This document shows, piece after piece, positions 1 through 58,993 of a stretch of 58,993 bases of DNA. The DNA is taken from NCBI RefSeq assembly GCF_000332315.1, contig NZ_KB235933.1, positions 404,920 through 463,912 on the forward strand, read 5' to 3'. Below the pieces are notes generated by a model. It had not been told where the DNA came from and made no database searches. It was given only the letters and a program-made list of their open reading frames with translations. The DNA is from Prochlorothrix hollandica PCC 9006 = CALU 1027 (GTDB lineage Bacteria > Cyanobacteriota > Cyanobacteriia > Prochlorotrichales > Prochlorotrichaceae). Made by a program: the position numbers and the translations under genes. Each line of letters opens with the position of its first letter. Positions within the stretch are counted from its first letter, which is position 1.

Positions 1-2
1 CC

Positions 3-92
3 TACTTTCTATTTGAGTCCTGGCAGCATTTGCTGGACTTTATCTTGGACGGCTCCCCCCCTCTACAGACTCCCTGGCCCGCTAACTCCTCT
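3..92 (+). other. open frame running in from the left edge, 30 codons
   Basis: The frame beginning at base 3 is open from the window edge to a TGA at 90-92. It could be the last residues of a gene cut by the window edge, perhaps whatever interrupted the kinase that follows. The product is not recognised, and chance openness over 30 codons cannot be excluded. Confidence 0.2.
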
Positions 93-166
93 TGAGCCTT
101 TGACCAGGGGTCTCCCTAATGTGCCCCCAATCTCTATTTGTATCCCCTGATACATTCTAAAATTAA

Positions 167-832
167 AACTGCTGGGATGAGTGGGATCCGGACGAAGCCC
201 ACGAAATGCTCACCTTTGTGCAGGATTCAGCTAATCGCCTGTACCACACGATCCAGAATTTCTTGCTCTATACGGACTTGGAATTGCAGCGGGGACAGGG
301 GAGGACTGAAGATCTGTGGCAAAACAGTGCCATTGAGTTCCCCCTGGCGGTGTGGGAAGGGGTTGCCTTGAGTCAGGCCGATCGCTACGATCGCCAACCC
401 GATCTGGTCATCCAGATCCCCGATGCCACCCTCTTGATTCCGGAGTTTTATGGCCGTAAGGTGCTGGAAGAACTGGTGGACAATGCCTGTAAGTTTTCTG
501 AACCCGGTACGCCGATTGAAGTGGTAGGGGAGGTGCAGACGGATGGCATTCGTCTGACCGTGATCAACCAAGGGCGGGGGATGACCCCGGAGCAAATCAG
601 CCAGGTGGGAGCCTATGTGCAATTTGAACGGCGCATTTATGAACAACAGGGCAGTGGCCTGGGGCTGGCGATCGTGCAGCACATTAGCACCTTGATGGGG
701 GGAACCCTTGCCATCACCAGCCAGCCATTGGATTCGGGGCTAGATGCCGATCGCCCCTGCTTCCGCACCACAGTGACCTTGATCCTGCCCGATCTCCAGC
801 CCCTTCCTCCCCCCGCACCCCATGACTGTTAG
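167..832 (+). pseudogene. 5'-truncated histidine kinase (dimerisation remnant plus HATPase_c)
   Basis: The open stretch starts after a TAA at 164-166; the first ATG is at 206 and would give 208 residues. The product opens in the second half of a HisKA helix (LYHTIQNFLLY) and continues through a complete HATPase_c domain. Visible are the N box (ELVDNACKFS), the G1-like NQGRGM and the G2-like GSGLGLAIVQHIS. No H box or receiver domain is present. In related cyanobacterial proteins an HELRTPL box and usually a receiver precede this segment, so the 5' part is probably lost to deletion or insertion. The last 11 bases overlap the next kinase gene, which suggests the two were once a translationally coupled two-component operon. 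It might still be translated as an isolated ATPase domain, but it cannot autophosphorylate in cis. Confidence 0.7.
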
Positions 833-3458
833 CCCACCCCGCATTTTCATTGTCGATGACTCGATCGTCATCCTGAAACTCTACCATGCCTATCTGGCAT
901 CGGATCCGACCCATACTTATGGGCTGGAAACCTTCCTGTCTGGCCCTGCCGCGTTGGCTCAGTGTCGCTGTCAGCCCCCGGATTTAGTTCTCCTGGACTA
1001 CACCATGCCCGATCTCAATGGCATGGACTTTTTGGAGACGCTGCGCACCTTTGCGTCCCCCATGCAGGTGCCGGTGATCATTATTACCGATCACGATTCC
1101 ACTGACTTGGCCGTGCAACTGATGAAGGCAGGTGCCCAGGACTACCTGCTGAAACTCAAGGTGACCCCAGAGGCGGTGCGGCGATCGGTAAATACGATTC
1201 TCGAACACCGCCAATTGCAGATCCAGCTTCAACGCCAAACAGAGTTACAAGGACTCCTCGGCTCCATTACCTTCCAAATTCGCCAGTGCTTAACCCTGGA
1301 TGAAATTCTGGAGACCTTAGTGACCTTGCTGCGGTCTTGTCTAGGGGTTGATCGGGTTGTCGTCTGCCGAAGCCTGGGGAGTTCCACGGCGATCGCAGCG
1401 TCCGTTCGCAGTATTGCCCTCTCGACCAACCCCGAGTACGATGGTTGCCCTCTCAGCGTTGATTCCAACGCCTGCCCCCTCTTTAAGCAACTGTGCCGCA
1501 ACCAACTGAGCAGCACCCTAATCGGAACCCTGCACCCCTCCCACCCCCAACTCTTAGACATCCTCTCCCTGGAGAACTGTTGTGGGATCCAGTCTTTCAT
1601 CACCATTCCCATCACCATCCAAACCCACGCCAGCTTTGCCCCACGGCCCAAGCCCCTGGACGCTCCTTCTCAACTTCAGGAGTATATCTGGGGCTGGCTG
1701 GTGGTGGAGCAATGTTCCCACGATCGCCAGTGGCAACCCTGGGAAGTTAAGTTTTTAGAGCAGTTAAGTGTCCAAGTGGCCATTGCCATTCAACAGGCGG
1801 AACTCTACCACCACCTCCAGAACTGGAATGCCCAACTGGAGGTGAGCGTCGCCGATCGGGCCGCCGCGCTCCAGGAAGTGGAACAGGAACTGCGACATCT
1901 CAACCGGGATTTGGAAATCCGGGTGGCAGAGCGTACCCAAGCCTTGCAAGCCATGAACCAGCGCTTTGAGCAGTTGGTCAGCCACATCAACGAAGTCTTT
2001 TGGATGGTCAACCTGAACCCCTTTACGGTGACCTACCTCAGCCCCAGTTATGAAAAAATTTGGGGCTACCCAGCCCAGTGCCTCTATGACCAGCCCCACC
2101 TTTGGTTAGAGACCGTACACCCTGAGGATTTACCCCTCGTCAGTCATCTCTGGCACCAGGCTGTAAGGGAAACTAGCCTCACCATGGATTACCGCATTCT
2201 GCGCCCCGATGGCCAGCAGCGTTGGATTCATTTAGAGGGGGTGGCAGTGCAGGATGACCAGGGGGGAAATCAGCGTTGGGTTGGAATGGCAGCAGACATC
2301 ACCGATCGTAAAACCAGCGAACTGGAAACCATTCGCCACCGCACCCTCCGTGAGGCGATCTTCAATGAGGCCACGGATGCATTGTTGTTGATTGATCCCC
2401 AAGATTTACAGATTATGGACTGTAATCAGCGGGCGATCGAACTCTTTGATGCGGTTACTAAGGATGAGTTATTAAGCTGCAACCTCAACCAGTTACATAA
2501 AGCACCCTTCAACCCCCGGCAGTTAGCCGTTCTGTCCCAACAGTTACAGAATCAGGGCTTCTGGCATGGGGAACTGGAGTATATAACCCTCTGTAACATC
2601 GACTTTTGGGGTAATGGAGCCGCCAAAATTGTCAAATCCGCAGGGCAACCCATCTGTCTCTTCCGCATCACCGACATTACCAGCCACAAGGAAGCAGAAT
2701 CCCGCATCTATCGCGCCCTCCAAGAAGCCGAAGAAGTCAGCGAACTGAAGTCCCGTTTCATTGGCATGACCTCCCATGAATTCCGCACCCCTTTGGCGGT
2801 CATTGCCTCCTCGGCGGGCATTCTTCAAAGTTTTAGCCACCGCCTGTCTGAGGCCCAAAAGCAGGAGCATTTGACGACCATCCAAACCTATGTGCAACAC
2901 ACTACCCGGCTGCTGGATGATATTTTGCTGCTCAATCGCGCTGAGTTGGGGCAGATGATTTTTAATCCCCAACCCCTGGATGTGGTGGAGTTTTGTCGGC
3001 AGCTTTGCAGAGAGCTACCCCAAAGCGATGATCTGGGTCAACGGGTGCAGGTGGAGGTTATGCATCCCGATCGTTTCCAATCCTCCCCTTGCCCTTATCT
3101 GGATGAAAAACTGTTGCGCCAAACCCTGATTAATCTGCTGTCCAATGCCCTCAAATATTCTCCGCCCCAGGCTCTGGTGACGTTATACCTGGACATCCAG
3201 GAGGATACCTTGATGTTTCAAGTGGAAGATCAGGGCATGGGCATGTCTCCCGCTGACATCAGTCAACTGTTTGAAGCCTTCCATCGGGGCCATAATGTGG
3301 GGACAATCCAGGGCACTGGCTTGGGGTTATCCATTGTTAAAAAGTGCCTTGACCTCCAGCACGGTCAGATTACGGTGGCCAGCGAGGAGGGAAAGGGCAG
3401 TTGCTTTACGGTGCACCTTCCCTTGACCTTAGATGAAGCAATCCTAAATCAGTTGTAG
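822..3458 (+). CDS. hybrid sensor histidine kinase, REC-GAF-PAS-PAS-HisKA-HATPase
   Basis: The 878-residue product is a multidomain signalling kinase. Residues 6-125 form an N-terminal receiver with acidic pocket VDD, phosphoacceptor D59 (LLDYTMPDLNG) and a conserved Lys near 111-113. A GAF-like domain covers about 150-335, followed by a coiled coil (335-390). Two PAS domains lie at about 385-500 and 510-625, the first with a PAC-like end (GMAADITDRK). The H box is SHEFRTPL with H652, and a C-terminal HATPase_c carries NLLSNALKYS, EDQGMGM and GTGLGLSIVKKC. No transmembrane segment is seen, so it is probably cytoplasmic. It overlaps the truncated kinase upstream by 11 bases. Its ligand is unknown. 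The final codons and stop lie inside a dispersed repeat also found at 29483 and 52263. Confidence 0.9.
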   Translation: MTVSPPRIFIVDDSIVILKLYHAYLASDPTHTYGLETFLSGPAALAQCRCQPPDLVLLDYTMPDLNGMDFLETLRTFASPMQVPVIIITDHDSTDLAVQLMKAGAQDYLLKLKVTPEAVRRSVNTILEHRQLQIQLQRQTELQGLLGSITFQIRQCLTLDEILETLVTLLRSCLGVDRVVVCRSLGSSTAIAASVRSIALSTNPEYDGCPLSVDSNACPLFKQLCRNQLSSTLIGTLHPSHPQLLDILSLENCCGIQSFITIPITIQTHASFAPRPKPLDAPSQLQEYIWGWLVVEQCSHDRQWQPWEVKFLEQLSVQVAIAIQQAELYHHLQNWNAQLEVSVADRAAALQEVEQELRHLNRDLEIRVAERTQALQAMNQRFEQLVSHINEVFWMVNLNPFTVTYLSPSYEKIWGYPAQCLYDQPHLWLETVHPEDLPLVSHLWHQAVRETSLTMDYRILRPDGQQRWIHLEGVAVQDDQGGNQRWVGMAADITDRKTSELETIRHRTLREAIFNEATDALLLIDPQDLQIMDCNQRAIELFDAVTKDELLSCNLNQLHKAPFNPRQLAVLSQQLQNQGFWHGELEYITLCNIDFWGNGAAKIVKSAGQPICLFRITDITSHKEAESRIYRALQEAEEVSELKSRFIGMTSHEFRTPLAVIASSAGILQSFSHRLSEAQKQEHLTTIQTYVQHTTRLLDDILLLNRAELGQMIFNPQPLDVVEFCRQLCRELPQSDDLGQRVQVEVMHPDRFQSSPCPYLDEKLLRQTLINLLSNALKYSPPQALVTLYLDIQEDTLMFQVEDQGMGMSPADISQLFEAFHRGHNVGTIQGTGLGLSIVKKCLDLQHGQITVASEEGKGSCFTVHLPLTLDEAILNQL

Positions 3459-3491
3459 GCATCTCGACGGCTGAAACCCTTGGTGTGGTGC
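3438..3491 (+). repeat. left half of 105-bp MITE-like family 1
   Basis: This segment matches the first half of the repeats at 29483-29587 and 52263-52367, sharing GCAATCCTAAA, CAGTTG and GGCTGAAACCCTTGGT. The right half is missing. It supplies the last seven residues and the stop codon of the kinase at 822-3458, so the kinase terminus was set by repeat insertion. Confidence 0.6.
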
Positions 3492-3522
3492 GATCGGTTG
3501 CAGAAATAACAGGTGCTAACCC

Positions 3523-6000
3523 GTGGGATGTCCTAGGGTGAGGATCTCCTGGTCTGTCTTGCTTGTTGGGGGGTTTGGGGTAAGCTTAGGGGGGGCACAA
3601 CCTAGCGGGATGGGACAAGACCAGATGATTTTGGGGCTAGCGCTGGAGGTTCTGGGGACGATCGGGACGGCAGTGTGGGAAGCGGCGGTGGAGGCCGCTG
3701 GGGAGCGGCTGGTGGAGAAGGTGTTTGGCTCGGAAGCGAAGCCGGAGCCGTTGGCCCAAGACCGGGGGATAGCGATCGTCCTTCAGGAGAATCGGGCCGA
3801 TTTGGCGGCTTTCGCGGACGTGCAGGCCCAGTGGCTGCAACTGCAACAGGCCCAGGCGGAGGCCAGCCTTGCCCAGAGTCAGGTGTTGGCGCGGGAGCAG
3901 ATGGCGCTTCAGGTGCGTTTACAGGAGTTGACGCTGGCGGTAGGGGTGCAGCAACACCGGGAGGTTTTGGCGGCACAGCAGCAGGCCCAAACGGTGCAGA
4001 TCCAGGCGGATTGGGATCGGCAGAAGATGGCGACGGTGCTGAGTCGGTTTGAGCTAGAAAGGCTGGACCCGAGTCGGCCTTTGTTTGTGTGTTCTAAGCT
4101 GCGGGTGGGAAAGTTGTGCCCGGACTATTTTGACCATGAGTTGGCGGATGAGGCGGCGCGGCAGTTGCGGGGGTTGGTGTCTAGTTTATTTGGCGCGGCG
4201 GTGCAGTTCCACAGTGCTTTTTTTGATGCGGCGGAAATTTCTGAGACCCATGCGTTGCAGTTGCGGCCCACGATTCCCCATATTCCGACGATTATGGCGT
4301 TTGGGGAGATGGGTTATCGGTGGATGACGTTTGACTATGTGTTGTGGGGCTGTGGGATGGCGGAGAAGCTGGGGGGGCAGGTGCAGTGTCGGCTGAACTG
4401 GCAGGAGATGGATCGGCGGTTGCGGGAGGGGTTGGCGGCGGGGGGGCGACAGGTGGCGGAGATCGATCGCCATGCCAAGGTGGGGGACTGGATCAGTGCG
4501 GTGCAGCAGTTGTATGCCTGTTATTTGCTGGATTGCTATGCCTTGGTGGATGGGCCAGATCCGTGGGTGGGGTTGTGGATCGATCGGCTGCGGCTGGGGG
4601 ATGGGGAGGTGGAGCAGTTGGCGCAGCCCTATCGCAAGGAGTTGCGGGGTAAGTTGCTGGGGTTGCAGAAGGCGCGGCTGGCGGCGTTGGGGCGGGTGGT
4701 GAACCGGGAGCAGGAGGCTCAGGTCAGGGCACTGGTGGCGGAAGAGGAGCGGGCGGCGCGGGAACTGGAGCAGCAGCGGCGAGATAAGGAGCGCCAGGAG
4801 GAGGCGGAACGGCAGCAGAAACTGGAGCGGGAGGAAGCGGAACGGCGGCAGCGGGAGGAGGAGCGACGCAAGGCAGAGGAGGCCCAGGAACAGCTACGCC
4901 AAGAGAGTGAACGGCTGCGGTTGGAGCAGGAGCAGTTGCGGCAGGAGACGTTGCGGTTGCAGGCGGAGGTGGAACGGCGGCAACGGGAGGCGGAGGAGCA
5001 GCAGCAACGGGCGGAGGTGGAACGGCGGCAACGGGCGGCGGAGGAGCAACAGCAACGGGAGCGGGAAGTGCAGCGAAAACGGGCACAGGCGGAAGAACAG
5101 CGGCGTGCAGTGCTGTCCAAGCCGATCGTTGTGCGGATTCAACCGCCGAAGCGGGGTTTGTTTGGGAAGCAGCCAGATCCAGTAAAGCTGGAATTGTTGC
5201 CGATTCCGGGGGGGACGTTCTGGATGGGGCAGACAGAGGCGGAAACGCGGCATTTGAAACAAGAGTGTACGGAGGAGCAATACCAGAAGTTGTTTGCCAA
5301 TGAGCTACCGCGCCATCGGGTGACGGTGCCGCCCTTTTGGATGGGGCGTTATCCGGTGACCCAGGCCCAGTATGAGGCGGTGATGGGAAATAATCCGGCG
5401 ACACAATATAAGTCTAAGTTTGTTGGACCGGATCAGCCGGTGGTTGGGGTGAACTGGGATCAGGCGATCGCGTTCTGTCAAAAACTAACGGAACTGTGTC
5501 GGGAGCAACTGCAAGGGGGCAAGATTGTATTGCCGACGGAGGCCCAGTGGGAATATGCCTGTCGGGCGGGGACAGAAACGGCGTTTTATTTTGGCGATCG
5601 CCTGGAACCGCACCAAGCCAACTTTGACGGGAATTTCACCTATAACGGCTCTAAAAAAGGGGAATATCGCCAAGTAACCACGCCGGTGGGCAGTTTTCCG
5701 GCCAATGCTTGGGGATTGCAGGATCTGCACGGCAATGTGTGGGAGTGGTGCCAAGATGAGTTTCATGAGTCTTACGCTGAGAAACCAGAAGCCTTGAAAC
5801 GGGATGGCAGTATTCCCTGGGAAGATAGTAATTCAAATGTACTAGACGACGATCGATCTGGCCAAATCCGCGTGCTGCGTGGCGGATCTTGGAGCAACTA
5901 TCCGAGGTACTGTCGGTCGGCGGATCGCGACGGGGGCGCGCGCGACTACTTCTACAACCTCAGGGGTTTTCGGCTTGTTCTTGCCTCCAGGACTTCCTAA
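3523..6000 (+). CDS. coiled-coil protein with C-terminal FGE-sulfatase/C-type-lectin-like domain; DGR-type variable 3' end
   Basis: This is up to 825 residues from a GTG at 3523; an ATG at 3610 is an equally good start and removes a weakly signal-like leader. The middle (about 400-530) is an extreme Glu/Arg/Gln coiled coil. Residues about 555-820 are an SUMF1/FGE-like domain: PIPGGTFWMG, PVTQAQYEAVMG, LPTEAQWEYACRAG, GLQDLHGNVWEW and the terminal RVLRGGSW...GFRLV. The fold is known both in formylglycine-generating enzymes and as the scaffold of hypervariable DGR proteins. FGE catalytic cysteines are not evident, so a binding role is more likely than catalysis. Between GGSW and GFR most codons are NNC or NNT (agc aac tat, tac, gac, ggc, gac tac ttc tac aac ctc), as expected where template AAC codons have been mutagenised. 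No reverse transcriptase or template repeat is in the window. Confidence 0.8.
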   Translation: MGCPRVRISWSVLLVGGFGVSLGGAQPSGMGQDQMILGLALEVLGTIGTAVWEAAVEAAGERLVEKVFGSEAKPEPLAQDRGIAIVLQENRADLAAFADVQAQWLQLQQAQAEASLAQSQVLAREQMALQVRLQELTLAVGVQQHREVLAAQQQAQTVQIQADWDRQKMATVLSRFELERLDPSRPLFVCSKLRVGKLCPDYFDHELADEAARQLRGLVSSLFGAAVQFHSAFFDAAEISETHALQLRPTIPHIPTIMAFGEMGYRWMTFDYVLWGCGMAEKLGGQVQCRLNWQEMDRRLREGLAAGGRQVAEIDRHAKVGDWISAVQQLYACYLLDCYALVDGPDPWVGLWIDRLRLGDGEVEQLAQPYRKELRGKLLGLQKARLAALGRVVNREQEAQVRALVAEEERAARELEQQRRDKERQEEAERQQKLEREEAERRQREEERRKAEEAQEQLRQESERLRLEQEQLRQETLRLQAEVERRQREAEEQQQRAEVERRQRAAEEQQQREREVQRKRAQAEEQRRAVLSKPIVVRIQPPKRGLFGKQPDPVKLELLPIPGGTFWMGQTEAETRHLKQECTEEQYQKLFANELPRHRVTVPPFWMGRYPVTQAQYEAVMGNNPATQYKSKFVGPDQPVVGVNWDQAIAFCQKLTELCREQLQGGKIVLPTEAQWEYACRAGTETAFYFGDRLEPHQANFDGNFTYNGSKKGEYRQVTTPVGSFPANAWGLQDLHGNVWEWCQDEFHESYAEKPEALKRDGSIPWEDSNSNVLDDDRSGQIRVLRGGSWSNYPRYCRSADRDGGARDYFYNLRGFRLVLASRTS
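5881..5985 (+). other. candidate DGR variable repeat (VR)
   Basis: Thirty-five codons run from GGSW to GFRLV at the 3' end of the FGE-fold gene. The invariant-looking codons (GGSW, PR, CRSA, GFR) alternate with codons whose third base is C or T and whose first two bases vary, the footprint of adenine-specific mutagenic homing on AAC/AAT template codons. Family precedent is strong, since many cyanobacterial DGR targets are FGE-fold proteins, but non-DGR paralogues share this ending. Confidence 0.45.
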
Positions 6001-6468
6001 CCCTTTAATCCTTCTTACCCTCTTACCCTTTATTACCATATACTTATATAATCATTCATCCTTCTTACCCCCTCGCGCTGGGGCGCGATCGAAATTTTTT
6101 TTGCCAAAAACCACGTTTTCCACAGGCTTCTTGCGCTACGCTCTGTCCTAGGCCCAGAACTCCGGTTTCCGTCCCTAGGGCCGTTAAATGCTAGATTTCC
6201 CCCGATAAGAAACCGGAGTTCAAGAAAGACTGCTTAGAAACCGGGTTTCTTATGCGCTCAAGTCTACCATCTCCCAAATTTAGCAACAGAAACCCGGTTT
6301 CTGTCCCCCTGCCGCCCCTGCCCGCAGTCACTCCCTGCTGTGCCCAGAACTCCGGTTTCTGTCTCCAGAGCCGTTAAATCCTAGATTTCCTGGCCATCCT
6401 CGCCCCCCACCGCAACCTCCCGGTCTCCATGCTATAGTGAGCGCACCTTGAGAAAGAGCGATCGAGGG
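6001..6468. repeat. intergenic repeat cluster with AAACCCGGTTT palindromes
   Basis: This 468-bp gap holds two imperfect direct repeats of about 50 bp, at 6152-6201 and 6341-6391, sharing GCCCAGAACTCCGGTTTC, CCGTTAAAT and CTAGATTTCC. Between them are AAACCGGAGTT, GAAACCGGGTTTC and the 17-bp palindrome CAGAAACCCGGTTTCTG. No gene is recognised. A DGR template repeat was looked for here and not found. Confidence 0.6.
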
Positions 6469-7053
6469 ATGATTGCCCCCACAGCCCTAGCCACTCTGCC
6501 CCTGCGGCGCTGGACCGTTGCCGAATATCACACCCTAGCAGCAGCAGGCATCCTCACCAGCCAAGACCGGATCGAACTGCTAGACGGACACCTCGTAACG
6601 ATGAGTGCCAAAGGTCGCCCTCATATCATTGCCTTGCGGCTTTTAGCCCAAACCTTCAGCAACGCCCTCCAAAATCAACGCCTCATCTTCCTCCAGGATC
6701 CGATCGCCCTCAGCCCCACCTCAGAACCCGAACCCGACCTCACCCTCGTCCAGGGCCAAGAACTAGACTACCTCCAGCGCCACCCCCAACCCCACGAAAT
6801 TGACCTCATCGTCGAAGTCGCTGACTCCACCTTGAAAACCGACTGTGAAGTCAAAAGCCTACTCTATGCCCAAGCGGGAATTGCCGAGTATTGGGTGGTG
6901 GACGTGGCCCAGCGGCAGGTATGGGTTTTTCGGGAGCCGGACCCAGCGGGCTATCGATCGCGGGTCATTTATGGTCCCACGGCCCAGCTTTCCCCCCTTG
7001 CCTGTCCTGCCGTGAATATCCCGATCGAGGCCATCCTTCCGCCCCTTCCCTGA
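6469..7053 (+). CDS. Uma2 (DUF820) family endonuclease-like protein
   Basis: The product of about 194 residues is of the Uma2 family, a PD-(D/E)XK-fold group much expanded in cyanobacteria. Visible motifs are RWTVAEYHTLAAAGIL, RIELLDGHLV, the EPDLTLV strand and DLIVEVADSTLKTD, followed by YAQAGIAEYWVVD. The acidic residues in EPDL and IVEVAD plus the downstream lysine fit the nuclease active site. A TTG at 6448 would extend the protein by seven residues; the ATG at 6469 behind GAGGG fits the family start better. The physiological role of the family is poorly known; many copies lie near mobile DNA, as here. Confidence 0.85.
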   Translation: MIAPTALATLPLRRWTVAEYHTLAAAGILTSQDRIELLDGHLVTMSAKGRPHIIALRLLAQTFSNALQNQRLIFLQDPIALSPTSEPEPDLTLVQGQELDYLQRHPQPHEIDLIVEVADSTLKTDCEVKSLLYAQAGIAEYWVVDVAQRQVWVFREPDPAGYRSRVIYGPTAQLSPLACPAVNIPIEAILPPLP

Positions 7054-7080
7054 GCCATGATTGCCATTCCCCACGTTATC

Positions 7081-7166
7081 AGTACCAGTAGGGTGCGTTA
7101 GCATAGCGTAACGCACCACCTGACTACTGGCAAAAGGTTTGTGTGACAGTAAACTACTGCTTGACC
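7081..7166 (+). repeat. 86-bp direct repeat, left copy
   Basis: Identical to 9240-9325 at 82 of 86 positions by eye. It contains the hairpin GTGCGTTA...GTAACGCAC, a motif common in cyanobacterial intergenic DNA. The two copies bracket the AAA-ATPase/TOPRIM gene pair. Confidence 0.9.
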
Positions 7167-7238
7167 AGTTGCCAATGAGACCTTCCAGGCGACCTGTAAG
7201 ACTGTAAGCTAGTTATGGAGAACTATGGGAAGCATCGA

Positions 7239-8363
7239 ATGCTAAATTCCTTTCAAATCGAAAATTTTAGGCTTTTCCAGAACCTTGAAGTTGGCAAGTT
7301 AAGTCGAGTCAACTTAGTTGTTGGTAGAAATAATGCTGGAAAGAGCACTTTCCTTGAGGCATTAGAACTTTATGCTAGTAATGCTTCTGCCAATGTTCTC
7401 CTTGACCTCGTTGAGTCTAGGCAGGAAACTTGGTTTAGTGAGGCACAACCCCATTCTCAAGATTTCTTGGGCAATCCTATAAGACATCTCTTTTTTGGCC
7501 ACCAATTGCCAGGTATAGGTGAAGCTGGTATCTCTCTTGGAGAAGTCAACTCGTATGATAAGCTTCGTATTGGTGCGGCTGCGTACCAAAACAAAAGTGA
7601 CGAAGAAGGCACTATGAGAAGAATTCGGATTCGTGATTTTGAAATTGATGATGAGGTCTCCAATATTGAATTTTTCCTCGTTGCTGAGGAAAGAGAAAAG
7701 TCAAGAAGACTCTTCAGGTTAGATAGAGATGTTAGAGACATCCGTCGCTCGAATAGAGTTCTTTATGGTCGTCAGGAACCTGAGTTCAAGTATACATGGC
7801 AACTTGTTTCAACAGAAAATATGCCAAATCGTAAGTTAGCTGCTCTTTGGGATCTGACGAGTCTAACAAATTTAGAATCAGAGATTATTGCCGCCCTCGG
7901 ACTAATTGATGCGCGAGTCTCTGGAGTTGCTTTTGTAGAAGATATCAGTAAAGGTCGCTCAAATGACAATCGTATTCCATTAGTAAAAATTGAAGGAATA
8001 GATGAGCCATTACCTCTTAAAAGTATGGGAGATGGCATTACGCGCTTGTTTCACATAATTGTTGCTCTTGTGAATGCTCGTAATGGTCTACTTTTGATTG
8101 ATGAATTTGAAAACGGGCTGCACTGGAGCATTCAGCCTAAAGTTTGGGATATAGTTTTTCAGTTATCCGAAAGGCTAAATGTTCAAGTTTTTGCAACTAC
8201 TCACAGTCGAGATTGTTTAAAAGGCTTTGACAATGCCTGGAATAAATATCCTGAACTCGGTACTTTCTTCAGGCTTGATGCGAAGGATGACCTGATTAAA
8301 GCAACAGAGTATACATCTGAAACTCTTACTGATGCGATCGACATGGATGTTGAGGTTCGATGA
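7239..8363 (+). CDS. ABC-type AAA ATPase of an OLD/PARIS-like defence module
   Basis: About 374 residues from the ATG at 7239; an ATG at 7215 adds eight. It is an SMC/RecF-like ABC ATPase (AAA_15/AAA_21 type). The N-terminal strand (FQIENFRLFQNLEV) leads into Walker A GRNNAGKST. A signature-like LKSMGDGITRL, Walker B GLLLIDEFENGLHW and the switch histidine in ATTHS follow. The domain is continuous with a helical insert of about 150 residues, as in OLD and AriA ATPases. The stop overlaps the TOPRIM gene start by four bases (ATGA), so the two proteins are probably made together and act as a complex. Composition is AT-richer than the neighbouring core genes, pointing to transfer. A defence role is inferred from architecture and context. 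Confidence 0.85.
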   Translation: MLNSFQIENFRLFQNLEVGKLSRVNLVVGRNNAGKSTFLEALELYASNASANVLLDLVESRQETWFSEAQPHSQDFLGNPIRHLFFGHQLPGIGEAGISLGEVNSYDKLRIGAAAYQNKSDEEGTMRRIRIRDFEIDDEVSNIEFFLVAEEREKSRRLFRLDRDVRDIRRSNRVLYGRQEPEFKYTWQLVSTENMPNRKLAALWDLTSLTNLESEIIAALGLIDARVSGVAFVEDISKGRSNDNRIPLVKIEGIDEPLPLKSMGDGITRLFHIIVALVNARNGLLLIDEFENGLHWSIQPKVWDIVFQLSERLNVQVFATTHSRDCLKGFDNAWNKYPELGTFFRLDAKDDLIKATEYTSETLTDAIDMDVEVR

Positions 8364-9001
8364 GCAGAATGAGCGATGTTTGCAAGCAAGATACAGATAA
8401 AGTTTTACTAGTGGAGGGAGATAATGATTGTCATGTAGTCCTGTCCTTATGCGCAGCCCATACTGTTCCTGAAAACTTTGGAATATATCAATGCGGCTCT
8501 GATATCCAAGTTCTAAAGCGGCTGAACGCTTTGATTAGTCGTCCTGAGCCTCCGCAAGTAATTGGAATTATGCTTGATGCTGATAAGTCTTTGGAAGTAA
8601 GATGGAGTAACATACAAAGTAAGTTGAGTCATTACAACTATACATTTCCAATGACTCCTGACCCTGATGGGACAGTAATTAAAAGCCTATCAAATCAGCC
8701 TAAACTAGGTTTCTGGCTAATGCCAAATAATCAAATTCCTGGGATGTTAGAGGATTTCTGTGCAGAACTTGCAGAGCCAGAATCTTTGAGTTTTGCCCAA
8801 GAATGCGTAGAGCAAGCAAAGGTAAAAGGATTGTCAACTTTCAAGGAAGTTCATCGTAGCAAAGCTGTAATACATACTTATTTGGCTTGGCATGATCAAC
8901 CTGGTTATCCACTAGGGAGAGCAATTACAAGACAAGCCTTACGCCCCCATAGTGATATTGCTGTAAAATTTACAAATTGGCTAAGCTGTCTCTTTACTTA
9001 G
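8360..9001 (+). CDS. DUF3226 TOPRIM-like protein, partner of the ABC ATPase
   Basis: The product has 213 residues. The N-terminal LLVEGDNDCHVV supplies the TOPRIM glutamate, and GIMLDADKS supplies the DxD. The following LGFWLMPNNQIPGMLEDF is typical of DUF3226. Such TOPRIM domains in ATPase-coupled pairs are thought to be metal-dependent nucleases that cut DNA or RNA after the ATPase senses infection; in PARIS the equivalent AriB cuts tRNA. The start overlaps the ATPase stop by four bases; an internal ATG at 8369 is an alternative. No further gene follows in the module. The family assignment is from the motifs and the nuclease role is inference. Confidence 0.8.
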   Translation: MSRMSDVCKQDTDKVLLVEGDNDCHVVLSLCAAHTVPENFGIYQCGSDIQVLKRLNALISRPEPPQVIGIMLDADKSLEVRWSNIQSKLSHYNYTFPMTPDPDGTVIKSLSNQPKLGFWLMPNNQIPGMLEDFCAELAEPESLSFAQECVEQAKVKGLSTFKEVHRSKAVIHTYLAWHDQPGYPLGRAITRQALRPHSDIAVKFTNWLSCLFT

Positions 9002-9179
9002 CACTGGTGTCGCAACACCTAACACTGTGTTGGTGCGGACGGTACAGAGAGTATCGGTGGGAGTTTTGAGGTTATCTGCCGCCGCACAACTTCACCGTTA
9101 TGCTGCAAGGCATCGATCGAGACCGTTCTTGGAGCGTTGGACCGACCCGTTGCACCGACCAATAATGCGCTCCGGGTCT
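9002..9179. other. gap between defence modules, no convincing gene
   Basis: The sequence after the TOPRIM stop holds a loose inverted repeat (CGCAACACC / GTTGGTGCG, about 9011-9039) that may end transcription. A minus-strand frame from 9180 to about 9028 is open for some 50 codons but matches nothing I know. Confidence 0.3.
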
Positions 9180-9242
9180 CGATCGCCTACGAGGCTTGTT
9201 GCTGTTTCAACTGTTCCACTTCCTCCAGCAACTCATCAAAGT
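9180..9242 (-). repeat. 63-bp exact copy of the 3' end of the gene at 16942-18447 (att-like)
   Basis: Bases 9180-9242 are identical to 16935-16997 in the same orientation. They encode the last 18 codons and stop of the 501-residue membrane protein plus seven bases beyond. Displaced gene 3' ends of this kind mark the far boundary of elements that integrate into the 3' end of a gene and restore it. The flanking bases differ at once on both sides. Confidence 0.9.
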
Positions 9243-9325
9243 ACCAGTAGGGTGCGTTAGCATCGCGTAACGCACCACCTGATTACTGGCAAAAGGGTTG
9301 TGTGACAATAAACTACTGCTTGACC
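9240..9325 (+). repeat. 86-bp direct repeat, right copy
   Basis: Second copy of the repeat at 7081-7166, with four mismatches. Its first three bases coincide with the end of the 63-bp gene-tail repeat. A shorter related segment, TAGGGTGCGTTAGCATA, recurs near 16838-16854. Confidence 0.9.
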
Positions 9326-9424
9326 CGTAACTATTCAGGGGCTGACTGACTGACACAAGTCCCTGAAGCCTAGCGTGGAGGGGGTTTTCAAAAGAGGGAA
9401 AGTCCTGACTGGCTGACAGATCTG

Positions 9425-11536
9425 TCAGGGGAAATTCTCAAGTTGACTAACTTGACATTCACTTGAAATAGATAACCTCTTTAGAATTTTCTTGATAGTC
9501 AAATCTTTCAGCCATTGCTGTATGGCTTCTACTTGTTTCAACTCTGTTGGTAATAGTTCTTGATAAATAGATAGTTCCTGAGAGAATAATATTTCTTTGA
9601 AGTATTTTGTATAATTCTCAGGATCCGTAGATATTTTATTCCATTCAATGGGTGTAGTCGTAGTAATTACGATATCATTGAAGCCAGAATTTTTCAAGTT
9701 AAGGGAAGTCGCTAAAACATAATTTACTAGTGACCCTGCGAATGTATAGTAATGTATATGAGAGTTCTTAAAAAACATGGGGACTTGATTATAGCTAGTC
9801 TCTTTTCTGAAAATTTCAACTAATTGAAAAATATCATTCCTTAGACTCTTTTCAATAATTTTCAGATCTAATTTACAATTATGAATCATTTCCCATATAT
9901 GATGGAATATGAATGTTTCCCTGATCAAGGATGACGAATAATTGTAAGATAAGTTAGTGGCGCAATCTTGGAATTTAGATGGGGTTACTTCAATATGGCT
10001 TTTAGATATTTTTTTGATCTTCCACTGAGTTCCGGCAAATCTAATAACTTCGTTTATCGATAACTTAAATATATTCTCCATGGGTACCTCACCTATAACT
10101 TTACTACTATGTTTAATCTCAACAGTTTGTGTACTTAGTGCAAAATTTCCATAAATCAAACGCTGATCCTTAAGGAAATATAAATTCCTTCCGGCTCCAT
10201 ACTGGTTTTTAAATCCATGCTTAACTAGATACTCTTGTTCAGTAGAAGCATCTAATATCTTTTCTAAGATATCTCGACTTAAGTAGTCTTGGCTGTCAAA
10301 AATCTCCAAAAAATCTTTGACTTTTGTATATTGACCATTTTTTCCTAGGAGAACACTAAAACACTGCTGGTTGATAGCACCAAAAAGTTCATACGGTTCA
10401 TAAATTGGCAGCTTACCATGTTTAGCAGCATCAATAAAGGCCATAAATAGTAAACAGTCTATGAGTTTAGTTTCTTGTTTTGTGATAAGACAGATGACGT
10501 TAGTTTTATTCTCACGGCGATTACTTCTGCCGATTCTCTGTAGAAATGAGTCAATTCGATATGGTGGATCCCAAAGAATCACGGCATCAATATCACCTAT
10601 ATCAATTCCCAATTCTAATGTATTAGTTGCAATACAGACAGAGTTGGCAGATGTATTAGAAAAACGATTCTCAATATCTAGGCGAATATCTTTTGACAAA
10701 GAGGAATAATGTGTGAAAATACCTGGCTCTAAGTATTTATCTTTTCTTAAAACGTCCGCTAGGATCTCACATTTTTTCCGAGAATTAACAAAAATCAAGA
10801 ACTTTGTTTTCTTGCGACCTTTAAATAGTTGCTGAATAAAAGGAAGTAATTCCTGCGAATTATATAAGTATCGAATATGTGAATCAATGGGGCGACTCGT
10901 AGGAAAAGATAAAATTTTCACTTCACTACTCTGGCTAAAGAAAACTTTAGAAATCCCATCAAAGCTCCCAATCGTTGCTGATAAAGCTACACGTTGTAGG
11001 TTATGATTAATTTTAGATTCTAAGCGCTTTGCTAAAACTGATAATTGCATTCCTCTTTGGGTATTATAAAGTAAGTGAATTTCATCAAAAACTAAGCATT
11101 TTATGTTGTCTAAAGTTTGATCGTTTCTGATTAAAATAACTTCTAGAGACTCTGGAGTTGTAATTAGAATATGAGGTTTAATCGACTGTTTCAAGTCATC
11201 TCGATCTCCGTGCCTCACCCCAACCTTGATACCTAGAGAAGATAGTTTATGGCTCAGTCTTTTTTCTAAATCATTAACAAGAGCCTTGGTGGGGGAAATG
11301 TATAGAAGAATAAGAACATTTTTCTGAACCGCTTGTTTCCAGTAGCGACTGACAAGAGGAGCCATCACTGCTTCAGTTTTCCCCGACCCAGTACCGGATG
11401 CTAAGATTACATTCTCTTCGTTCAATAAGGGTTTAATAACTGCTTCTTGGATTGGTCGCAGTGACTTAAAACTGCCATAGAAGGCTGTTGCTACTCTAGA
11501 GTCTAATAGGTGTGATGCTGTTGGATTATTCATCAT
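9425..11536 (-). CDS. Lhr/YprA-like DEAD/DEAH superfamily 2 helicase
   Basis: The 703-residue product is an SF2 helicase. The Q-motif-like region SLRPIQEAV is followed by motif I ASGTGSGKTEA, motif Ia SPTKALVNDLEKRL, motif Ib TTPESLEVIL, DEIH at 150-153 and SAT at 185-187. The second RecA domain carries FLIFVNSRKKCEIL, IATNTLELGIDIGDID and motif VI QRIGRSNRR. The order and the WDPP segment fit Lhr-like helicases such as BrxHI and SngC of BREX and Shango defence. It is the last gene of a four-gene operon, and its ATG overlaps the preceding stop (TAATG). The C-terminal 350 residues are unassigned and probably give substrate specificity. The gene is strongly AT-rich and lacks HIP1 octamers. Confidence 0.9.
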   Translation of the reverse strand: MMNNPTASHLLDSRVATAFYGSFKSLRPIQEAVIKPLLNEENVILASGTGSGKTEAVMAPLVSRYWKQAVQKNVLILLYISPTKALVNDLEKRLSHKLSSLGIKVGVRHGDRDDLKQSIKPHILITTPESLEVILIRNDQTLDNIKCLVFDEIHLLYNTQRGMQLSVLAKRLESKINHNLQRVALSATIGSFDGISKVFFSQSSEVKILSFPTSRPIDSHIRYLYNSQELLPFIQQLFKGRKKTKFLIFVNSRKKCEILADVLRKDKYLEPGIFTHYSSLSKDIRLDIENRFSNTSANSVCIATNTLELGIDIGDIDAVILWDPPYRIDSFLQRIGRSNRRENKTNVICLITKQETKLIDCLLFMAFIDAAKHGKLPIYEPYELFGAINQQCFSVLLGKNGQYTKVKDFLEIFDSQDYLSRDILEKILDASTEQEYLVKHGFKNQYGAGRNLYFLKDQRLIYGNFALSTQTVEIKHSSKVIGEVPMENIFKLSINEVIRFAGTQWKIKKISKSHIEVTPSKFQDCATNLSYNYSSSLIRETFIFHHIWEMIHNCKLDLKIIEKSLRNDIFQLVEIFRKETSYNQVPMFFKNSHIHYYTFAGSLVNYVLATSLNLKNSGFNDIVITTTTPIEWNKISTDPENYTKYFKEILFSQELSIYQELLPTELKQVEAIQQWLKDLTIKKILKRLSISSECQVSQLENFP

Positions 11537-12726
11537 TAGTCCTCTTCTTCTAATAAGTTATCTAGACATTGAACAATAGCACAGATTGTCTGTCTGGCAC
11601 GGTTTTGAACTGCTAAATATGCTTTTTCATTAATGACCATTTCTATAGCCCCAGAGACCGCACTACTATAAACATCCCAGTCATAAGCTTTGCCATGAAA
11701 ATCTTTAATTTTATTAGCTAGTTCTCTCAGATCTTCAACCTCTAAAGGACTCATTTCAAAGGTTTTAAGGTCGTCAAACAAGCTATAATTATGATGCCAT
11801 CGTCCTTTAGAATGAAGCAATAATTTACACTTATCAATAAAACCAGGAGTTACTGCAAAGAAGCTTAGTCCCTTAAAAATTTGGTTGTCAAAAAAATTAA
11901 ACAAGTTATCAAAAGCAGCTTGCTGATATCTAATATCTCTTAAATTGTAGATGATATCTTCAAATTCATCAAAGAGTATTACTAAGCCTCGTAGCCCTGA
12001 TGCAACGGCTAAGGTATCCAGATCCTGGAGTGCATACCAGCACTGTTCATAGTCGTTAATTTTCCAGTTTAGTATTGTTGATGATGTGTGTTGCCGCCAG
12101 CGCAATGGAGCAAAAATATCTAATGGATTAGAATACGAAATACTTCCTTTTGTAAGTAGCTCTCTTTCAATATCACGTTTCCTATAAGAGCCACGCTGGT
12201 ATAGCCAGTCTATAACAATATCCTCATTAATTTTTTCACTGTTCCATGCTCTTAAAGCAAGAAAAAGAGGCGGAGAGTCAATAAATTTATGTGGATAATT
12301 CCATTTACCACTATTACTTATTGCCTGCCAGGTTTTATTAGCAGAATAAGTACTAAGAACCCAATCGAAAAATACCCCGATACCTTTCTTGTCATCTTGA
12401 GAAGATTCTGGTACTTCTAAATTCCGAAAAATCTCGCCTGTTATTTGATCCATACGATTAAATCGAATACCCGACTGGGAATCTAGTGTCACAGAGCTAA
12501 CTGCATAGTTTTGATCTAATGCAGTCTCTCGAATAAAACGAATCAGGTGACTTTTTCCGGATCCATAGTTAGCCTTTAATAGGAGAGCTTTATCAGTATG
12601 ATCTTTTAGAATCTTTCTGAGTTCTGCAATCTCTGTTTGACGACCAACTGTAAAGTAGTCAATGTAACCTTCTGGTGGTATTCCATATCGTAATGACTCT
12701 ATTACTTGTCTAGGGTTAGCATTCAT
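11536..12726 (-). CDS. BrxC/BrxD-type (DUF2791) P-loop ATPase, second copy
   Basis: The 396-residue product is a BREX-type ATP-binding protein (Pfam BrxC_BrxD). It begins with the characteristic VIESLRYGIPPEGYIDYFTVGR, followed by Walker A YGSGKSH near residues 54-60, Walker B LVILFDEFED near 250 and a sensor-like FFAVTPGF. Such ORC/Cdc6-like ATPases are thought to load or regulate partner enzymes on DNA. It lies three bases after the first ATPase and overlaps the helicase start by one base. The sequence differs clearly from the first ATPase except at the N-terminal signature and P-loop, so the two look like ancient paralogues that may form a hetero-oligomer. The function in anti-phage defence is inferred. 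Confidence 0.88.
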   Translation of the reverse strand: MNANPRQVIESLRYGIPPEGYIDYFTVGRQTEIAELRKILKDHTDKALLLKANYGSGKSHLIRFIRETALDQNYAVSSVTLDSQSGIRFNRMDQITGEIFRNLEVPESSQDDKKGIGVFFDWVLSTYSANKTWQAISNSGKWNYPHKFIDSPPLFLALRAWNSEKINEDIVIDWLYQRGSYRKRDIERELLTKGSISYSNPLDIFAPLRWRQHTSSTILNWKINDYEQCWYALQDLDTLAVASGLRGLVILFDEFEDIIYNLRDIRYQQAAFDNLFNFFDNQIFKGLSFFAVTPGFIDKCKLLLHSKGRWHHNYSLFDDLKTFEMSPLEVEDLRELANKIKDFHGKAYDWDVYSSAVSGAIEMVINEKAYLAVQNRARQTICAIVQCLDNLLEEED

Positions 12727-12729
12727 AAT

Positions 12730-13938
12730 TTATTCATCCTTAATCGTAGCCATTACACTTATATAAACTTCTTCTACGTCTCGTTCTTCCCCTTCCATAC
12801 AATCATCAAAGTAGGCAATCAGACTTGCAACCATAACACGCCAGAAATTCACTCCTGAAAACTCTGAGTGTTCTGAATGCAATCTACTTACAAATTCTTT
12901 GACTTTAGACTCTGAAGGTAATTCGTCTGAGTCATCTGGATAAGCAGCAGTATAAATATCGAGAATTTTACTTGCAGCTACTTGGTAGTCAGAGAGATTA
13001 ACTTCATTAGCATCGAGGTTCCACACTTTCTTCAGGGCACGAGGTGGTTGTTGTTCTGGCTGCCCAAGTCGAGCAGCCAAGGCACCATACTGTTGAATAC
13101 CATGTTTTGGGTCATTATAGAAATCAGGGGTTGTCGCATAAATTAAGAATAGTCCTGGAAGCTGCTCAATATTATTGATTAAGGCCAGTAAGTTATTCTG
13201 AGCATTTTTGAGGGCACTTTTACTCATGACTGAGTAGGACTGCTCAGCTTCATCAAATAAGATGACGAGACCTTTATAGCCTGAAAGCTTTACAAAGTTT
13301 CCCAAAGATTGCAACATAAGTTTAGAATTTTCTTTGTTGATAATCTTCGCAATTTGGAATCCTTTATATTGAGAGATTTTGCCTTCACCGATAAACCACT
13401 GTAGAATCTCAGCTCTTCTTTGGTCTTGATTACCTCCTACTGAATCTGGTAAAAATGTAGACCAATAAGCAGCAATCATTTTTCTGAAGTCAATGTCAAT
13501 ACTCTGGTCAGCCATGAGCTTATCTTTTGCCATGACATATTCCTCATGGGTAACGACTGATTTAGATATGCTCTTACCATTGGCAAGATAGTTGAGTGAC
13601 TCACTTAAAAGGTAGCGATATGAGTAGACGCTTGAATCTTGATTTTGAGAGTATGAGGTAGGTGTTGCAATCTTCCTGACAATTTCAGCAAATACCTGCT
13701 CAAACTTATTAAGTGCAGCACTATCGGCTGTAAGTTGAACATTAGAGATAAGACATCCTTCTTCAAAGGCTAGTTCTCTGACTAGACTAAAAAAATGAGT
13801 TTTTCCAGATCCCCATGAACCGCTGATAAATCGAATAATACCTTTATTTCCTAGCCCCTTTAGGTGAAACTTTTTAATGCCCTTGAGAAGCTTTTCATTA
13901 CCTACAGAAAAGTAATTGACCCCGTGAATAGGCGGCAT
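12730..13938 (-). CDS. BrxC/BrxD-type (DUF2791) P-loop ATPase, first copy; 5' end cut by an ISL3 insertion
   Basis: The present frame from ATG 13938 encodes 402 residues with Walker A SWGSGKTHF (41-49) and Walker B LVILFDEAEQS. The N-terminal SLRKG-MPP-YFSVG signature is split by this start. Reading upstream, 16 more in-frame codons reach base 13986. Removing the IS and one 8-bp target duplication joins 13987 to 15255-15256 and restores an ATG. The ancestral protein was therefore 419 residues and its start overlapped the preceding gene's stop (ATGATTAA). The insertion removed only the start codon. An AAAGG sequence lies a few bases before the ATG at 13938, so a protein lacking 17 residues could still be made, if transcription crosses or starts in the IS. 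Confidence 0.85.
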   Translation of the reverse strand: MPPIHGVNYFSVGNEKLLKGIKKFHLKGLGNKGIIRFISGSWGSGKTHFFSLVRELAFEEGCLISNVQLTADSAALNKFEQVFAEIVRKIATPTSYSQNQDSSVYSYRYLLSESLNYLANGKSISKSVVTHEEYVMAKDKLMADQSIDIDFRKMIAAYWSTFLPDSVGGNQDQRRAEILQWFIGEGKISQYKGFQIAKIINKENSKLMLQSLGNFVKLSGYKGLVILFDEAEQSYSVMSKSALKNAQNNLLALINNIEQLPGLFLIYATTPDFYNDPKHGIQQYGALAARLGQPEQQPPRALKKVWNLDANEVNLSDYQVAASKILDIYTAAYPDDSDELPSESKVKEFVSRLHSEHSEFSGVNFWRVMVASLIAYFDDCMEGEERDVEEVYISVMATIKDE

Positions 13939-13979
13939 GCCTTTTCGTAAAGATTCAATGATTTGTTCAGCGTCTTCTT

Positions 13980-13987
13980 GTTTAATC
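13980..13987. repeat. 8-bp target site duplication of the ISL3 element, left
   Basis: GTTTAATC here is repeated at 15247-15254 on the other side of the element. Eight bases is the usual duplication length for ISL3 elements. Confidence 0.9.
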
Positions 13988-15246
13988 GGCTCTCTGGGAA
14001 TGAGGCCGTATAGTGTATAATAGGTTACGTCTTGAGTGAAGTCAGCTTATGTTCCTTTCTTTAAATCAAATCATTAAGATTCCTGGCTGGGAAGTATGGA
14101 ATACCAACATAGAGAGTGACCGTATTACCTTTTTGCTAAGGTATTTGAACGAGATAGAGGTTTGTCATTTTTGTGGCTCGAAACAGATTTCCGTCCATAA
14201 AATCCGCAAAGTATCAGTAAGAGACTTAGAGTTTTTAGACAAGAAAACCTTTTTAGAATTAGAGAGACACCAATACTACTGCAATGAGTGTCGTAAATAT
14301 TTTACTGAATCGTCCAGCGACATCGACTTTCAACGCGGAATGACAGAAAGATACAAAAATACAATCTTTGAGAAAATTAAAAATTCAACGATTACCCATG
14401 TTGCTCAAGAAGAAGGTTTAACTTACGATCAAGTAAAAGGTATTTTAGAATCAAAATTTAATGGAAGCAACAATCTGAATTGCAATATCAATAAAATAAG
14501 TATAGATGAGTTCAGTCACCGTAAAGGTCAGGGAAACTTTGCGACAGTGATTTGTGATTTAGAAACAGCAAATCTCATCGAAGTGATTGACTCTCACCAA
14601 CAGGATAAAATCATCGAAATCCTTATGGAGTGGCCGTTAGAGGTAAGAGAGGCTATTACAGAGGTTAGTGTAGATATGTGGGGCGGATTTACAAAAGTCA
14701 TCCAAACTGTGTTCCCAAATGCACGTATTGTATATGATCGTTTTCATGTCATGAAAATCTTGAATGAAGAACTTAATAAAATACGAAAACAGTGTAATTC
14801 GGTGCTTAAAGATCTCAAAATAAAGCATATCCGTAGCCTTATTCTAAAAAACGGAACAGATCTTAATGACGAAGAAAAAAAGCTCCTAGAAATCATCCTG
14901 AAATCCTCTGAAAGGCTAAGCAATGCCTATCAGCTAAAGGAAGATTTTCGTCAAATCTATGAAACAGATCAAGAACCTGAAGTGGCTAAAGTTAAATTAG
15001 AAGAATGGTTAGCCAAAGCATCCAAATTTTATAGTCAAGTAATCACGACAATCAAAAATCATTTTGATGGAATCTGTAATTACTTTTATAACCGTACAAC
15101 TAGCGGTAAAATGGAGGGAATTAATAACAAAATAAAGGTTATCAAGCGTCAAGCTTATGGATTCACAAACTTTGATCATCTGAGAATGAGACTCCTCATA
15201 GCCTGTTCTCATTAGTTTTACTTATCAGCCTCATTCCCAGAGAGCC
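13988..15246 (+). mobile_element. complete ISL3-family insertion sequence, 1259 bp
   Basis: Perfect 19-bp terminal inverted repeats, GGCTCTCTGGGAATGAGGC at 13988-14006 and its complement at 15228-15246, enclose one transposase gene. An 8-bp GTTTAATC duplication flanks it. Perfect ends, an intact transposase and an exact duplication indicate a recent insertion. It sits between the first and second codons of the first ATPase gene, in the opposite orientation to the operon. Confidence 0.95.
14049..15215 (+). CDS. ISL3-family transposase
   Basis: The 388-residue product has the ISL3 layout. A Cys4 zinc-finger-like N-terminus (CHFCGSK and CNECRKYF) precedes an HTH region (HVAQEEGLTYDQVKGIL). The DDE domain has ISIDEFSHRKGQ, SVDMWGGF, ARIVYDRFHVMKILNEEL and the C-terminal TSGKMEGINNKIKVIKRQAYGF containing the catalytic Glu. 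The frame is intact. The ATG at 14049 follows the left repeat by 42 bases. Confidence 0.95.
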   Translation: MFLSLNQIIKIPGWEVWNTNIESDRITFLLRYLNEIEVCHFCGSKQISVHKIRKVSVRDLEFLDKKTFLELERHQYYCNECRKYFTESSSDIDFQRGMTERYKNTIFEKIKNSTITHVAQEEGLTYDQVKGILESKFNGSNNLNCNINKISIDEFSHRKGQGNFATVICDLETANLIEVIDSHQQDKIIEILMEWPLEVREAITEVSVDMWGGFTKVIQTVFPNARIVYDRFHVMKILNEELNKIRKQCNSVLKDLKIKHIRSLILKNGTDLNDEEKKLLEIILKSSERLSNAYQLKEDFRQIYETDQEPEVAKVKLEEWLAKASKFYSQVITTIKNHFDGICNYFYNRTTSGKMEGINNKIKVIKRQAYGFTNFDHLRMRLLIACSH

Positions 15247-15248
15247 GT

Positions 15249-16097
15249 TTAATCATGACATTTCCTGAAAAGTAAAAATCCGACATATCCTCGATTATTC
15301 TCAGTAATAGGCAGTACCCCATCTTTAGTATTTTTTGTTTGCTGTAAGTCAAGTTGGAAGCCATCTATTTTAGTCTGCCCTTCCTTGAGGATTTGAGAAA
15401 GAGCAACTACAAACTCATCTGCTTGATACTTATCACTATCTTTCCTTTTTGCTAAGCTGTCAATCACAAAACGAATTGGTATGCTGTCGCCATCTTTTTT
15501 ATGGTACGCTTTAACAGACTTTAAGTACTCTTGTCGTAGCAACTTAAGGAAAACTGCATCATTTTTAGCTTTATCAAAGACTCGCTTGCGGTGTCTTTGT
15601 AGACATTCAATGATCGCAGGAATATCCGCAGGTATACCCTCTAACTTACCTGCCTCATAATTAGAGACATAGGCCATCTTTTTAGTTTCATCTAGCTTTA
15701 CCTCAAAAAAACGATTATCAAAAGTATACTTGGGATGACGACTATCAGAGTCAATTTTTAAGTTTTCATTTTGACAAGCTTGACTAAAGGCTGTAGGAAA
15801 ACGAATATTCAAAGGCATTAGCTTGTTAGCCTCTGCTTCAGCAATCTCGAATATCTTTAGAATATCTATACAAGCTGAATGACATGACTGCTGTGCCCGA
15901 TGTATGAGATCAGCTTGTTTAGTCCGTAGTTCTAAAATATGAAGATAGTAACTCCTTTGAGCATAGGTTGATAGAGCAGTTGCCAATTTACAAATGGCTT
16001 TTGCATCCTTCAGTTGAGACTCTAGCTTGTCAACTTCTTGACTTGCTAAGGTTTGTATTTTCTCAGCACTTAGTCTGAGAGTTTTAGATATAGACAT
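15249..16097 (-). CDS. unknown coiled-coil protein, first gene of the ATPase/helicase operon
   Basis: The 282-residue product is not recognised. Residues 1-100 are strongly helical and heptad-like (SAEKIQTLASQEVDKLESQL). After about 130 there is a compact region with YTFDNRFFEVKLDETKKMAYVS, then a helical Lys-rich part and a C-terminal ENNRGYVGFLLFRK strand. No TerB, nuclease or methylase motif is visible. The last codons (CHD-stop) lie in the IS target site: before insertion the stop overlapped the ATPase start by eight bases, and the duplication preserved this gene's stop intact. Tight coupling implies it works with the two ATPases and the helicase. It might occupy the place of TerB-domain SngA in Shango-type systems, but no homology is seen. 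Confidence 0.75.
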   Translation of the reverse strand: MSISKTLRLSAEKIQTLASQEVDKLESQLKDAKAICKLATALSTYAQRSYYLHILELRTKQADLIHRAQQSCHSACIDILKIFEIAEAEANKLMPLNIRFPTAFSQACQNENLKIDSDSRHPKYTFDNRFFEVKLDETKKMAYVSNYEAGKLEGIPADIPAIIECLQRHRKRVFDKAKNDAVFLKLLRQEYLKSVKAYHKKDGDSIPIRFVIDSLAKRKDSDKYQADEFVVALSQILKEGQTKIDGFQLDLQQTKNTKDGVLPITENNRGYVGFLLFRKCHD

Positions 16098-16106
16098 AAT
16101 GAACCT

Positions 16107-16205
16107 TCATTGACCTTCAAAAGCATTCATGAGTTCTTCAGGAAGAAGTAAATAAAAATCATCAGAAACCGTAAATTCGCCAGAACAGAGGCCAAATAGT
16201 CTTGC
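16107..16205 (-). pseudogene. C-terminal remnant of a Phd/VapB-like antitoxin
   Basis: Reading from 16205 down to a TGA at 16107-16109 gives GEFTVSDDFYLLLPEEL and ends NAFEGQ. That is the characteristic tail of Phd/YefM-type antitoxins (consensus GKI..DDFD.PLPEE.L..FEG). An in-frame TAA at 16206-16208 precedes it, the N-terminal DNA-binding part is absent, and no cognate PIN or Doc toxin follows. Confidence 0.6.
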
Positions 16206-16253
16206 TTATTTCTAGATTGAGATCGATCGCGGTTCAGCGATCGTCGGATTTGA

Positions 16254-16753
<500 letters not shown>

Positions 16754-16934
16754 CTACTTGGCTTGAGCTTCAGTTAACCTCGAAATTTCCCGACCCCGCG
16801 CCAGCCTCCTCAGTCACAGTGCGATCGCCGATCCTGTAGGGTGCGTTAGCATAGGATTGTCGCACTTCGGGTTATGTTAACCCTCGATCGGAGGGCTGAA
16901 ACGCACTAACTTCGTACCCCCCCTGAACGGTTAC

Positions 16935-16997
16935 CGATCGCCTACGAGGCTTGTTGCTGTTTCAACTGTTCCACTTCCTCCAGCAACTCATCAAAGT
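16935..16997 (-). repeat. 63-bp repeat at the 3' end of the membrane-protein gene (att-like, intact side)
   Basis: Exact match to 9180-9242 in the same orientation. It covers the final 18 codons and stop of the 501-residue gene. Together the pair defines a block of about 7.7 kb containing the helicase operon, the IS and the toxin-antitoxin genes. Confidence 0.9.
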
Positions 16998-18447
16998 CTT
17001 CCTCAGACAATCGGTTTACATAGTTGACTTTGACCTCCTCTAATAAGTCGGTGATCAAAGATTGTAATTCCGTGAGGGTTTCCTGGCTCTGGAGCGCTTC
17101 CGCAAAGGCGTTGCGAAAGTGGCGGGACAGTTGATCGGTAATTTGCCCCAGGGCTGGATCGTCCAGGGTCAGAGCATTGTAAGTGCCTTGGGAAACTTGG
17201 GTGAGCATCTGGGACACTTGGCCCACCAGTTGTTGGGTCAGTTGGCGGGGTAACGTCGCCATGCCCGGTAGCCGCACCATCGCTTGGTAAATGGGGGTCT
17301 TCTCAATGGCCAGTTCCGCGTTGCGGTGCAGAAAGGCCGCGATATCCGGTTGCAGCCGGGGTAAGACCTGATAAACCATCAATTCCGCCAAACGCCGGGA
17401 AATAACTTCAACCTCGTTGGTATTGTTGAGGTCGATGTATTCCCGCTGGGCTGAGGTGGTCAGCCAGGTGGTGATTTCGCCCCGTTGGACAGAGCTTTGG
17501 ATTTGGTTAATGACCTGGAGGGCAATGACTTCCACGAGTTCCCCGGCGAAGGTGGCCACAAAGCCCCGGCTAAATTGGGAGCGAATGGTTTCCATATTGA
17601 CGAGACCAGAACTTTGGAGGCGGATGCCCACGGGGATGACCCGAAGCCAGCGGAAGACGGGCACCAGTAAAAACAGGTCATACCAACGCCAGAGGAGGGC
17701 TTCCCGCCAGGATAGGCTGGTGTAGCGTCGCTTAATCAGAAAGGTGCGGGCCAAGAGTTCTGTGGCAAAGAAGATTTGGAACCAGATATCGATTTTCCAG
17801 AAGGAATCGACAAAGATGCCGTCTTGGTCAATGGAGCGCACATAGTTAGATTTTTCGATCCGGGGGCGCACGCTGTCTTCAAACCAGGCTAGGGGGGTCT
17901 GGTCTCCGGGGTCCGGTACGGTGGCTAAATACTCCACAGTCCAAAACCGCCGCATGGCTTCCTCGGAGGAGGATTCTTGGAGCCGTCCCCGCACCTGATT
18001 TTTGATGGTTTCGAGGGTGCCCACGCGATCGGCCAACAGAAAGGGATCCTCGGCTAACAGTTGCAGGCTCAGGGTTTGGAGCACTTGGACTTGTTGCGCG
18101 GCCTCTGGGGATTTCAGCCCTGTATCCCGGATTTGCAGCCTCAGTTTATCGAATTCATCCAGGTACCGTTGGGTATCGTCGTTGCGGGTGATCCCTTTCA
18201 TGGGGTCATAGGCCAACATGAAACGGGGAGCGGGGACTTTCCATTCCACCAGGGGGAGATCGCCGCTTAAAAAAAAGTCCCGCAGGGGCAGATAGCTCAG
18301 GTCAAAAAACACCAGACCCAAGTTAGCAGCGGCCAGGGTCGCGGTGATCCCGTCCATAATTTGCAAAAAGCGCGGTTTCTTTTTTCTCATGTTTGGGGAT
18401 GCTGTGGACTGCGGGAGAAGAACGGGAAAGCCAAGGCTTGGTGACAC
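16942..18447 (-). CDS. conserved cyanobacterial-type membrane protein, function unknown
   Basis: Up to 501 residues; the ATG at 18390 (MRKKKPRFLQIMDG) is a plausible alternative that drops 19 residues. A hydrophobic segment near 32-50 (TATLAAANLGLVFFDLSYL) is followed by a large soluble region. Two further hydrophobic stretches lie near 225-245 (IWFQIFFATELLA) and 260-285 (LLWRWYDLFLLVPVFRWLRV). The C-terminal 200 residues are helical, ending in an acidic coiled coil (SEEDFDELLEEVEQLKQQQ). No enzymatic motif is seen. Its 3' end is duplicated 7.7 kb away at 9180, suggesting use as an integration site. Confidence 0.75.
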   Translation of the reverse strand: MSPSLGFPVLLPQSTASPNMRKKKPRFLQIMDGITATLAAANLGLVFFDLSYLPLRDFFLSGDLPLVEWKVPAPRFMLAYDPMKGITRNDDTQRYLDEFDKLRLQIRDTGLKSPEAAQQVQVLQTLSLQLLAEDPFLLADRVGTLETIKNQVRGRLQESSSEEAMRRFWTVEYLATVPDPGDQTPLAWFEDSVRPRIEKSNYVRSIDQDGIFVDSFWKIDIWFQIFFATELLARTFLIKRRYTSLSWREALLWRWYDLFLLVPVFRWLRVIPVGIRLQSSGLVNMETIRSQFSRGFVATFAGELVEVIALQVINQIQSSVQRGEITTWLTTSAQREYIDLNNTNEVEVISRRLAELMVYQVLPRLQPDIAAFLHRNAELAIEKTPIYQAMVRLPGMATLPRQLTQQLVGQVSQMLTQVSQGTYNALTLDDPALGQITDQLSRHFRNAFAEALQSQETLTELQSLITDLLEEVKVNYVNRLSEEDFDELLEEVEQLKQQQAS

Positions 18448-18482
18448 AGGGCAGGTAAGGGGCTTGTGGTTCAGCGCAGGCG

Positions 18483-18514
18483 GGAACCCTCTGGAACCCT
18501 CTGGAACCCTCTGG
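18483..18514 (+). repeat. tandem array, 10-bp unit CTGGAACCCT
   Basis: Three to four consecutive near-identical decamers lie upstream of the 501-residue gene, in the 445-bp gap before glmU. No gene is seen in that gap. Confidence 0.85.
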
Positions 18515-18609
18515 GGCTGCTGGCTAGGGAGACTGAAGTTTGAGTTTTTTGGGGTGGTGGTTTTTTGGTGGTTTAAACACGGTACCTACTGCTAACGGTA
18601 CCCTACTGC

Positions 18610-18657
18610 AAATAGAGTAGGCCAAAAATAGAGTAGGCCAAAAATAGAGTAGGCTAA
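18610..18657 (+). repeat. tandem array, 16-bp unit AAATAGAGTAGGCCAA x3
   Basis: Three copies; the last has one change. It lies in the gap before glmU next to two other arrays of different units. Confidence 0.9.
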
Positions 18658-18752
18658 GTTCCCCCTCTGTAGCAGTGACCTCTCTGCTGGCGATCGTGGT
18701 TTCCTGCTGACCTGCTCCCATCCTGCCTCAACCGACTCAGCCCAGGGGCGTT

Positions 18753-18822
18753 GACTCCATGGCCTAGACTCCATGACCTAGACTCCATGACCTAGACTCC
18801 ATGACCCAGACTCCATGGCCTA
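18753..18822 (+). repeat. tandem array, 14-bp unit GACTCCATGACCTA x5
   Basis: Five adjacent units with single-base variants end 70 bases before the glmU start. Copy number probably varies between strains. Confidence 0.9.
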
Positions 18823-18892
18823 GACAGGTTACCCCCCCACGCTCTACAGTGGCGACTGTTGCTTAAAAACCGTTCCCCCTTAGAAATTCAGC

Positions 18893-20260
18893 ATGGTTGC
18901 AGTCGCCATTCTCGCCGCCGGTAAAGGAACTCGCATGAAGTCGGGTCTTCCCAAGGTTTTGCATCAACTGGGGGGCCGATCTCTGGTGGAATGGGTCATC
19001 CGCAGCATTGAACCCCTCCCCATCAGCCACACCTTTGTGATTGTGGGTTATCAAGCTGAGTCCGTGCAGATAGCCCTCCAGGACTATCCCCACCTCACCT
19101 TTGTGCAACAGCAGCAGCAATTGGGAACGGGCCATGCCGTGCAGCAGGTGATGCCCTATCTGGAGGGGTTTGAGGGGGAATTGCTGGTGCTAAACGGGGA
19201 CGTGCCCCTGTTGCGCACCGAGACCCTGGAGCAGTTGCTGGAGACCCATAGAACCGAAAGCAACCAGGCCACCCTCCTCACGGCCCAGGCTCCTGATCCC
19301 CAGGGCTATGGTCGCGTTTTTTGTGACAGTAACAACCGTCTCACCCAAATTATTGAACACCGGGACTGTACCCCCGCCCAGCGCCAGAATCACCGCATTA
19401 ATGCGGGGGTCTATTGTTTTTCCTGGCCTGCCCTGGCCCAAGCTCTGCCCCGCCTCACCAGCGCCAATGATCAGCAGGAATATTACCTGACGGATGTGGT
19501 CAACCACCTTAGCCCCATTACGGCCTTGGATGTGGAGGATTTCCACGAAACCTTGGGCATTAACGATCGCCGACAACTGGCGGAAGCCTATGAGGTGCTG
19601 CAAACCCGCATCAAGGATCGATGGATGATGGCGGGGGTGACCCTCATTGATCCCGATAGCATTACCCTGGATGACGCGGTGGACTTGGGGGCTGATGTGG
19701 TCATTGAACCCCAAACCCATCTGCGGGGCCGGACTGCCATCGGTGCGGGCTGTCGCATTGGTCCCAATAGCTTGATTGAAAATAGTCAGGTGGGGGCGGG
19801 CAGCACGGTGTTGTATTCCGTCCTCACCGATAGTCAGGTGGGGGAACAGTGCCGGGTGGGTCCCTTTGCCCATTTGCGGGGGGAGGCCCAGGTGGGCGAT
19901 CGCTGTCGGGTGGGCAATTTTGTGGAAATCAAGAAATCCCAGGTGGGCGATCGCTCCAATGTTGCCCATTTGTCCTATCTAGGGGATGCCACCTTGGGTC
20001 AGGCGGTCAATGTGGGGGCGGGCACTATTACCGCCAATTACGACGGTGTGCATAAGCACCCCACGGTCATTGGCGATGGCACTAAGGTGGGGGCCAATAG
20101 TGTGCTGGTGGCTCCCCTGACGGTGGGCAGTGGGGTGACGATCGCCGCTGGATCCACCATTACGGAGGATGTGCCCGATGGAGCTTTGGCCCTGGGTCGC
20201 AGTCGTCAGGTGGTGAAGCCGGACTGGACACCGCGATCGATCCAATCCCCCACCCCATAA
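18893..20260 (+). CDS. glmU: bifunctional GlmU: GlcNAc-1-P uridyltransferase / GlcN-1-P acetyltransferase
   Basis: The 455-residue product makes UDP-GlcNAc for peptidoglycan and lipopolysaccharide from glucosamine-1-phosphate, acetyl-CoA and UTP. The N-terminal pyrophosphorylase has [15 protein letters not shown] with the signature Arg and Lys, then GTGHAVQQ and LNGDVPLL. From about 250 a left-handed beta-helix of hexapeptide repeats ([29 protein letters not shown]) forms the acetyltransferase. Length matches the family (about 455). It stands alone on its strand, ending 39 bases before a small membrane protein gene. Confidence 0.97.
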
Positions 20261-20299
20261 AGTCTCTGTTTTGGTTCCCCTCCCCGGTGCGCGTTGCCC

Positions 20300-20506
20300 A
20301 TGGCTCCAACCCCTAGTCCCGCCAGTATTCTCGCCTTTTTAGTCAAGGTTTTCGGCCTATCCCTGGGGCTATCGCTGCTGATTAAGTACGGGGGTCCACT
20401 GTTGCCCCTGCCGGCCACCTCTGGGGTGGCTTTGGCCATGGTTCTGGCCTTACCCCTGACTATGACCGCTGTGTTGAGCTGGCAGCGCTGGCGGCAACGG
20501 CCTTAG
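20300..20506 (+). CDS. small two-helix membrane protein, function unknown
   Basis: The ATG at 20300 gives 68 residues; a TTG six bases upstream is less likely. Two hydrophobic helices (ILAFLVKVFGLSLGLSLLI and VALAMVLALPLTMTAVLSW) flank a Gly/Pro-rich turn, and the C-terminus is basic (QRWRQRP). It lies just after glmU and is probably co-transcribed. Hydrophobicity and coding character support a real gene; no family is claimed. Confidence 0.6.
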   Translation: MAPTPSPASILAFLVKVFGLSLGLSLLIKYGGPLLPLPATSGVALAMVLALPLTMTAVLSWQRWRQRP

Positions 20507-20523
20507 ATTTTGGATGACAGGGT

Positions 20524-20649
20524 GCATCCCGTTGGGGCGGCCCTCACCCTAAATCCCTATCCCAGAACGGGATAGGGACTTGAACGGTCTGGCTCCCCGT
20601 CTCCCGCCCTGGGAGAAGGGGCTGGGGGATGAGGGAAGAGCAAGTTGCC
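20524..20649 (-). repeat. hairpin-rich dispersed repeat, minus orientation
   Basis: An inverted copy of the repeat at 23313-23438. It holds a hairpin with 9-bp arms CCCTATCCC/GGGATAGGG and the block TCTCCCGCCCTGGGAGAAGG. The two copies flank the selD fusion gene and may serve as bidirectional terminators. Confidence 0.85.
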
Positions 20650-20677
20650 CAACTGACTCCCACCCGGTTAAACCAGC

Positions 20678-23161
20678 CTAAACCAGCAGCACCCCAGGGC
20701 GATCGTCCGGCATCAGTTGCACCATCCCCACCAGGGCACTGGCACCATAGCCCCCCTGCCGCAGGTGCCGTAAACAGGATTGAGCCTGATCCAAGGGCAC
20801 CGCCGCCAGCAGTCCCCCCGCCGTTTGGGGGTCGCACAATAGCCCTTGGAGGGGGAGAGACGGCGCGATCGATCGGGGATCCAGCCATTGCAAAGCCTGG
20901 GCATTTTGGGGGTGGAGGGAACTAAAAATACCCCGGTTCCAGGTGTCTTTGGCTCCCGGTAACCGAGGAATGGCACTGGACTCTAGGCGCACCGAGACCC
21001 CGGAGGCCCGCACCATTTCCACCACATGGCCCAGGAGTCCAAAGCCCGTAATGTCGGTGCAGGCGGTGGTGCCGTGGTGGCGAAAAATGTCTAGGGCTGG
21101 GGCATTGGACTGCACCATGGCAGCGATCGCCCCATCCACCCAGTAGCCCTTAACCCGTCCCTGCATTGCCCCCGCCATCAGGGTCCCGGTGCCCAAGGGC
21201 TTGGTTAGAATCAGCACCTGTCCCGGCTTCAGCCCCCCCTTAGACCAAAGGGCATTGCGATCGCCCCAGCCGTTGCAGCTCAGCCCAAAGGCCAGCCCCT
21301 GGCCCGTGGTGGTGTGGCCCCCCACCAAGTCCACCCCCAGGGGAGCCAACACCCGCAACGCCCCCGCCAAAACCTGATAGAGGGTTTCTTCCTGGAGGGC
21401 GGGGCTGCCGGGGTTCAGGGTGACCAGGGCCAGGGCACTGTGGGGGGTGGCTCCCATGGCCAAGAGATCATTGAGGCAGTGGTTGGCGGTAATTTGGCCA
21501 AAAACAAAGGGATCGGACACCAGGGCCGGGAAAAAATCCACGGTTTGCACCAAGACTTTCCCAGGGGGGATCTGCAAGACGGCGGCATCATCGGGGCAGT
21601 CTAGCCCCACTAGGGTGTCGGGGGAGGTGGCGGGCCGTAAGTCCCGCAGCCGGTGCAGCACCCGATCGAGGCTCTGGGCACCCACCTTGGACCCACACCC
21701 GGCACAGGGGGGCGGCAGGGGAGCGGGGTTCGCGGTCCAGGGCGATCGCCGGGGGGGCGGCGGGGCAGCCATCATCCCAGGGGGCAGATCCGTAAATTGG
21801 GCCATGAACTGGAGATCGATGCGGTTTTTCCAGTACCAGAGCCACGGGGCAAACCCCAGACTCCAGATCCCCCGTGAGGCCAGGGCACGGCCTTGACCAT
21901 CGCCAATCAGGGCGAGAATCTGGCGCTGGGGAATGAAGGGGCGGAGGGGTTGACCCTGGCAGAGGCGCTGCAAATTCTCAAACAGGGGTTTACCCTGGCG
22001 CACCGCAAAGACCCCCGCCTTGGGTCGGGGCTGGCCCTCCAGGCTGGCAATGTCCCCCGTTGCTAAGACCTGGGGATGGGAGAGGGATTGGAGGCTGGGT
22101 CCAACCCGCACAAACCCGCGATCGTCGGTGGCCAGACCCGACTGCTGTAGCCAGGGGGGCGCACTGGCCTGGGTGACCCAAAAGAGGCGATCGCAGACGA
22201 GACTGCGGCCCGATCGCTGTTGCAACTGGTACCGTTGCCCCGTGTACCGTTGCCCCGTGGACCGTTGGCTATCGTCGGGATCCGGCACCACTGCGGTGAC
22301 GGTTTCTCCCCAGTGGGTCACCACCCCCAAGCGGTTTAAGAGGGATTGGAATTGGCGCTGCACCCGCAGATTGTGGCCCGTGAGGGGGGCGTTGCCCCGG
22401 TGAATCAGATGGAAGGTGACGGGAAGGGTGACGGGGAAGGTGACGGGGAGCAGGCGATCACCTTGAACCTTGGGGGGGGCGCTGGGTTCCCAGGTGGGGC
22501 GGAGGGCATTGGGGGATGGTTCCAGGGTAGACCCATGGCGGTAGAAATTCTGGAGTCGCGATCGCAAGGCCAGCAGCAGTTCCACTCCCCCGGCCCCTCC
22601 CCCCACCACAGCCCATTGCCGCCGCCGTTGGGGATCGGCCTCGACCTCAGCCAGCAGTGCATTCCACCCCTGCAAAAATTCTGGCACCGGCTTCGCCGCC
22701 AAGGCATACTCCGCCGCCCCGGGCACCCCGTCCACCGTTGGCGTGCTGCCGATATCCAAGGATAGCCACTGGAAGGCGACGGGGGGATGGGTTTGGCATA
22801 GAACCCGGTTTTGGTTTAAATCAAGGCCAATGGCGCGATCGAGGTAAAACTGCGCCCCCGCAAACTGGGCCAGTTGCCGTAGATCAATGTGGCAGCTATC
22901 AAAATCATAAAACCCGGCCACATGACCGGGTAACATGCCGGAATAGGGGGTATGGGTTTGATCGGTGATCAGGGTCAGACGAACCCCCGGCAATGGGTTC
23001 ATGCCCCAGAGTTTCAGGACAATGGCATGGCTATGGCCTCCTCCCACCAGCACCAGCTCTTGGTGGGGTTCGGGGGAGAGGGGAGCGGTCTGGCCTTGAA
23101 CCCAGGATTTGACGGAATGCCCCAGGGTACGGACGGGATGGGACCAAGGATCGCGCTTCAC
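20678..23161 (-). CDS. selD: fusion of FAD/NAD(P)-dependent oxidoreductase and selenide,water dikinase
   Basis: The 827-residue product has two parts. The N-terminal 390 residues are an NDH2-like pyridine-nucleotide disulfide oxidoreductase: LVLVGGGHSHAIVLKLWG binds FAD, VVGGGAGGVELLLAL is a second Rossmann fold, and LATGDIASL is the C-terminal FAD motif. From about 480 follows a complete SelD: CAGCGSK contains the catalytic Cys and Lys, TVDFFPALVSDPFVFGQI and GGHTTTGQGLAFGLS line the ATP site, and DITGFGLLGH follows. SelD makes selenophosphate from selenide and ATP. The fusion is known from cyanobacteria and some other bacteria; the oxidoreductase may deliver reduced selenium, which is an inference. 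No selenocysteine genes are in the window. Confidence 0.93.
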   Translation of the reverse strand: MKRDPWSHPVRTLGHSVKSWVQGQTAPLSPEPHQELVLVGGGHSHAIVLKLWGMNPLPGVRLTLITDQTHTPYSGMLPGHVAGFYDFDSCHIDLRQLAQFAGAQFYLDRAIGLDLNQNRVLCQTHPPVAFQWLSLDIGSTPTVDGVPGAAEYALAAKPVPEFLQGWNALLAEVEADPQRRRQWAVVGGGAGGVELLLALRSRLQNFYRHGSTLEPSPNALRPTWEPSAPPKVQGDRLLPVTFPVTLPVTFHLIHRGNAPLTGHNLRVQRQFQSLLNRLGVVTHWGETVTAVVPDPDDSQRSTGQRYTGQRYQLQQRSGRSLVCDRLFWVTQASAPPWLQQSGLATDDRGFVRVGPSLQSLSHPQVLATGDIASLEGQPRPKAGVFAVRQGKPLFENLQRLCQGQPLRPFIPQRQILALIGDGQGRALASRGIWSLGFAPWLWYWKNRIDLQFMAQFTDLPPGMMAAPPPPRRSPWTANPAPLPPPCAGCGSKVGAQSLDRVLHRLRDLRPATSPDTLVGLDCPDDAAVLQIPPGKVLVQTVDFFPALVSDPFVFGQITANHCLNDLLAMGATPHSALALVTLNPGSPALQEETLYQVLAGALRVLAPLGVDLVGGHTTTGQGLAFGLSCNGWGDRNALWSKGGLKPGQVLILTKPLGTGTLMAGAMQGRVKGYWVDGAIAAMVQSNAPALDIFRHHGTTACTDITGFGLLGHVVEMVRASGVSVRLESSAIPRLPGAKDTWNRGIFSSLHPQNAQALQWLDPRSIAPSLPLQGLLCDPQTAGGLLAAVPLDQAQSCLRHLRQGGYGASALVGMVQLMPDDRPGVLLV

Positions 23162-23312
23162 GGGCTTAAAAATTAAGGGATATCAACTTCAGCCAGGACA
23201 GTGGGGCGATCCGCGCCCGACTGTCTCGTTAATCTTGTCCCGCTTGAAGCGGGAACCCAACTTAAGGGTTGGGCGAATAACAAACGGGGGTTTATTGGGA
23301 GCCTCCCCGTTT

Positions 23313-23438
23313 GGCAACTTGTTCTTCCCTCATCCCCCAGCCCCTTCTCCCAGGGCGGGAGCAGGGGAGCCAGACCGTTCAAGTCCCTATCCCGTTCTGG
23401 AAGAGGGATTTAGGGTGAGGGCCGCCACAGCGAGATGT
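23313..23438 (+). repeat. hairpin-rich dispersed repeat, plus orientation
   Basis: Partner of 20524-20649. Relatives lie at 28443-28490 (partial) and at 43128-43202 plus 45106-45171, where an IS splits the unit. Conserved blocks include CCCTCATCCCCCAGCCCC and GGGATTTAGGGTGAGGG. Confidence 0.85.
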
Positions 23439-23445
23439 ACCCGGT

Positions 23446-24609
23446 TTATTGAACCGCGTTGACAATCTCGGCAATTTCCTGTTGTTCCAGGGGAGTGGTT
23501 TCTGGCAGCATTTGGCGCACGTCCGTAATCAGCCAATCGAGGGCTGCTGCTTGCATATCAATGGCGGTGCCAGTTTTATCGACGCAATAGCGACCAAACA
23601 CCAACTTATCCACCAACCGCACATCGGGACCCAAACGGGAGTATTCAAAAATAACGCTATTTTCCACCAGGGCACCGCTACAAATGCGGCAGTTGGGACC
23701 AATCATGGACGGCCCAATAATGGTGGCCCCATCTTCAATGCAGGTCATGCCGCCAATGTAAACCGGTCCCTGGAAGTTGACCTTATCCCAATTGACCGAC
23801 ACATTCAGCCCCGTATAGATGCCGGGACGCACCTCTTTGCCGGGAATGGACACATTGCGTACCTTGCCTGACAGCACATCCCGCACGGCGTTCCAGTAGT
23901 CTGGCACCTTGCCAATGTCCACCCACTCAAATTCCATGGGAATGGCATAGAACGGGGCATCCATGGCCACCAACTGGGGGAACAAGTCGCCGCCAATGTC
24001 ATAGACCTGGCCGGAGGGGATATAGTCGAGAATCTCCGGCTCGAAGATGTAAATACCGGTGTTGATGGTGGTGCTGAGGGCTGCTTCTACGGTGGGTTTT
24101 TCCTGGAAGGCTTTGATGCGGCCTTCCTCATCGGTCACCACGACTCCATAACTGGGCACTTCTTCGAGGGGAACGGTTTTGGTGATAATGGTGGCGATCG
24201 CCCCCTTCTCCCGATGCCACTGCACCGCCACCGACAGATCCAGGTCAATCAGACCATCCCCACACAACACCACAAAGGTTTCATCAAAAAAGGGGTTGAA
24301 GTCTTGGATCCGGCGCATTCCCCCCGCCGATCCCAGGGCTTCCCCGATCAGATTGCCATCCACAATCCGCCCCTCAAAGGAATAGCCCAGTTGCACCCCA
24401 AACCGTTGGCCATCCCGAAAATAGTTTTCGATTTCATTGGCCAGATGGCTGACATTAACCATGATTTCCGTAAACCCATGCCGCCGCAGTAGTTCCAACA
24501 GAAACTCCATTACTGGCTTTTCCAAAATGGGAATCATGGGTTTGGGGATGGTGTAGGTAATGGGACGGACGCGGGTCCCTTTACCAGCGGCCAAAATCAT
24601 GGCTTTCAT
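23446..24609 (-). CDS. NDP-sugar pyrophosphorylase (glucose-1-P nucleotidyltransferase-like)
   Basis: The 387-residue product joins a sugar-1-phosphate to a nucleotide. The N-terminal Rossmann-like domain shows [33 protein letters not shown] (metal Asp), YGVVVTDEEGRI and FQEKP. From about 265 a left-handed beta-helix tail (YIGGMTCIEDGATIIGPSMI) resembles mannose-1-phosphate guanylyltransferase-type enzymes. Specificity (GDP-mannose versus UDP- or dTDP-glucose) cannot be read from sequence. It probably supplies polysaccharide synthesis, but no glycosyltransferases are adjacent. Confidence 0.88.
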   Translation of the reverse strand: MKAMILAAGKGTRVRPITYTIPKPMIPILEKPVMEFLLELLRRHGFTEIMVNVSHLANEIENYFRDGQRFGVQLGYSFEGRIVDGNLIGEALGSAGGMRRIQDFNPFFDETFVVLCGDGLIDLDLSVAVQWHREKGAIATIITKTVPLEEVPSYGVVVTDEEGRIKAFQEKPTVEAALSTTINTGIYIFEPEILDYIPSGQVYDIGGDLFPQLVAMDAPFYAIPMEFEWVDIGKVPDYWNAVRDVLSGKVRNVSIPGKEVRPGIYTGLNVSVNWDKVNFQGPVYIGGMTCIEDGATIIGPSMIGPNCRICSGALVENSVIFEYSRLGPDVRLVDKLVFGRYCVDKTGTAIDMQAAALDWLITDVRQMLPETTPLEQQEIAEIVNAVQ

Positions 24610-24915
24610 AGGATTGCACTCAGTAAATTGGAATTAATTAGCAGGGGTGCCCACCGTCGTTGCCCAGTCGTTGCCCAGTCGTTGCCTAGTCATTGCCTCG
24701 TCATGATCCACGGTAGGCGTGACCCACGGTAGGCGTAACCTACGCTAGTTGTGACTCACAGTGGTTTTTGCCTGTGGCCAACGGGTCATCAGCCACGGTA
24801 ATGGTTGTCCACGGTGGTTCACGGTGGTCCACGGTAGTAATGATGGTAGCGCGATCTGGGAACTGGCTAAAACTATGGCACGGTTTAGGTTGCCCCTGAG
24901 GTCTCCCCCCCCCAG
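24610..24915. repeat. intergenic tandem repeats (CGTTGCCCAGT; CCACGGTAGGCGT)
   Basis: Between the pyrophosphorylase and scpA genes are about three and a half 13-bp units of TCGTTGCCCAG type (24655-24697), two CCACGGTAGGCGT units (24709-24740) and a CCACGGTGGTT cluster (24806-24838). No coding region is apparent. Confidence 0.75.
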
Positions 24916-25767
24916 TTAACCGGAGTTGGGCATGGAGGGGTCTGCGGGTTGGGGGAAGGGTACCACCGTAGCGGGGGAGATGAGGCGCAGGTGTAGGGGT
25001 TCGTAGAGATGGGCTTGGGATAGCTCTACCTTGGATTGGGCCGATAGGAGCAACAAAGCCCAGAAGACTCCGACTCGATCGGGGGTTTCTCGGCCAAAGT
25101 GGGGATGGATGCCCATTTGTTGGTGCCAAGTTTCCACTAACGCATCAAAATCCAACCAGTCTCCCTCCGGTACCAGGGCGAGCCATTGGTTTTCTAAAAA
25201 TAGACCGAGGCTTTCCGCTAACTCGGCGGGGTTCTCCTGGTAGGACAGTTGATTGATGGCGCGGCTGGTTTGGCGATCGCTGGGGGGCTTGGGCTGGCGG
25301 GATTTGGGCCGGGGGGATGAGTGATCCATGGCCTCCCCCATTAGCTCCAGTTGCTCAATCAGTTCCGTCAGGGTGACGGGGCGTTGGGGTGGGGGTTGGG
25401 CGACGGCGCGGCGACGGAGTTGGCGTTCCAGGTTGGTGGGCAGGGGAATAATGTTGCTGGGGATATCCTCCGGCAAAAACTCCTCCCCCTCCTCCAGGGA
25501 GTCCTCCGACAGCCGAGCCAGGGTGTCTGCCTTCAGCAACACCAACATCGATCCATAAAGAAAGGCTTGGCCTGATTCTGAAAGGTTGGCTTCGTAGTTG
25601 GGGGCAGCGCTGGGCCGATCGCCGCGCCCCGCATTGCCTAAATCTAGATCCAGTTCTGCCAGGAAGCGATCGATAACATCCACAACTTGGACATCCCAGG
25701 GATTAATCTCCCCCTGGTCTGCCATTTCAATTAAGAGGGCGATCGCCCGTTGGGCCGGTGAAGCCAT
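24916..25767 (-). CDS. scpA: segregation and condensation protein A
   Basis: The 283-residue product is the kleisin of the SMC-ScpAB condensin. The N-terminal AIALLIEMADQGEINPWDVQVVDVIDRFLAEL is the SMC-binding helical region; the helical AFLYGSMLVLLKADTLARL follows. The C-terminal VGVFWALLLLSAQSKVELSQ and LHLRLI are the winged-helix segment that touches the SMC cap. The middle is Pro/Ser/Arg-rich and variable, as in cyanobacterial ScpA. ScpB and SMC are not in the window. Confidence 0.88.
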   Translation of the reverse strand: MASPAQRAIALLIEMADQGEINPWDVQVVDVIDRFLAELDLDLGNAGRGDRPSAAPNYEANLSESGQAFLYGSMLVLLKADTLARLSEDSLEEGEEFLPEDIPSNIIPLPTNLERQLRRRAVAQPPPQRPVTLTELIEQLELMGEAMDHSSPRPKSRQPKPPSDRQTSRAINQLSYQENPAELAESLGLFLENQWLALVPEGDWLDFDALVETWHQQMGIHPHFGRETPDRVGVFWALLLLSAQSKVELSQAHLYEPLHLRLISPATVVPFPQPADPSMPNSG

Positions 25768-25787
25768 AACTCAGGTGCCATGATGTG

Positions 25788-25838
25788 CAGCAAATAGTGC
25801 AGCGAATAGTGCAGCAAATAGTGCAGCGAATAACTAAT
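25788..25838 (+). repeat. tandem array, 12-bp unit AGTGCAGCRAAT
   Basis: Four consecutive units alternating CAAAT and CGAAT lie between scpA and coaBC. Confidence 0.85.
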
Positions 25839-25845
25839 CTGTTGC

Positions 25846-27102
25846 TTAAGGGGCTAAATCTCGGCAAAAATCCAAAATTTGGTGGGCCAAGGCTAGTTTA
25901 GTACAGGGAGAGATGGCCCGTTGGCGACCGGCGCGATCGAGGATCACCGCCTGGTTCCAACCACTGCCGAAACCACTATTGGGCTGGTCAATGGGGTTGG
26001 CCACGATGGCATCTAAGCCCTTCCGCTGCAACTTACCCAGGGCTGGGGTCACAATATCACCGCTTTGGGCTGCAAAACCGATTAACCGTTGGTGGGGTTG
26101 CTTGCGCTGGGCCAAGGTCGCCACCAGATCCGGGACGGGTTCCAGGGGTAAGGTGGTGGCCAGATCGGCCTTAGCTACTTTGACCGCACTGTAGGCGGTT
26201 GGTCGCAGATCCGCCACCGCCGCCGCCATCACCAGCCAATCCTGCTGGGGGAATAACGCCTCCAGTTGCTGCTGCATCTGGGCCGCTTGGGTGACCCGAT
26301 GGCACACGATGCTAGTGCCTGCGATCGCCGCCTCCAGTTCCTCGTTTTCTAGCCCCGTGCCTTGGATTAAGGTAACCTTGGCTCCCCGATGGGCCGCTGC
26401 CTGGGCCAGGGCCACTCCCATGCGCCCCGTGGCCGGATTCCCTAAAAAGCGCACCGGATCCCAATATTCCTGGGTTCCCCCCGCCGTCACCAACACCCGC
26501 TGATGCTGCCAATCCTGCTGTCCGCCGCTGTGGAGAAGGGACTGGAGATGGGCCAAAATCGTGGCCGGTTCCACCATGCGCCCTGCCCCCTGGCGATCGC
26601 AGGCCAAGATCCCCGATCCGGGAGCCATCCCGTGGTAACGGGGTTGGGCCAACAGGGTCTGCCAATGGTGTTGGACAATGGGCTGCTCCCACATATCCGT
26701 GTTCATGGCCGGGGCCAGCAAAATGGGACAGTGGGAAGCCAGAACCGTATTGGTCAATAAATTATCGGCCAACCCTAGGGCCAACTTAGCTAAGGTTTGG
26801 GCCGTCAAGGGGGCAATGACCATCACTTCCGCCCATTCCCCCAGTTCAATGTGGAGGGGGCGGGGGGAGTGGTCGGCCCACAGATCTGCGTCGGTATAGG
26901 CCCGGTGGCGGCAGAGGGTGCTGAAGCTGAGGGGGGTAATAAATTGCTGGGCGGTTTGGGTTAAGAGGGCACGCACCTGGGCTTGATCCTTGGCCAGGGC
27001 TGAGGCCACCGTGCAGAGTTTGTAGGCAGCAATGCCGCCGGTAATGCCCAAGACAATGCGGCGATCGCCCCACAGGGTCGGTAAAGGGGTGGCACTAGTC
27101 AT
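25846..27102 (-). CDS. coaBC: bifunctional CoaBC: PPC decarboxylase / PPC synthetase
   Basis: The 418-residue product catalyses two coenzyme A steps: joining 4'-phosphopantothenate to cysteine and decarboxylating the product. The N-terminal flavoprotein (HFCD) domain shows [13 protein letters not shown], a substrate-binding APAMNTDMW and the loop Cys in [13 protein letters not shown]. The C-terminal CoaB domain has [20 protein letters not shown], the segment [14 protein letters not shown] and KRK-like positions. Length is normal. It lies 79 bases upstream of scpA on the same strand. Confidence 0.95.
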
Positions 27103-27140
27103 AACGCATCACCGAGGCTCACACTCACACCATCCTAGCC

Positions 27141-27359
27141 CTATGCTTCGTCGCAATCTTCTAAATCCAGCAAATAGAGGTAAGGTTCCGCTAGTTCAGG
27201 CCGCTGGAAGGCGATCGCCCGCAGCAGGTGCCAATCCTTCAGGCTCTCAAAGGCGGACTCGTAATTATCCGTTTCCAGGCGATCGGCCAGTTGGGCCACG
27301 TCGGTCTCTGTTATTTGAGCAATGGTTTCTGGGGTAATGGCAGTGGGGCTAGGGGGCAT
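27141..27359 (-). CDS. DUF2555 family protein
   Basis: The ATG at 27359 (MPPSPTAITPETIA) gives 72 residues; an upstream start at 27404 adds an unlikely Cys/Pro leader. The sequence TDVAQLADRLETDNYESAF, DWHLLRAIAFQRPEL and PYLYLLDLEDCDEA is typical of DUF2555, a small acidic soluble family restricted to cyanobacteria and of unknown role. It lies 38 bases upstream of coaBC on the same strand. Confidence 0.8.
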   Translation of the reverse strand: MPPSPTAITPETIAQITETDVAQLADRLETDNYESAFESLKDWHLLRAIAFQRPELAEPYLYLLDLEDCDEA

Positions 27360-27511
27360 AACAGTCCTCCGGGGGCACATCGGTGGGGGCACACATAGTC
27401 CCACTGTATCCTTACAGGCTCGATCGCGTCCAATTCCCCATAATTCCTCAAGGGGTTTGTTAGGCTAAATTCCTAGGATTTGGTACAACGTCTAAGATTT
27501 GGTACAACGTC

Positions 27512-27518
27512 AAGGAGG
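27512..27518 (+). promoter_or_regulatory. strong ribosome binding site of the prohibitin-like gene
   Basis: AAGGAGG ends four bases before the ATG at 27523 and decides that start over an in-frame start at 27499. Just upstream, TTTGGTACAACGTC occurs twice in tandem (about 27479-27511). Confidence 0.8.
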
Positions 27519-27522
27519 CAAC

Positions 27523-28359
27523 ATGCGCCAGCAAAATGGAGAATTACTGATCATTGGTGGACTGGTGATCGCCGGTTTAGTGGTGGTGGGGAGTTTTAGT
27601 AGTTCAGCCTTTGAAATTGTGTCCGAAGGCACCGAAGGCGTGCGGATCTTCAACGGCAAAGCCGGACAGGTCGTAAACCCAGGCTTTCATTTTAAAACCC
27701 CTGTCCTAGCCGACATCATTCAGTTTGACACCACCGTGCAAACCTACGATCCGCCCCCCATCCGCATCCCCACCCAGGAACAAGCTGGCATCGAACTGGA
27801 TGCAGCGGTGATTTGGCGCATGACCCCCGGTGCTAGCCCCATGGTTTATCGCAACTACCAAACCTTAGATCGGCTAGCCCAGGCCACCATCCACCGGGAA
27901 CTCCCCACCGCCATTAACTCAGTCACCGCCCAGTATCCCTTTTCGGACTTAACCTCCCGACGATCGGCCATCCAAGCGGAAATCGAAACCCAACTGCGGG
28001 AGCAACTGCTGGAGATCGACGCACCCGTCTCGGATGTTAATGTCAATCTCCAAAATTTCATCTTCCCGGAAGCCATCACCCAGGCTATTCAGCAAAAGCT
28101 AGAACAGGAACAACTGACCCAAAAAGCCCAACTGGAATTGCAACGGGTTAAAGCCGAAGCGGAAGCCAAGGTAGCCACGGCGGAAGGGGAGGCCCGCGCC
28201 AACAGAGCGCTCAGCACTGCCATCACCCCCCAACTGTTGGAACTGCGCAAACTGGAGGTGCAGCAACAAACCATCAACAAATGGAACGGGGTTATGCCGG
28301 TCTACATGGGGAGCGGCCAAGAGCTAATTACCCTACCCCAACCCACCCCCAGCAATTAA
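27523..28359 (+). CDS. prohibitin-like SPFH/Band 7 protein
   Basis: The 278-residue membrane-anchored protein has one N-terminal helix (LLIIGGLVIAGLVVVGSF). An SPFH domain (EGTEGVRIFNGKAGQVVNPGFHF) continues to about 190. An Ala/Glu-rich coiled coil (LEQEQLTQKAQLELQRVKAE) and a short C-terminal domain with IINKWNG-like NKWNGVMPVYMG follow. Prohibitins form ring-shaped scaffolds in thylakoid or plasma membranes and modulate proteases such as FtsH. The start is fixed by a strong AAGGAGG. It is monocistronic as far as visible. Confidence 0.9.
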   Translation: MRQQNGELLIIGGLVIAGLVVVGSFSSSAFEIVSEGTEGVRIFNGKAGQVVNPGFHFKTPVLADIIQFDTTVQTYDPPPIRIPTQEQAGIELDAAVIWRMTPGASPMVYRNYQTLDRLAQATIHRELPTAINSVTAQYPFSDLTSRRSAIQAEIETQLREQLLEIDAPVSDVNVNLQNFIFPEAITQAIQQKLEQEQLTQKAQLELQRVKAEAEAKVATAEGEARANRALSTAITPQLLELRKLEVQQQTINKWNGVMPVYMGSGQELITLPQPTPSN

Positions 28360-28433
28360 CGGCACGGGGTACTGTGTACGGGGTACGGGGTACGGGGCAC
28401 TATGTACGGCACTGCGTAACGACCCAGGCTGTC

Positions 28434-29333
28434 CTAACCCTGAGGGTTGCCCTCATCCCCCAGCCCCGTCTCCCCTGGGCTGCATGGAGCAGCCGTTCCC
28501 TCGATCGAGTCCGGCCCGATCGCCCCCAGGGCATATCGCCCCAAGGGAATACAGAGGGGAGTCTGGCTAATGGGATCCACCATAATGTGGCAAGCCAAGC
28601 CAAAGACCGCCTCAATTAACCCTGGCGTAATCACCTCCCCTGGGGATCCCTCCGCATAGATCCGACCTTGGTGCAAGACCACCAGGCGATCGCCATAGCG
28701 ACAGGCTTGGTTTAAATCATGGAGCACCATCACGATCGTCCGCTGCTCTTGGCGATTGAGATCCCGCAGTAACTCCAACACCTCCACCTGATGGGCCAAA
28801 TCTAAAAACGTCGTCGGTTCATCCAACAGCAACAGGGGCGTATCTTGAGCCAAAGCTAGGGCAATCCAAGCCCGTTGTCGCTGCCCCCCCGACAGGGTGT
28901 CTAAGGGGCGCTGGGCCAGATCCATCAAGGCTGTCCGCTCCAAGGCCCGGTTGACCGCCCCCTCATCCGCCTCAGACCAGGACTGCCACCAGCGTTGATG
29001 GGGGTAACGACCCTGGGCCACCAAGCCCCGCACCGTCAGCCCCTCTGGAGCCTGGGGACCCTGGGGCAAAATCCCCAAACGCTGGGCCACCGCCTGGGTC
29101 GATAGGCGGTGGATGGCCTGTCCCTCCAAATAAACCGTTCCCCCCTGGGGCTGCAACAGCCGCGCCAGCCCCCGCAGCACCGTGGATTTCCCGCAGCCAT
29201 TGGGTCCCAATAACACCGTCACCTGGCCGGGGGCAATGGCTAAGGTCAGCCCCTCCACCACCCGCTGCCCCCCATAGGCTAGGGTCACATCCTCCGTCCA
29301 CAGTTGAGGCTCCCCGGCACCCTCCCCTCCCAT
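28434..29333 (-). CDS. FecE-like ABC transporter ATP-binding protein
   Basis: The 299-residue product resembles ATPases of iron-siderophore or cobalamin importers. Walker A is [11 protein letters not shown], the Q-loop LGILPQGPQ, the signature [11 protein letters not shown], Walker [13 protein letters not shown] and the switch His VLHDLNQA. The C-terminal [23 protein letters not shown] is typical of FecE/FhuC. No permease or binding-protein gene adjoins it. The last 20 or so residues ([13 protein letters not shown]) are translated from a dispersed repeat and replace the usual end, so this tail is probably not functional. Confidence 0.88.
28443..28490 (+). repeat. partial copy of the hairpin-rich dispersed repeat
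   Basis: Contains GCCCTCATCCCCCAGCCCC followed by GTCTCCC and CTGG, matching the left part of 23313-23438. It overlaps the 3' end of the ABC ATPase gene. Confidence 0.7.
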
Positions 29334-29386
29334 GTCACCTTCTCCTTAATCGTTGTGGACAAATCTTGGTGAGCAAATCTTGGTGA

Positions 29387-29483
29387 GCACCTCGAAAAAT
29401 CTAAATTCTTGCCCCTGTACCAACGCAAGAATCGGGGTTTTGGCAGGTGGCGAAGCCGCCCACCAACATTAATCGAGGTGCCC
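29387..29483 (+). repeat. MITE-like family 2 copy (GCACCTCGA ... TCGAGGTGC)
   Basis: Terminal inverted repeats GCACCTCGA at 29387-29395 and TCGAGGTGCCC at 29473-29483 enclose about 75 bp with GGCGAAGCCGCCCA. A relative with perfect 11-bp arms lies at 52053-52149. The right end touches family 1 at 29483. Confidence 0.65.
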
Positions 29484-29587
29484 TACAGCAATCCTAAAGC
29501 AGTTGCAAGGATCTCAATGGCTGAAACCCTTGGTATGGTATTTGCCCTCCGGGCGCACGCCACACAACCCATTTCGGACTGCTGTAG
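29483..29587 (+). repeat. 105-bp MITE-like family 1 copy (CTACAGCAATCC ... GACTGCTGTAG)
   Basis: Imperfect terminal repeats CTACAGCAATCC and GGACTGCTGTAG; the body shares CTGAAACCCTT and CAACCCATTTCGGACT with 52263-52367, which has exactly the same length. A half copy is at 3438. Confidence 0.75.
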
Positions 29588-30665
29588 TCCCGAATCCATC
29601 ATCGAAACCCCAACCCCAGTCCCCCCCAGCCCCCTCAGAGTCCAGTTCCGGATCCCCCCTGGGGCTTGAGAATGTAGCTGTAATGTTGTAGTGGTTCTGG
29701 ACGCTGTCTAGCTTGATCATGACCCATCCATTAAACCCCTCAGCTTTGCAGTACCACATTAATAAGGATTCCTGTCGAGGTTACCTCCTCACCCTAGGAG
29801 AATACTGACTGCAACGGCCCGATCATTATCTCTATCAACTCAATTATCGTGTTGCCTCAGAAGATGCTGCTTGGTACCTACTGAACCGCCACTTGGAGGT
29901 TTGATGCTGTGGTCAAGTGAGTCGGTTTACCTTGAACCCCCACGACGGCCACATTACCTTGCAATTCTAGATGCCTCTGATCTTTTAGACCTTGAGATTC
30001 AGGGTCTAAAAGATCAGACCTTGAGATCAGACCCTGATCTCGCAGACCCTGATCTCAAGCCAACTCTGTTTAACCGGGCATCCGCAACAACATTTGGTAT
30101 CAGGTTCCCTGGGATCCACTTCCCCTGGAGCCTACCCCCAATCCCAAGGGTCATGCTAGAGTCAGCCTGGGTCTACGATGCAGTCATGGTCATGTCTTTG
30201 TGATCAGGCGCACACGTTTCTAGTGATGTGGCTTCGGACATTGGCGGAACGAATTGGGCATTCTGGATAGGGATTGTGGGCATTCCCAGGGTCGCTGGCT
30301 TCCGGTGATCCTATCCCCCAGGAACCACTGCCGTGAGGTTCTCCAGTAAAATTCCTGGGCACCCTCGTTCAGCCTCGTAATCCTAACCTAAGGTTCTTGA
30401 CATCAGTGTTCGGTGACTTTGGGGGGGCTAACCCTACAAAAAATCCGCTACTTGAGGCAAGATCGACGGTAGAGCAGTAACACTGGTGGTTTAACCAAAG
30501 CACCAGATCTCAAACCTATCCTGCTTCCTACTGTGTCCGGTCTACCACCATGTATCCTTGGAACCATACCCTTAGTCCCATAGCCACTGTCGGGGGGAAG
30601 TCTCCCCATCGGCCAGGGTCTAAACTATCCCTTGAAGTTTTCTATAATAAAGGTGAGCAGGGCGA
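29588..30665. other. 1.08-kb region without a convincing gene; hairpin and possible decayed frame
   Basis: The frame 29719-29904 reads plausible protein (MTHPLNPSALQYH, then RPDHYLYQLNYRVASEDAAW) interrupted by a TGA at 29806-29808, so it may be a decayed small gene. A perfect 13-bp inverted repeat, GATCTTTTAGACC at 29979-29991 and its complement at 30003-30015, forms a hairpin with an 11-base loop, beside repeated GACCCTGATCTC. The rest shows nothing I can name. Confidence 0.4.
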
Positions 30666-32117
30666 GTGAGCGATCGCCGATTGTCACGACAAGAACTAGA
30701 ACCCATCCATGCCCGGTTAAGCCAGGGTGAGGGTCAAGACTTCCATGACTGGTCTCCAGAGCATGAATGTTTCCTGTGCTTAATCTGGGCCTTGGAAAAT
30801 CTGGGAGTTATGGTCAACCCGCGCAAACTGGCGAAGCTGTCGGAGATCATCATCCAGTGCATGACGGACTCCAGTCGCTACTTCCACAGTCCCCCCCATA
30901 TTTTCAACGTGGCCGAGGGGGGGGATCCCTTGGAGGTCTTAGCAGCTTTGTACCATGATGTGGTTTATGTCCAGGTAGACGATGGCATTAATGTTAATGT
31001 CAGCGGTTGTGTTTCGCCGTTTGTCAAGGAAGTGCGTAACCGGCTGCAAGTGCGGGATAGCGACGATGTGCCCTGCGATCGTGCCTTTCAGCTTGTATCC
31101 CAAATTTTTGATATTCAACCAGGTCAGCACCTAGCCCTCGAACAAAACGAATTCCTCAGCGCCATTGTGGCGGTCAAGCAGATGGAGGGGTTGCTGAGTT
31201 GGCAGGAACTGGCCGCCATGGCCGCTTGCATTGAGGCCACCATTCCCTTCCGGCCCCCGTCGCCCCTGGGGTTCAAACCCAGTGAGCAGTTGCACTACCG
31301 TCTCCAGGAACTGAACCGCAACTTTAATCTCCACTGGGACGAACCCGACATCGTGGAGGCGGTGCGGCGGGCGGTGCGGGTGGCCAATCGCGATGTGGAA
31401 AATTTTGCGGAACCGGATGCCTCCAGTTTCCTCAACAACACCTGGAAACTGCTGCCGGAGACTAATCCTTTTCTGCGGGGTTCCTCCACCTATACGGTGA
31501 GCCAGTATCGCCATGCCCTGGAAAAAATGACAAGCTTCATGAACTTCCTGGAACCGATTCTGGTCTTTCGCCAGTTCCAGGGGGAGCCTCCCACTGCCCT
31601 CTATCAACAGATGCTGCAACAGGCAGGCAAGAATATCACCGTGGCTCGCCTCTACCTCAGTGTCAAACTGGTGGCCATTGCCATTTTGGAAAGCTTGTCC
31701 CTGCGTCTCGGCAGTGATGTGCCCCTTACTAGTCTGGTGGGGCAATGTACCCCGGATTCTGTGGATTTGAGTGCATGGCAGGCCCGTTTACCCAAAATTG
31801 AACCCCAATACGATCCTCAAACCGCCATTGAGGCGGAAACGCTGCAACTCCTGGCCGTGGGGCGCACTCAAACGTCGGAGTTTGATATTCGTAACTCCCC
31901 CTTGGCTACGTTCCTGGTGCTGTGTCTGGGCTTTGAAAAGGTGTCGAAGCTGATGGATAAGGCCAAGTCTTTCTTCCAAGGTAAGATCACCGCTGACCAG
32001 TTTCTGAACCAGTGCGATGAACGGATCCTCAAAGAAGTGACCATGGCGATTCTCAAGGAGTTTGAGAGTCGTACTTCTGCCCTGATGGAGTTGCAGCGGG
32101 ATTCACCCACCAGTTGA
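30666..32117 (+). CDS. HD-superfamily-like protein of unknown function
   Basis: The 483-residue product starts at a GTG (30666). The segment SRYFHSPPHIFNVA followed by LEVLAALYHDVVYVQVD resembles predicted metal-dependent HD phosphohydrolases, in which H...HD binds metal. The pattern here is His, His, then His-Asp in YHDVVY. The remainder is helical, ends in an amphipathic region (VTMAILKEFESRTSALMEL), and has no recognised domain. No transmembrane segments are seen. Substrate and role are unknown. It is convergent with moaA, with two bases between stops. Confidence 0.7.
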   Translation: MSDRRLSRQELEPIHARLSQGEGQDFHDWSPEHECFLCLIWALENLGVMVNPRKLAKLSEIIIQCMTDSSRYFHSPPHIFNVAEGGDPLEVLAALYHDVVYVQVDDGINVNVSGCVSPFVKEVRNRLQVRDSDDVPCDRAFQLVSQIFDIQPGQHLALEQNEFLSAIVAVKQMEGLLSWQELAAMAACIEATIPFRPPSPLGFKPSEQLHYRLQELNRNFNLHWDEPDIVEAVRRAVRVANRDVENFAEPDASSFLNNTWKLLPETNPFLRGSSTYTVSQYRHALEKMTSFMNFLEPILVFRQFQGEPPTALYQQMLQQAGKNITVARLYLSVKLVAIAILESLSLRLGSDVPLTSLVGQCTPDSVDLSAWQARLPKIEPQYDPQTAIEAETLQLLAVGRTQTSEFDIRNSPLATFLVLCLGFEKVSKLMDKAKSFFQGKITADQFLNQCDERILKEVTMAILKEFESRTSALMELQRDSPTS

Positions 32118-32119
32118 GA

Positions 32120-33154
32120 CTAGCCTCCAATTTGGGACATGGTGCGGCCATAGGTTCCTGGGGTGCCCCGATCTTGGGCCTTGAAGTTAATGTCCGGTTT
32201 GAGGGTGAGCAGGGCTTGTACCTGGGTTTGAATCTCCCCCAGGGACATTCCTTGGCGGAGGGCGGTTTTGAGGTCTAGCTGGCCGGTTTCGTTGAGGAGG
32301 CAGGGGCGCAGCCAACCATCGGCTGATAGGCGCATCCGGTTACAGCGATCGCAAAAACATTCAGACATTTGGCTAATGAAGCCCACGGTGCCCAATGCGC
32401 CGGGAATTTGGAACACATCCGCTGGCCCAGCCCCCTGAACTTGGCCGCTGGTCAGTCCCCAGCGCTCCTGGATCTGCTGGCGCAGATGGGCGGAGGTAAT
32501 CCAGCCCCGATCGCCAAATAACTGATCATTGCCAATGGGCATAAATTCAATAAACCGCACATGCCAGCGGCGTTGCAGGGTCAGCTCCGCTAGGGGTAAC
32601 ACTTCTCCATCGTTGACCCCTGGAATAATCACCACATTGAGCTTAAGGGGGTCAAAGCCCACCTGATGGGCTGCTTGAATCCCGTTCCACACCGCTGGCC
32701 ACCGCGATCGCCCCCCCCGGCCATTGCCAATCATCTGATCAAACACCTCCGGTTGCAGGGAATCGAGGCTGATGTTGATGCGCCGCAGTCCTGCCTGGTA
32801 GAGGGGTTCCGCCAGGTTTTCTAAATAAAAGCCATTGGTGGTCAGGGCCAAGTCTTCCACGTCTTGCAAGGCGGTCAGTTGGGCCACCAATTCCACTAAG
32901 CCGGGACGCAGGAGCGGTTCGCCCCCCGTCAGCCGGAAACGCCGAAACCCTAGGGGAATGAAAATCCCTTGGACGAGGGTGGTAATTTCGTCCAGACTGA
33001 GCCAGTCCTGTTGCAAGAGGTAGGTTAGATCGTCCCCCTCTGGAACGCAATATTGGCAGCGAAAGTTACAGCGATCGATCAGGCTAATGCGCAAATAATC
33101 AACAGCATTCATGGTGTGGGGGCGGGGCGGCAGGGCTGGGCTGGGGCGGGCCAT
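32120..33154 (-). CDS. moaA: GTP 3',8-cyclase
   Basis: The product of up to 344 residues is a radical SAM enzyme that starts molybdenum cofactor synthesis by rearranging GTP. The N-terminal [4Fe-4S] motif is CNFRCQYC, followed by [12 protein letters not shown]. The C-terminal cluster motif is [20 protein letters not shown] (CxxCx13C). The protein ends near MSQIGG instead of the usual tandem Gly-Gly, which is a slightly different tail. An ATG at 33112 ([15 protein letters not shown]) fits the family start better than 33154. No other mo-genes are nearby. Confidence 0.94.
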
Positions 33155-33189
33155 GTTCCCCCAGGGGGCAGGATCACCAGCCGCGCTCC

Positions 33190-34212
33190 CTACTCATTAT
33201 TGGCAGATTCTGGGGAGAGTTGTTGGAGCAACGCGGCGATCGTGGCAGCAGGGATCGGTTTAGGTTGGTTCGCCCAGTCCTTTAAGGGTTGAATCAGGGG
33301 GCGCAGGGCCACATACCGCGATCGCCAGTGTTCAATGGCGGTTTCATCTTCCCGCCGCTGCTGGGCTTGGCGCAACACTTGCTCCTGCAACTCCACTAAC
33401 TGTTGCTCCAGCAGATTTAACCGTTGTTGCTGTTGGTGCCGCTCTCCCTCCAGTTCCCGGTAGCGGTGCTGGAATTGGGCTTTTAGCCGCCCATAGTTGG
33501 CCCTGGGGATGTCCCCGTCTCGCTGGGTCTCCCCGTCCCCCTCCGATGGGTCCCGTTGCTCCGGGCTGTCCCCTAAGTCTAGGGAGGGCATGGTTTCTGC
33601 TAGTTGGCTTCGGGCTTCTGTCAGTTGTTCCTGCAATACGGAGATGGCCTTTTGTTGCAGATTAGAAAAGTTCTCCAGGGTGGCCAGTTGCTGTTCCAAC
33701 TGCTGCTGTTCCTTGTGGTGTATCTGGTGATCGTGGATGACGAGGAGAGCTTGATCCAAGGCTTGTTCGAGGGTCTGAATGCGTTCTGTTAAGACTTTGG
33801 GGTTGGGATAGGGATCGGGGAGGGGCTGACCCACTGCTGTTGCCTGCGGGTAGGGGCTAGGGTCCCGCAGACCGTCTAAGGGGTGCGCTGGGGGATCGAT
33901 CGCGGGGGATATCGTCTGGTTAAACCCAGCCTGATTGAACTCGGTCTGGTTAAACCCGGCCTGATTGGATCCCGTCTGGTTAAACCCGGCCTGATTGAAC
34001 TCGGCCTGGTTAAATCCGGTCTGATTGGATTCCGTCTGCTTAAACCCGGCCTGATTAAACTCGGTCTGGTTAAACTCGGCCTGATTAGCTCCGGCCTGAT
34101 TAGCTCCGGCCTGATTAGAGGTTGTTCTAGTTCCCGTCCCTAGAGAGCTGGGCTTTAACGGTGGTGTTGGATTGAACCCCGCCTGATCAGCGGCTGCTCT
34201 AGTGCTACTCAT
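33190..34212 (-). CDS. coiled-coil protein with an N-terminal NQxxF pentapeptide array
   Basis: The product has 340 residues. The N-terminal 90 include about fourteen tandem units of [10 protein letters not shown] type, encoded by near-identical 15-bp units (33919-34110), so the array is a DNA-level expansion. They fit the A(D/N)LXX pentapeptide pattern only loosely. Residues about 140-310 are coiled coil ([34 protein letters not shown]). The C-terminal [20 protein letters not shown] looks conserved. No enzymatic motif is seen and the function is unknown. It lies 35 bases upstream of moaA on the same strand. Confidence 0.7.
33919..34110 (-). repeat. in-frame 15-bp tandem array encoding NQxxF units
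   Basis: Units of CTGATTGAACTCGGC and CTGGTTAAACCCGGC type alternate as 15-mers on the plus strand. Being in frame, copy-number change would alter protein length without a frameshift. Confidence 0.85.
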
Positions 34213-34270
34213 TGTTTTTTCCCCTGTGTCTCCTATGATGCTGCCCCTGGTGCTGCCCCTGTTTTTACCG

Positions 34271-34568
34271 AAAATCTGGGTCTAATGCCCCGTCCTTCTA
34301 GGACGGCTTTTCTTCCTGCAATCGATCTATCCAGTCTTCCACAAGCTGGGTCATAGTCTTCTCTCTCTGTTCCCCATCTTTGCTATCATGGTTAGCATAT
34401 CGAAAAGTCTGGGTTGGGGCTAACCCAAGACTCTAAATGGACAAAGAACGGGCGTAAGACCAGGATGTCTGGCAATCCGACTGCTTTGTCTAGCCAGCCG
34501 TACAGCGAACAGCTTGGACTATTCGCCTAGCCGGAGAATCCCCGCACCTTTAGGTCGGGGAGCATGTC
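34271..34568 (-). mobile_element. non-autonomous IS200/IS605-type element, minus orientation
   Basis: About 298 bp. Ends match the element at 39738-40009 in reverse complement: one end has the hairpin CCCCGCACCTTTAGGTCGGGG followed by AGCATGTC, the other CCCCGTCCTTCTAGGACGG. Subterminal hairpins of this kind, without inverted-repeat ends, mark IS200/IS605 elements and their TnpB relatives. An internal hairpin AGTCTGGGTT...AACCCAAGACT is present. No TnpA or TnpB frame remains. Confidence 0.7.
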
Positions 34569-34641
34569 AGCCACTGTGCCACGTCCCCAGGATTCCGTTC
34601 GGAGTCGTTCAAGGCAGAAGTCCATAGAGGATGGCCCAGGG

Positions 34642-35628
34642 TTATGGGGTCCAGACCCGTGGGGCAATGGGGGCATCGGCTCCCCGCAGCGATCGCACTA
34701 AACCCCAGACCGCCATGAACCAACGGCGAGCCTCTGTTGTCGAGGATCCCCGATAGCGGCACAGCAGCCCCACCTGGAGGCGGGTCACCCCCACCTGGGC
34801 CAGAGAACCAGGGCGGAGGGCTGGGTCTGATGCGGGGCGATCGTGCCACAACTGTCGCGCGAGGGCCACCGTCTCCGGCGTAACGGCCTGTCCCAGCCAA
34901 GCTAGGGTGGCCACCACGGGCTGCGCCGCCAAGCCCTGGGGACTGTGCCAAACCTTGTCCCGACCGGGTAACCATTGGGGATCAATCCAGAGGGGGCGAT
35001 CCCCTTGCCACACTTCCGTTTGCGATCGCCAATCCCCCGCCCCAAAGTCTTCCCCTCGGGCACTGCGTCCCAACCGCGTCAGATCCCACCCCAACCAGGT
35101 AGACCCTGGGTCCAGATCCACCCGCAACCGTTGGCGATACTGGGCGTGGCGAAACAAAATCGTTTCCTGGGGCAACCATTCCCCATGGGCCGCTGCTGCC
35201 ACGGTGATCTGAACGGTTTGGTCGCTGGGGAGTTGGGTCTGGGGTGTGGGGTCGCCAAGGTCTGGGTTGCGGATGGGTTGCCCTGGGGGATGCTGTCCCA
35301 TGCCCAGACCATAGACCTTGGTCGCCGCAGCGGTGGTTAACAAGCCCTCGGTTTGGGGAGCAAAGGTGGCCTCAATGGTTAAGCGATCGCCCCCCACCAG
35401 TCCCCCCGCCGTATGCAACAGCACACTATGGCAGCGGTGGGATCCTTCCGGGTAAAACGGACGCTGCACCCGCAGGGGCGCTTGGATCCGGGTTACCCGC
35501 TGCTTGGTCTGACCCTGGCGCTGATAGAACTGCAATCCCAGGTGCCCGTGCCAGGGGTCTTGGCTCAGGGATGCTGCCACCGGAGACAGCCTCCCCCCCT
35601 TAACGCTCAGAGATAACCCCAGGGTCAT
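34642..35628 (-). CDS. ureD: urease accessory protein UreD
   Basis: The 328-residue product is a UreD/UreH-type chaperone that helps UreF and UreG load nickel into urease. Typical segments are LLHTAGGLVGGDRLTIEATF, LLTTAAATKVYG, LPQETILFRHAQYRQRLRVDL and GEDFGAGDWRSQTEVWQGDRPLWID. The family averages 270-290 residues, so this one is slightly long at the N-terminus. Its start overlaps the end of the upstream gene by 29 bases; a later start is possible. Urease structural genes are not in the window, as is usual where ure genes are scattered. Confidence 0.9.
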   Translation of the reverse strand: MTLGLSLSVKGGRLSPVAASLSQDPWHGHLGLQFYQRQGQTKQRVTRIQAPLRVQRPFYPEGSHRCHSVLLHTAGGLVGGDRLTIEATFAPQTEGLLTTAAATKVYGLGMGQHPPGQPIRNPDLGDPTPQTQLPSDQTVQITVAAAAHGEWLPQETILFRHAQYRQRLRVDLDPGSTWLGWDLTRLGRSARGEDFGAGDWRSQTEVWQGDRPLWIDPQWLPGRDKVWHSPQGLAAQPVVATLAWLGQAVTPETVALARQLWHDRPASDPALRPGSLAQVGVTRLQVGLLCRYRGSSTTEARRWFMAVWGLVRSLRGADAPIAPRVWTP

Positions 35629-36559
35629 CTACCGATACAGGGTTTGCAGATCCAGGATCTACAGATTGCTGCTCTGGGGGGGGTGTTGGATCTGCGGGTT
35701 GTTCAGATGTTTCTGGCAGCGGTGCAGGTGTTAGGTTCTCTGCCGGTGTCGGGATTGCTGGGGATGGGGTGCTGGCGGTGGTACTTGGGGTGGTGTCGGG
35801 AGGACTGGTGGGAGTGGTGGGCGCGATCGTAGCCCCCGTTGCCTCTGCCGCTCTGGGGGTGGGGGCAGTCACCGGTTTCACCGTATTCAGCGTATCCGTG
35901 GCCTCTGGGGCATCCTTGGACACCCCTGGGATCGTCTCCCCTGGTGTGTTGATCACCTTTTTAGGCAAAGAATCCAGCTTACGAATCACTTTTTGTTCTT
36001 TGGGAGGCTGGGGTGCTTTGGGGGCACGGATCCGTTTGGGGGATTCCTCGGAGGAAATCAATAAATCCTTCATGAAAAAGCGGGGAAACCGCTTATCCAA
36101 CGTGGCGGTACAGGATAGAAAGAGAGGATGGCCTTGTTCCTCCTTACTAGCTTTGGGATTAAACCGCCAAGGCCGAGGGCTATCGTCCCCCTTCCAAACA
36201 AAGGGTAAATAACAGGATTTCAGTCGATCGCCATCCCAATGTTTTTCATTGCGATGTACCGCCAAAACAGGACGACGCAGTTGGGGAATAAACTGCCATA
36301 GCCCCGCCAACTTCCACTCGTCTTCCTCGTCCTGAAACTCACTCCATGCCAAAATCTGAAACTTTAAGGCTTCGGCCTTCAAATCAAAGCGGGGGTAAAC
36401 CAAAAATCGAAACGGTTTATTCTCAATGGTTTCTAAATGCCACTTCGCCTTGCGAATACCCACCGCCGGGTAACTGCCCTGGCGAATATGGAGCGCTTTA
36501 TCGGAATAAATGCCTCGAACGAGGCCAACAGCTTGGTAGTGGGCGGTATCTGGTGTCAT
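35600..36559 (-). CDS. conserved protein with a Pro/Thr-rich tail, function unknown
   Basis: The product has 319 residues. The N-terminal 190 form a compact region (YQAVGLVRGIYSDKALHIRQ, WHLETIENKPFRFLVYPRFD, LSCTATLDKRFPRFFMKDLL) without a recognised motif. From about 195 the chain is low-complexity Pro/Thr/Ala, probably disordered. It overlaps ureD by 29 bases on the same strand. The family appears to be cyanobacterial; no function is claimed. Confidence 0.65.
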   Translation of the reverse strand: MTPDTAHYQAVGLVRGIYSDKALHIRQGSYPAVGIRKAKWHLETIENKPFRFLVYPRFDLKAEALKFQILAWSEFQDEEDEWKLAGLWQFIPQLRRPVLAVHRNEKHWDGDRLKSCYLPFVWKGDDSPRPWRFNPKASKEEQGHPLFLSCTATLDKRFPRFFMKDLLISSEESPKRIRAPKAPQPPKEQKVIRKLDSLPKKVINTPGETIPGVSKDAPEATDTLNTVKPVTAPTPRAAEATGATIAPTTPTSPPDTTPSTTASTPSPAIPTPAENLTPAPLPETSEQPADPTPPPEQQSVDPGSANPVSVDDPGVISER

Positions 36560-36776
36560 GGTTAACCTTAGTAGGGAATGTTTGCCATTCCAAATCTCGT
36601 TGGTTCAAGGATTGCGCTGGAAACAGCGTGAGACTCGTTCAGAGCTGTGATGCTTAAGCCTTATCTTAAACCGACTGGCCGACCAATGTTATGGTGATGG
36701 GCCAGAAATCCTTGGCACGCCCCTTAACCCCCGTGGCCGTTGATAGCGGTTCCGCCTGGATCCTCAGCCTGGATCC

Positions 36777-38324
36777 TCAACCTGATGCCCACAGGGGAAA
36801 CCGGATCTGCACAGCGGTGCCGGGGGGGGTCTGAACATCCCCAGATTTTCCTGAATCCCAGTCTGGGGATCCGGAATGCTGGAACCCCCAGTCAGCCTGC
36901 TGGGCTGGATACCAGTCCCCCGCTGGGCTGATGAGGTCTAACTGCCCCTGCATTTGCTCCACCAACTCCTTGACAATGGCCAAGCCCAAGCCGGTGCCGG
37001 GGATCTCTCCCTCCGCCTGGACTCCCCGATAATGGCGTTGAAATAATTGGGGCCGATCGCCCTGGGGAATCCCTGGACCCGTGTCACTCACCACCACCTC
37101 TTGCCAGGGTTCCCCCGTTGCTGGATCCATTCCCTGGTGAACCACGATCGCCACCCGCCCGCCCGTGGGGGTATATTTCAGGGCATTGTCCACCACATTA
37201 CTCAACACTTCCCGCAGGGCATCCCCCTGGCCCGCGATCGGGGGGAGCTGGAGCGGAATCTGGATCACGAGTTGGATCTGGAGTTCCTCCGCCAACACCT
37301 GGGCTGCTTCCAAAATCGGCTCCAATACCCCCGCTAGACCGCAGGGTTCTAGGATTAGCTCCTCCGACTCCAACAGGGACAAACTGGCGGGGGGCAACGC
37401 TGGCGACTCCCCCACCGGAGTCACCATCGACTCTGGGAGCTGGGCTGGGGTGCCTTGGCTCCATTGCTGAACCTGGTGGCCCAGTTGTTGCAACAGGGTT
37501 TGGATGCGATCGCTCTCCCGCAGCATACTGTCTACCACACCCCGGTTATGGTCATCCGCCGGCAGCCGCCGCCGCAACAGTTTCCCAAAGGTGCGTAACG
37601 CCGTCAGGGGGTTGCGAATTTGGTGCAGCAGAGTATCGAAAATATCCTGTTGTTGTGCCTGGAAACTATCTTGTTGTTGGTAACGCTGCTGCAGCCACTG
37701 AAACCGGCGTTCTAAGACACAGGCTAGGGCTAAGGTTTGGGCAATGTGCTCCAGTTGGCCATAGTCCTGATCCGTCCAAGGGTGTTGCTGGCGTTCCACC
37801 ACCAAAAACCCCAACATGAATCCATCCTGCTGCAACGGCAACACCACTTGATGCTGGGGTAAGCTTTGCCGGGATGAGGCGGGGGTCACCGGCGTTGGCG
37901 GAAAAGGGGGCAGTGGGAACGGGATGGTCGTCCCCAGGGGCAGTGGGGAAGGGGGGGAAAACGATGGCTGTCCCGTTATGTCAGCCATGGGGCTGAGGCG
38001 GCGGCGATCGTACACTGGATTTGCGCCTGGATTTGCGCCTGAACCGGTTCCTGGATCTGTCACCACCGGCAAAGCCCGCGCATCCAGGGAGGGCGGGAGG
38101 GCCGGGTGCTGGAGGGCACTGAGATCGGGATAGGCTGCCACCGGGACCAGGGCTGTGGTGGGGTGACCAGACCAGTCTCCTGTTAAGTAAACCACCCCCA
38201 AGGAAACCCCCAAGGACTGGCTCAAGAGATTTAACTGGGCCTGACACAGGTCAATAAATTCAGAACTTTCAGACAGAGACATGGGGGGAACCCAAGATTT
38301 ACAGGGAAATGGATAGAATTGCAT
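36777..38324 (-). CDS. GAF-type sensor histidine kinase
   Basis: Up to 515 residues; the ATG at 38282 (MSLSESSEFIDL) is an alternative start losing 14. A GAF-like N-terminal sensor (SQSLGVSLGVVYLTGDW and VVLPLQQDGFMLGFLVVERQQ) contains a long Pro/Gly-rich insertion at about 95-150. The H box is DTLLHQIRNPLTALRTFGKL. The HATPase_c domain has EVLSNVVDNALKYTP, VVSDTGPGIP and GTGLGLAIVKELVEQ. No transmembrane helix is seen, so it is probably cytoplasmic. No response regulator adjoins it. Length and domains resemble soluble cyanobacterial kinases. Confidence 0.88.
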   Translation of the reverse strand: MQFYPFPCKSWVPPMSLSESSEFIDLCQAQLNLLSQSLGVSLGVVYLTGDWSGHPTTALVPVAAYPDLSALQHPALPPSLDARALPVVTDPGTGSGANPGANPVYDRRRLSPMADITGQPSFSPPSPLPLGTTIPFPLPPFPPTPVTPASSRQSLPQHQVVLPLQQDGFMLGFLVVERQQHPWTDQDYGQLEHIAQTLALACVLERRFQWLQQRYQQQDSFQAQQQDIFDTLLHQIRNPLTALRTFGKLLRRRLPADDHNRGVVDSMLRESDRIQTLLQQLGHQVQQWSQGTPAQLPESMVTPVGESPALPPASLSLLESEELILEPCGLAGVLEPILEAAQVLAEELQIQLVIQIPLQLPPIAGQGDALREVLSNVVDNALKYTPTGGRVAIVVHQGMDPATGEPWQEVVVSDTGPGIPQGDRPQLFQRHYRGVQAEGEIPGTGLGLAIVKELVEQMQGQLDLISPAGDWYPAQQADWGFQHSGSPDWDSGKSGDVQTPPGTAVQIRFPLWASG

Positions 38325-39136
38325 CCCCCAGTATCTTGAACAAATTCATGAAAATTGCTAGAGTCATTATATAGCAACGGTAGAGACAGCCACCCTGGTT
38401 TTCCTTAACGGGATAACACCACAATGAATCCTCATGGGTCTCCATCTCTTCAGGATTCAAGCCATGGGGTTCCCCTCAGGGCTAGGGAAAAGATTTGCAG
38501 TGTTCTAGCCATCGAGCTTGTGGAGCCGACAGAGTTACTTATACTTTTAAGCAATTTAGCTTGGGATTGACCCAAGGTTAAGTGCTATGGTATGGGCTAG
38601 TACCGCAGATTGGGTTGTGTGGGGAGCCAGGTAATGCCTTTGGGCTTGGGCACCCAGTTTCTTGATTTGCAGCACTGTCAAATTGTCCAGTTTCTTCTCT
38701 GCCTGAGTAAACCTACCCCTTCGACAATTACTGTGAAACCTGTTGCGACAGGACTTACGGTGGATTATTCGATCGATGTAGGGAACTCTGGGGCGTGGTT
38801 TTTTATTGCGACTGCACCCGCCTGAATCACCTGGGTAGATGACGGTAGCCAGTGATGAATCTTAACTTTATGTCGATAGCTTAAGGAAAGTTGAAAATTC
38901 TATTTAAGATCGGTATAATTTTGACGGTTCTGTAGTAATAGCTACCATACACTACTTGGTAACCCTAGAGCATTGTGGATCGGCTACTGCCTGATCTTCT
39001 TGTTCTGTGGCTTCAGGTGTAACTCAACCCTAGACGAACCCGTGGTTGCTGCCCTCGGCTCAAAATACGGGATAATCCCTGGACGAAAGACTTGTGACTC
39101 GTTTTAGTGTCTTAACAAAAGTAGGAGGTAAGGAGG
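38325..39136. other. 0.8-kb intergenic region, no gene recognised
   Basis: A frame 38610-38825 of 71 residues ends in a plausible-looking TVKPVATGLTVDYSIDV segment but has no recognisable homology or ribosome binding site, so it is not called. No tRNA cloverleaf was found. The last 25 bases hold the strong GGAGG signals of the next gene. Confidence 0.4.
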
Positions 39137-39451
39137 TTGGCTAGAAGACGTAAGCGCAAGAGCCGCCGCCGCTTAGAAGGGCGCAGAATCTTGGAAAACG
39201 TACCTCAGTATAGTATCGAGTGTGGCGAAGATAAACCCGTCACCGCCGCCCGTAAGTTCATTCATTCTGAGGGTATCGCGCCTCCTGCTCTGCTGCTCGT
39301 TAAGCGCAATGAACATACCACCGATCGCTATTTCTGGGCTGAGAAGGGTTTGTTTGGCGCTCAGTACGTTGAAGAGAACCATTTTCTGTTTCCCAGTCTG
39401 CGATCGTCCGAGGTTGAAGAGGAATCCTTAACCTTGTCCTTGGCCCATTAG
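39137..39451 (+). CDS. DUF3155 family protein (TTG start)
   Basis: The 104-residue product begins MARRRKRKSRRR from a TTG at 39137. The purine-rich GTAGGAGGTAAGGAGG (39120-39136) precedes it, giving a GGAGG at proper spacing. The basic N-terminus is followed by RRILENVPQYSIECGEDKPV, ARKFIHSEGIAPPALLLVKR and RYFWAEKGLFGAQYVEENHF, which fits the cyanobacterial DUF3155 family. The Arg-rich start suggests nucleic-acid binding, but the function is unknown. Confidence 0.8.
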   Translation: MARRRKRKSRRRLEGRRILENVPQYSIECGEDKPVTAARKFIHSEGIAPPALLLVKRNEHTTDRYFWAEKGLFGAQYVEENHFLFPSLRSSEVEEESLTLSLAH

Positions 39452-39552
39452 GAGTGGCTCACGCCCTCAATACAGTTTTACCCTAACCCTCACTTTTTCC
39501 GTGCTTGCCCCCACTTGGGGTTTGGCTACGGGGAAAGGGGGGTCTTTTTTTG

Positions 39553-39636
39553 GGGCTTTGATGGCCTTGCTTTGGTGGCCTTGCTTTGATGGCCTTGCTT
39601 TGATGGCCTTGCTTTGATGGCCTTGCTTTGATGGTC
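39553..39636 (+). repeat. tandem array, 14-bp unit TTGCTTTGATGGCC x6
   Basis: Six units with few substitutions follow the DUF3155 gene. There are no spacers between units, so it is not a CRISPR array. Confidence 0.9.
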
Positions 39637-39737
39637 TTTTGGTGGCGATCGGAATTTTAGGCTTTCCTAGTCTACAGTTTTGTTGGTTTTGGAATGCCTC
39701 CACCGCCGATCGTTACGTTTCTTAACCATAGGTCATT

Positions 39738-40009
39738 GACATGCTCCCCGACCTAAAGGTGCGGGGATTCTCCGACTAGGCGAATAGTCCAAGCTGTTCG
39801 CTGTACGGCTGGCTAGACAAAGCAGTCGGATTGCCAGAAATCCTGGTCTTACGCCCGTTCTTTGTCCATTTAGAGTCTTGGATTAGCTCCAACCCAGACT
39901 TTTATCGTGCTTTTATGCTAATTAAAATAGCATAGATGGAGAAGGCTGGATAGATCAGTTGCAGGAAGAAAAGCCGTCCTAAAAGGACGGGGCTTTAGAC
40001 CCAGATTTT
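39738..40009 (+). mobile_element. non-autonomous IS200/IS605-type element, plus orientation
   Basis: About 272 bp, starting GACATGCTCCCCGACC with hairpin CCCCGACCTAAAGGTGCGGGG and ending with GTCCTAAAAGGACGGGGC then TTTAGACCC. The latter resembles right ends of cyanobacterial TnpB elements. It is the inverted counterpart of 34271-34568, and the two enclose 5.2 kb. No transposase remains. Confidence 0.7.
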
Positions 40010-40016
40010 AGGTAAC

Positions 40017-40128
40017 AGTCCAAGCCAACAAGTCCAAGCCAACAAGTCCAAGCCAACAAGTCCAAGCCAACAAGTCCAAGCCAACAAGTCCAAGCCAACA
40101 AGTCCAAGCCAACAAGTCCAAGCCAACA
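40017..40128 (+). repeat. tandem array, 14-bp unit AGTCCAAGCCAACA x8
   Basis: Eight perfect consecutive units start seven bases after the IS200-like element. Perfect identity implies recent expansion. Confidence 0.95.
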
Positions 40129-40234
40129 ATCTGGGTGACAGGCTGGAGGTGGCGGGGGTTGTTCCCGGCTGTAGGCCCGAACCGAGGGGTTGGGGGGGCT
40201 GTGGGGGGTGGCGGGGGTTGTCTCCCGTAGCTTG

Positions 40235-40360
40235 AGTGTTCCTAGGGTTAAGTGTTCCGAGGGTTAAATGTTCCGAGGGTTAAATGTTCCGAGGGTTAAA
40301 TGTTCCGAGGGTTAAATGTTCCGAGGGTTAAGTGTTCCTAGGGTTGAGTGTTACTAGGAT
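40235..40360 (+). repeat. tandem array, 16-bp unit AATGTTCCGAGGGTTA x7
   Basis: Seven full units and a partial one; the outer units differ slightly and the central four are identical. Confidence 0.9.
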
Positions 40361-40564
40361 AGTTGGGCCGGGGATAGTGTGGTCGTTCCGGCTGGATTAA
40401 TGCACCCCTCAGAGACTATTTCACAGGTAAATGGGCTTTTTTTCTGTGATTGTAGTTACAGTCCCAGGGTTGATGCTGGGGATCTCTGGAGTCCCCTGCT
40501 TCCGCCGCAGCCCATGGATCCCCTGGGGTGTACATTAGAAGGTGCTGAAAAAGTGTTCTGTTGT

Positions 40565-40629
40565 ACCAGACCGTTGTACTAGACCGTTGTACCAGACGGT
40601 TGGATCAGACGGTTGGATCAGACGGTTGT
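40565..40629 (+). repeat. tandem array, 13-bp unit ACCAGACCGTTGT x5
   Basis: Five units with a few changes end 40 bases before the hemL start, so they lie in or near its promoter or leader. Confidence 0.85.
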
Positions 40630-40669
40630 ACCGGACTGTAAATAGTATTTAAGTGTCGAGGGAAGTGTT

Positions 40670-41971
40670 TTGACCACTACATCTGTTTTTAAAACTCAAA
40701 AGTCAGAGGAAATTTTTACAGCGGCTCAAAAGTTGATGCCGGGGGGGGTCAGTTCTCCGGTGCGGGCCTTTAAATCCGTGGGAGGTCAACCCATCGTCTT
40801 CGATCGCGTCAACGGAGCCTATATCTGGGACGTGGATGGCAATCAATATATTGACTATGTGGGCACCTGGGGACCGGCCATCTGTGGCCACGCCCACCCA
40901 GAGGTGATCGAGGCGCTGCGATCGGCCTTGGACAAAGGCACCAGTTTTGGTGCCCCCTGTGAATTGGAAAATGTGCTGGCCCGGATGGTGATCCATGCAG
41001 TGCCCAGTGTCGAAATGGTGCGCTTTGTCAACTCAGGCACCGAAGCCTGTATGGCGGTGTTGCGGCTGATGCGGGCCTACACGGGCCGGGAGAAAGTGAT
41101 CAAGTTTGAGGGCTGTTACCACGGCCATGCGGATATGTTTTTGGTCAAAGCCGGATCGGGGGTGGCGACCCTGGGTTTACCCGACTCCCCTGGGGTTCCC
41201 AAGGCGGTGACCGCTGCCACCCTCACCGCGCCCTATAACGATCTGGAAGCGGTGAAGCAACTGTTTGCCGAGAACCCTGGGGAAATTTCGGGGGTCATTT
41301 TGGAGCCTGTGGTGGGTAATGCAGGCTTTATCCCCCCCGAACCGGGCTTTCTGGAAGGATTGCGGGAATTGACCCAGCAGGATGGTGCTTTGCTGGTGTT
41401 TGATGAGGTGATGACGGGGTTCCGCATTGCCTACGGCGGTGCCCAGCAGAAGTTTGGGGTCACTCCCGATCTGACCACCATGGGCAAGGTCATCGGTGGC
41501 GGTTTGCCCGTGGGTGCCTATGGGGGCAAGCGGGAGATTATGGAGATGGTGGCTCCGGCGGGTCCCATGTACCAGGCGGGCACCTTGTCGGGGAATCCCT
41601 TGGCCATGACGGCGGGGATTAAGACCCTGGAAATTATGGGCCGATCGGGTGCCTATGAAACCCTCGATCGCCTCACGAAGCGCCTCAGCACCGGATTGCT
41701 GGATCTAGCCAAGGCTGCTGGCCATGAGGTGTGCGGGGGTCAGATCAGTGGCATGTTTGGCCTGTTCTTTACGGCGGGACCGGTGCAGAACTACGAGGAT
41801 GCCAAGCAGGCAGATTTGCAGAAGTTCAGCCGCTTTCACCGGGGTATGTTGGAGCGGGGTGTCTATTTGGCTCCGTCCCAGTTTGAGGCGGGATTCACCT
41901 CCCTGGCCCATTCTGAGGAGGATATCGATCGCACGTTGGCGGCGGCGGAAGCAGTGTTCAAAACCCTGTAG
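40670..41971 (+). CDS. hemL: glutamate-1-semialdehyde 2,1-aminomutase
   Basis: The 433-residue product converts glutamate-1-semialdehyde to 5-aminolevulinate, a committed precursor of haem and chlorophyll. It is a PLP enzyme of the class III aminotransferase fold. Motifs are [63 protein letters not shown] and [17 protein letters not shown] with the PLP lysine. The start is a TTG at 40670; length matches the family. Several tandem repeat arrays lie upstream. Confidence 0.96.
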
Positions 41972-42141
41972 TTTCCCCCCGTTTTTGGTTCTCGGTTGCT
42001 AGTTACGCGATGTCTGGCCCTAGGTTTCTGGCCCTGTAGATTCAAGCCACAGGTTGGCCTGGTTTTCTGGTTTTGCCAGTTTTCAGAACCCTAGGGCTGG
42101 TTTCGTGTCGGTATCGGTTCCAAACCCCCATCCATGGCTTT

Positions 42142-42219
42142 TAACGCTTCTCGGTAACGGTTCTTCGTAACGGCTCTTAGTAACGGCTCTTAGTAACGGC
42201 TCTTAGTAACGGCTCTCAG
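42142..42219 (+). repeat. tandem array, 13-bp unit TAACGGCTCTTAG x6
   Basis: Six units, the central three identical, lie between hemL and the thioredoxin-fold gene in a 355-bp gap that holds no other feature. Confidence 0.9.
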
Positions 42220-42326
42220 CCAAGAACCGGCGCAAGTTGATAGGTGCTGAGCCAGTTGAAGCAGACCAGATGGGGGCTTTCGTTTGGTCATGGCCCTCCT
42301 TAACGTTGAGTTTGAACGCACCTTTT

Positions 42327-43049
42327 ATGAAAACGGTTTTGTCGGGTCTTGTGTACTGGTTTCAGATTTTCCAGGGATTTTTCCAGGGGTTTTTCCAGGG
42401 ATTTTTCCAGGGGTTTAGGCTGCGATCGGCCCAGGGATTCTGGGGATCTTGCTGCTTAGTGTGGCTGGCAACGGTGGTGTTGAGCTTTGCCGTGACCGGC
42501 TCGGCCCTGGCGGAGCTGACGGACGATCGCTTTGATGGCAATATGTTTTCCCTCTATGCGGGCAACGGATCCCTGGTGCCCCCGCGCGAAAACTTGGCCA
42601 ATAATCTCCGCAGTCAGCGGCCAACGGTGTTGATGTTTTATGTGGATGATAGTTTTGATTGCAAACGCAATGCCATTGTGATGAGCCAGTTACAGGCGTT
42701 TTATACCCGTTATCTGGGGTTGATTCCTGTGGCTGTGGATGGGATTTTGCCCGATCGCACCTACACGCCCCAAGATGAAGCCTATTACTACAACGGTCTT
42801 CAGGTGCCCCAGTGGGTGATCCTGCGGGGAGATGGCACCGTGGCCTTAGATTTTGTGGGACAGGCCACCTACGAAGCCTTGGATGATGTGTTGCGGCCTT
42901 TGTATGACCTGGCTCCCCGTTCCCCTGACTTTAATTTGGGGAATCCGGCCAACTTCTCCCCCTCCCCCAGCGCCGACTCCACGTTCTGGACGGCTCCAGC
43001 CCGCAGCTTTGAAACGCCCCAATCCCTGACTGCTGATCCAACTCCATGA
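42327..43049 (+). CDS. secreted or thylakoid thioredoxin-fold protein (PSI accumulation factor-like)
   Basis: The ATG at 42327 gives about 240 residues; the frame is open to 42237. The N-terminus contains QGFFQGFFQGFFQGF, from four 12-bp DNA repeats, then a hydrophobic segment VWLATVVLSFAVTGSALA like a signal or anchor. The mature part (LTDDRFDGNMFSLYAGNGSLVPP, VLMFYVDDSFDCK, VPQWVILRGDGTVALDFVGQ) is thioredoxin-like but lacks a CxxC, having only D-C-K. Cyanobacterial and plant relatives are linked to photosystem I accumulation. That link is from memory of the family and is moderately certain. Confidence 0.75.
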   Translation: MKTVLSGLVYWFQIFQGFFQGFFQGFFQGFRLRSAQGFWGSCCLVWLATVVLSFAVTGSALAELTDDRFDGNMFSLYAGNGSLVPPRENLANNLRSQRPTVLMFYVDDSFDCKRNAIVMSQLQAFYTRYLGLIPVAVDGILPDRTYTPQDEAYYYNGLQVPQWVILRGDGTVALDFVGQATYEALDDVLRPLYDLAPRSPDFNLGNPANFSPSPSADSTFWTAPARSFETPQSLTADPTP

Positions 43050-43063
43050 ACCCAGTCCTAAAA

Positions 43064-43110
43064 AATGGGCCTTTGTTCTATAGCAAAGATCTATAGCAAA
43101 GGCCCAAGGG
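43064..43110. terminator. hairpin GGGCCTTTG ... CAAAGGCCC
   Basis: An inverted repeat with arms GGGCCTTTG and CAAAGGCCC follows the thioredoxin-fold stop by about 15 bases; a relative is at 45198-45229. No clear T-run follows, so terminator function is probable but not proven. Confidence 0.45.
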
Positions 43111-43127
43111 ATGGAGCATCCCAGCTT

Positions 43128-43202
43128 GGTAACTTGCTCTTTCATCCCTCATCCCCCAGCCCCTTCTCCCAGGGCGGGAGAAGGGGAGCCAGAACGTTCA
43201 AA
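43128..43202 (+). repeat. left part of a dispersed repeat split by IS1634
   Basis: AACTTGCTCTTTCATCCCTC through GAACGTTCAAA matches the repeat at 23313-23438 up to the CCGTTCAAG block. The right part resumes at 45106 beyond the IS. Confidence 0.85.
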
Positions 43203-45105
43203 CCCACATTCAGCAGGTTGTTCAAAGGGATAAAATGTTTAAGAATTTCACAAACAAAAGGGGTTAAGAGATGAACTTAAAAGAACAAGAGATCGATGTC
43301 AAAGACATTGACCATTTAGGAATAATAGCAGGAATCATGGACGAAATGGATTTGGTTGGCTTAATCGACCAGCTAATTCCTCCCCATTCCCTCGAAAAGA
43401 TTAGTGTTGGCATTGCCGTCAAAGCAATGGTCTTAAATTGCATGGGCTTTCTGACCAGCCCATTTTATCTATTCTCTCAATTTTTCGAGGGGAAAGCCGT
43501 TGAACACTTACTCGGAGAAGGAATTAAAGCAGAACACCTCAATGAGAGTCGTTTAGGGAGAACCTTAGATGAAATCTTTAAGTATGGAGTGAGCCAATTA
43601 TTTGTCCAAATCGTGATGGTAGCCGTAAAAGTGTTTGGGGTTGAAATCACAAGCGGCCATGCCGACACCACCAGCTTATCCGTAGAAGGGGAATACAAGG
43701 ACGGAGTTTTGCGAGAAGCAGAAGAGGAAGAGGGGGAAGAGGGGGAAAAAGGGGAGAAAGGGGACAAAGCGGAAGAAGACGATGGTCTAAAACCCATTAA
43801 AGTCAAGGAGGGCTATTCACGAGACCATCGACCCGACTTAAAGCAAATCATGATGGGATTAGTGACCAATGGGGCAGAAGGGATCCCCTTGATGATGGCC
43901 GTCAGAGATGGGAACGAAGCTGATGGCAAACATTTACATTGGATCATGAAACAGTTCATCAAGTTATGGGATGGGAACCAGATGAACTTTTTTGTCATGG
44001 ACAGTGCAGGATATACCCCAGACAACGTGAAGACAGATTGGGGGATGATGAATTGGATTGTCAGAGTTCCCGCTACAATCAAAGAAGCAAAGAAATGGCT
44101 GCAAGGCTCAAAAGAGCAAGAGTTTGTTGAAGACCAGAATGACAAACGATATAAACTGCTGAGCGTGACCAGCGACTACTTAGGAATCACGCAGAGGTGG
44201 TTTATCGTCCAAAGCGAGCCAAGACGAAAAGAGGACCTGAAGAAATTAGAGCGGGATATTGCAAAAGAGAAAGAGAGAAAGCTGAAAGAGTTTGCCCAAG
44301 CAACTAAGAAGGGATTTGCTTGTGAAGAGGATGCATCAGCAGCAGTGAATCAGTTCAAAAAGAAACTGAAATTTCATGAAGTCAAGGCATTAGAAACCAT
44401 AGAAAAACCCTTTTATAGTCATCCAGGTAGACCGAAAGCAGGTGAAGAACCTCAAGGATATTACTATTATCCTCAAATCACATTAGAGCAATCAGAGGCA
44501 TTGATTTTACCTTACAAGAATCAAACAGGGCGGTTTATTTTAGCGACGAATCATCTTGACCCGGAAATGTTGTCTCCGTTTCAAGCTTTATCCTTTTATA
44601 AAGAGCAACAAGGAACAGAAAGAGGGTTTCGGTTTATCAAAGACCCTTTGTTTTTTGCTTCTAGTGTTTTTCTCAAAAGTACGAGTCGAATAATGGCTCT
44701 GGCTTTTATTATGGCTCTGTCTTTACTGGTATATTCGTTGGGACAACGAAAGCTTCGCATGGCACTACAACAAGCTGAAGCTTCTGTGCCCAATCAAAAA
44801 AGGGAAGCCGACTGCTCGACCGACTTTACGATGGATTTTTCAGGGTTTTCAATCGATTCATGTAGTCTTGATAGATGGGGTCAAGTCTTTGATTAAATTG
44901 ACTGAATTTCAACGTCTAGTCTTGAGATTTTTGGGAAGCCACTGTCAAAAATACTATTGCTTGAGTTGAGCATCCTGCTCTCTCAAGGGAGGAACAGCTC
45001 TATCCCCTTGATCTTGCTCTATCCCCCTCTGGCTCTGGGTTCCCTTAATTTTCTGTTTATCTTAGAAACCTGCTGAATGTGGGTTAGAAACCTGCTGAAT
45101 GTGGG
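43203..45105 (+). mobile_element. complete IS1634-family insertion sequence, about 1.9 kb
   Basis: The left end CCCACATTCAGCAGG at 43203 is mirrored by CCTGCTGAATGTGGG ending at 45105. TTCAAA flanks both sides (43197-43202, 45106-45111) as a 6-bp duplication. Joining the flanks rebuilds the dispersed repeat exactly. The right terminal repeat occurs twice in tandem (45069-45083 and 45091-45105). An identical left end with the start of the same gene appears at 58827, a second copy. Confidence 0.92.
43271..44896 (+). CDS. IS1634-family transposase
   Basis: The 541-residue product is a DDE transposase of the IS4-related IS1634 family. The N-terminal IAGIMDEMDLVGLIDQLIPP and ISVGIAVKAMVLNCMGFL are characteristic. 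The first catalytic Asp lies in GHADTTSLSVEGEY, the second in FFVMDSAGYTPDN, and the C-terminal YKEQQGTERGFRFIKDP contains the Glu. An acidic low-complexity insertion (EEEEGEEGEKGEKGDKAEED) lies around residues 155-175. The frame is intact. The ATG at 43271 follows AAGGGGTTAAGAG. Confidence 0.95.
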   Translation: MNLKEQEIDVKDIDHLGIIAGIMDEMDLVGLIDQLIPPHSLEKISVGIAVKAMVLNCMGFLTSPFYLFSQFFEGKAVEHLLGEGIKAEHLNESRLGRTLDEIFKYGVSQLFVQIVMVAVKVFGVEITSGHADTTSLSVEGEYKDGVLREAEEEEGEEGEKGEKGDKAEEDDGLKPIKVKEGYSRDHRPDLKQIMMGLVTNGAEGIPLMMAVRDGNEADGKHLHWIMKQFIKLWDGNQMNFFVMDSAGYTPDNVKTDWGMMNWIVRVPATIKEAKKWLQGSKEQEFVEDQNDKRYKLLSVTSDYLGITQRWFIVQSEPRRKEDLKKLERDIAKEKERKLKEFAQATKKGFACEEDASAAVNQFKKKLKFHEVKALETIEKPFYSHPGRPKAGEEPQGYYYYPQITLEQSEALILPYKNQTGRFILATNHLDPEMLSPFQALSFYKEQQGTERGFRFIKDPLFFASSVFLKSTSRIMALAFIMALSLLVYSLGQRKLRMALQQAEASVPNQKREADCSTDFTMDFSGFSIDSCSLDRWGQVFD

Positions 45106-45171
45106 TTCAAAGTCCCTCTCCCGTTCTGGGAGAGAGATTTAGGGTGAGGGCAGCCCCAGCGGGATGCTCCC
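45106..45171 (+). repeat. right part of the dispersed repeat split by IS1634
   Basis: Begins with the duplicated TTCAAA and continues GTCCCTCTCCCGTTCTGGGA and GATTTAGGGTGAGGGC as in 23313-23438. The outer edges CCCAAGGGA...GCATCCC (43104) and GGGATGCTCCCTTGGG (45160) are inverted, suggesting the whole unit is MITE-like. Confidence 0.8.
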
Positions 45172-45231
45172 TTGGGGGTGCATCGCTCCTAAAAAAATGG
45201 GCCTCTGCTTTATGCAAAGGCCCAAGGGGTT

Positions 45232-45319
45232 GAGAATCCCTAGGTTGAGGATTCCCTAGGTTGAGAATCCCTAGGTTGACGATTCCCTAGGTTGAGAATC
45301 CCTAGGTTGACGATTCCCT
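45232..45319 (+). repeat. tandem array, 15/16-bp units GAGAATCCCTAGGTT / GACGATTCCCTAGGTT
   Basis: About five and a half alternating units lie downstream of groEL. A small hairpin CCCTGA...TCAGGG follows (45315-45336) and may help end groEL transcription. Confidence 0.8.
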
Positions 45320-45455
45320 GAGGATTAACTTCAGGGTTTGCGTGCCCTGGAGATATCTGGTTGGCAACATCTCCAGGCCATGAATGGCGACGATCAGACC
45401 TGGGTCTGGGTTAACGGTTCAGCTCTGGGCTGAGGGGGCGATCGGGATCCAAGCC

Positions 45456-47141
<1,686 letters not shown>

Positions 47142-47388
47142 TTAATAACCCATGCCATCACAAGCAGACTCCTTGGAAATTTTCCCCAGACCCATCCGGT
47201 AGCACCGTCCGGCAGTATAGTGCGGCGGGACAGCTCGGCGGATCTCCCCCATCGGGTGGGGTGCCCCACCGGTTTGCGGGTGGGCCTGGGGTCCATTTCA
47301 GAATGCTGGGGGGCAAGGCTGTTGGCTCCTGACCCGTTGCCCAAGAAGTCTAGACTGCTGCCCGAAGGCTCCAGTCACGTAGCTCAAT

Positions 47389-47415
47389 TTAGCACTCTAC
47401 CGAGGCGAGTGCTAA
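47389..47415. promoter_or_regulatory. CIRCE operator (HrcA binding site)
   Basis: A perfect TTAGCACTC, nine-base spacer, GAGTGCTAA inverted repeat. It lies upstream of groEL in a 489-bp gap with no other gene, implying a long untranslated leader or a promoter far from the ATG. Confidence 0.95.
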
Positions 47416-47624
47416 GTAGTGGGGGGGGTGGTATTCCCGATGGGCAAAGGTAGGGATAACTGAACGTGGAGCCGTGGGGAAGCCTGGGGGCTGAGACGAT
47501 GGGATCGCTGGGGTTCCCTAGGGGGGCGGATTAGGGGGGCGATCGCCGGGTCGGCTTAACGGAGGATCAGGGGGATTGGCCAGTGGCAAGGGATTGGTCC
47601 GGAGTTGGCGCGGGGTAGGGCGGT

Positions 47625-56681: not shown

Positions 56682-57794
56682 TTAATCCCCCAGGCAGATG
56701 CCCAGACCCCGTGCCGTTTTGACGAGGGGACCCTGAAGATCCACCGTGGCATAGGTTTGGATCGCTTCGGCAATGGGGACGCTGAGGACTTGGCGTTGTT
56801 GCCAGGTCACCATGTGGTCGTACTTGCCCTGGGCAATGAGATCCACTGCCGCCACCCCAAAGGCTGAACCGATGAGGCGATCGAGGGGAGAGGGAGTCCC
56901 CCCCCGCTGGGTATGGCCCAGCACGGTCACCCGGGTTTCTGCCCCCAATTGGCCACAGAGGCGCTCCGAGAGGTATTGACCAATGCCACTGAGGCGACAC
57001 TGTCCTAGGCTATCGGTGATGGTGATTGGTTCCCCCTGTTCCGTGCGCACTGCTTCCGCCACCACAACCAAGGAGTAATTTTTACCTTGATCCTGGTTTT
57101 CCTTAATTTTGCGGCCAATGCTCTCTAAGGTATAGGGGATTTCCGGTATGAGAATCACATCGGCCCCGCCGGCAATGCCCGCACTGATGGCGATGTGGCC
57201 GGCATCCCGTCCCATCACTTCCACAATCATGATGCGACTGTGGCTGGCGGCGGTGAAATGGAGGCGATCGAGGGCTTCCGTGGCAATGTTGACGGCGGTG
57301 TCAAAGCCAATGGATCGCTCGGTGGCCCCCACATCGTTGTCGATGGTTTTGGGGATGCCCACCAGGTTCCAGCCCCCCTGCTGGGCCAGTTTGCGCAGGA
57401 TGGCCAAGCTGCCATCCCCCCCCACCCCAATCAGGGCAGAGAGGCCGAGCTGATGATAGCCTTCAATGATCTCTGGGGATCGATCGAGCAAACTACCATC
57501 GGCCATGGGAAAGGCGAAGGGGTTGCCTTTGTTGGTGGTGCCGAGGATGGTGCCTCCCCGTGTCAAAATGCCATCGACGCGATCGAAACTGAGGGGAATG
57601 GCCCGGGGGGTCCGGGATAGCAAACCGTGGGTGGCTTCCTGGATTCCCAGCACCTCCCACCCTAAGCTGCTGGCTCGGTGGGTTACTGCCCTGATGACGG
57701 CGTTGAGTCCCGCACAGTCTCCCCCACTGGTTAAAACGCCGATGCGCCGTTTTTCGCCCATAACTGATGACCCATTGGTAAATGTGATCTCCAA
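56682..57794 (-). CDS. pfkA: 6-phosphofructokinase
   Basis: Up to 370 residues; the ATG at 57761 (MGEKRRIGVLTSGGDCAGLN) is the more usual start. The enzyme phosphorylates fructose-6-phosphate in glycolysis. GGDGS carries the Gly that favours ATP over PPi. PKTIDNDVGATERSIGFDTA has Lys in place of the Gly of bacterial PGTIDND, as in group III enzymes, and MGRDAGHIA and GHTQRGGTPSPLDR follow. The residue mix makes donor choice uncertain, but ATP is likeliest. Its stop is 66 bases upstream of the pentapeptide gene on the same strand. Confidence 0.94.
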   Translation of the reverse strand: MEITFTNGSSVMGEKRRIGVLTSGGDCAGLNAVIRAVTHRASSLGWEVLGIQEATHGLLSRTPRAIPLSFDRVDGILTRGGTILGTTNKGNPFAFPMADGSLLDRSPEIIEGYHQLGLSALIGVGGDGSLAILRKLAQQGGWNLVGIPKTIDNDVGATERSIGFDTAVNIATEALDRLHFTAASHSRIMIVEVMGRDAGHIAISAGIAGGADVILIPEIPYTLESIGRKIKENQDQGKNYSLVVVAEAVRTEQGEPITITDSLGQCRLSGIGQYLSERLCGQLGAETRVTVLGHTQRGGTPSPLDRLIGSAFGVAAVDLIAQGKYDHMVTWQQRQVLSVPIAEAIQTYATVDLQGPLVKTARGLGICLGD

Positions 57795-57912
57795 CGTTCA
57801 GACAACCTAACGTTCAGAAAAACCAATGAGTACCATAACGGTCGTTGTTGCGTCCTGTGTACTTTAGTTGGGAAGCTTTAAGGTTTATCGTCGTGGGTTT
57901 ACTGGCTGAGTT

Positions 57913-58308
57913 CTATAGGTGGTTTAAATACTGGAGCAAATCCGCCATCTCTTGGGGGCTGGGTTGAAATTGGGGCATGGGGGGGGTGGCGCCACTGACC
58001 ACCTGTTGAATTAAGGCAAACTGGGACTTGCGTTCCGATACGCCCCAGAGTTTCGGTCCCACGAGGCCACTGGCATCGGCTCGGTGACAGCCTGCACAGT
58101 TGTTCATAAAAATCGCTTCACCCCGATCGGCATCCCCCGGTATAGCCATCACCGATTGGACATAGGGATCCTGCATCTCACGATAACGGTTCCCCAGCCA
58201 CACCAGGCTAAAAATAGCCACAATGACGAGAATTAACAGTAAAAATTGTTGCCACAGATTCTCTAAATCTGCGTTGGGGTAGGGTTTATCCACAGCGCTA
58301 GATACCAT
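57913..58308 (-). CDS. cytM: cytochrome cM, membrane-anchored class I cytochrome c
   Basis: The 131-residue product has one N-terminal membrane helix (FLLLILVIVAIFSLVWLG), probably an uncleaved anchor, and a small c-type haem domain with CAGCH. The likely axial Met is in TPPMPQFQPS, and the protein ends with MADLLQYLNHL. The architecture and the GPKLWGV segment match CytM of cyanobacteria, a low-abundance cytochrome implicated in regulating respiration and photosynthesis under mixotrophic or stress conditions. It stands alone on its strand. Confidence 0.88.
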   Translation of the reverse strand: MVSSAVDKPYPNADLENLWQQFLLLILVIVAIFSLVWLGNRYREMQDPYVQSVMAIPGDADRGEAIFMNNCAGCHRADASGLVGPKLWGVSERKSQFALIQQVVSGATPPMPQFQPSPQEMADLLQYLNHL

Positions 58309-58826
58309 AGACAGGGACGGCAGCGGCGTTGAAGCGCTTTCTAATTTATATTACATAACTTTACGTTGAGACTTGATACCTTCCTTAACGATCTCCAAAG
58401 ATCCCGACGTTTCCCCTATGGCAAGGGCCGCGACCCAGGATAGGGTCAGTGAAGACAAAACTGATCAGGGCATTGTCTCCGGTCTGCCCGCTTGTTGACT
58501 GATGTTGGTCTGTTCGCTGGTCTGTTCGCTGGTCTGTTCGCTGGTCTCTATCTGCTTGTTTATGCTTCCCAGTCTATGCTTATGCGCTTAGGTGGGGACT
58601 AGGCCACCCTGGGGGAATTGTCTCTATTCCTCCCATCAGTAGGGAGGCAGAATCAAATGTAGGATGGGTTAGCGATCGCGGAACCCCTGGGGGCGTTGGG
58701 TTTCGTGCCTCAATTCAACCTGCTACAGCAGCCCTAGCGGCGAAGCCGCCCAACCCAATTAATCGAGGTGCCCCCCCTAACTTATCCACCTAACTTATCC
58801 ACCTAACCTATCCACCTAACTTATAT
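58309..58826. repeat. intergenic region with two tandem arrays and a MITE fragment
   Basis: GGTCTGTTCGCT repeats three to four times at 58504-58548. CTAACTTATCCAC repeats three times at 58777-58815 with a partial fourth cut by the IS at 58827. A fragment of MITE-like family 2 (GGCGAAGCCGCC, AATTAATCGAGGTGCC) lies at 58738-58773. No gene is seen. Confidence 0.8.
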
Positions 58827-58993
58827 CCCACATTCAGCAGGTTGTTCAAAGGGATAAAATGTTTAAGAATTTCACAAACAAAAGGGGTTAAGAGATGAAC
58901 TTAAAAGAACAAGAGATCGATGTCAAAGACATTGACCATTTAGGAATAATAGCAGGAATCATGGACGAAATGGATTTGGTTGGCTTAATCGAC
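58827..58993 (+). mobile_element. second IS1634-family copy, cut by the window edge
   Basis: From CCCACATTCAGCAGG onward the sequence is identical to 43203-43369, including the leader and the transposase start. It has inserted into a 13-bp tandem array. Confidence 0.93.
58895..58993 (+). CDS. IS1634-family transposase, N-terminal part only
   Basis: The first 33 codons from the ATG at 58895 are identical to those of the transposase at 43271. The remainder lies beyond the window, so intactness is unknown. Confidence 0.92.
   Translation, partial: MNLKEQEIDVKDIDHLGIIAGIMDEMDLVGLID

Follow-up and report, generated by a model that had tools for sequence, protein, structure and literature searches.

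The window examined here, a stretch of 58,993 nucleotides from the genome of Prochlorothrix hollandica PCC 9006 (5.65 Mb in 13 contigs), carries a gene whose end is predicted to be a variable repeat (VR) of a diversity-generating retroelement (DGR), and it raises the question of which template repeat (TR) and which reverse transcriptase (RT) could have written that end. Neither an RT nor a template RNA was found in the window, as the first-pass annotation had already stated, and the genome as a whole holds one DGR RT, at least three VR families and two templates, the window being a remote DGR target without a findable template.

The target gene and its variable repeat

The gene and the parts of its product are arranged as follows.

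3523..6000, + strand: predicted DGR target gene, 825 aa, with a GTG start at 3523, an in-frame ATG at 3610 as alternative start, and the stop codon at 5998-6000
3616..4830, + strand: N-terminal module, an alpha/beta domain (about residues 151-327 of the folded piece) followed by a long helix
4690..5130, + strand: coiled coil rich in Glu, Arg and Gln, with approximate bounds taken from the translation; a long helix in the part folded with AlphaFold2
5194..5979, + strand: FGE-sulfatase (C-type-lectin-like) domain bearing the VR (PF03781, E 2.7e-50, residues 558-819)

The VR sits at the 3' end of the FGE domain, the PF03781 match running to residue 819 of 825. No Pfam family scored above its cut-off in the N-terminal module, and the Borrelia_P83 match of the protein was rejected as a coiled-coil match below its own cut-off. 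The module is common to three further proteins of the genome and to a few proteins of other cyanobacteria, where it stands before FGE domains or TPR repeats. An AlphaFold2 model of the 405-residue N-terminal piece reached a mean pLDDT of 79; Foldseek returned no match to the module model at E <= 0.001, and a second fold comparison with residues 151-327 gave Z scores of 7-9 to HpaA-type and TolB N-domain-like folds, a range that unrelated models reach as well. The body of the gene is closest to a paralogue at 1,010 kb of contig C9 (C9:1,010 kb), at 40% in the N-terminal part and 63% in the FGE domain, and at 75-81% on the nucleotide level upstream of the VR. This paralogue ends in a VR of another family (family 4, below), so the VR and the body of the window gene have separate histories.

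Window positions 6448-13938 form a defence-type neighbourhood, with a Uma2-like gene, an ATPase/TOPRIM-type pair (PDC-M38A/B), a BrxHI/SngC-like helicase and two BrxD/SngB-like ATPases. With these as its neighbours the gene does not lie inside a VMAP ternary locus. Its product may be a sensor in defence or signalling.

The 3' end of the gene and the sequence behind it contain the following elements.

5869..5994, + strand: predicted family-3 variable repeat of a DGR; identity within the family sets in at about 5869, and AGGACT, the last motif in common, ends at 5994
5893..5964, + strand: hypervariable core; at 13 sites, each an inferred adenine of the template, the window departs from the inferred sequence
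5965..5994, + strand: 3' part of the VR without variable sites
5989..5994, + strand: AGGACT, the form that the IMH-like 3' boundary of VR and TR takes in VRs
6073..6088, + strand: inverted repeat TCGCGC-TGGG-GCGCGA, placed 84 nt past the first base of AGGACT, with a T run after it

The 13 core sites are 5894, 5899, 5908, 5923, 5929, 5932, 5935, 5936, 5938, 5947, 5953, 5959 and 5960, counted against a template that is inferred from the VR family rather than observed. The boundary motif differs between the two kinds of repeat, being AGGACT in the VRs, AGCACT in the first template of the genome (TR1) and AGTACT in the second (TR2). Hairpins similar to that at 6073-6088 lie 64-84 nt behind five other VRs of the genome; it may be a target hairpin or, equally possible given the T runs, a terminator.

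A DGR hypervariable end of a coiled-coil/FGE-fold protein, starting at 5881, had first been proposed from a run of NNC and NNT codons between GGSW and GFR. GGSW begins at 5881 and GFR at 5965, and the codons between them do end in C or T in 16 of 24 cases (67%), against 31% over the whole ORF. The same level is reached by 21 of the 802 24-codon windows of the ORF (about 2.6%; the windows overlap and the figure is uncorrected), and the codon-ending bias alone is only suggestive, too weak to prove a VR. The proposal was borne out by sister VRs that share the block, and its starting point was close to the beginning of the block at about 5869.

It is this comparison with sister VRs that decisively assigns 5869-5994, on sequence grounds, to the DGR variable repeats. 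Three sisters in the genome share the block (C9:157,951, C9:158,884 and C9:750,842). Against the two gap-free ones, at C9:750 kb and C9:157.9 kb, the window differs at 19 and 18 sites within the VR, all of them at codon positions 1 and 2, with 0 at position 3 and 0 synonymous. Codons for the same amino acid are spelled identically in 24/24 and 25/25 cases in the VR block, as compared with 39/66 and 37/75 in the domain body (Fisher p 4.8e-5 and 6.8e-7, values that treat codons as independent), and upstream of the block nucleotide identity to these two copies is 51-65%. The lack of synonymous drift in the block implies that little time, relative to the divergence of these paralogues, has passed since the last homing event. 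The match of the family-3 differences to adenines is partly circular, the template being deduced from the VRs themselves. Searches with the inferred template of family 3 (TR3) also brought up real templates in other cyanobacteria; these encode NNNPRNCRSANRNRN, just as the inferred sequence does, which can be taken as an independent check of it.

Two of the sister VRs belong to one gene (L049:3236-6004, C9:156-159 kb), a Ser/Thr kinase with two tandem FGE domains that each end in their own family-3 VR. The two domains at C9:157-159 kb are 94-99% identical in the body and 68% in the VR, with differences at 22/69 positions in the VR versus 17/396 in the body (p 1.8e-10). The VR of the second domain, at C9:158.9 kb, has an apparent compensating -1/+1 frameshift, which accounts for its few third-position differences.

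Retroelement, templates and repeat families of the genome

The sole DGR RT of the genome, of 362 aa (C9:101,797-102,882), has the motifs IGNLTSQ and YVDD. It is adjoined by Avd (NF033474, E 8.6e-40) and template TR1 lies beside the pair, with three FGE targets in the same stretch of C9. The first-pass annotation had supposed that an RT would act on the window from a distance, and this system, at C9:101-103 kb, acts on it remotely if at all. A second PF00078 match, on contig C6 (L002), was rejected as a DGR RT: it aligns poorly to the DGR RT (E 0.16) and reads GIPTGPDTS in place of IGNLTSQ. The C9 DGR locus also holds an AAA_5 (AAA/MoxR-like) ATPase, VMAP-C, a trypsin with EAD9, and Trypco2, and its 922-aa target matches SAV_2336_NTERM and is a putative vWA-type protein, although no Pfam match bore this out. 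By this gene content (MoxR-type ATPase, putative vWA-type protein, VMAP-C) the locus is predicted to be a VMAP ternary conflict system. An early guess at a conflict or sensor architecture thus agrees with the make-up of the DGR locus and with the defence-type genes that adjoin the window gene.

TR2 lies elsewhere, at C4:225.5 kb (L048:11530-11782), where a truncated fragment of an FGE gene ends in a template with its RNA scaffold. The 19 kb examined around this template showed no RT, and two 100-N gaps are situated 4-5 kb upstream. The VRs that match TR2 are scattered over contigs C1, C4, C9 and C12, and we infer that the C9 RT uses TR2 in trans. Both templates differ from their VRs almost entirely at adenines: TR1 at 13/13, 10/10 and 11/14 mismatches with its three targets (34/37 in total), and TR2 at 15/15, 10/10, 13/13 and 14/16 with its four VRs (52/54 in total).

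PF03781 matches 19 loci in the genome, and their 3' ends sort into several VR families. Family 1 comprises the TR1 targets and family 2 the TR2 targets. Family 3 groups together the window, C9:750.8 kb and the two tandem domains at C9:157-159 kb, and family 4 consists of C1:494 kb and C9:1,010 kb; single VRs occur at C5:703 kb and C9:1,112 kb. For families 3 and 4 and the two single VRs no template was found in the assembly. Other FGE targets of the genome carry Ser/Thr kinase, NACHT/HEAT or caspase domains. Two loci, L018 and L021 (C1:1,488 kb and C12:83 kb), have an identical family-2 VR, one of them beside a 100-N gap, through either recent duplication or an assembly artefact.

The missing template of family 3

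The search for a template with adenines at the variable positions beside a DGR RT, which had been suggested as a check of the window VR, was half successful, as the RT was found and a near-identical template was not. In the assembly the inferred TR3 matched only the four family-3 VRs, TR1 (77% over 91 nt), TR2 (70%) and short chance sequences. The motif behind templates, AGYACTCYTNNNNGYCAGARY, occurs without mismatch in the genome only at TR1 and TR2. R1, a covariance model of 130 positions built from 17 template 3' flanks of relatives with this genome left out, makes the search independent of template sequence and uses neither RT nor VR; in the genome its only matches at E values of up to 10 were TR1 (111.5 bits) and TR2 (91.2 bits). 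By DNA, motif and covariance model alike, the gapped assembly thus yielded no template that matches the window VR at all non-adenine sites. Nor was a template of this family found in GTDB-220 contigs, which gave two unrelated MAG matches, in viral contigs, which gave none, or in plasmids, where five matches of 75-76% came from cyanobacterial plasmids.

One family-3 locus is exceptional. Directly behind the VR at C9:750 kb there is an avd-like stub of 34 codons, MKDLAIIQKTYDLIKWYIPILESF..., with 56% identity to Avd (E 1.6e-5 in the genome search), in the position that Avd occupies in the intact C9 cassette. The target gene of this locus is broken by an internal TAA stop. The rest of this avd was not found elsewhere, and beside the other template-less VR families no remnants of avd or RT were found. 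The locus is probably what remains of a cassette that held TR3. Runs of exactly 100 N occur in 6 of the 12 genome stretches examined, one of them at a distance of about 1.1 kb from the stub; rather than lost, TR3 may therefore be concealed in a gap.

The window gene is therefore best regarded as what it probably is, a remote DGR target that was stranded when its own cassette, with TR3, was lost. On this reading a DGR RT, working with Avd, would have reverse-transcribed a template RNA rich in AAC and AAT codons, making errors at its adenines, and the resulting cDNA would have taken the place of the homologous 3' stretch of the gene. Some ten positions, all on one side of the FGE/C-type-lectin fold, would thereby have been drawn anew, while the framework codons would have been rewritten in identical form. 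TR3 would most likely have stood in a separate cassette, of which the C9:750 kb locus, with a family-3 VR in a broken gene and an avd stub, would be the wreck. Its loss would have left the window gene and the two VRs at C9:158 kb with their last-drawn variants, no longer diversified unless TR3 survives in a gap. The existence of TR3, its place at C9:750 kb, its homing in trans into the window gene, its loss and the end of diversifying activity at the window VR are all steps that we infer.

In a possible though distinctly less probable alternative the target is live: an intact TR3, perhaps with a second RT, would lie in an assembly gap, and diversification of the window gene in trans would continue through either the C9 RT or this second one. 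Recent homing, indicated by framework codons that are identical among family-3 members, the frequency of 100-N runs near these loci, and the distance that can separate a template from its RT (TR2 in this genome; 1.4 Mb from its only close RT in another, G096) all speak for it; against it are the failure of DNA, motif and covariance searches to find TR3 in the assembly and the broken state of C9:750 kb, its only candidate home.

Diversification by the existing C9 DGR with TR1 or TR2 despite imperfect homology is very improbable, even though its RT and Avd are intact and the inferred TR3 matches TR1 at 77% over 91 nt. The window has 40 mismatches with TR1, only 11 at A, and 44 with TR2, only 20 at A, whereas the true targets of both mismatch almost only at A, and homing from TR1 would leave TR1-type non-adenine sites in the window; both templates were rejected for the window on the ground that most mismatches fall at non-adenine sites. 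Equally hard to credit is ordinary gene conversion with positive selection among FGE paralogues and no retroelement. The paralogues are numerous, at 19 FGE loci, and conversion could also homogenise synonymous sites; however, it would homogenise amino-acid-changing sites too, the differences are confined to codon positions 1-2 at inferred adenines with the neighbouring codons identical, and the TR1 and TR2 families show the same pattern against real templates in the same genome. Stranding after the loss of TR3 thus remains the preferred reading.

Template RNAs across cyanobacteria and in known systems

The window VR belongs to a kind already known, the remote DGR VRs. In a survey of cyanobacteria, remote targets were tied to the TR of their own genome by identity of >50%, and the variable proteins described there resemble that of the window in that a multidomain gene distant from the RT ends in a C-type-lectin/FGE domain, with kinase, caspase-like and conflict-type partners and transposase-rich surroundings (PMC7517822). 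Unlike those targets, the window VR fits neither template of its genome at non-adenine sites. In Thiohalocapsa PB-PSB1, FGE/CLec targets occur in VMAP ternary conflict systems, targets are served in trans, and there are loci that have lost RT or TR and VRs without a matching genomic template; read data showed variation as well as structural variants with intact RT or TR (PMC10907252). In contrast, the window was studied from the assembly, and its gene lies outside a ternary locus. The kinase, NACHT/HEAT and caspase targets of the present genome resemble DGR targets of both studies (PMC7517822, PMC10907252).

The DGR of BPP-1 (mtd, avd, brt) shares with the present system an RT with Avd, a template with adenine mutagenesis, a 3' boundary motif with distinct TR and VR versions, a structured RNA behind the TR and, as a candidate here, a hairpin behind the VR (PMC3240598, PMC12875486). 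It is compact and works in cis, unlike the remote window target. Between VR and hairpin BPP-1 has 4 nt (4-34 bp across phage DGRs), as against 64-84 nt behind AGGACT here, where the hairpin is possibly a terminator. The structured RNA behind cyanobacterial TRs is of a different family from that of BPP-1. The latter folds and recruits RT-Avd (PMC12875486), and by analogy the cyanobacterial scaffold likely does the same.

This scaffold, a by-product of the analysis, is a conserved RNA structure, about 130 nt long, that follows DGR templates; for its copy at the C9 locus, cmscan against Rfam returned nothing. With R1, templates were found in 84/291 genomes of the class. The pairs of the model covary strongly, with 98.6% of cells paired and 42 double changes against 9.5 in shuffles, and far lower values in slid controls. 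Copies in this genome lie at L003:9474-9601 (- strand) and L048:11652-11782 (+ strand), and about 130 loci occur in other cyanobacteria. In an unsystematic sample of 30 scaffold loci, templates separated from an RT recur: for eight of them the flanks of about 1.5 kb, as far as sequence was available, showed no RT match, and a wider search of these eight, out to about 9 kb if the contig was long enough, left seven without a match and one with a weak match. In G096, a one-contig genome, a scaffold-bearing template lies 1.4 Mb from the only close RT. In G005, also of one contig, the scaffold is present with no RT match anywhere, and a protein with the N-terminal module of the window gene and an FGE domain directly precedes it.

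We suggest tentatively, as an idea with somewhat less than an even chance of being right, that cyanobacterial DGR templates are free-standing guide-RNA genes: one RT-Avd would serve several unlinked template RNAs through the shared scaffold, each RNA owning a dispersed family of sensor genes, and templates would come and go independently of the RT, so that VR families such as that of the window would be left stranded. If templates do work in trans, diversification in cyanobacteria would be a guide-RNA network rather than a matter of compact cassettes, and surveys that seek RT, TR and VR side by side would miss most of it. Since the covariance model finds templates without RT or VR, such a network can be tested across genomes.

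At three loci (L143, L145 and L146) the scaffold stands directly behind adenine-poor, VR-like ends of FGE genes (A fraction 0.08-0.11) instead of an adenine-rich template; these are either self-overwritten templates or decayed loci.
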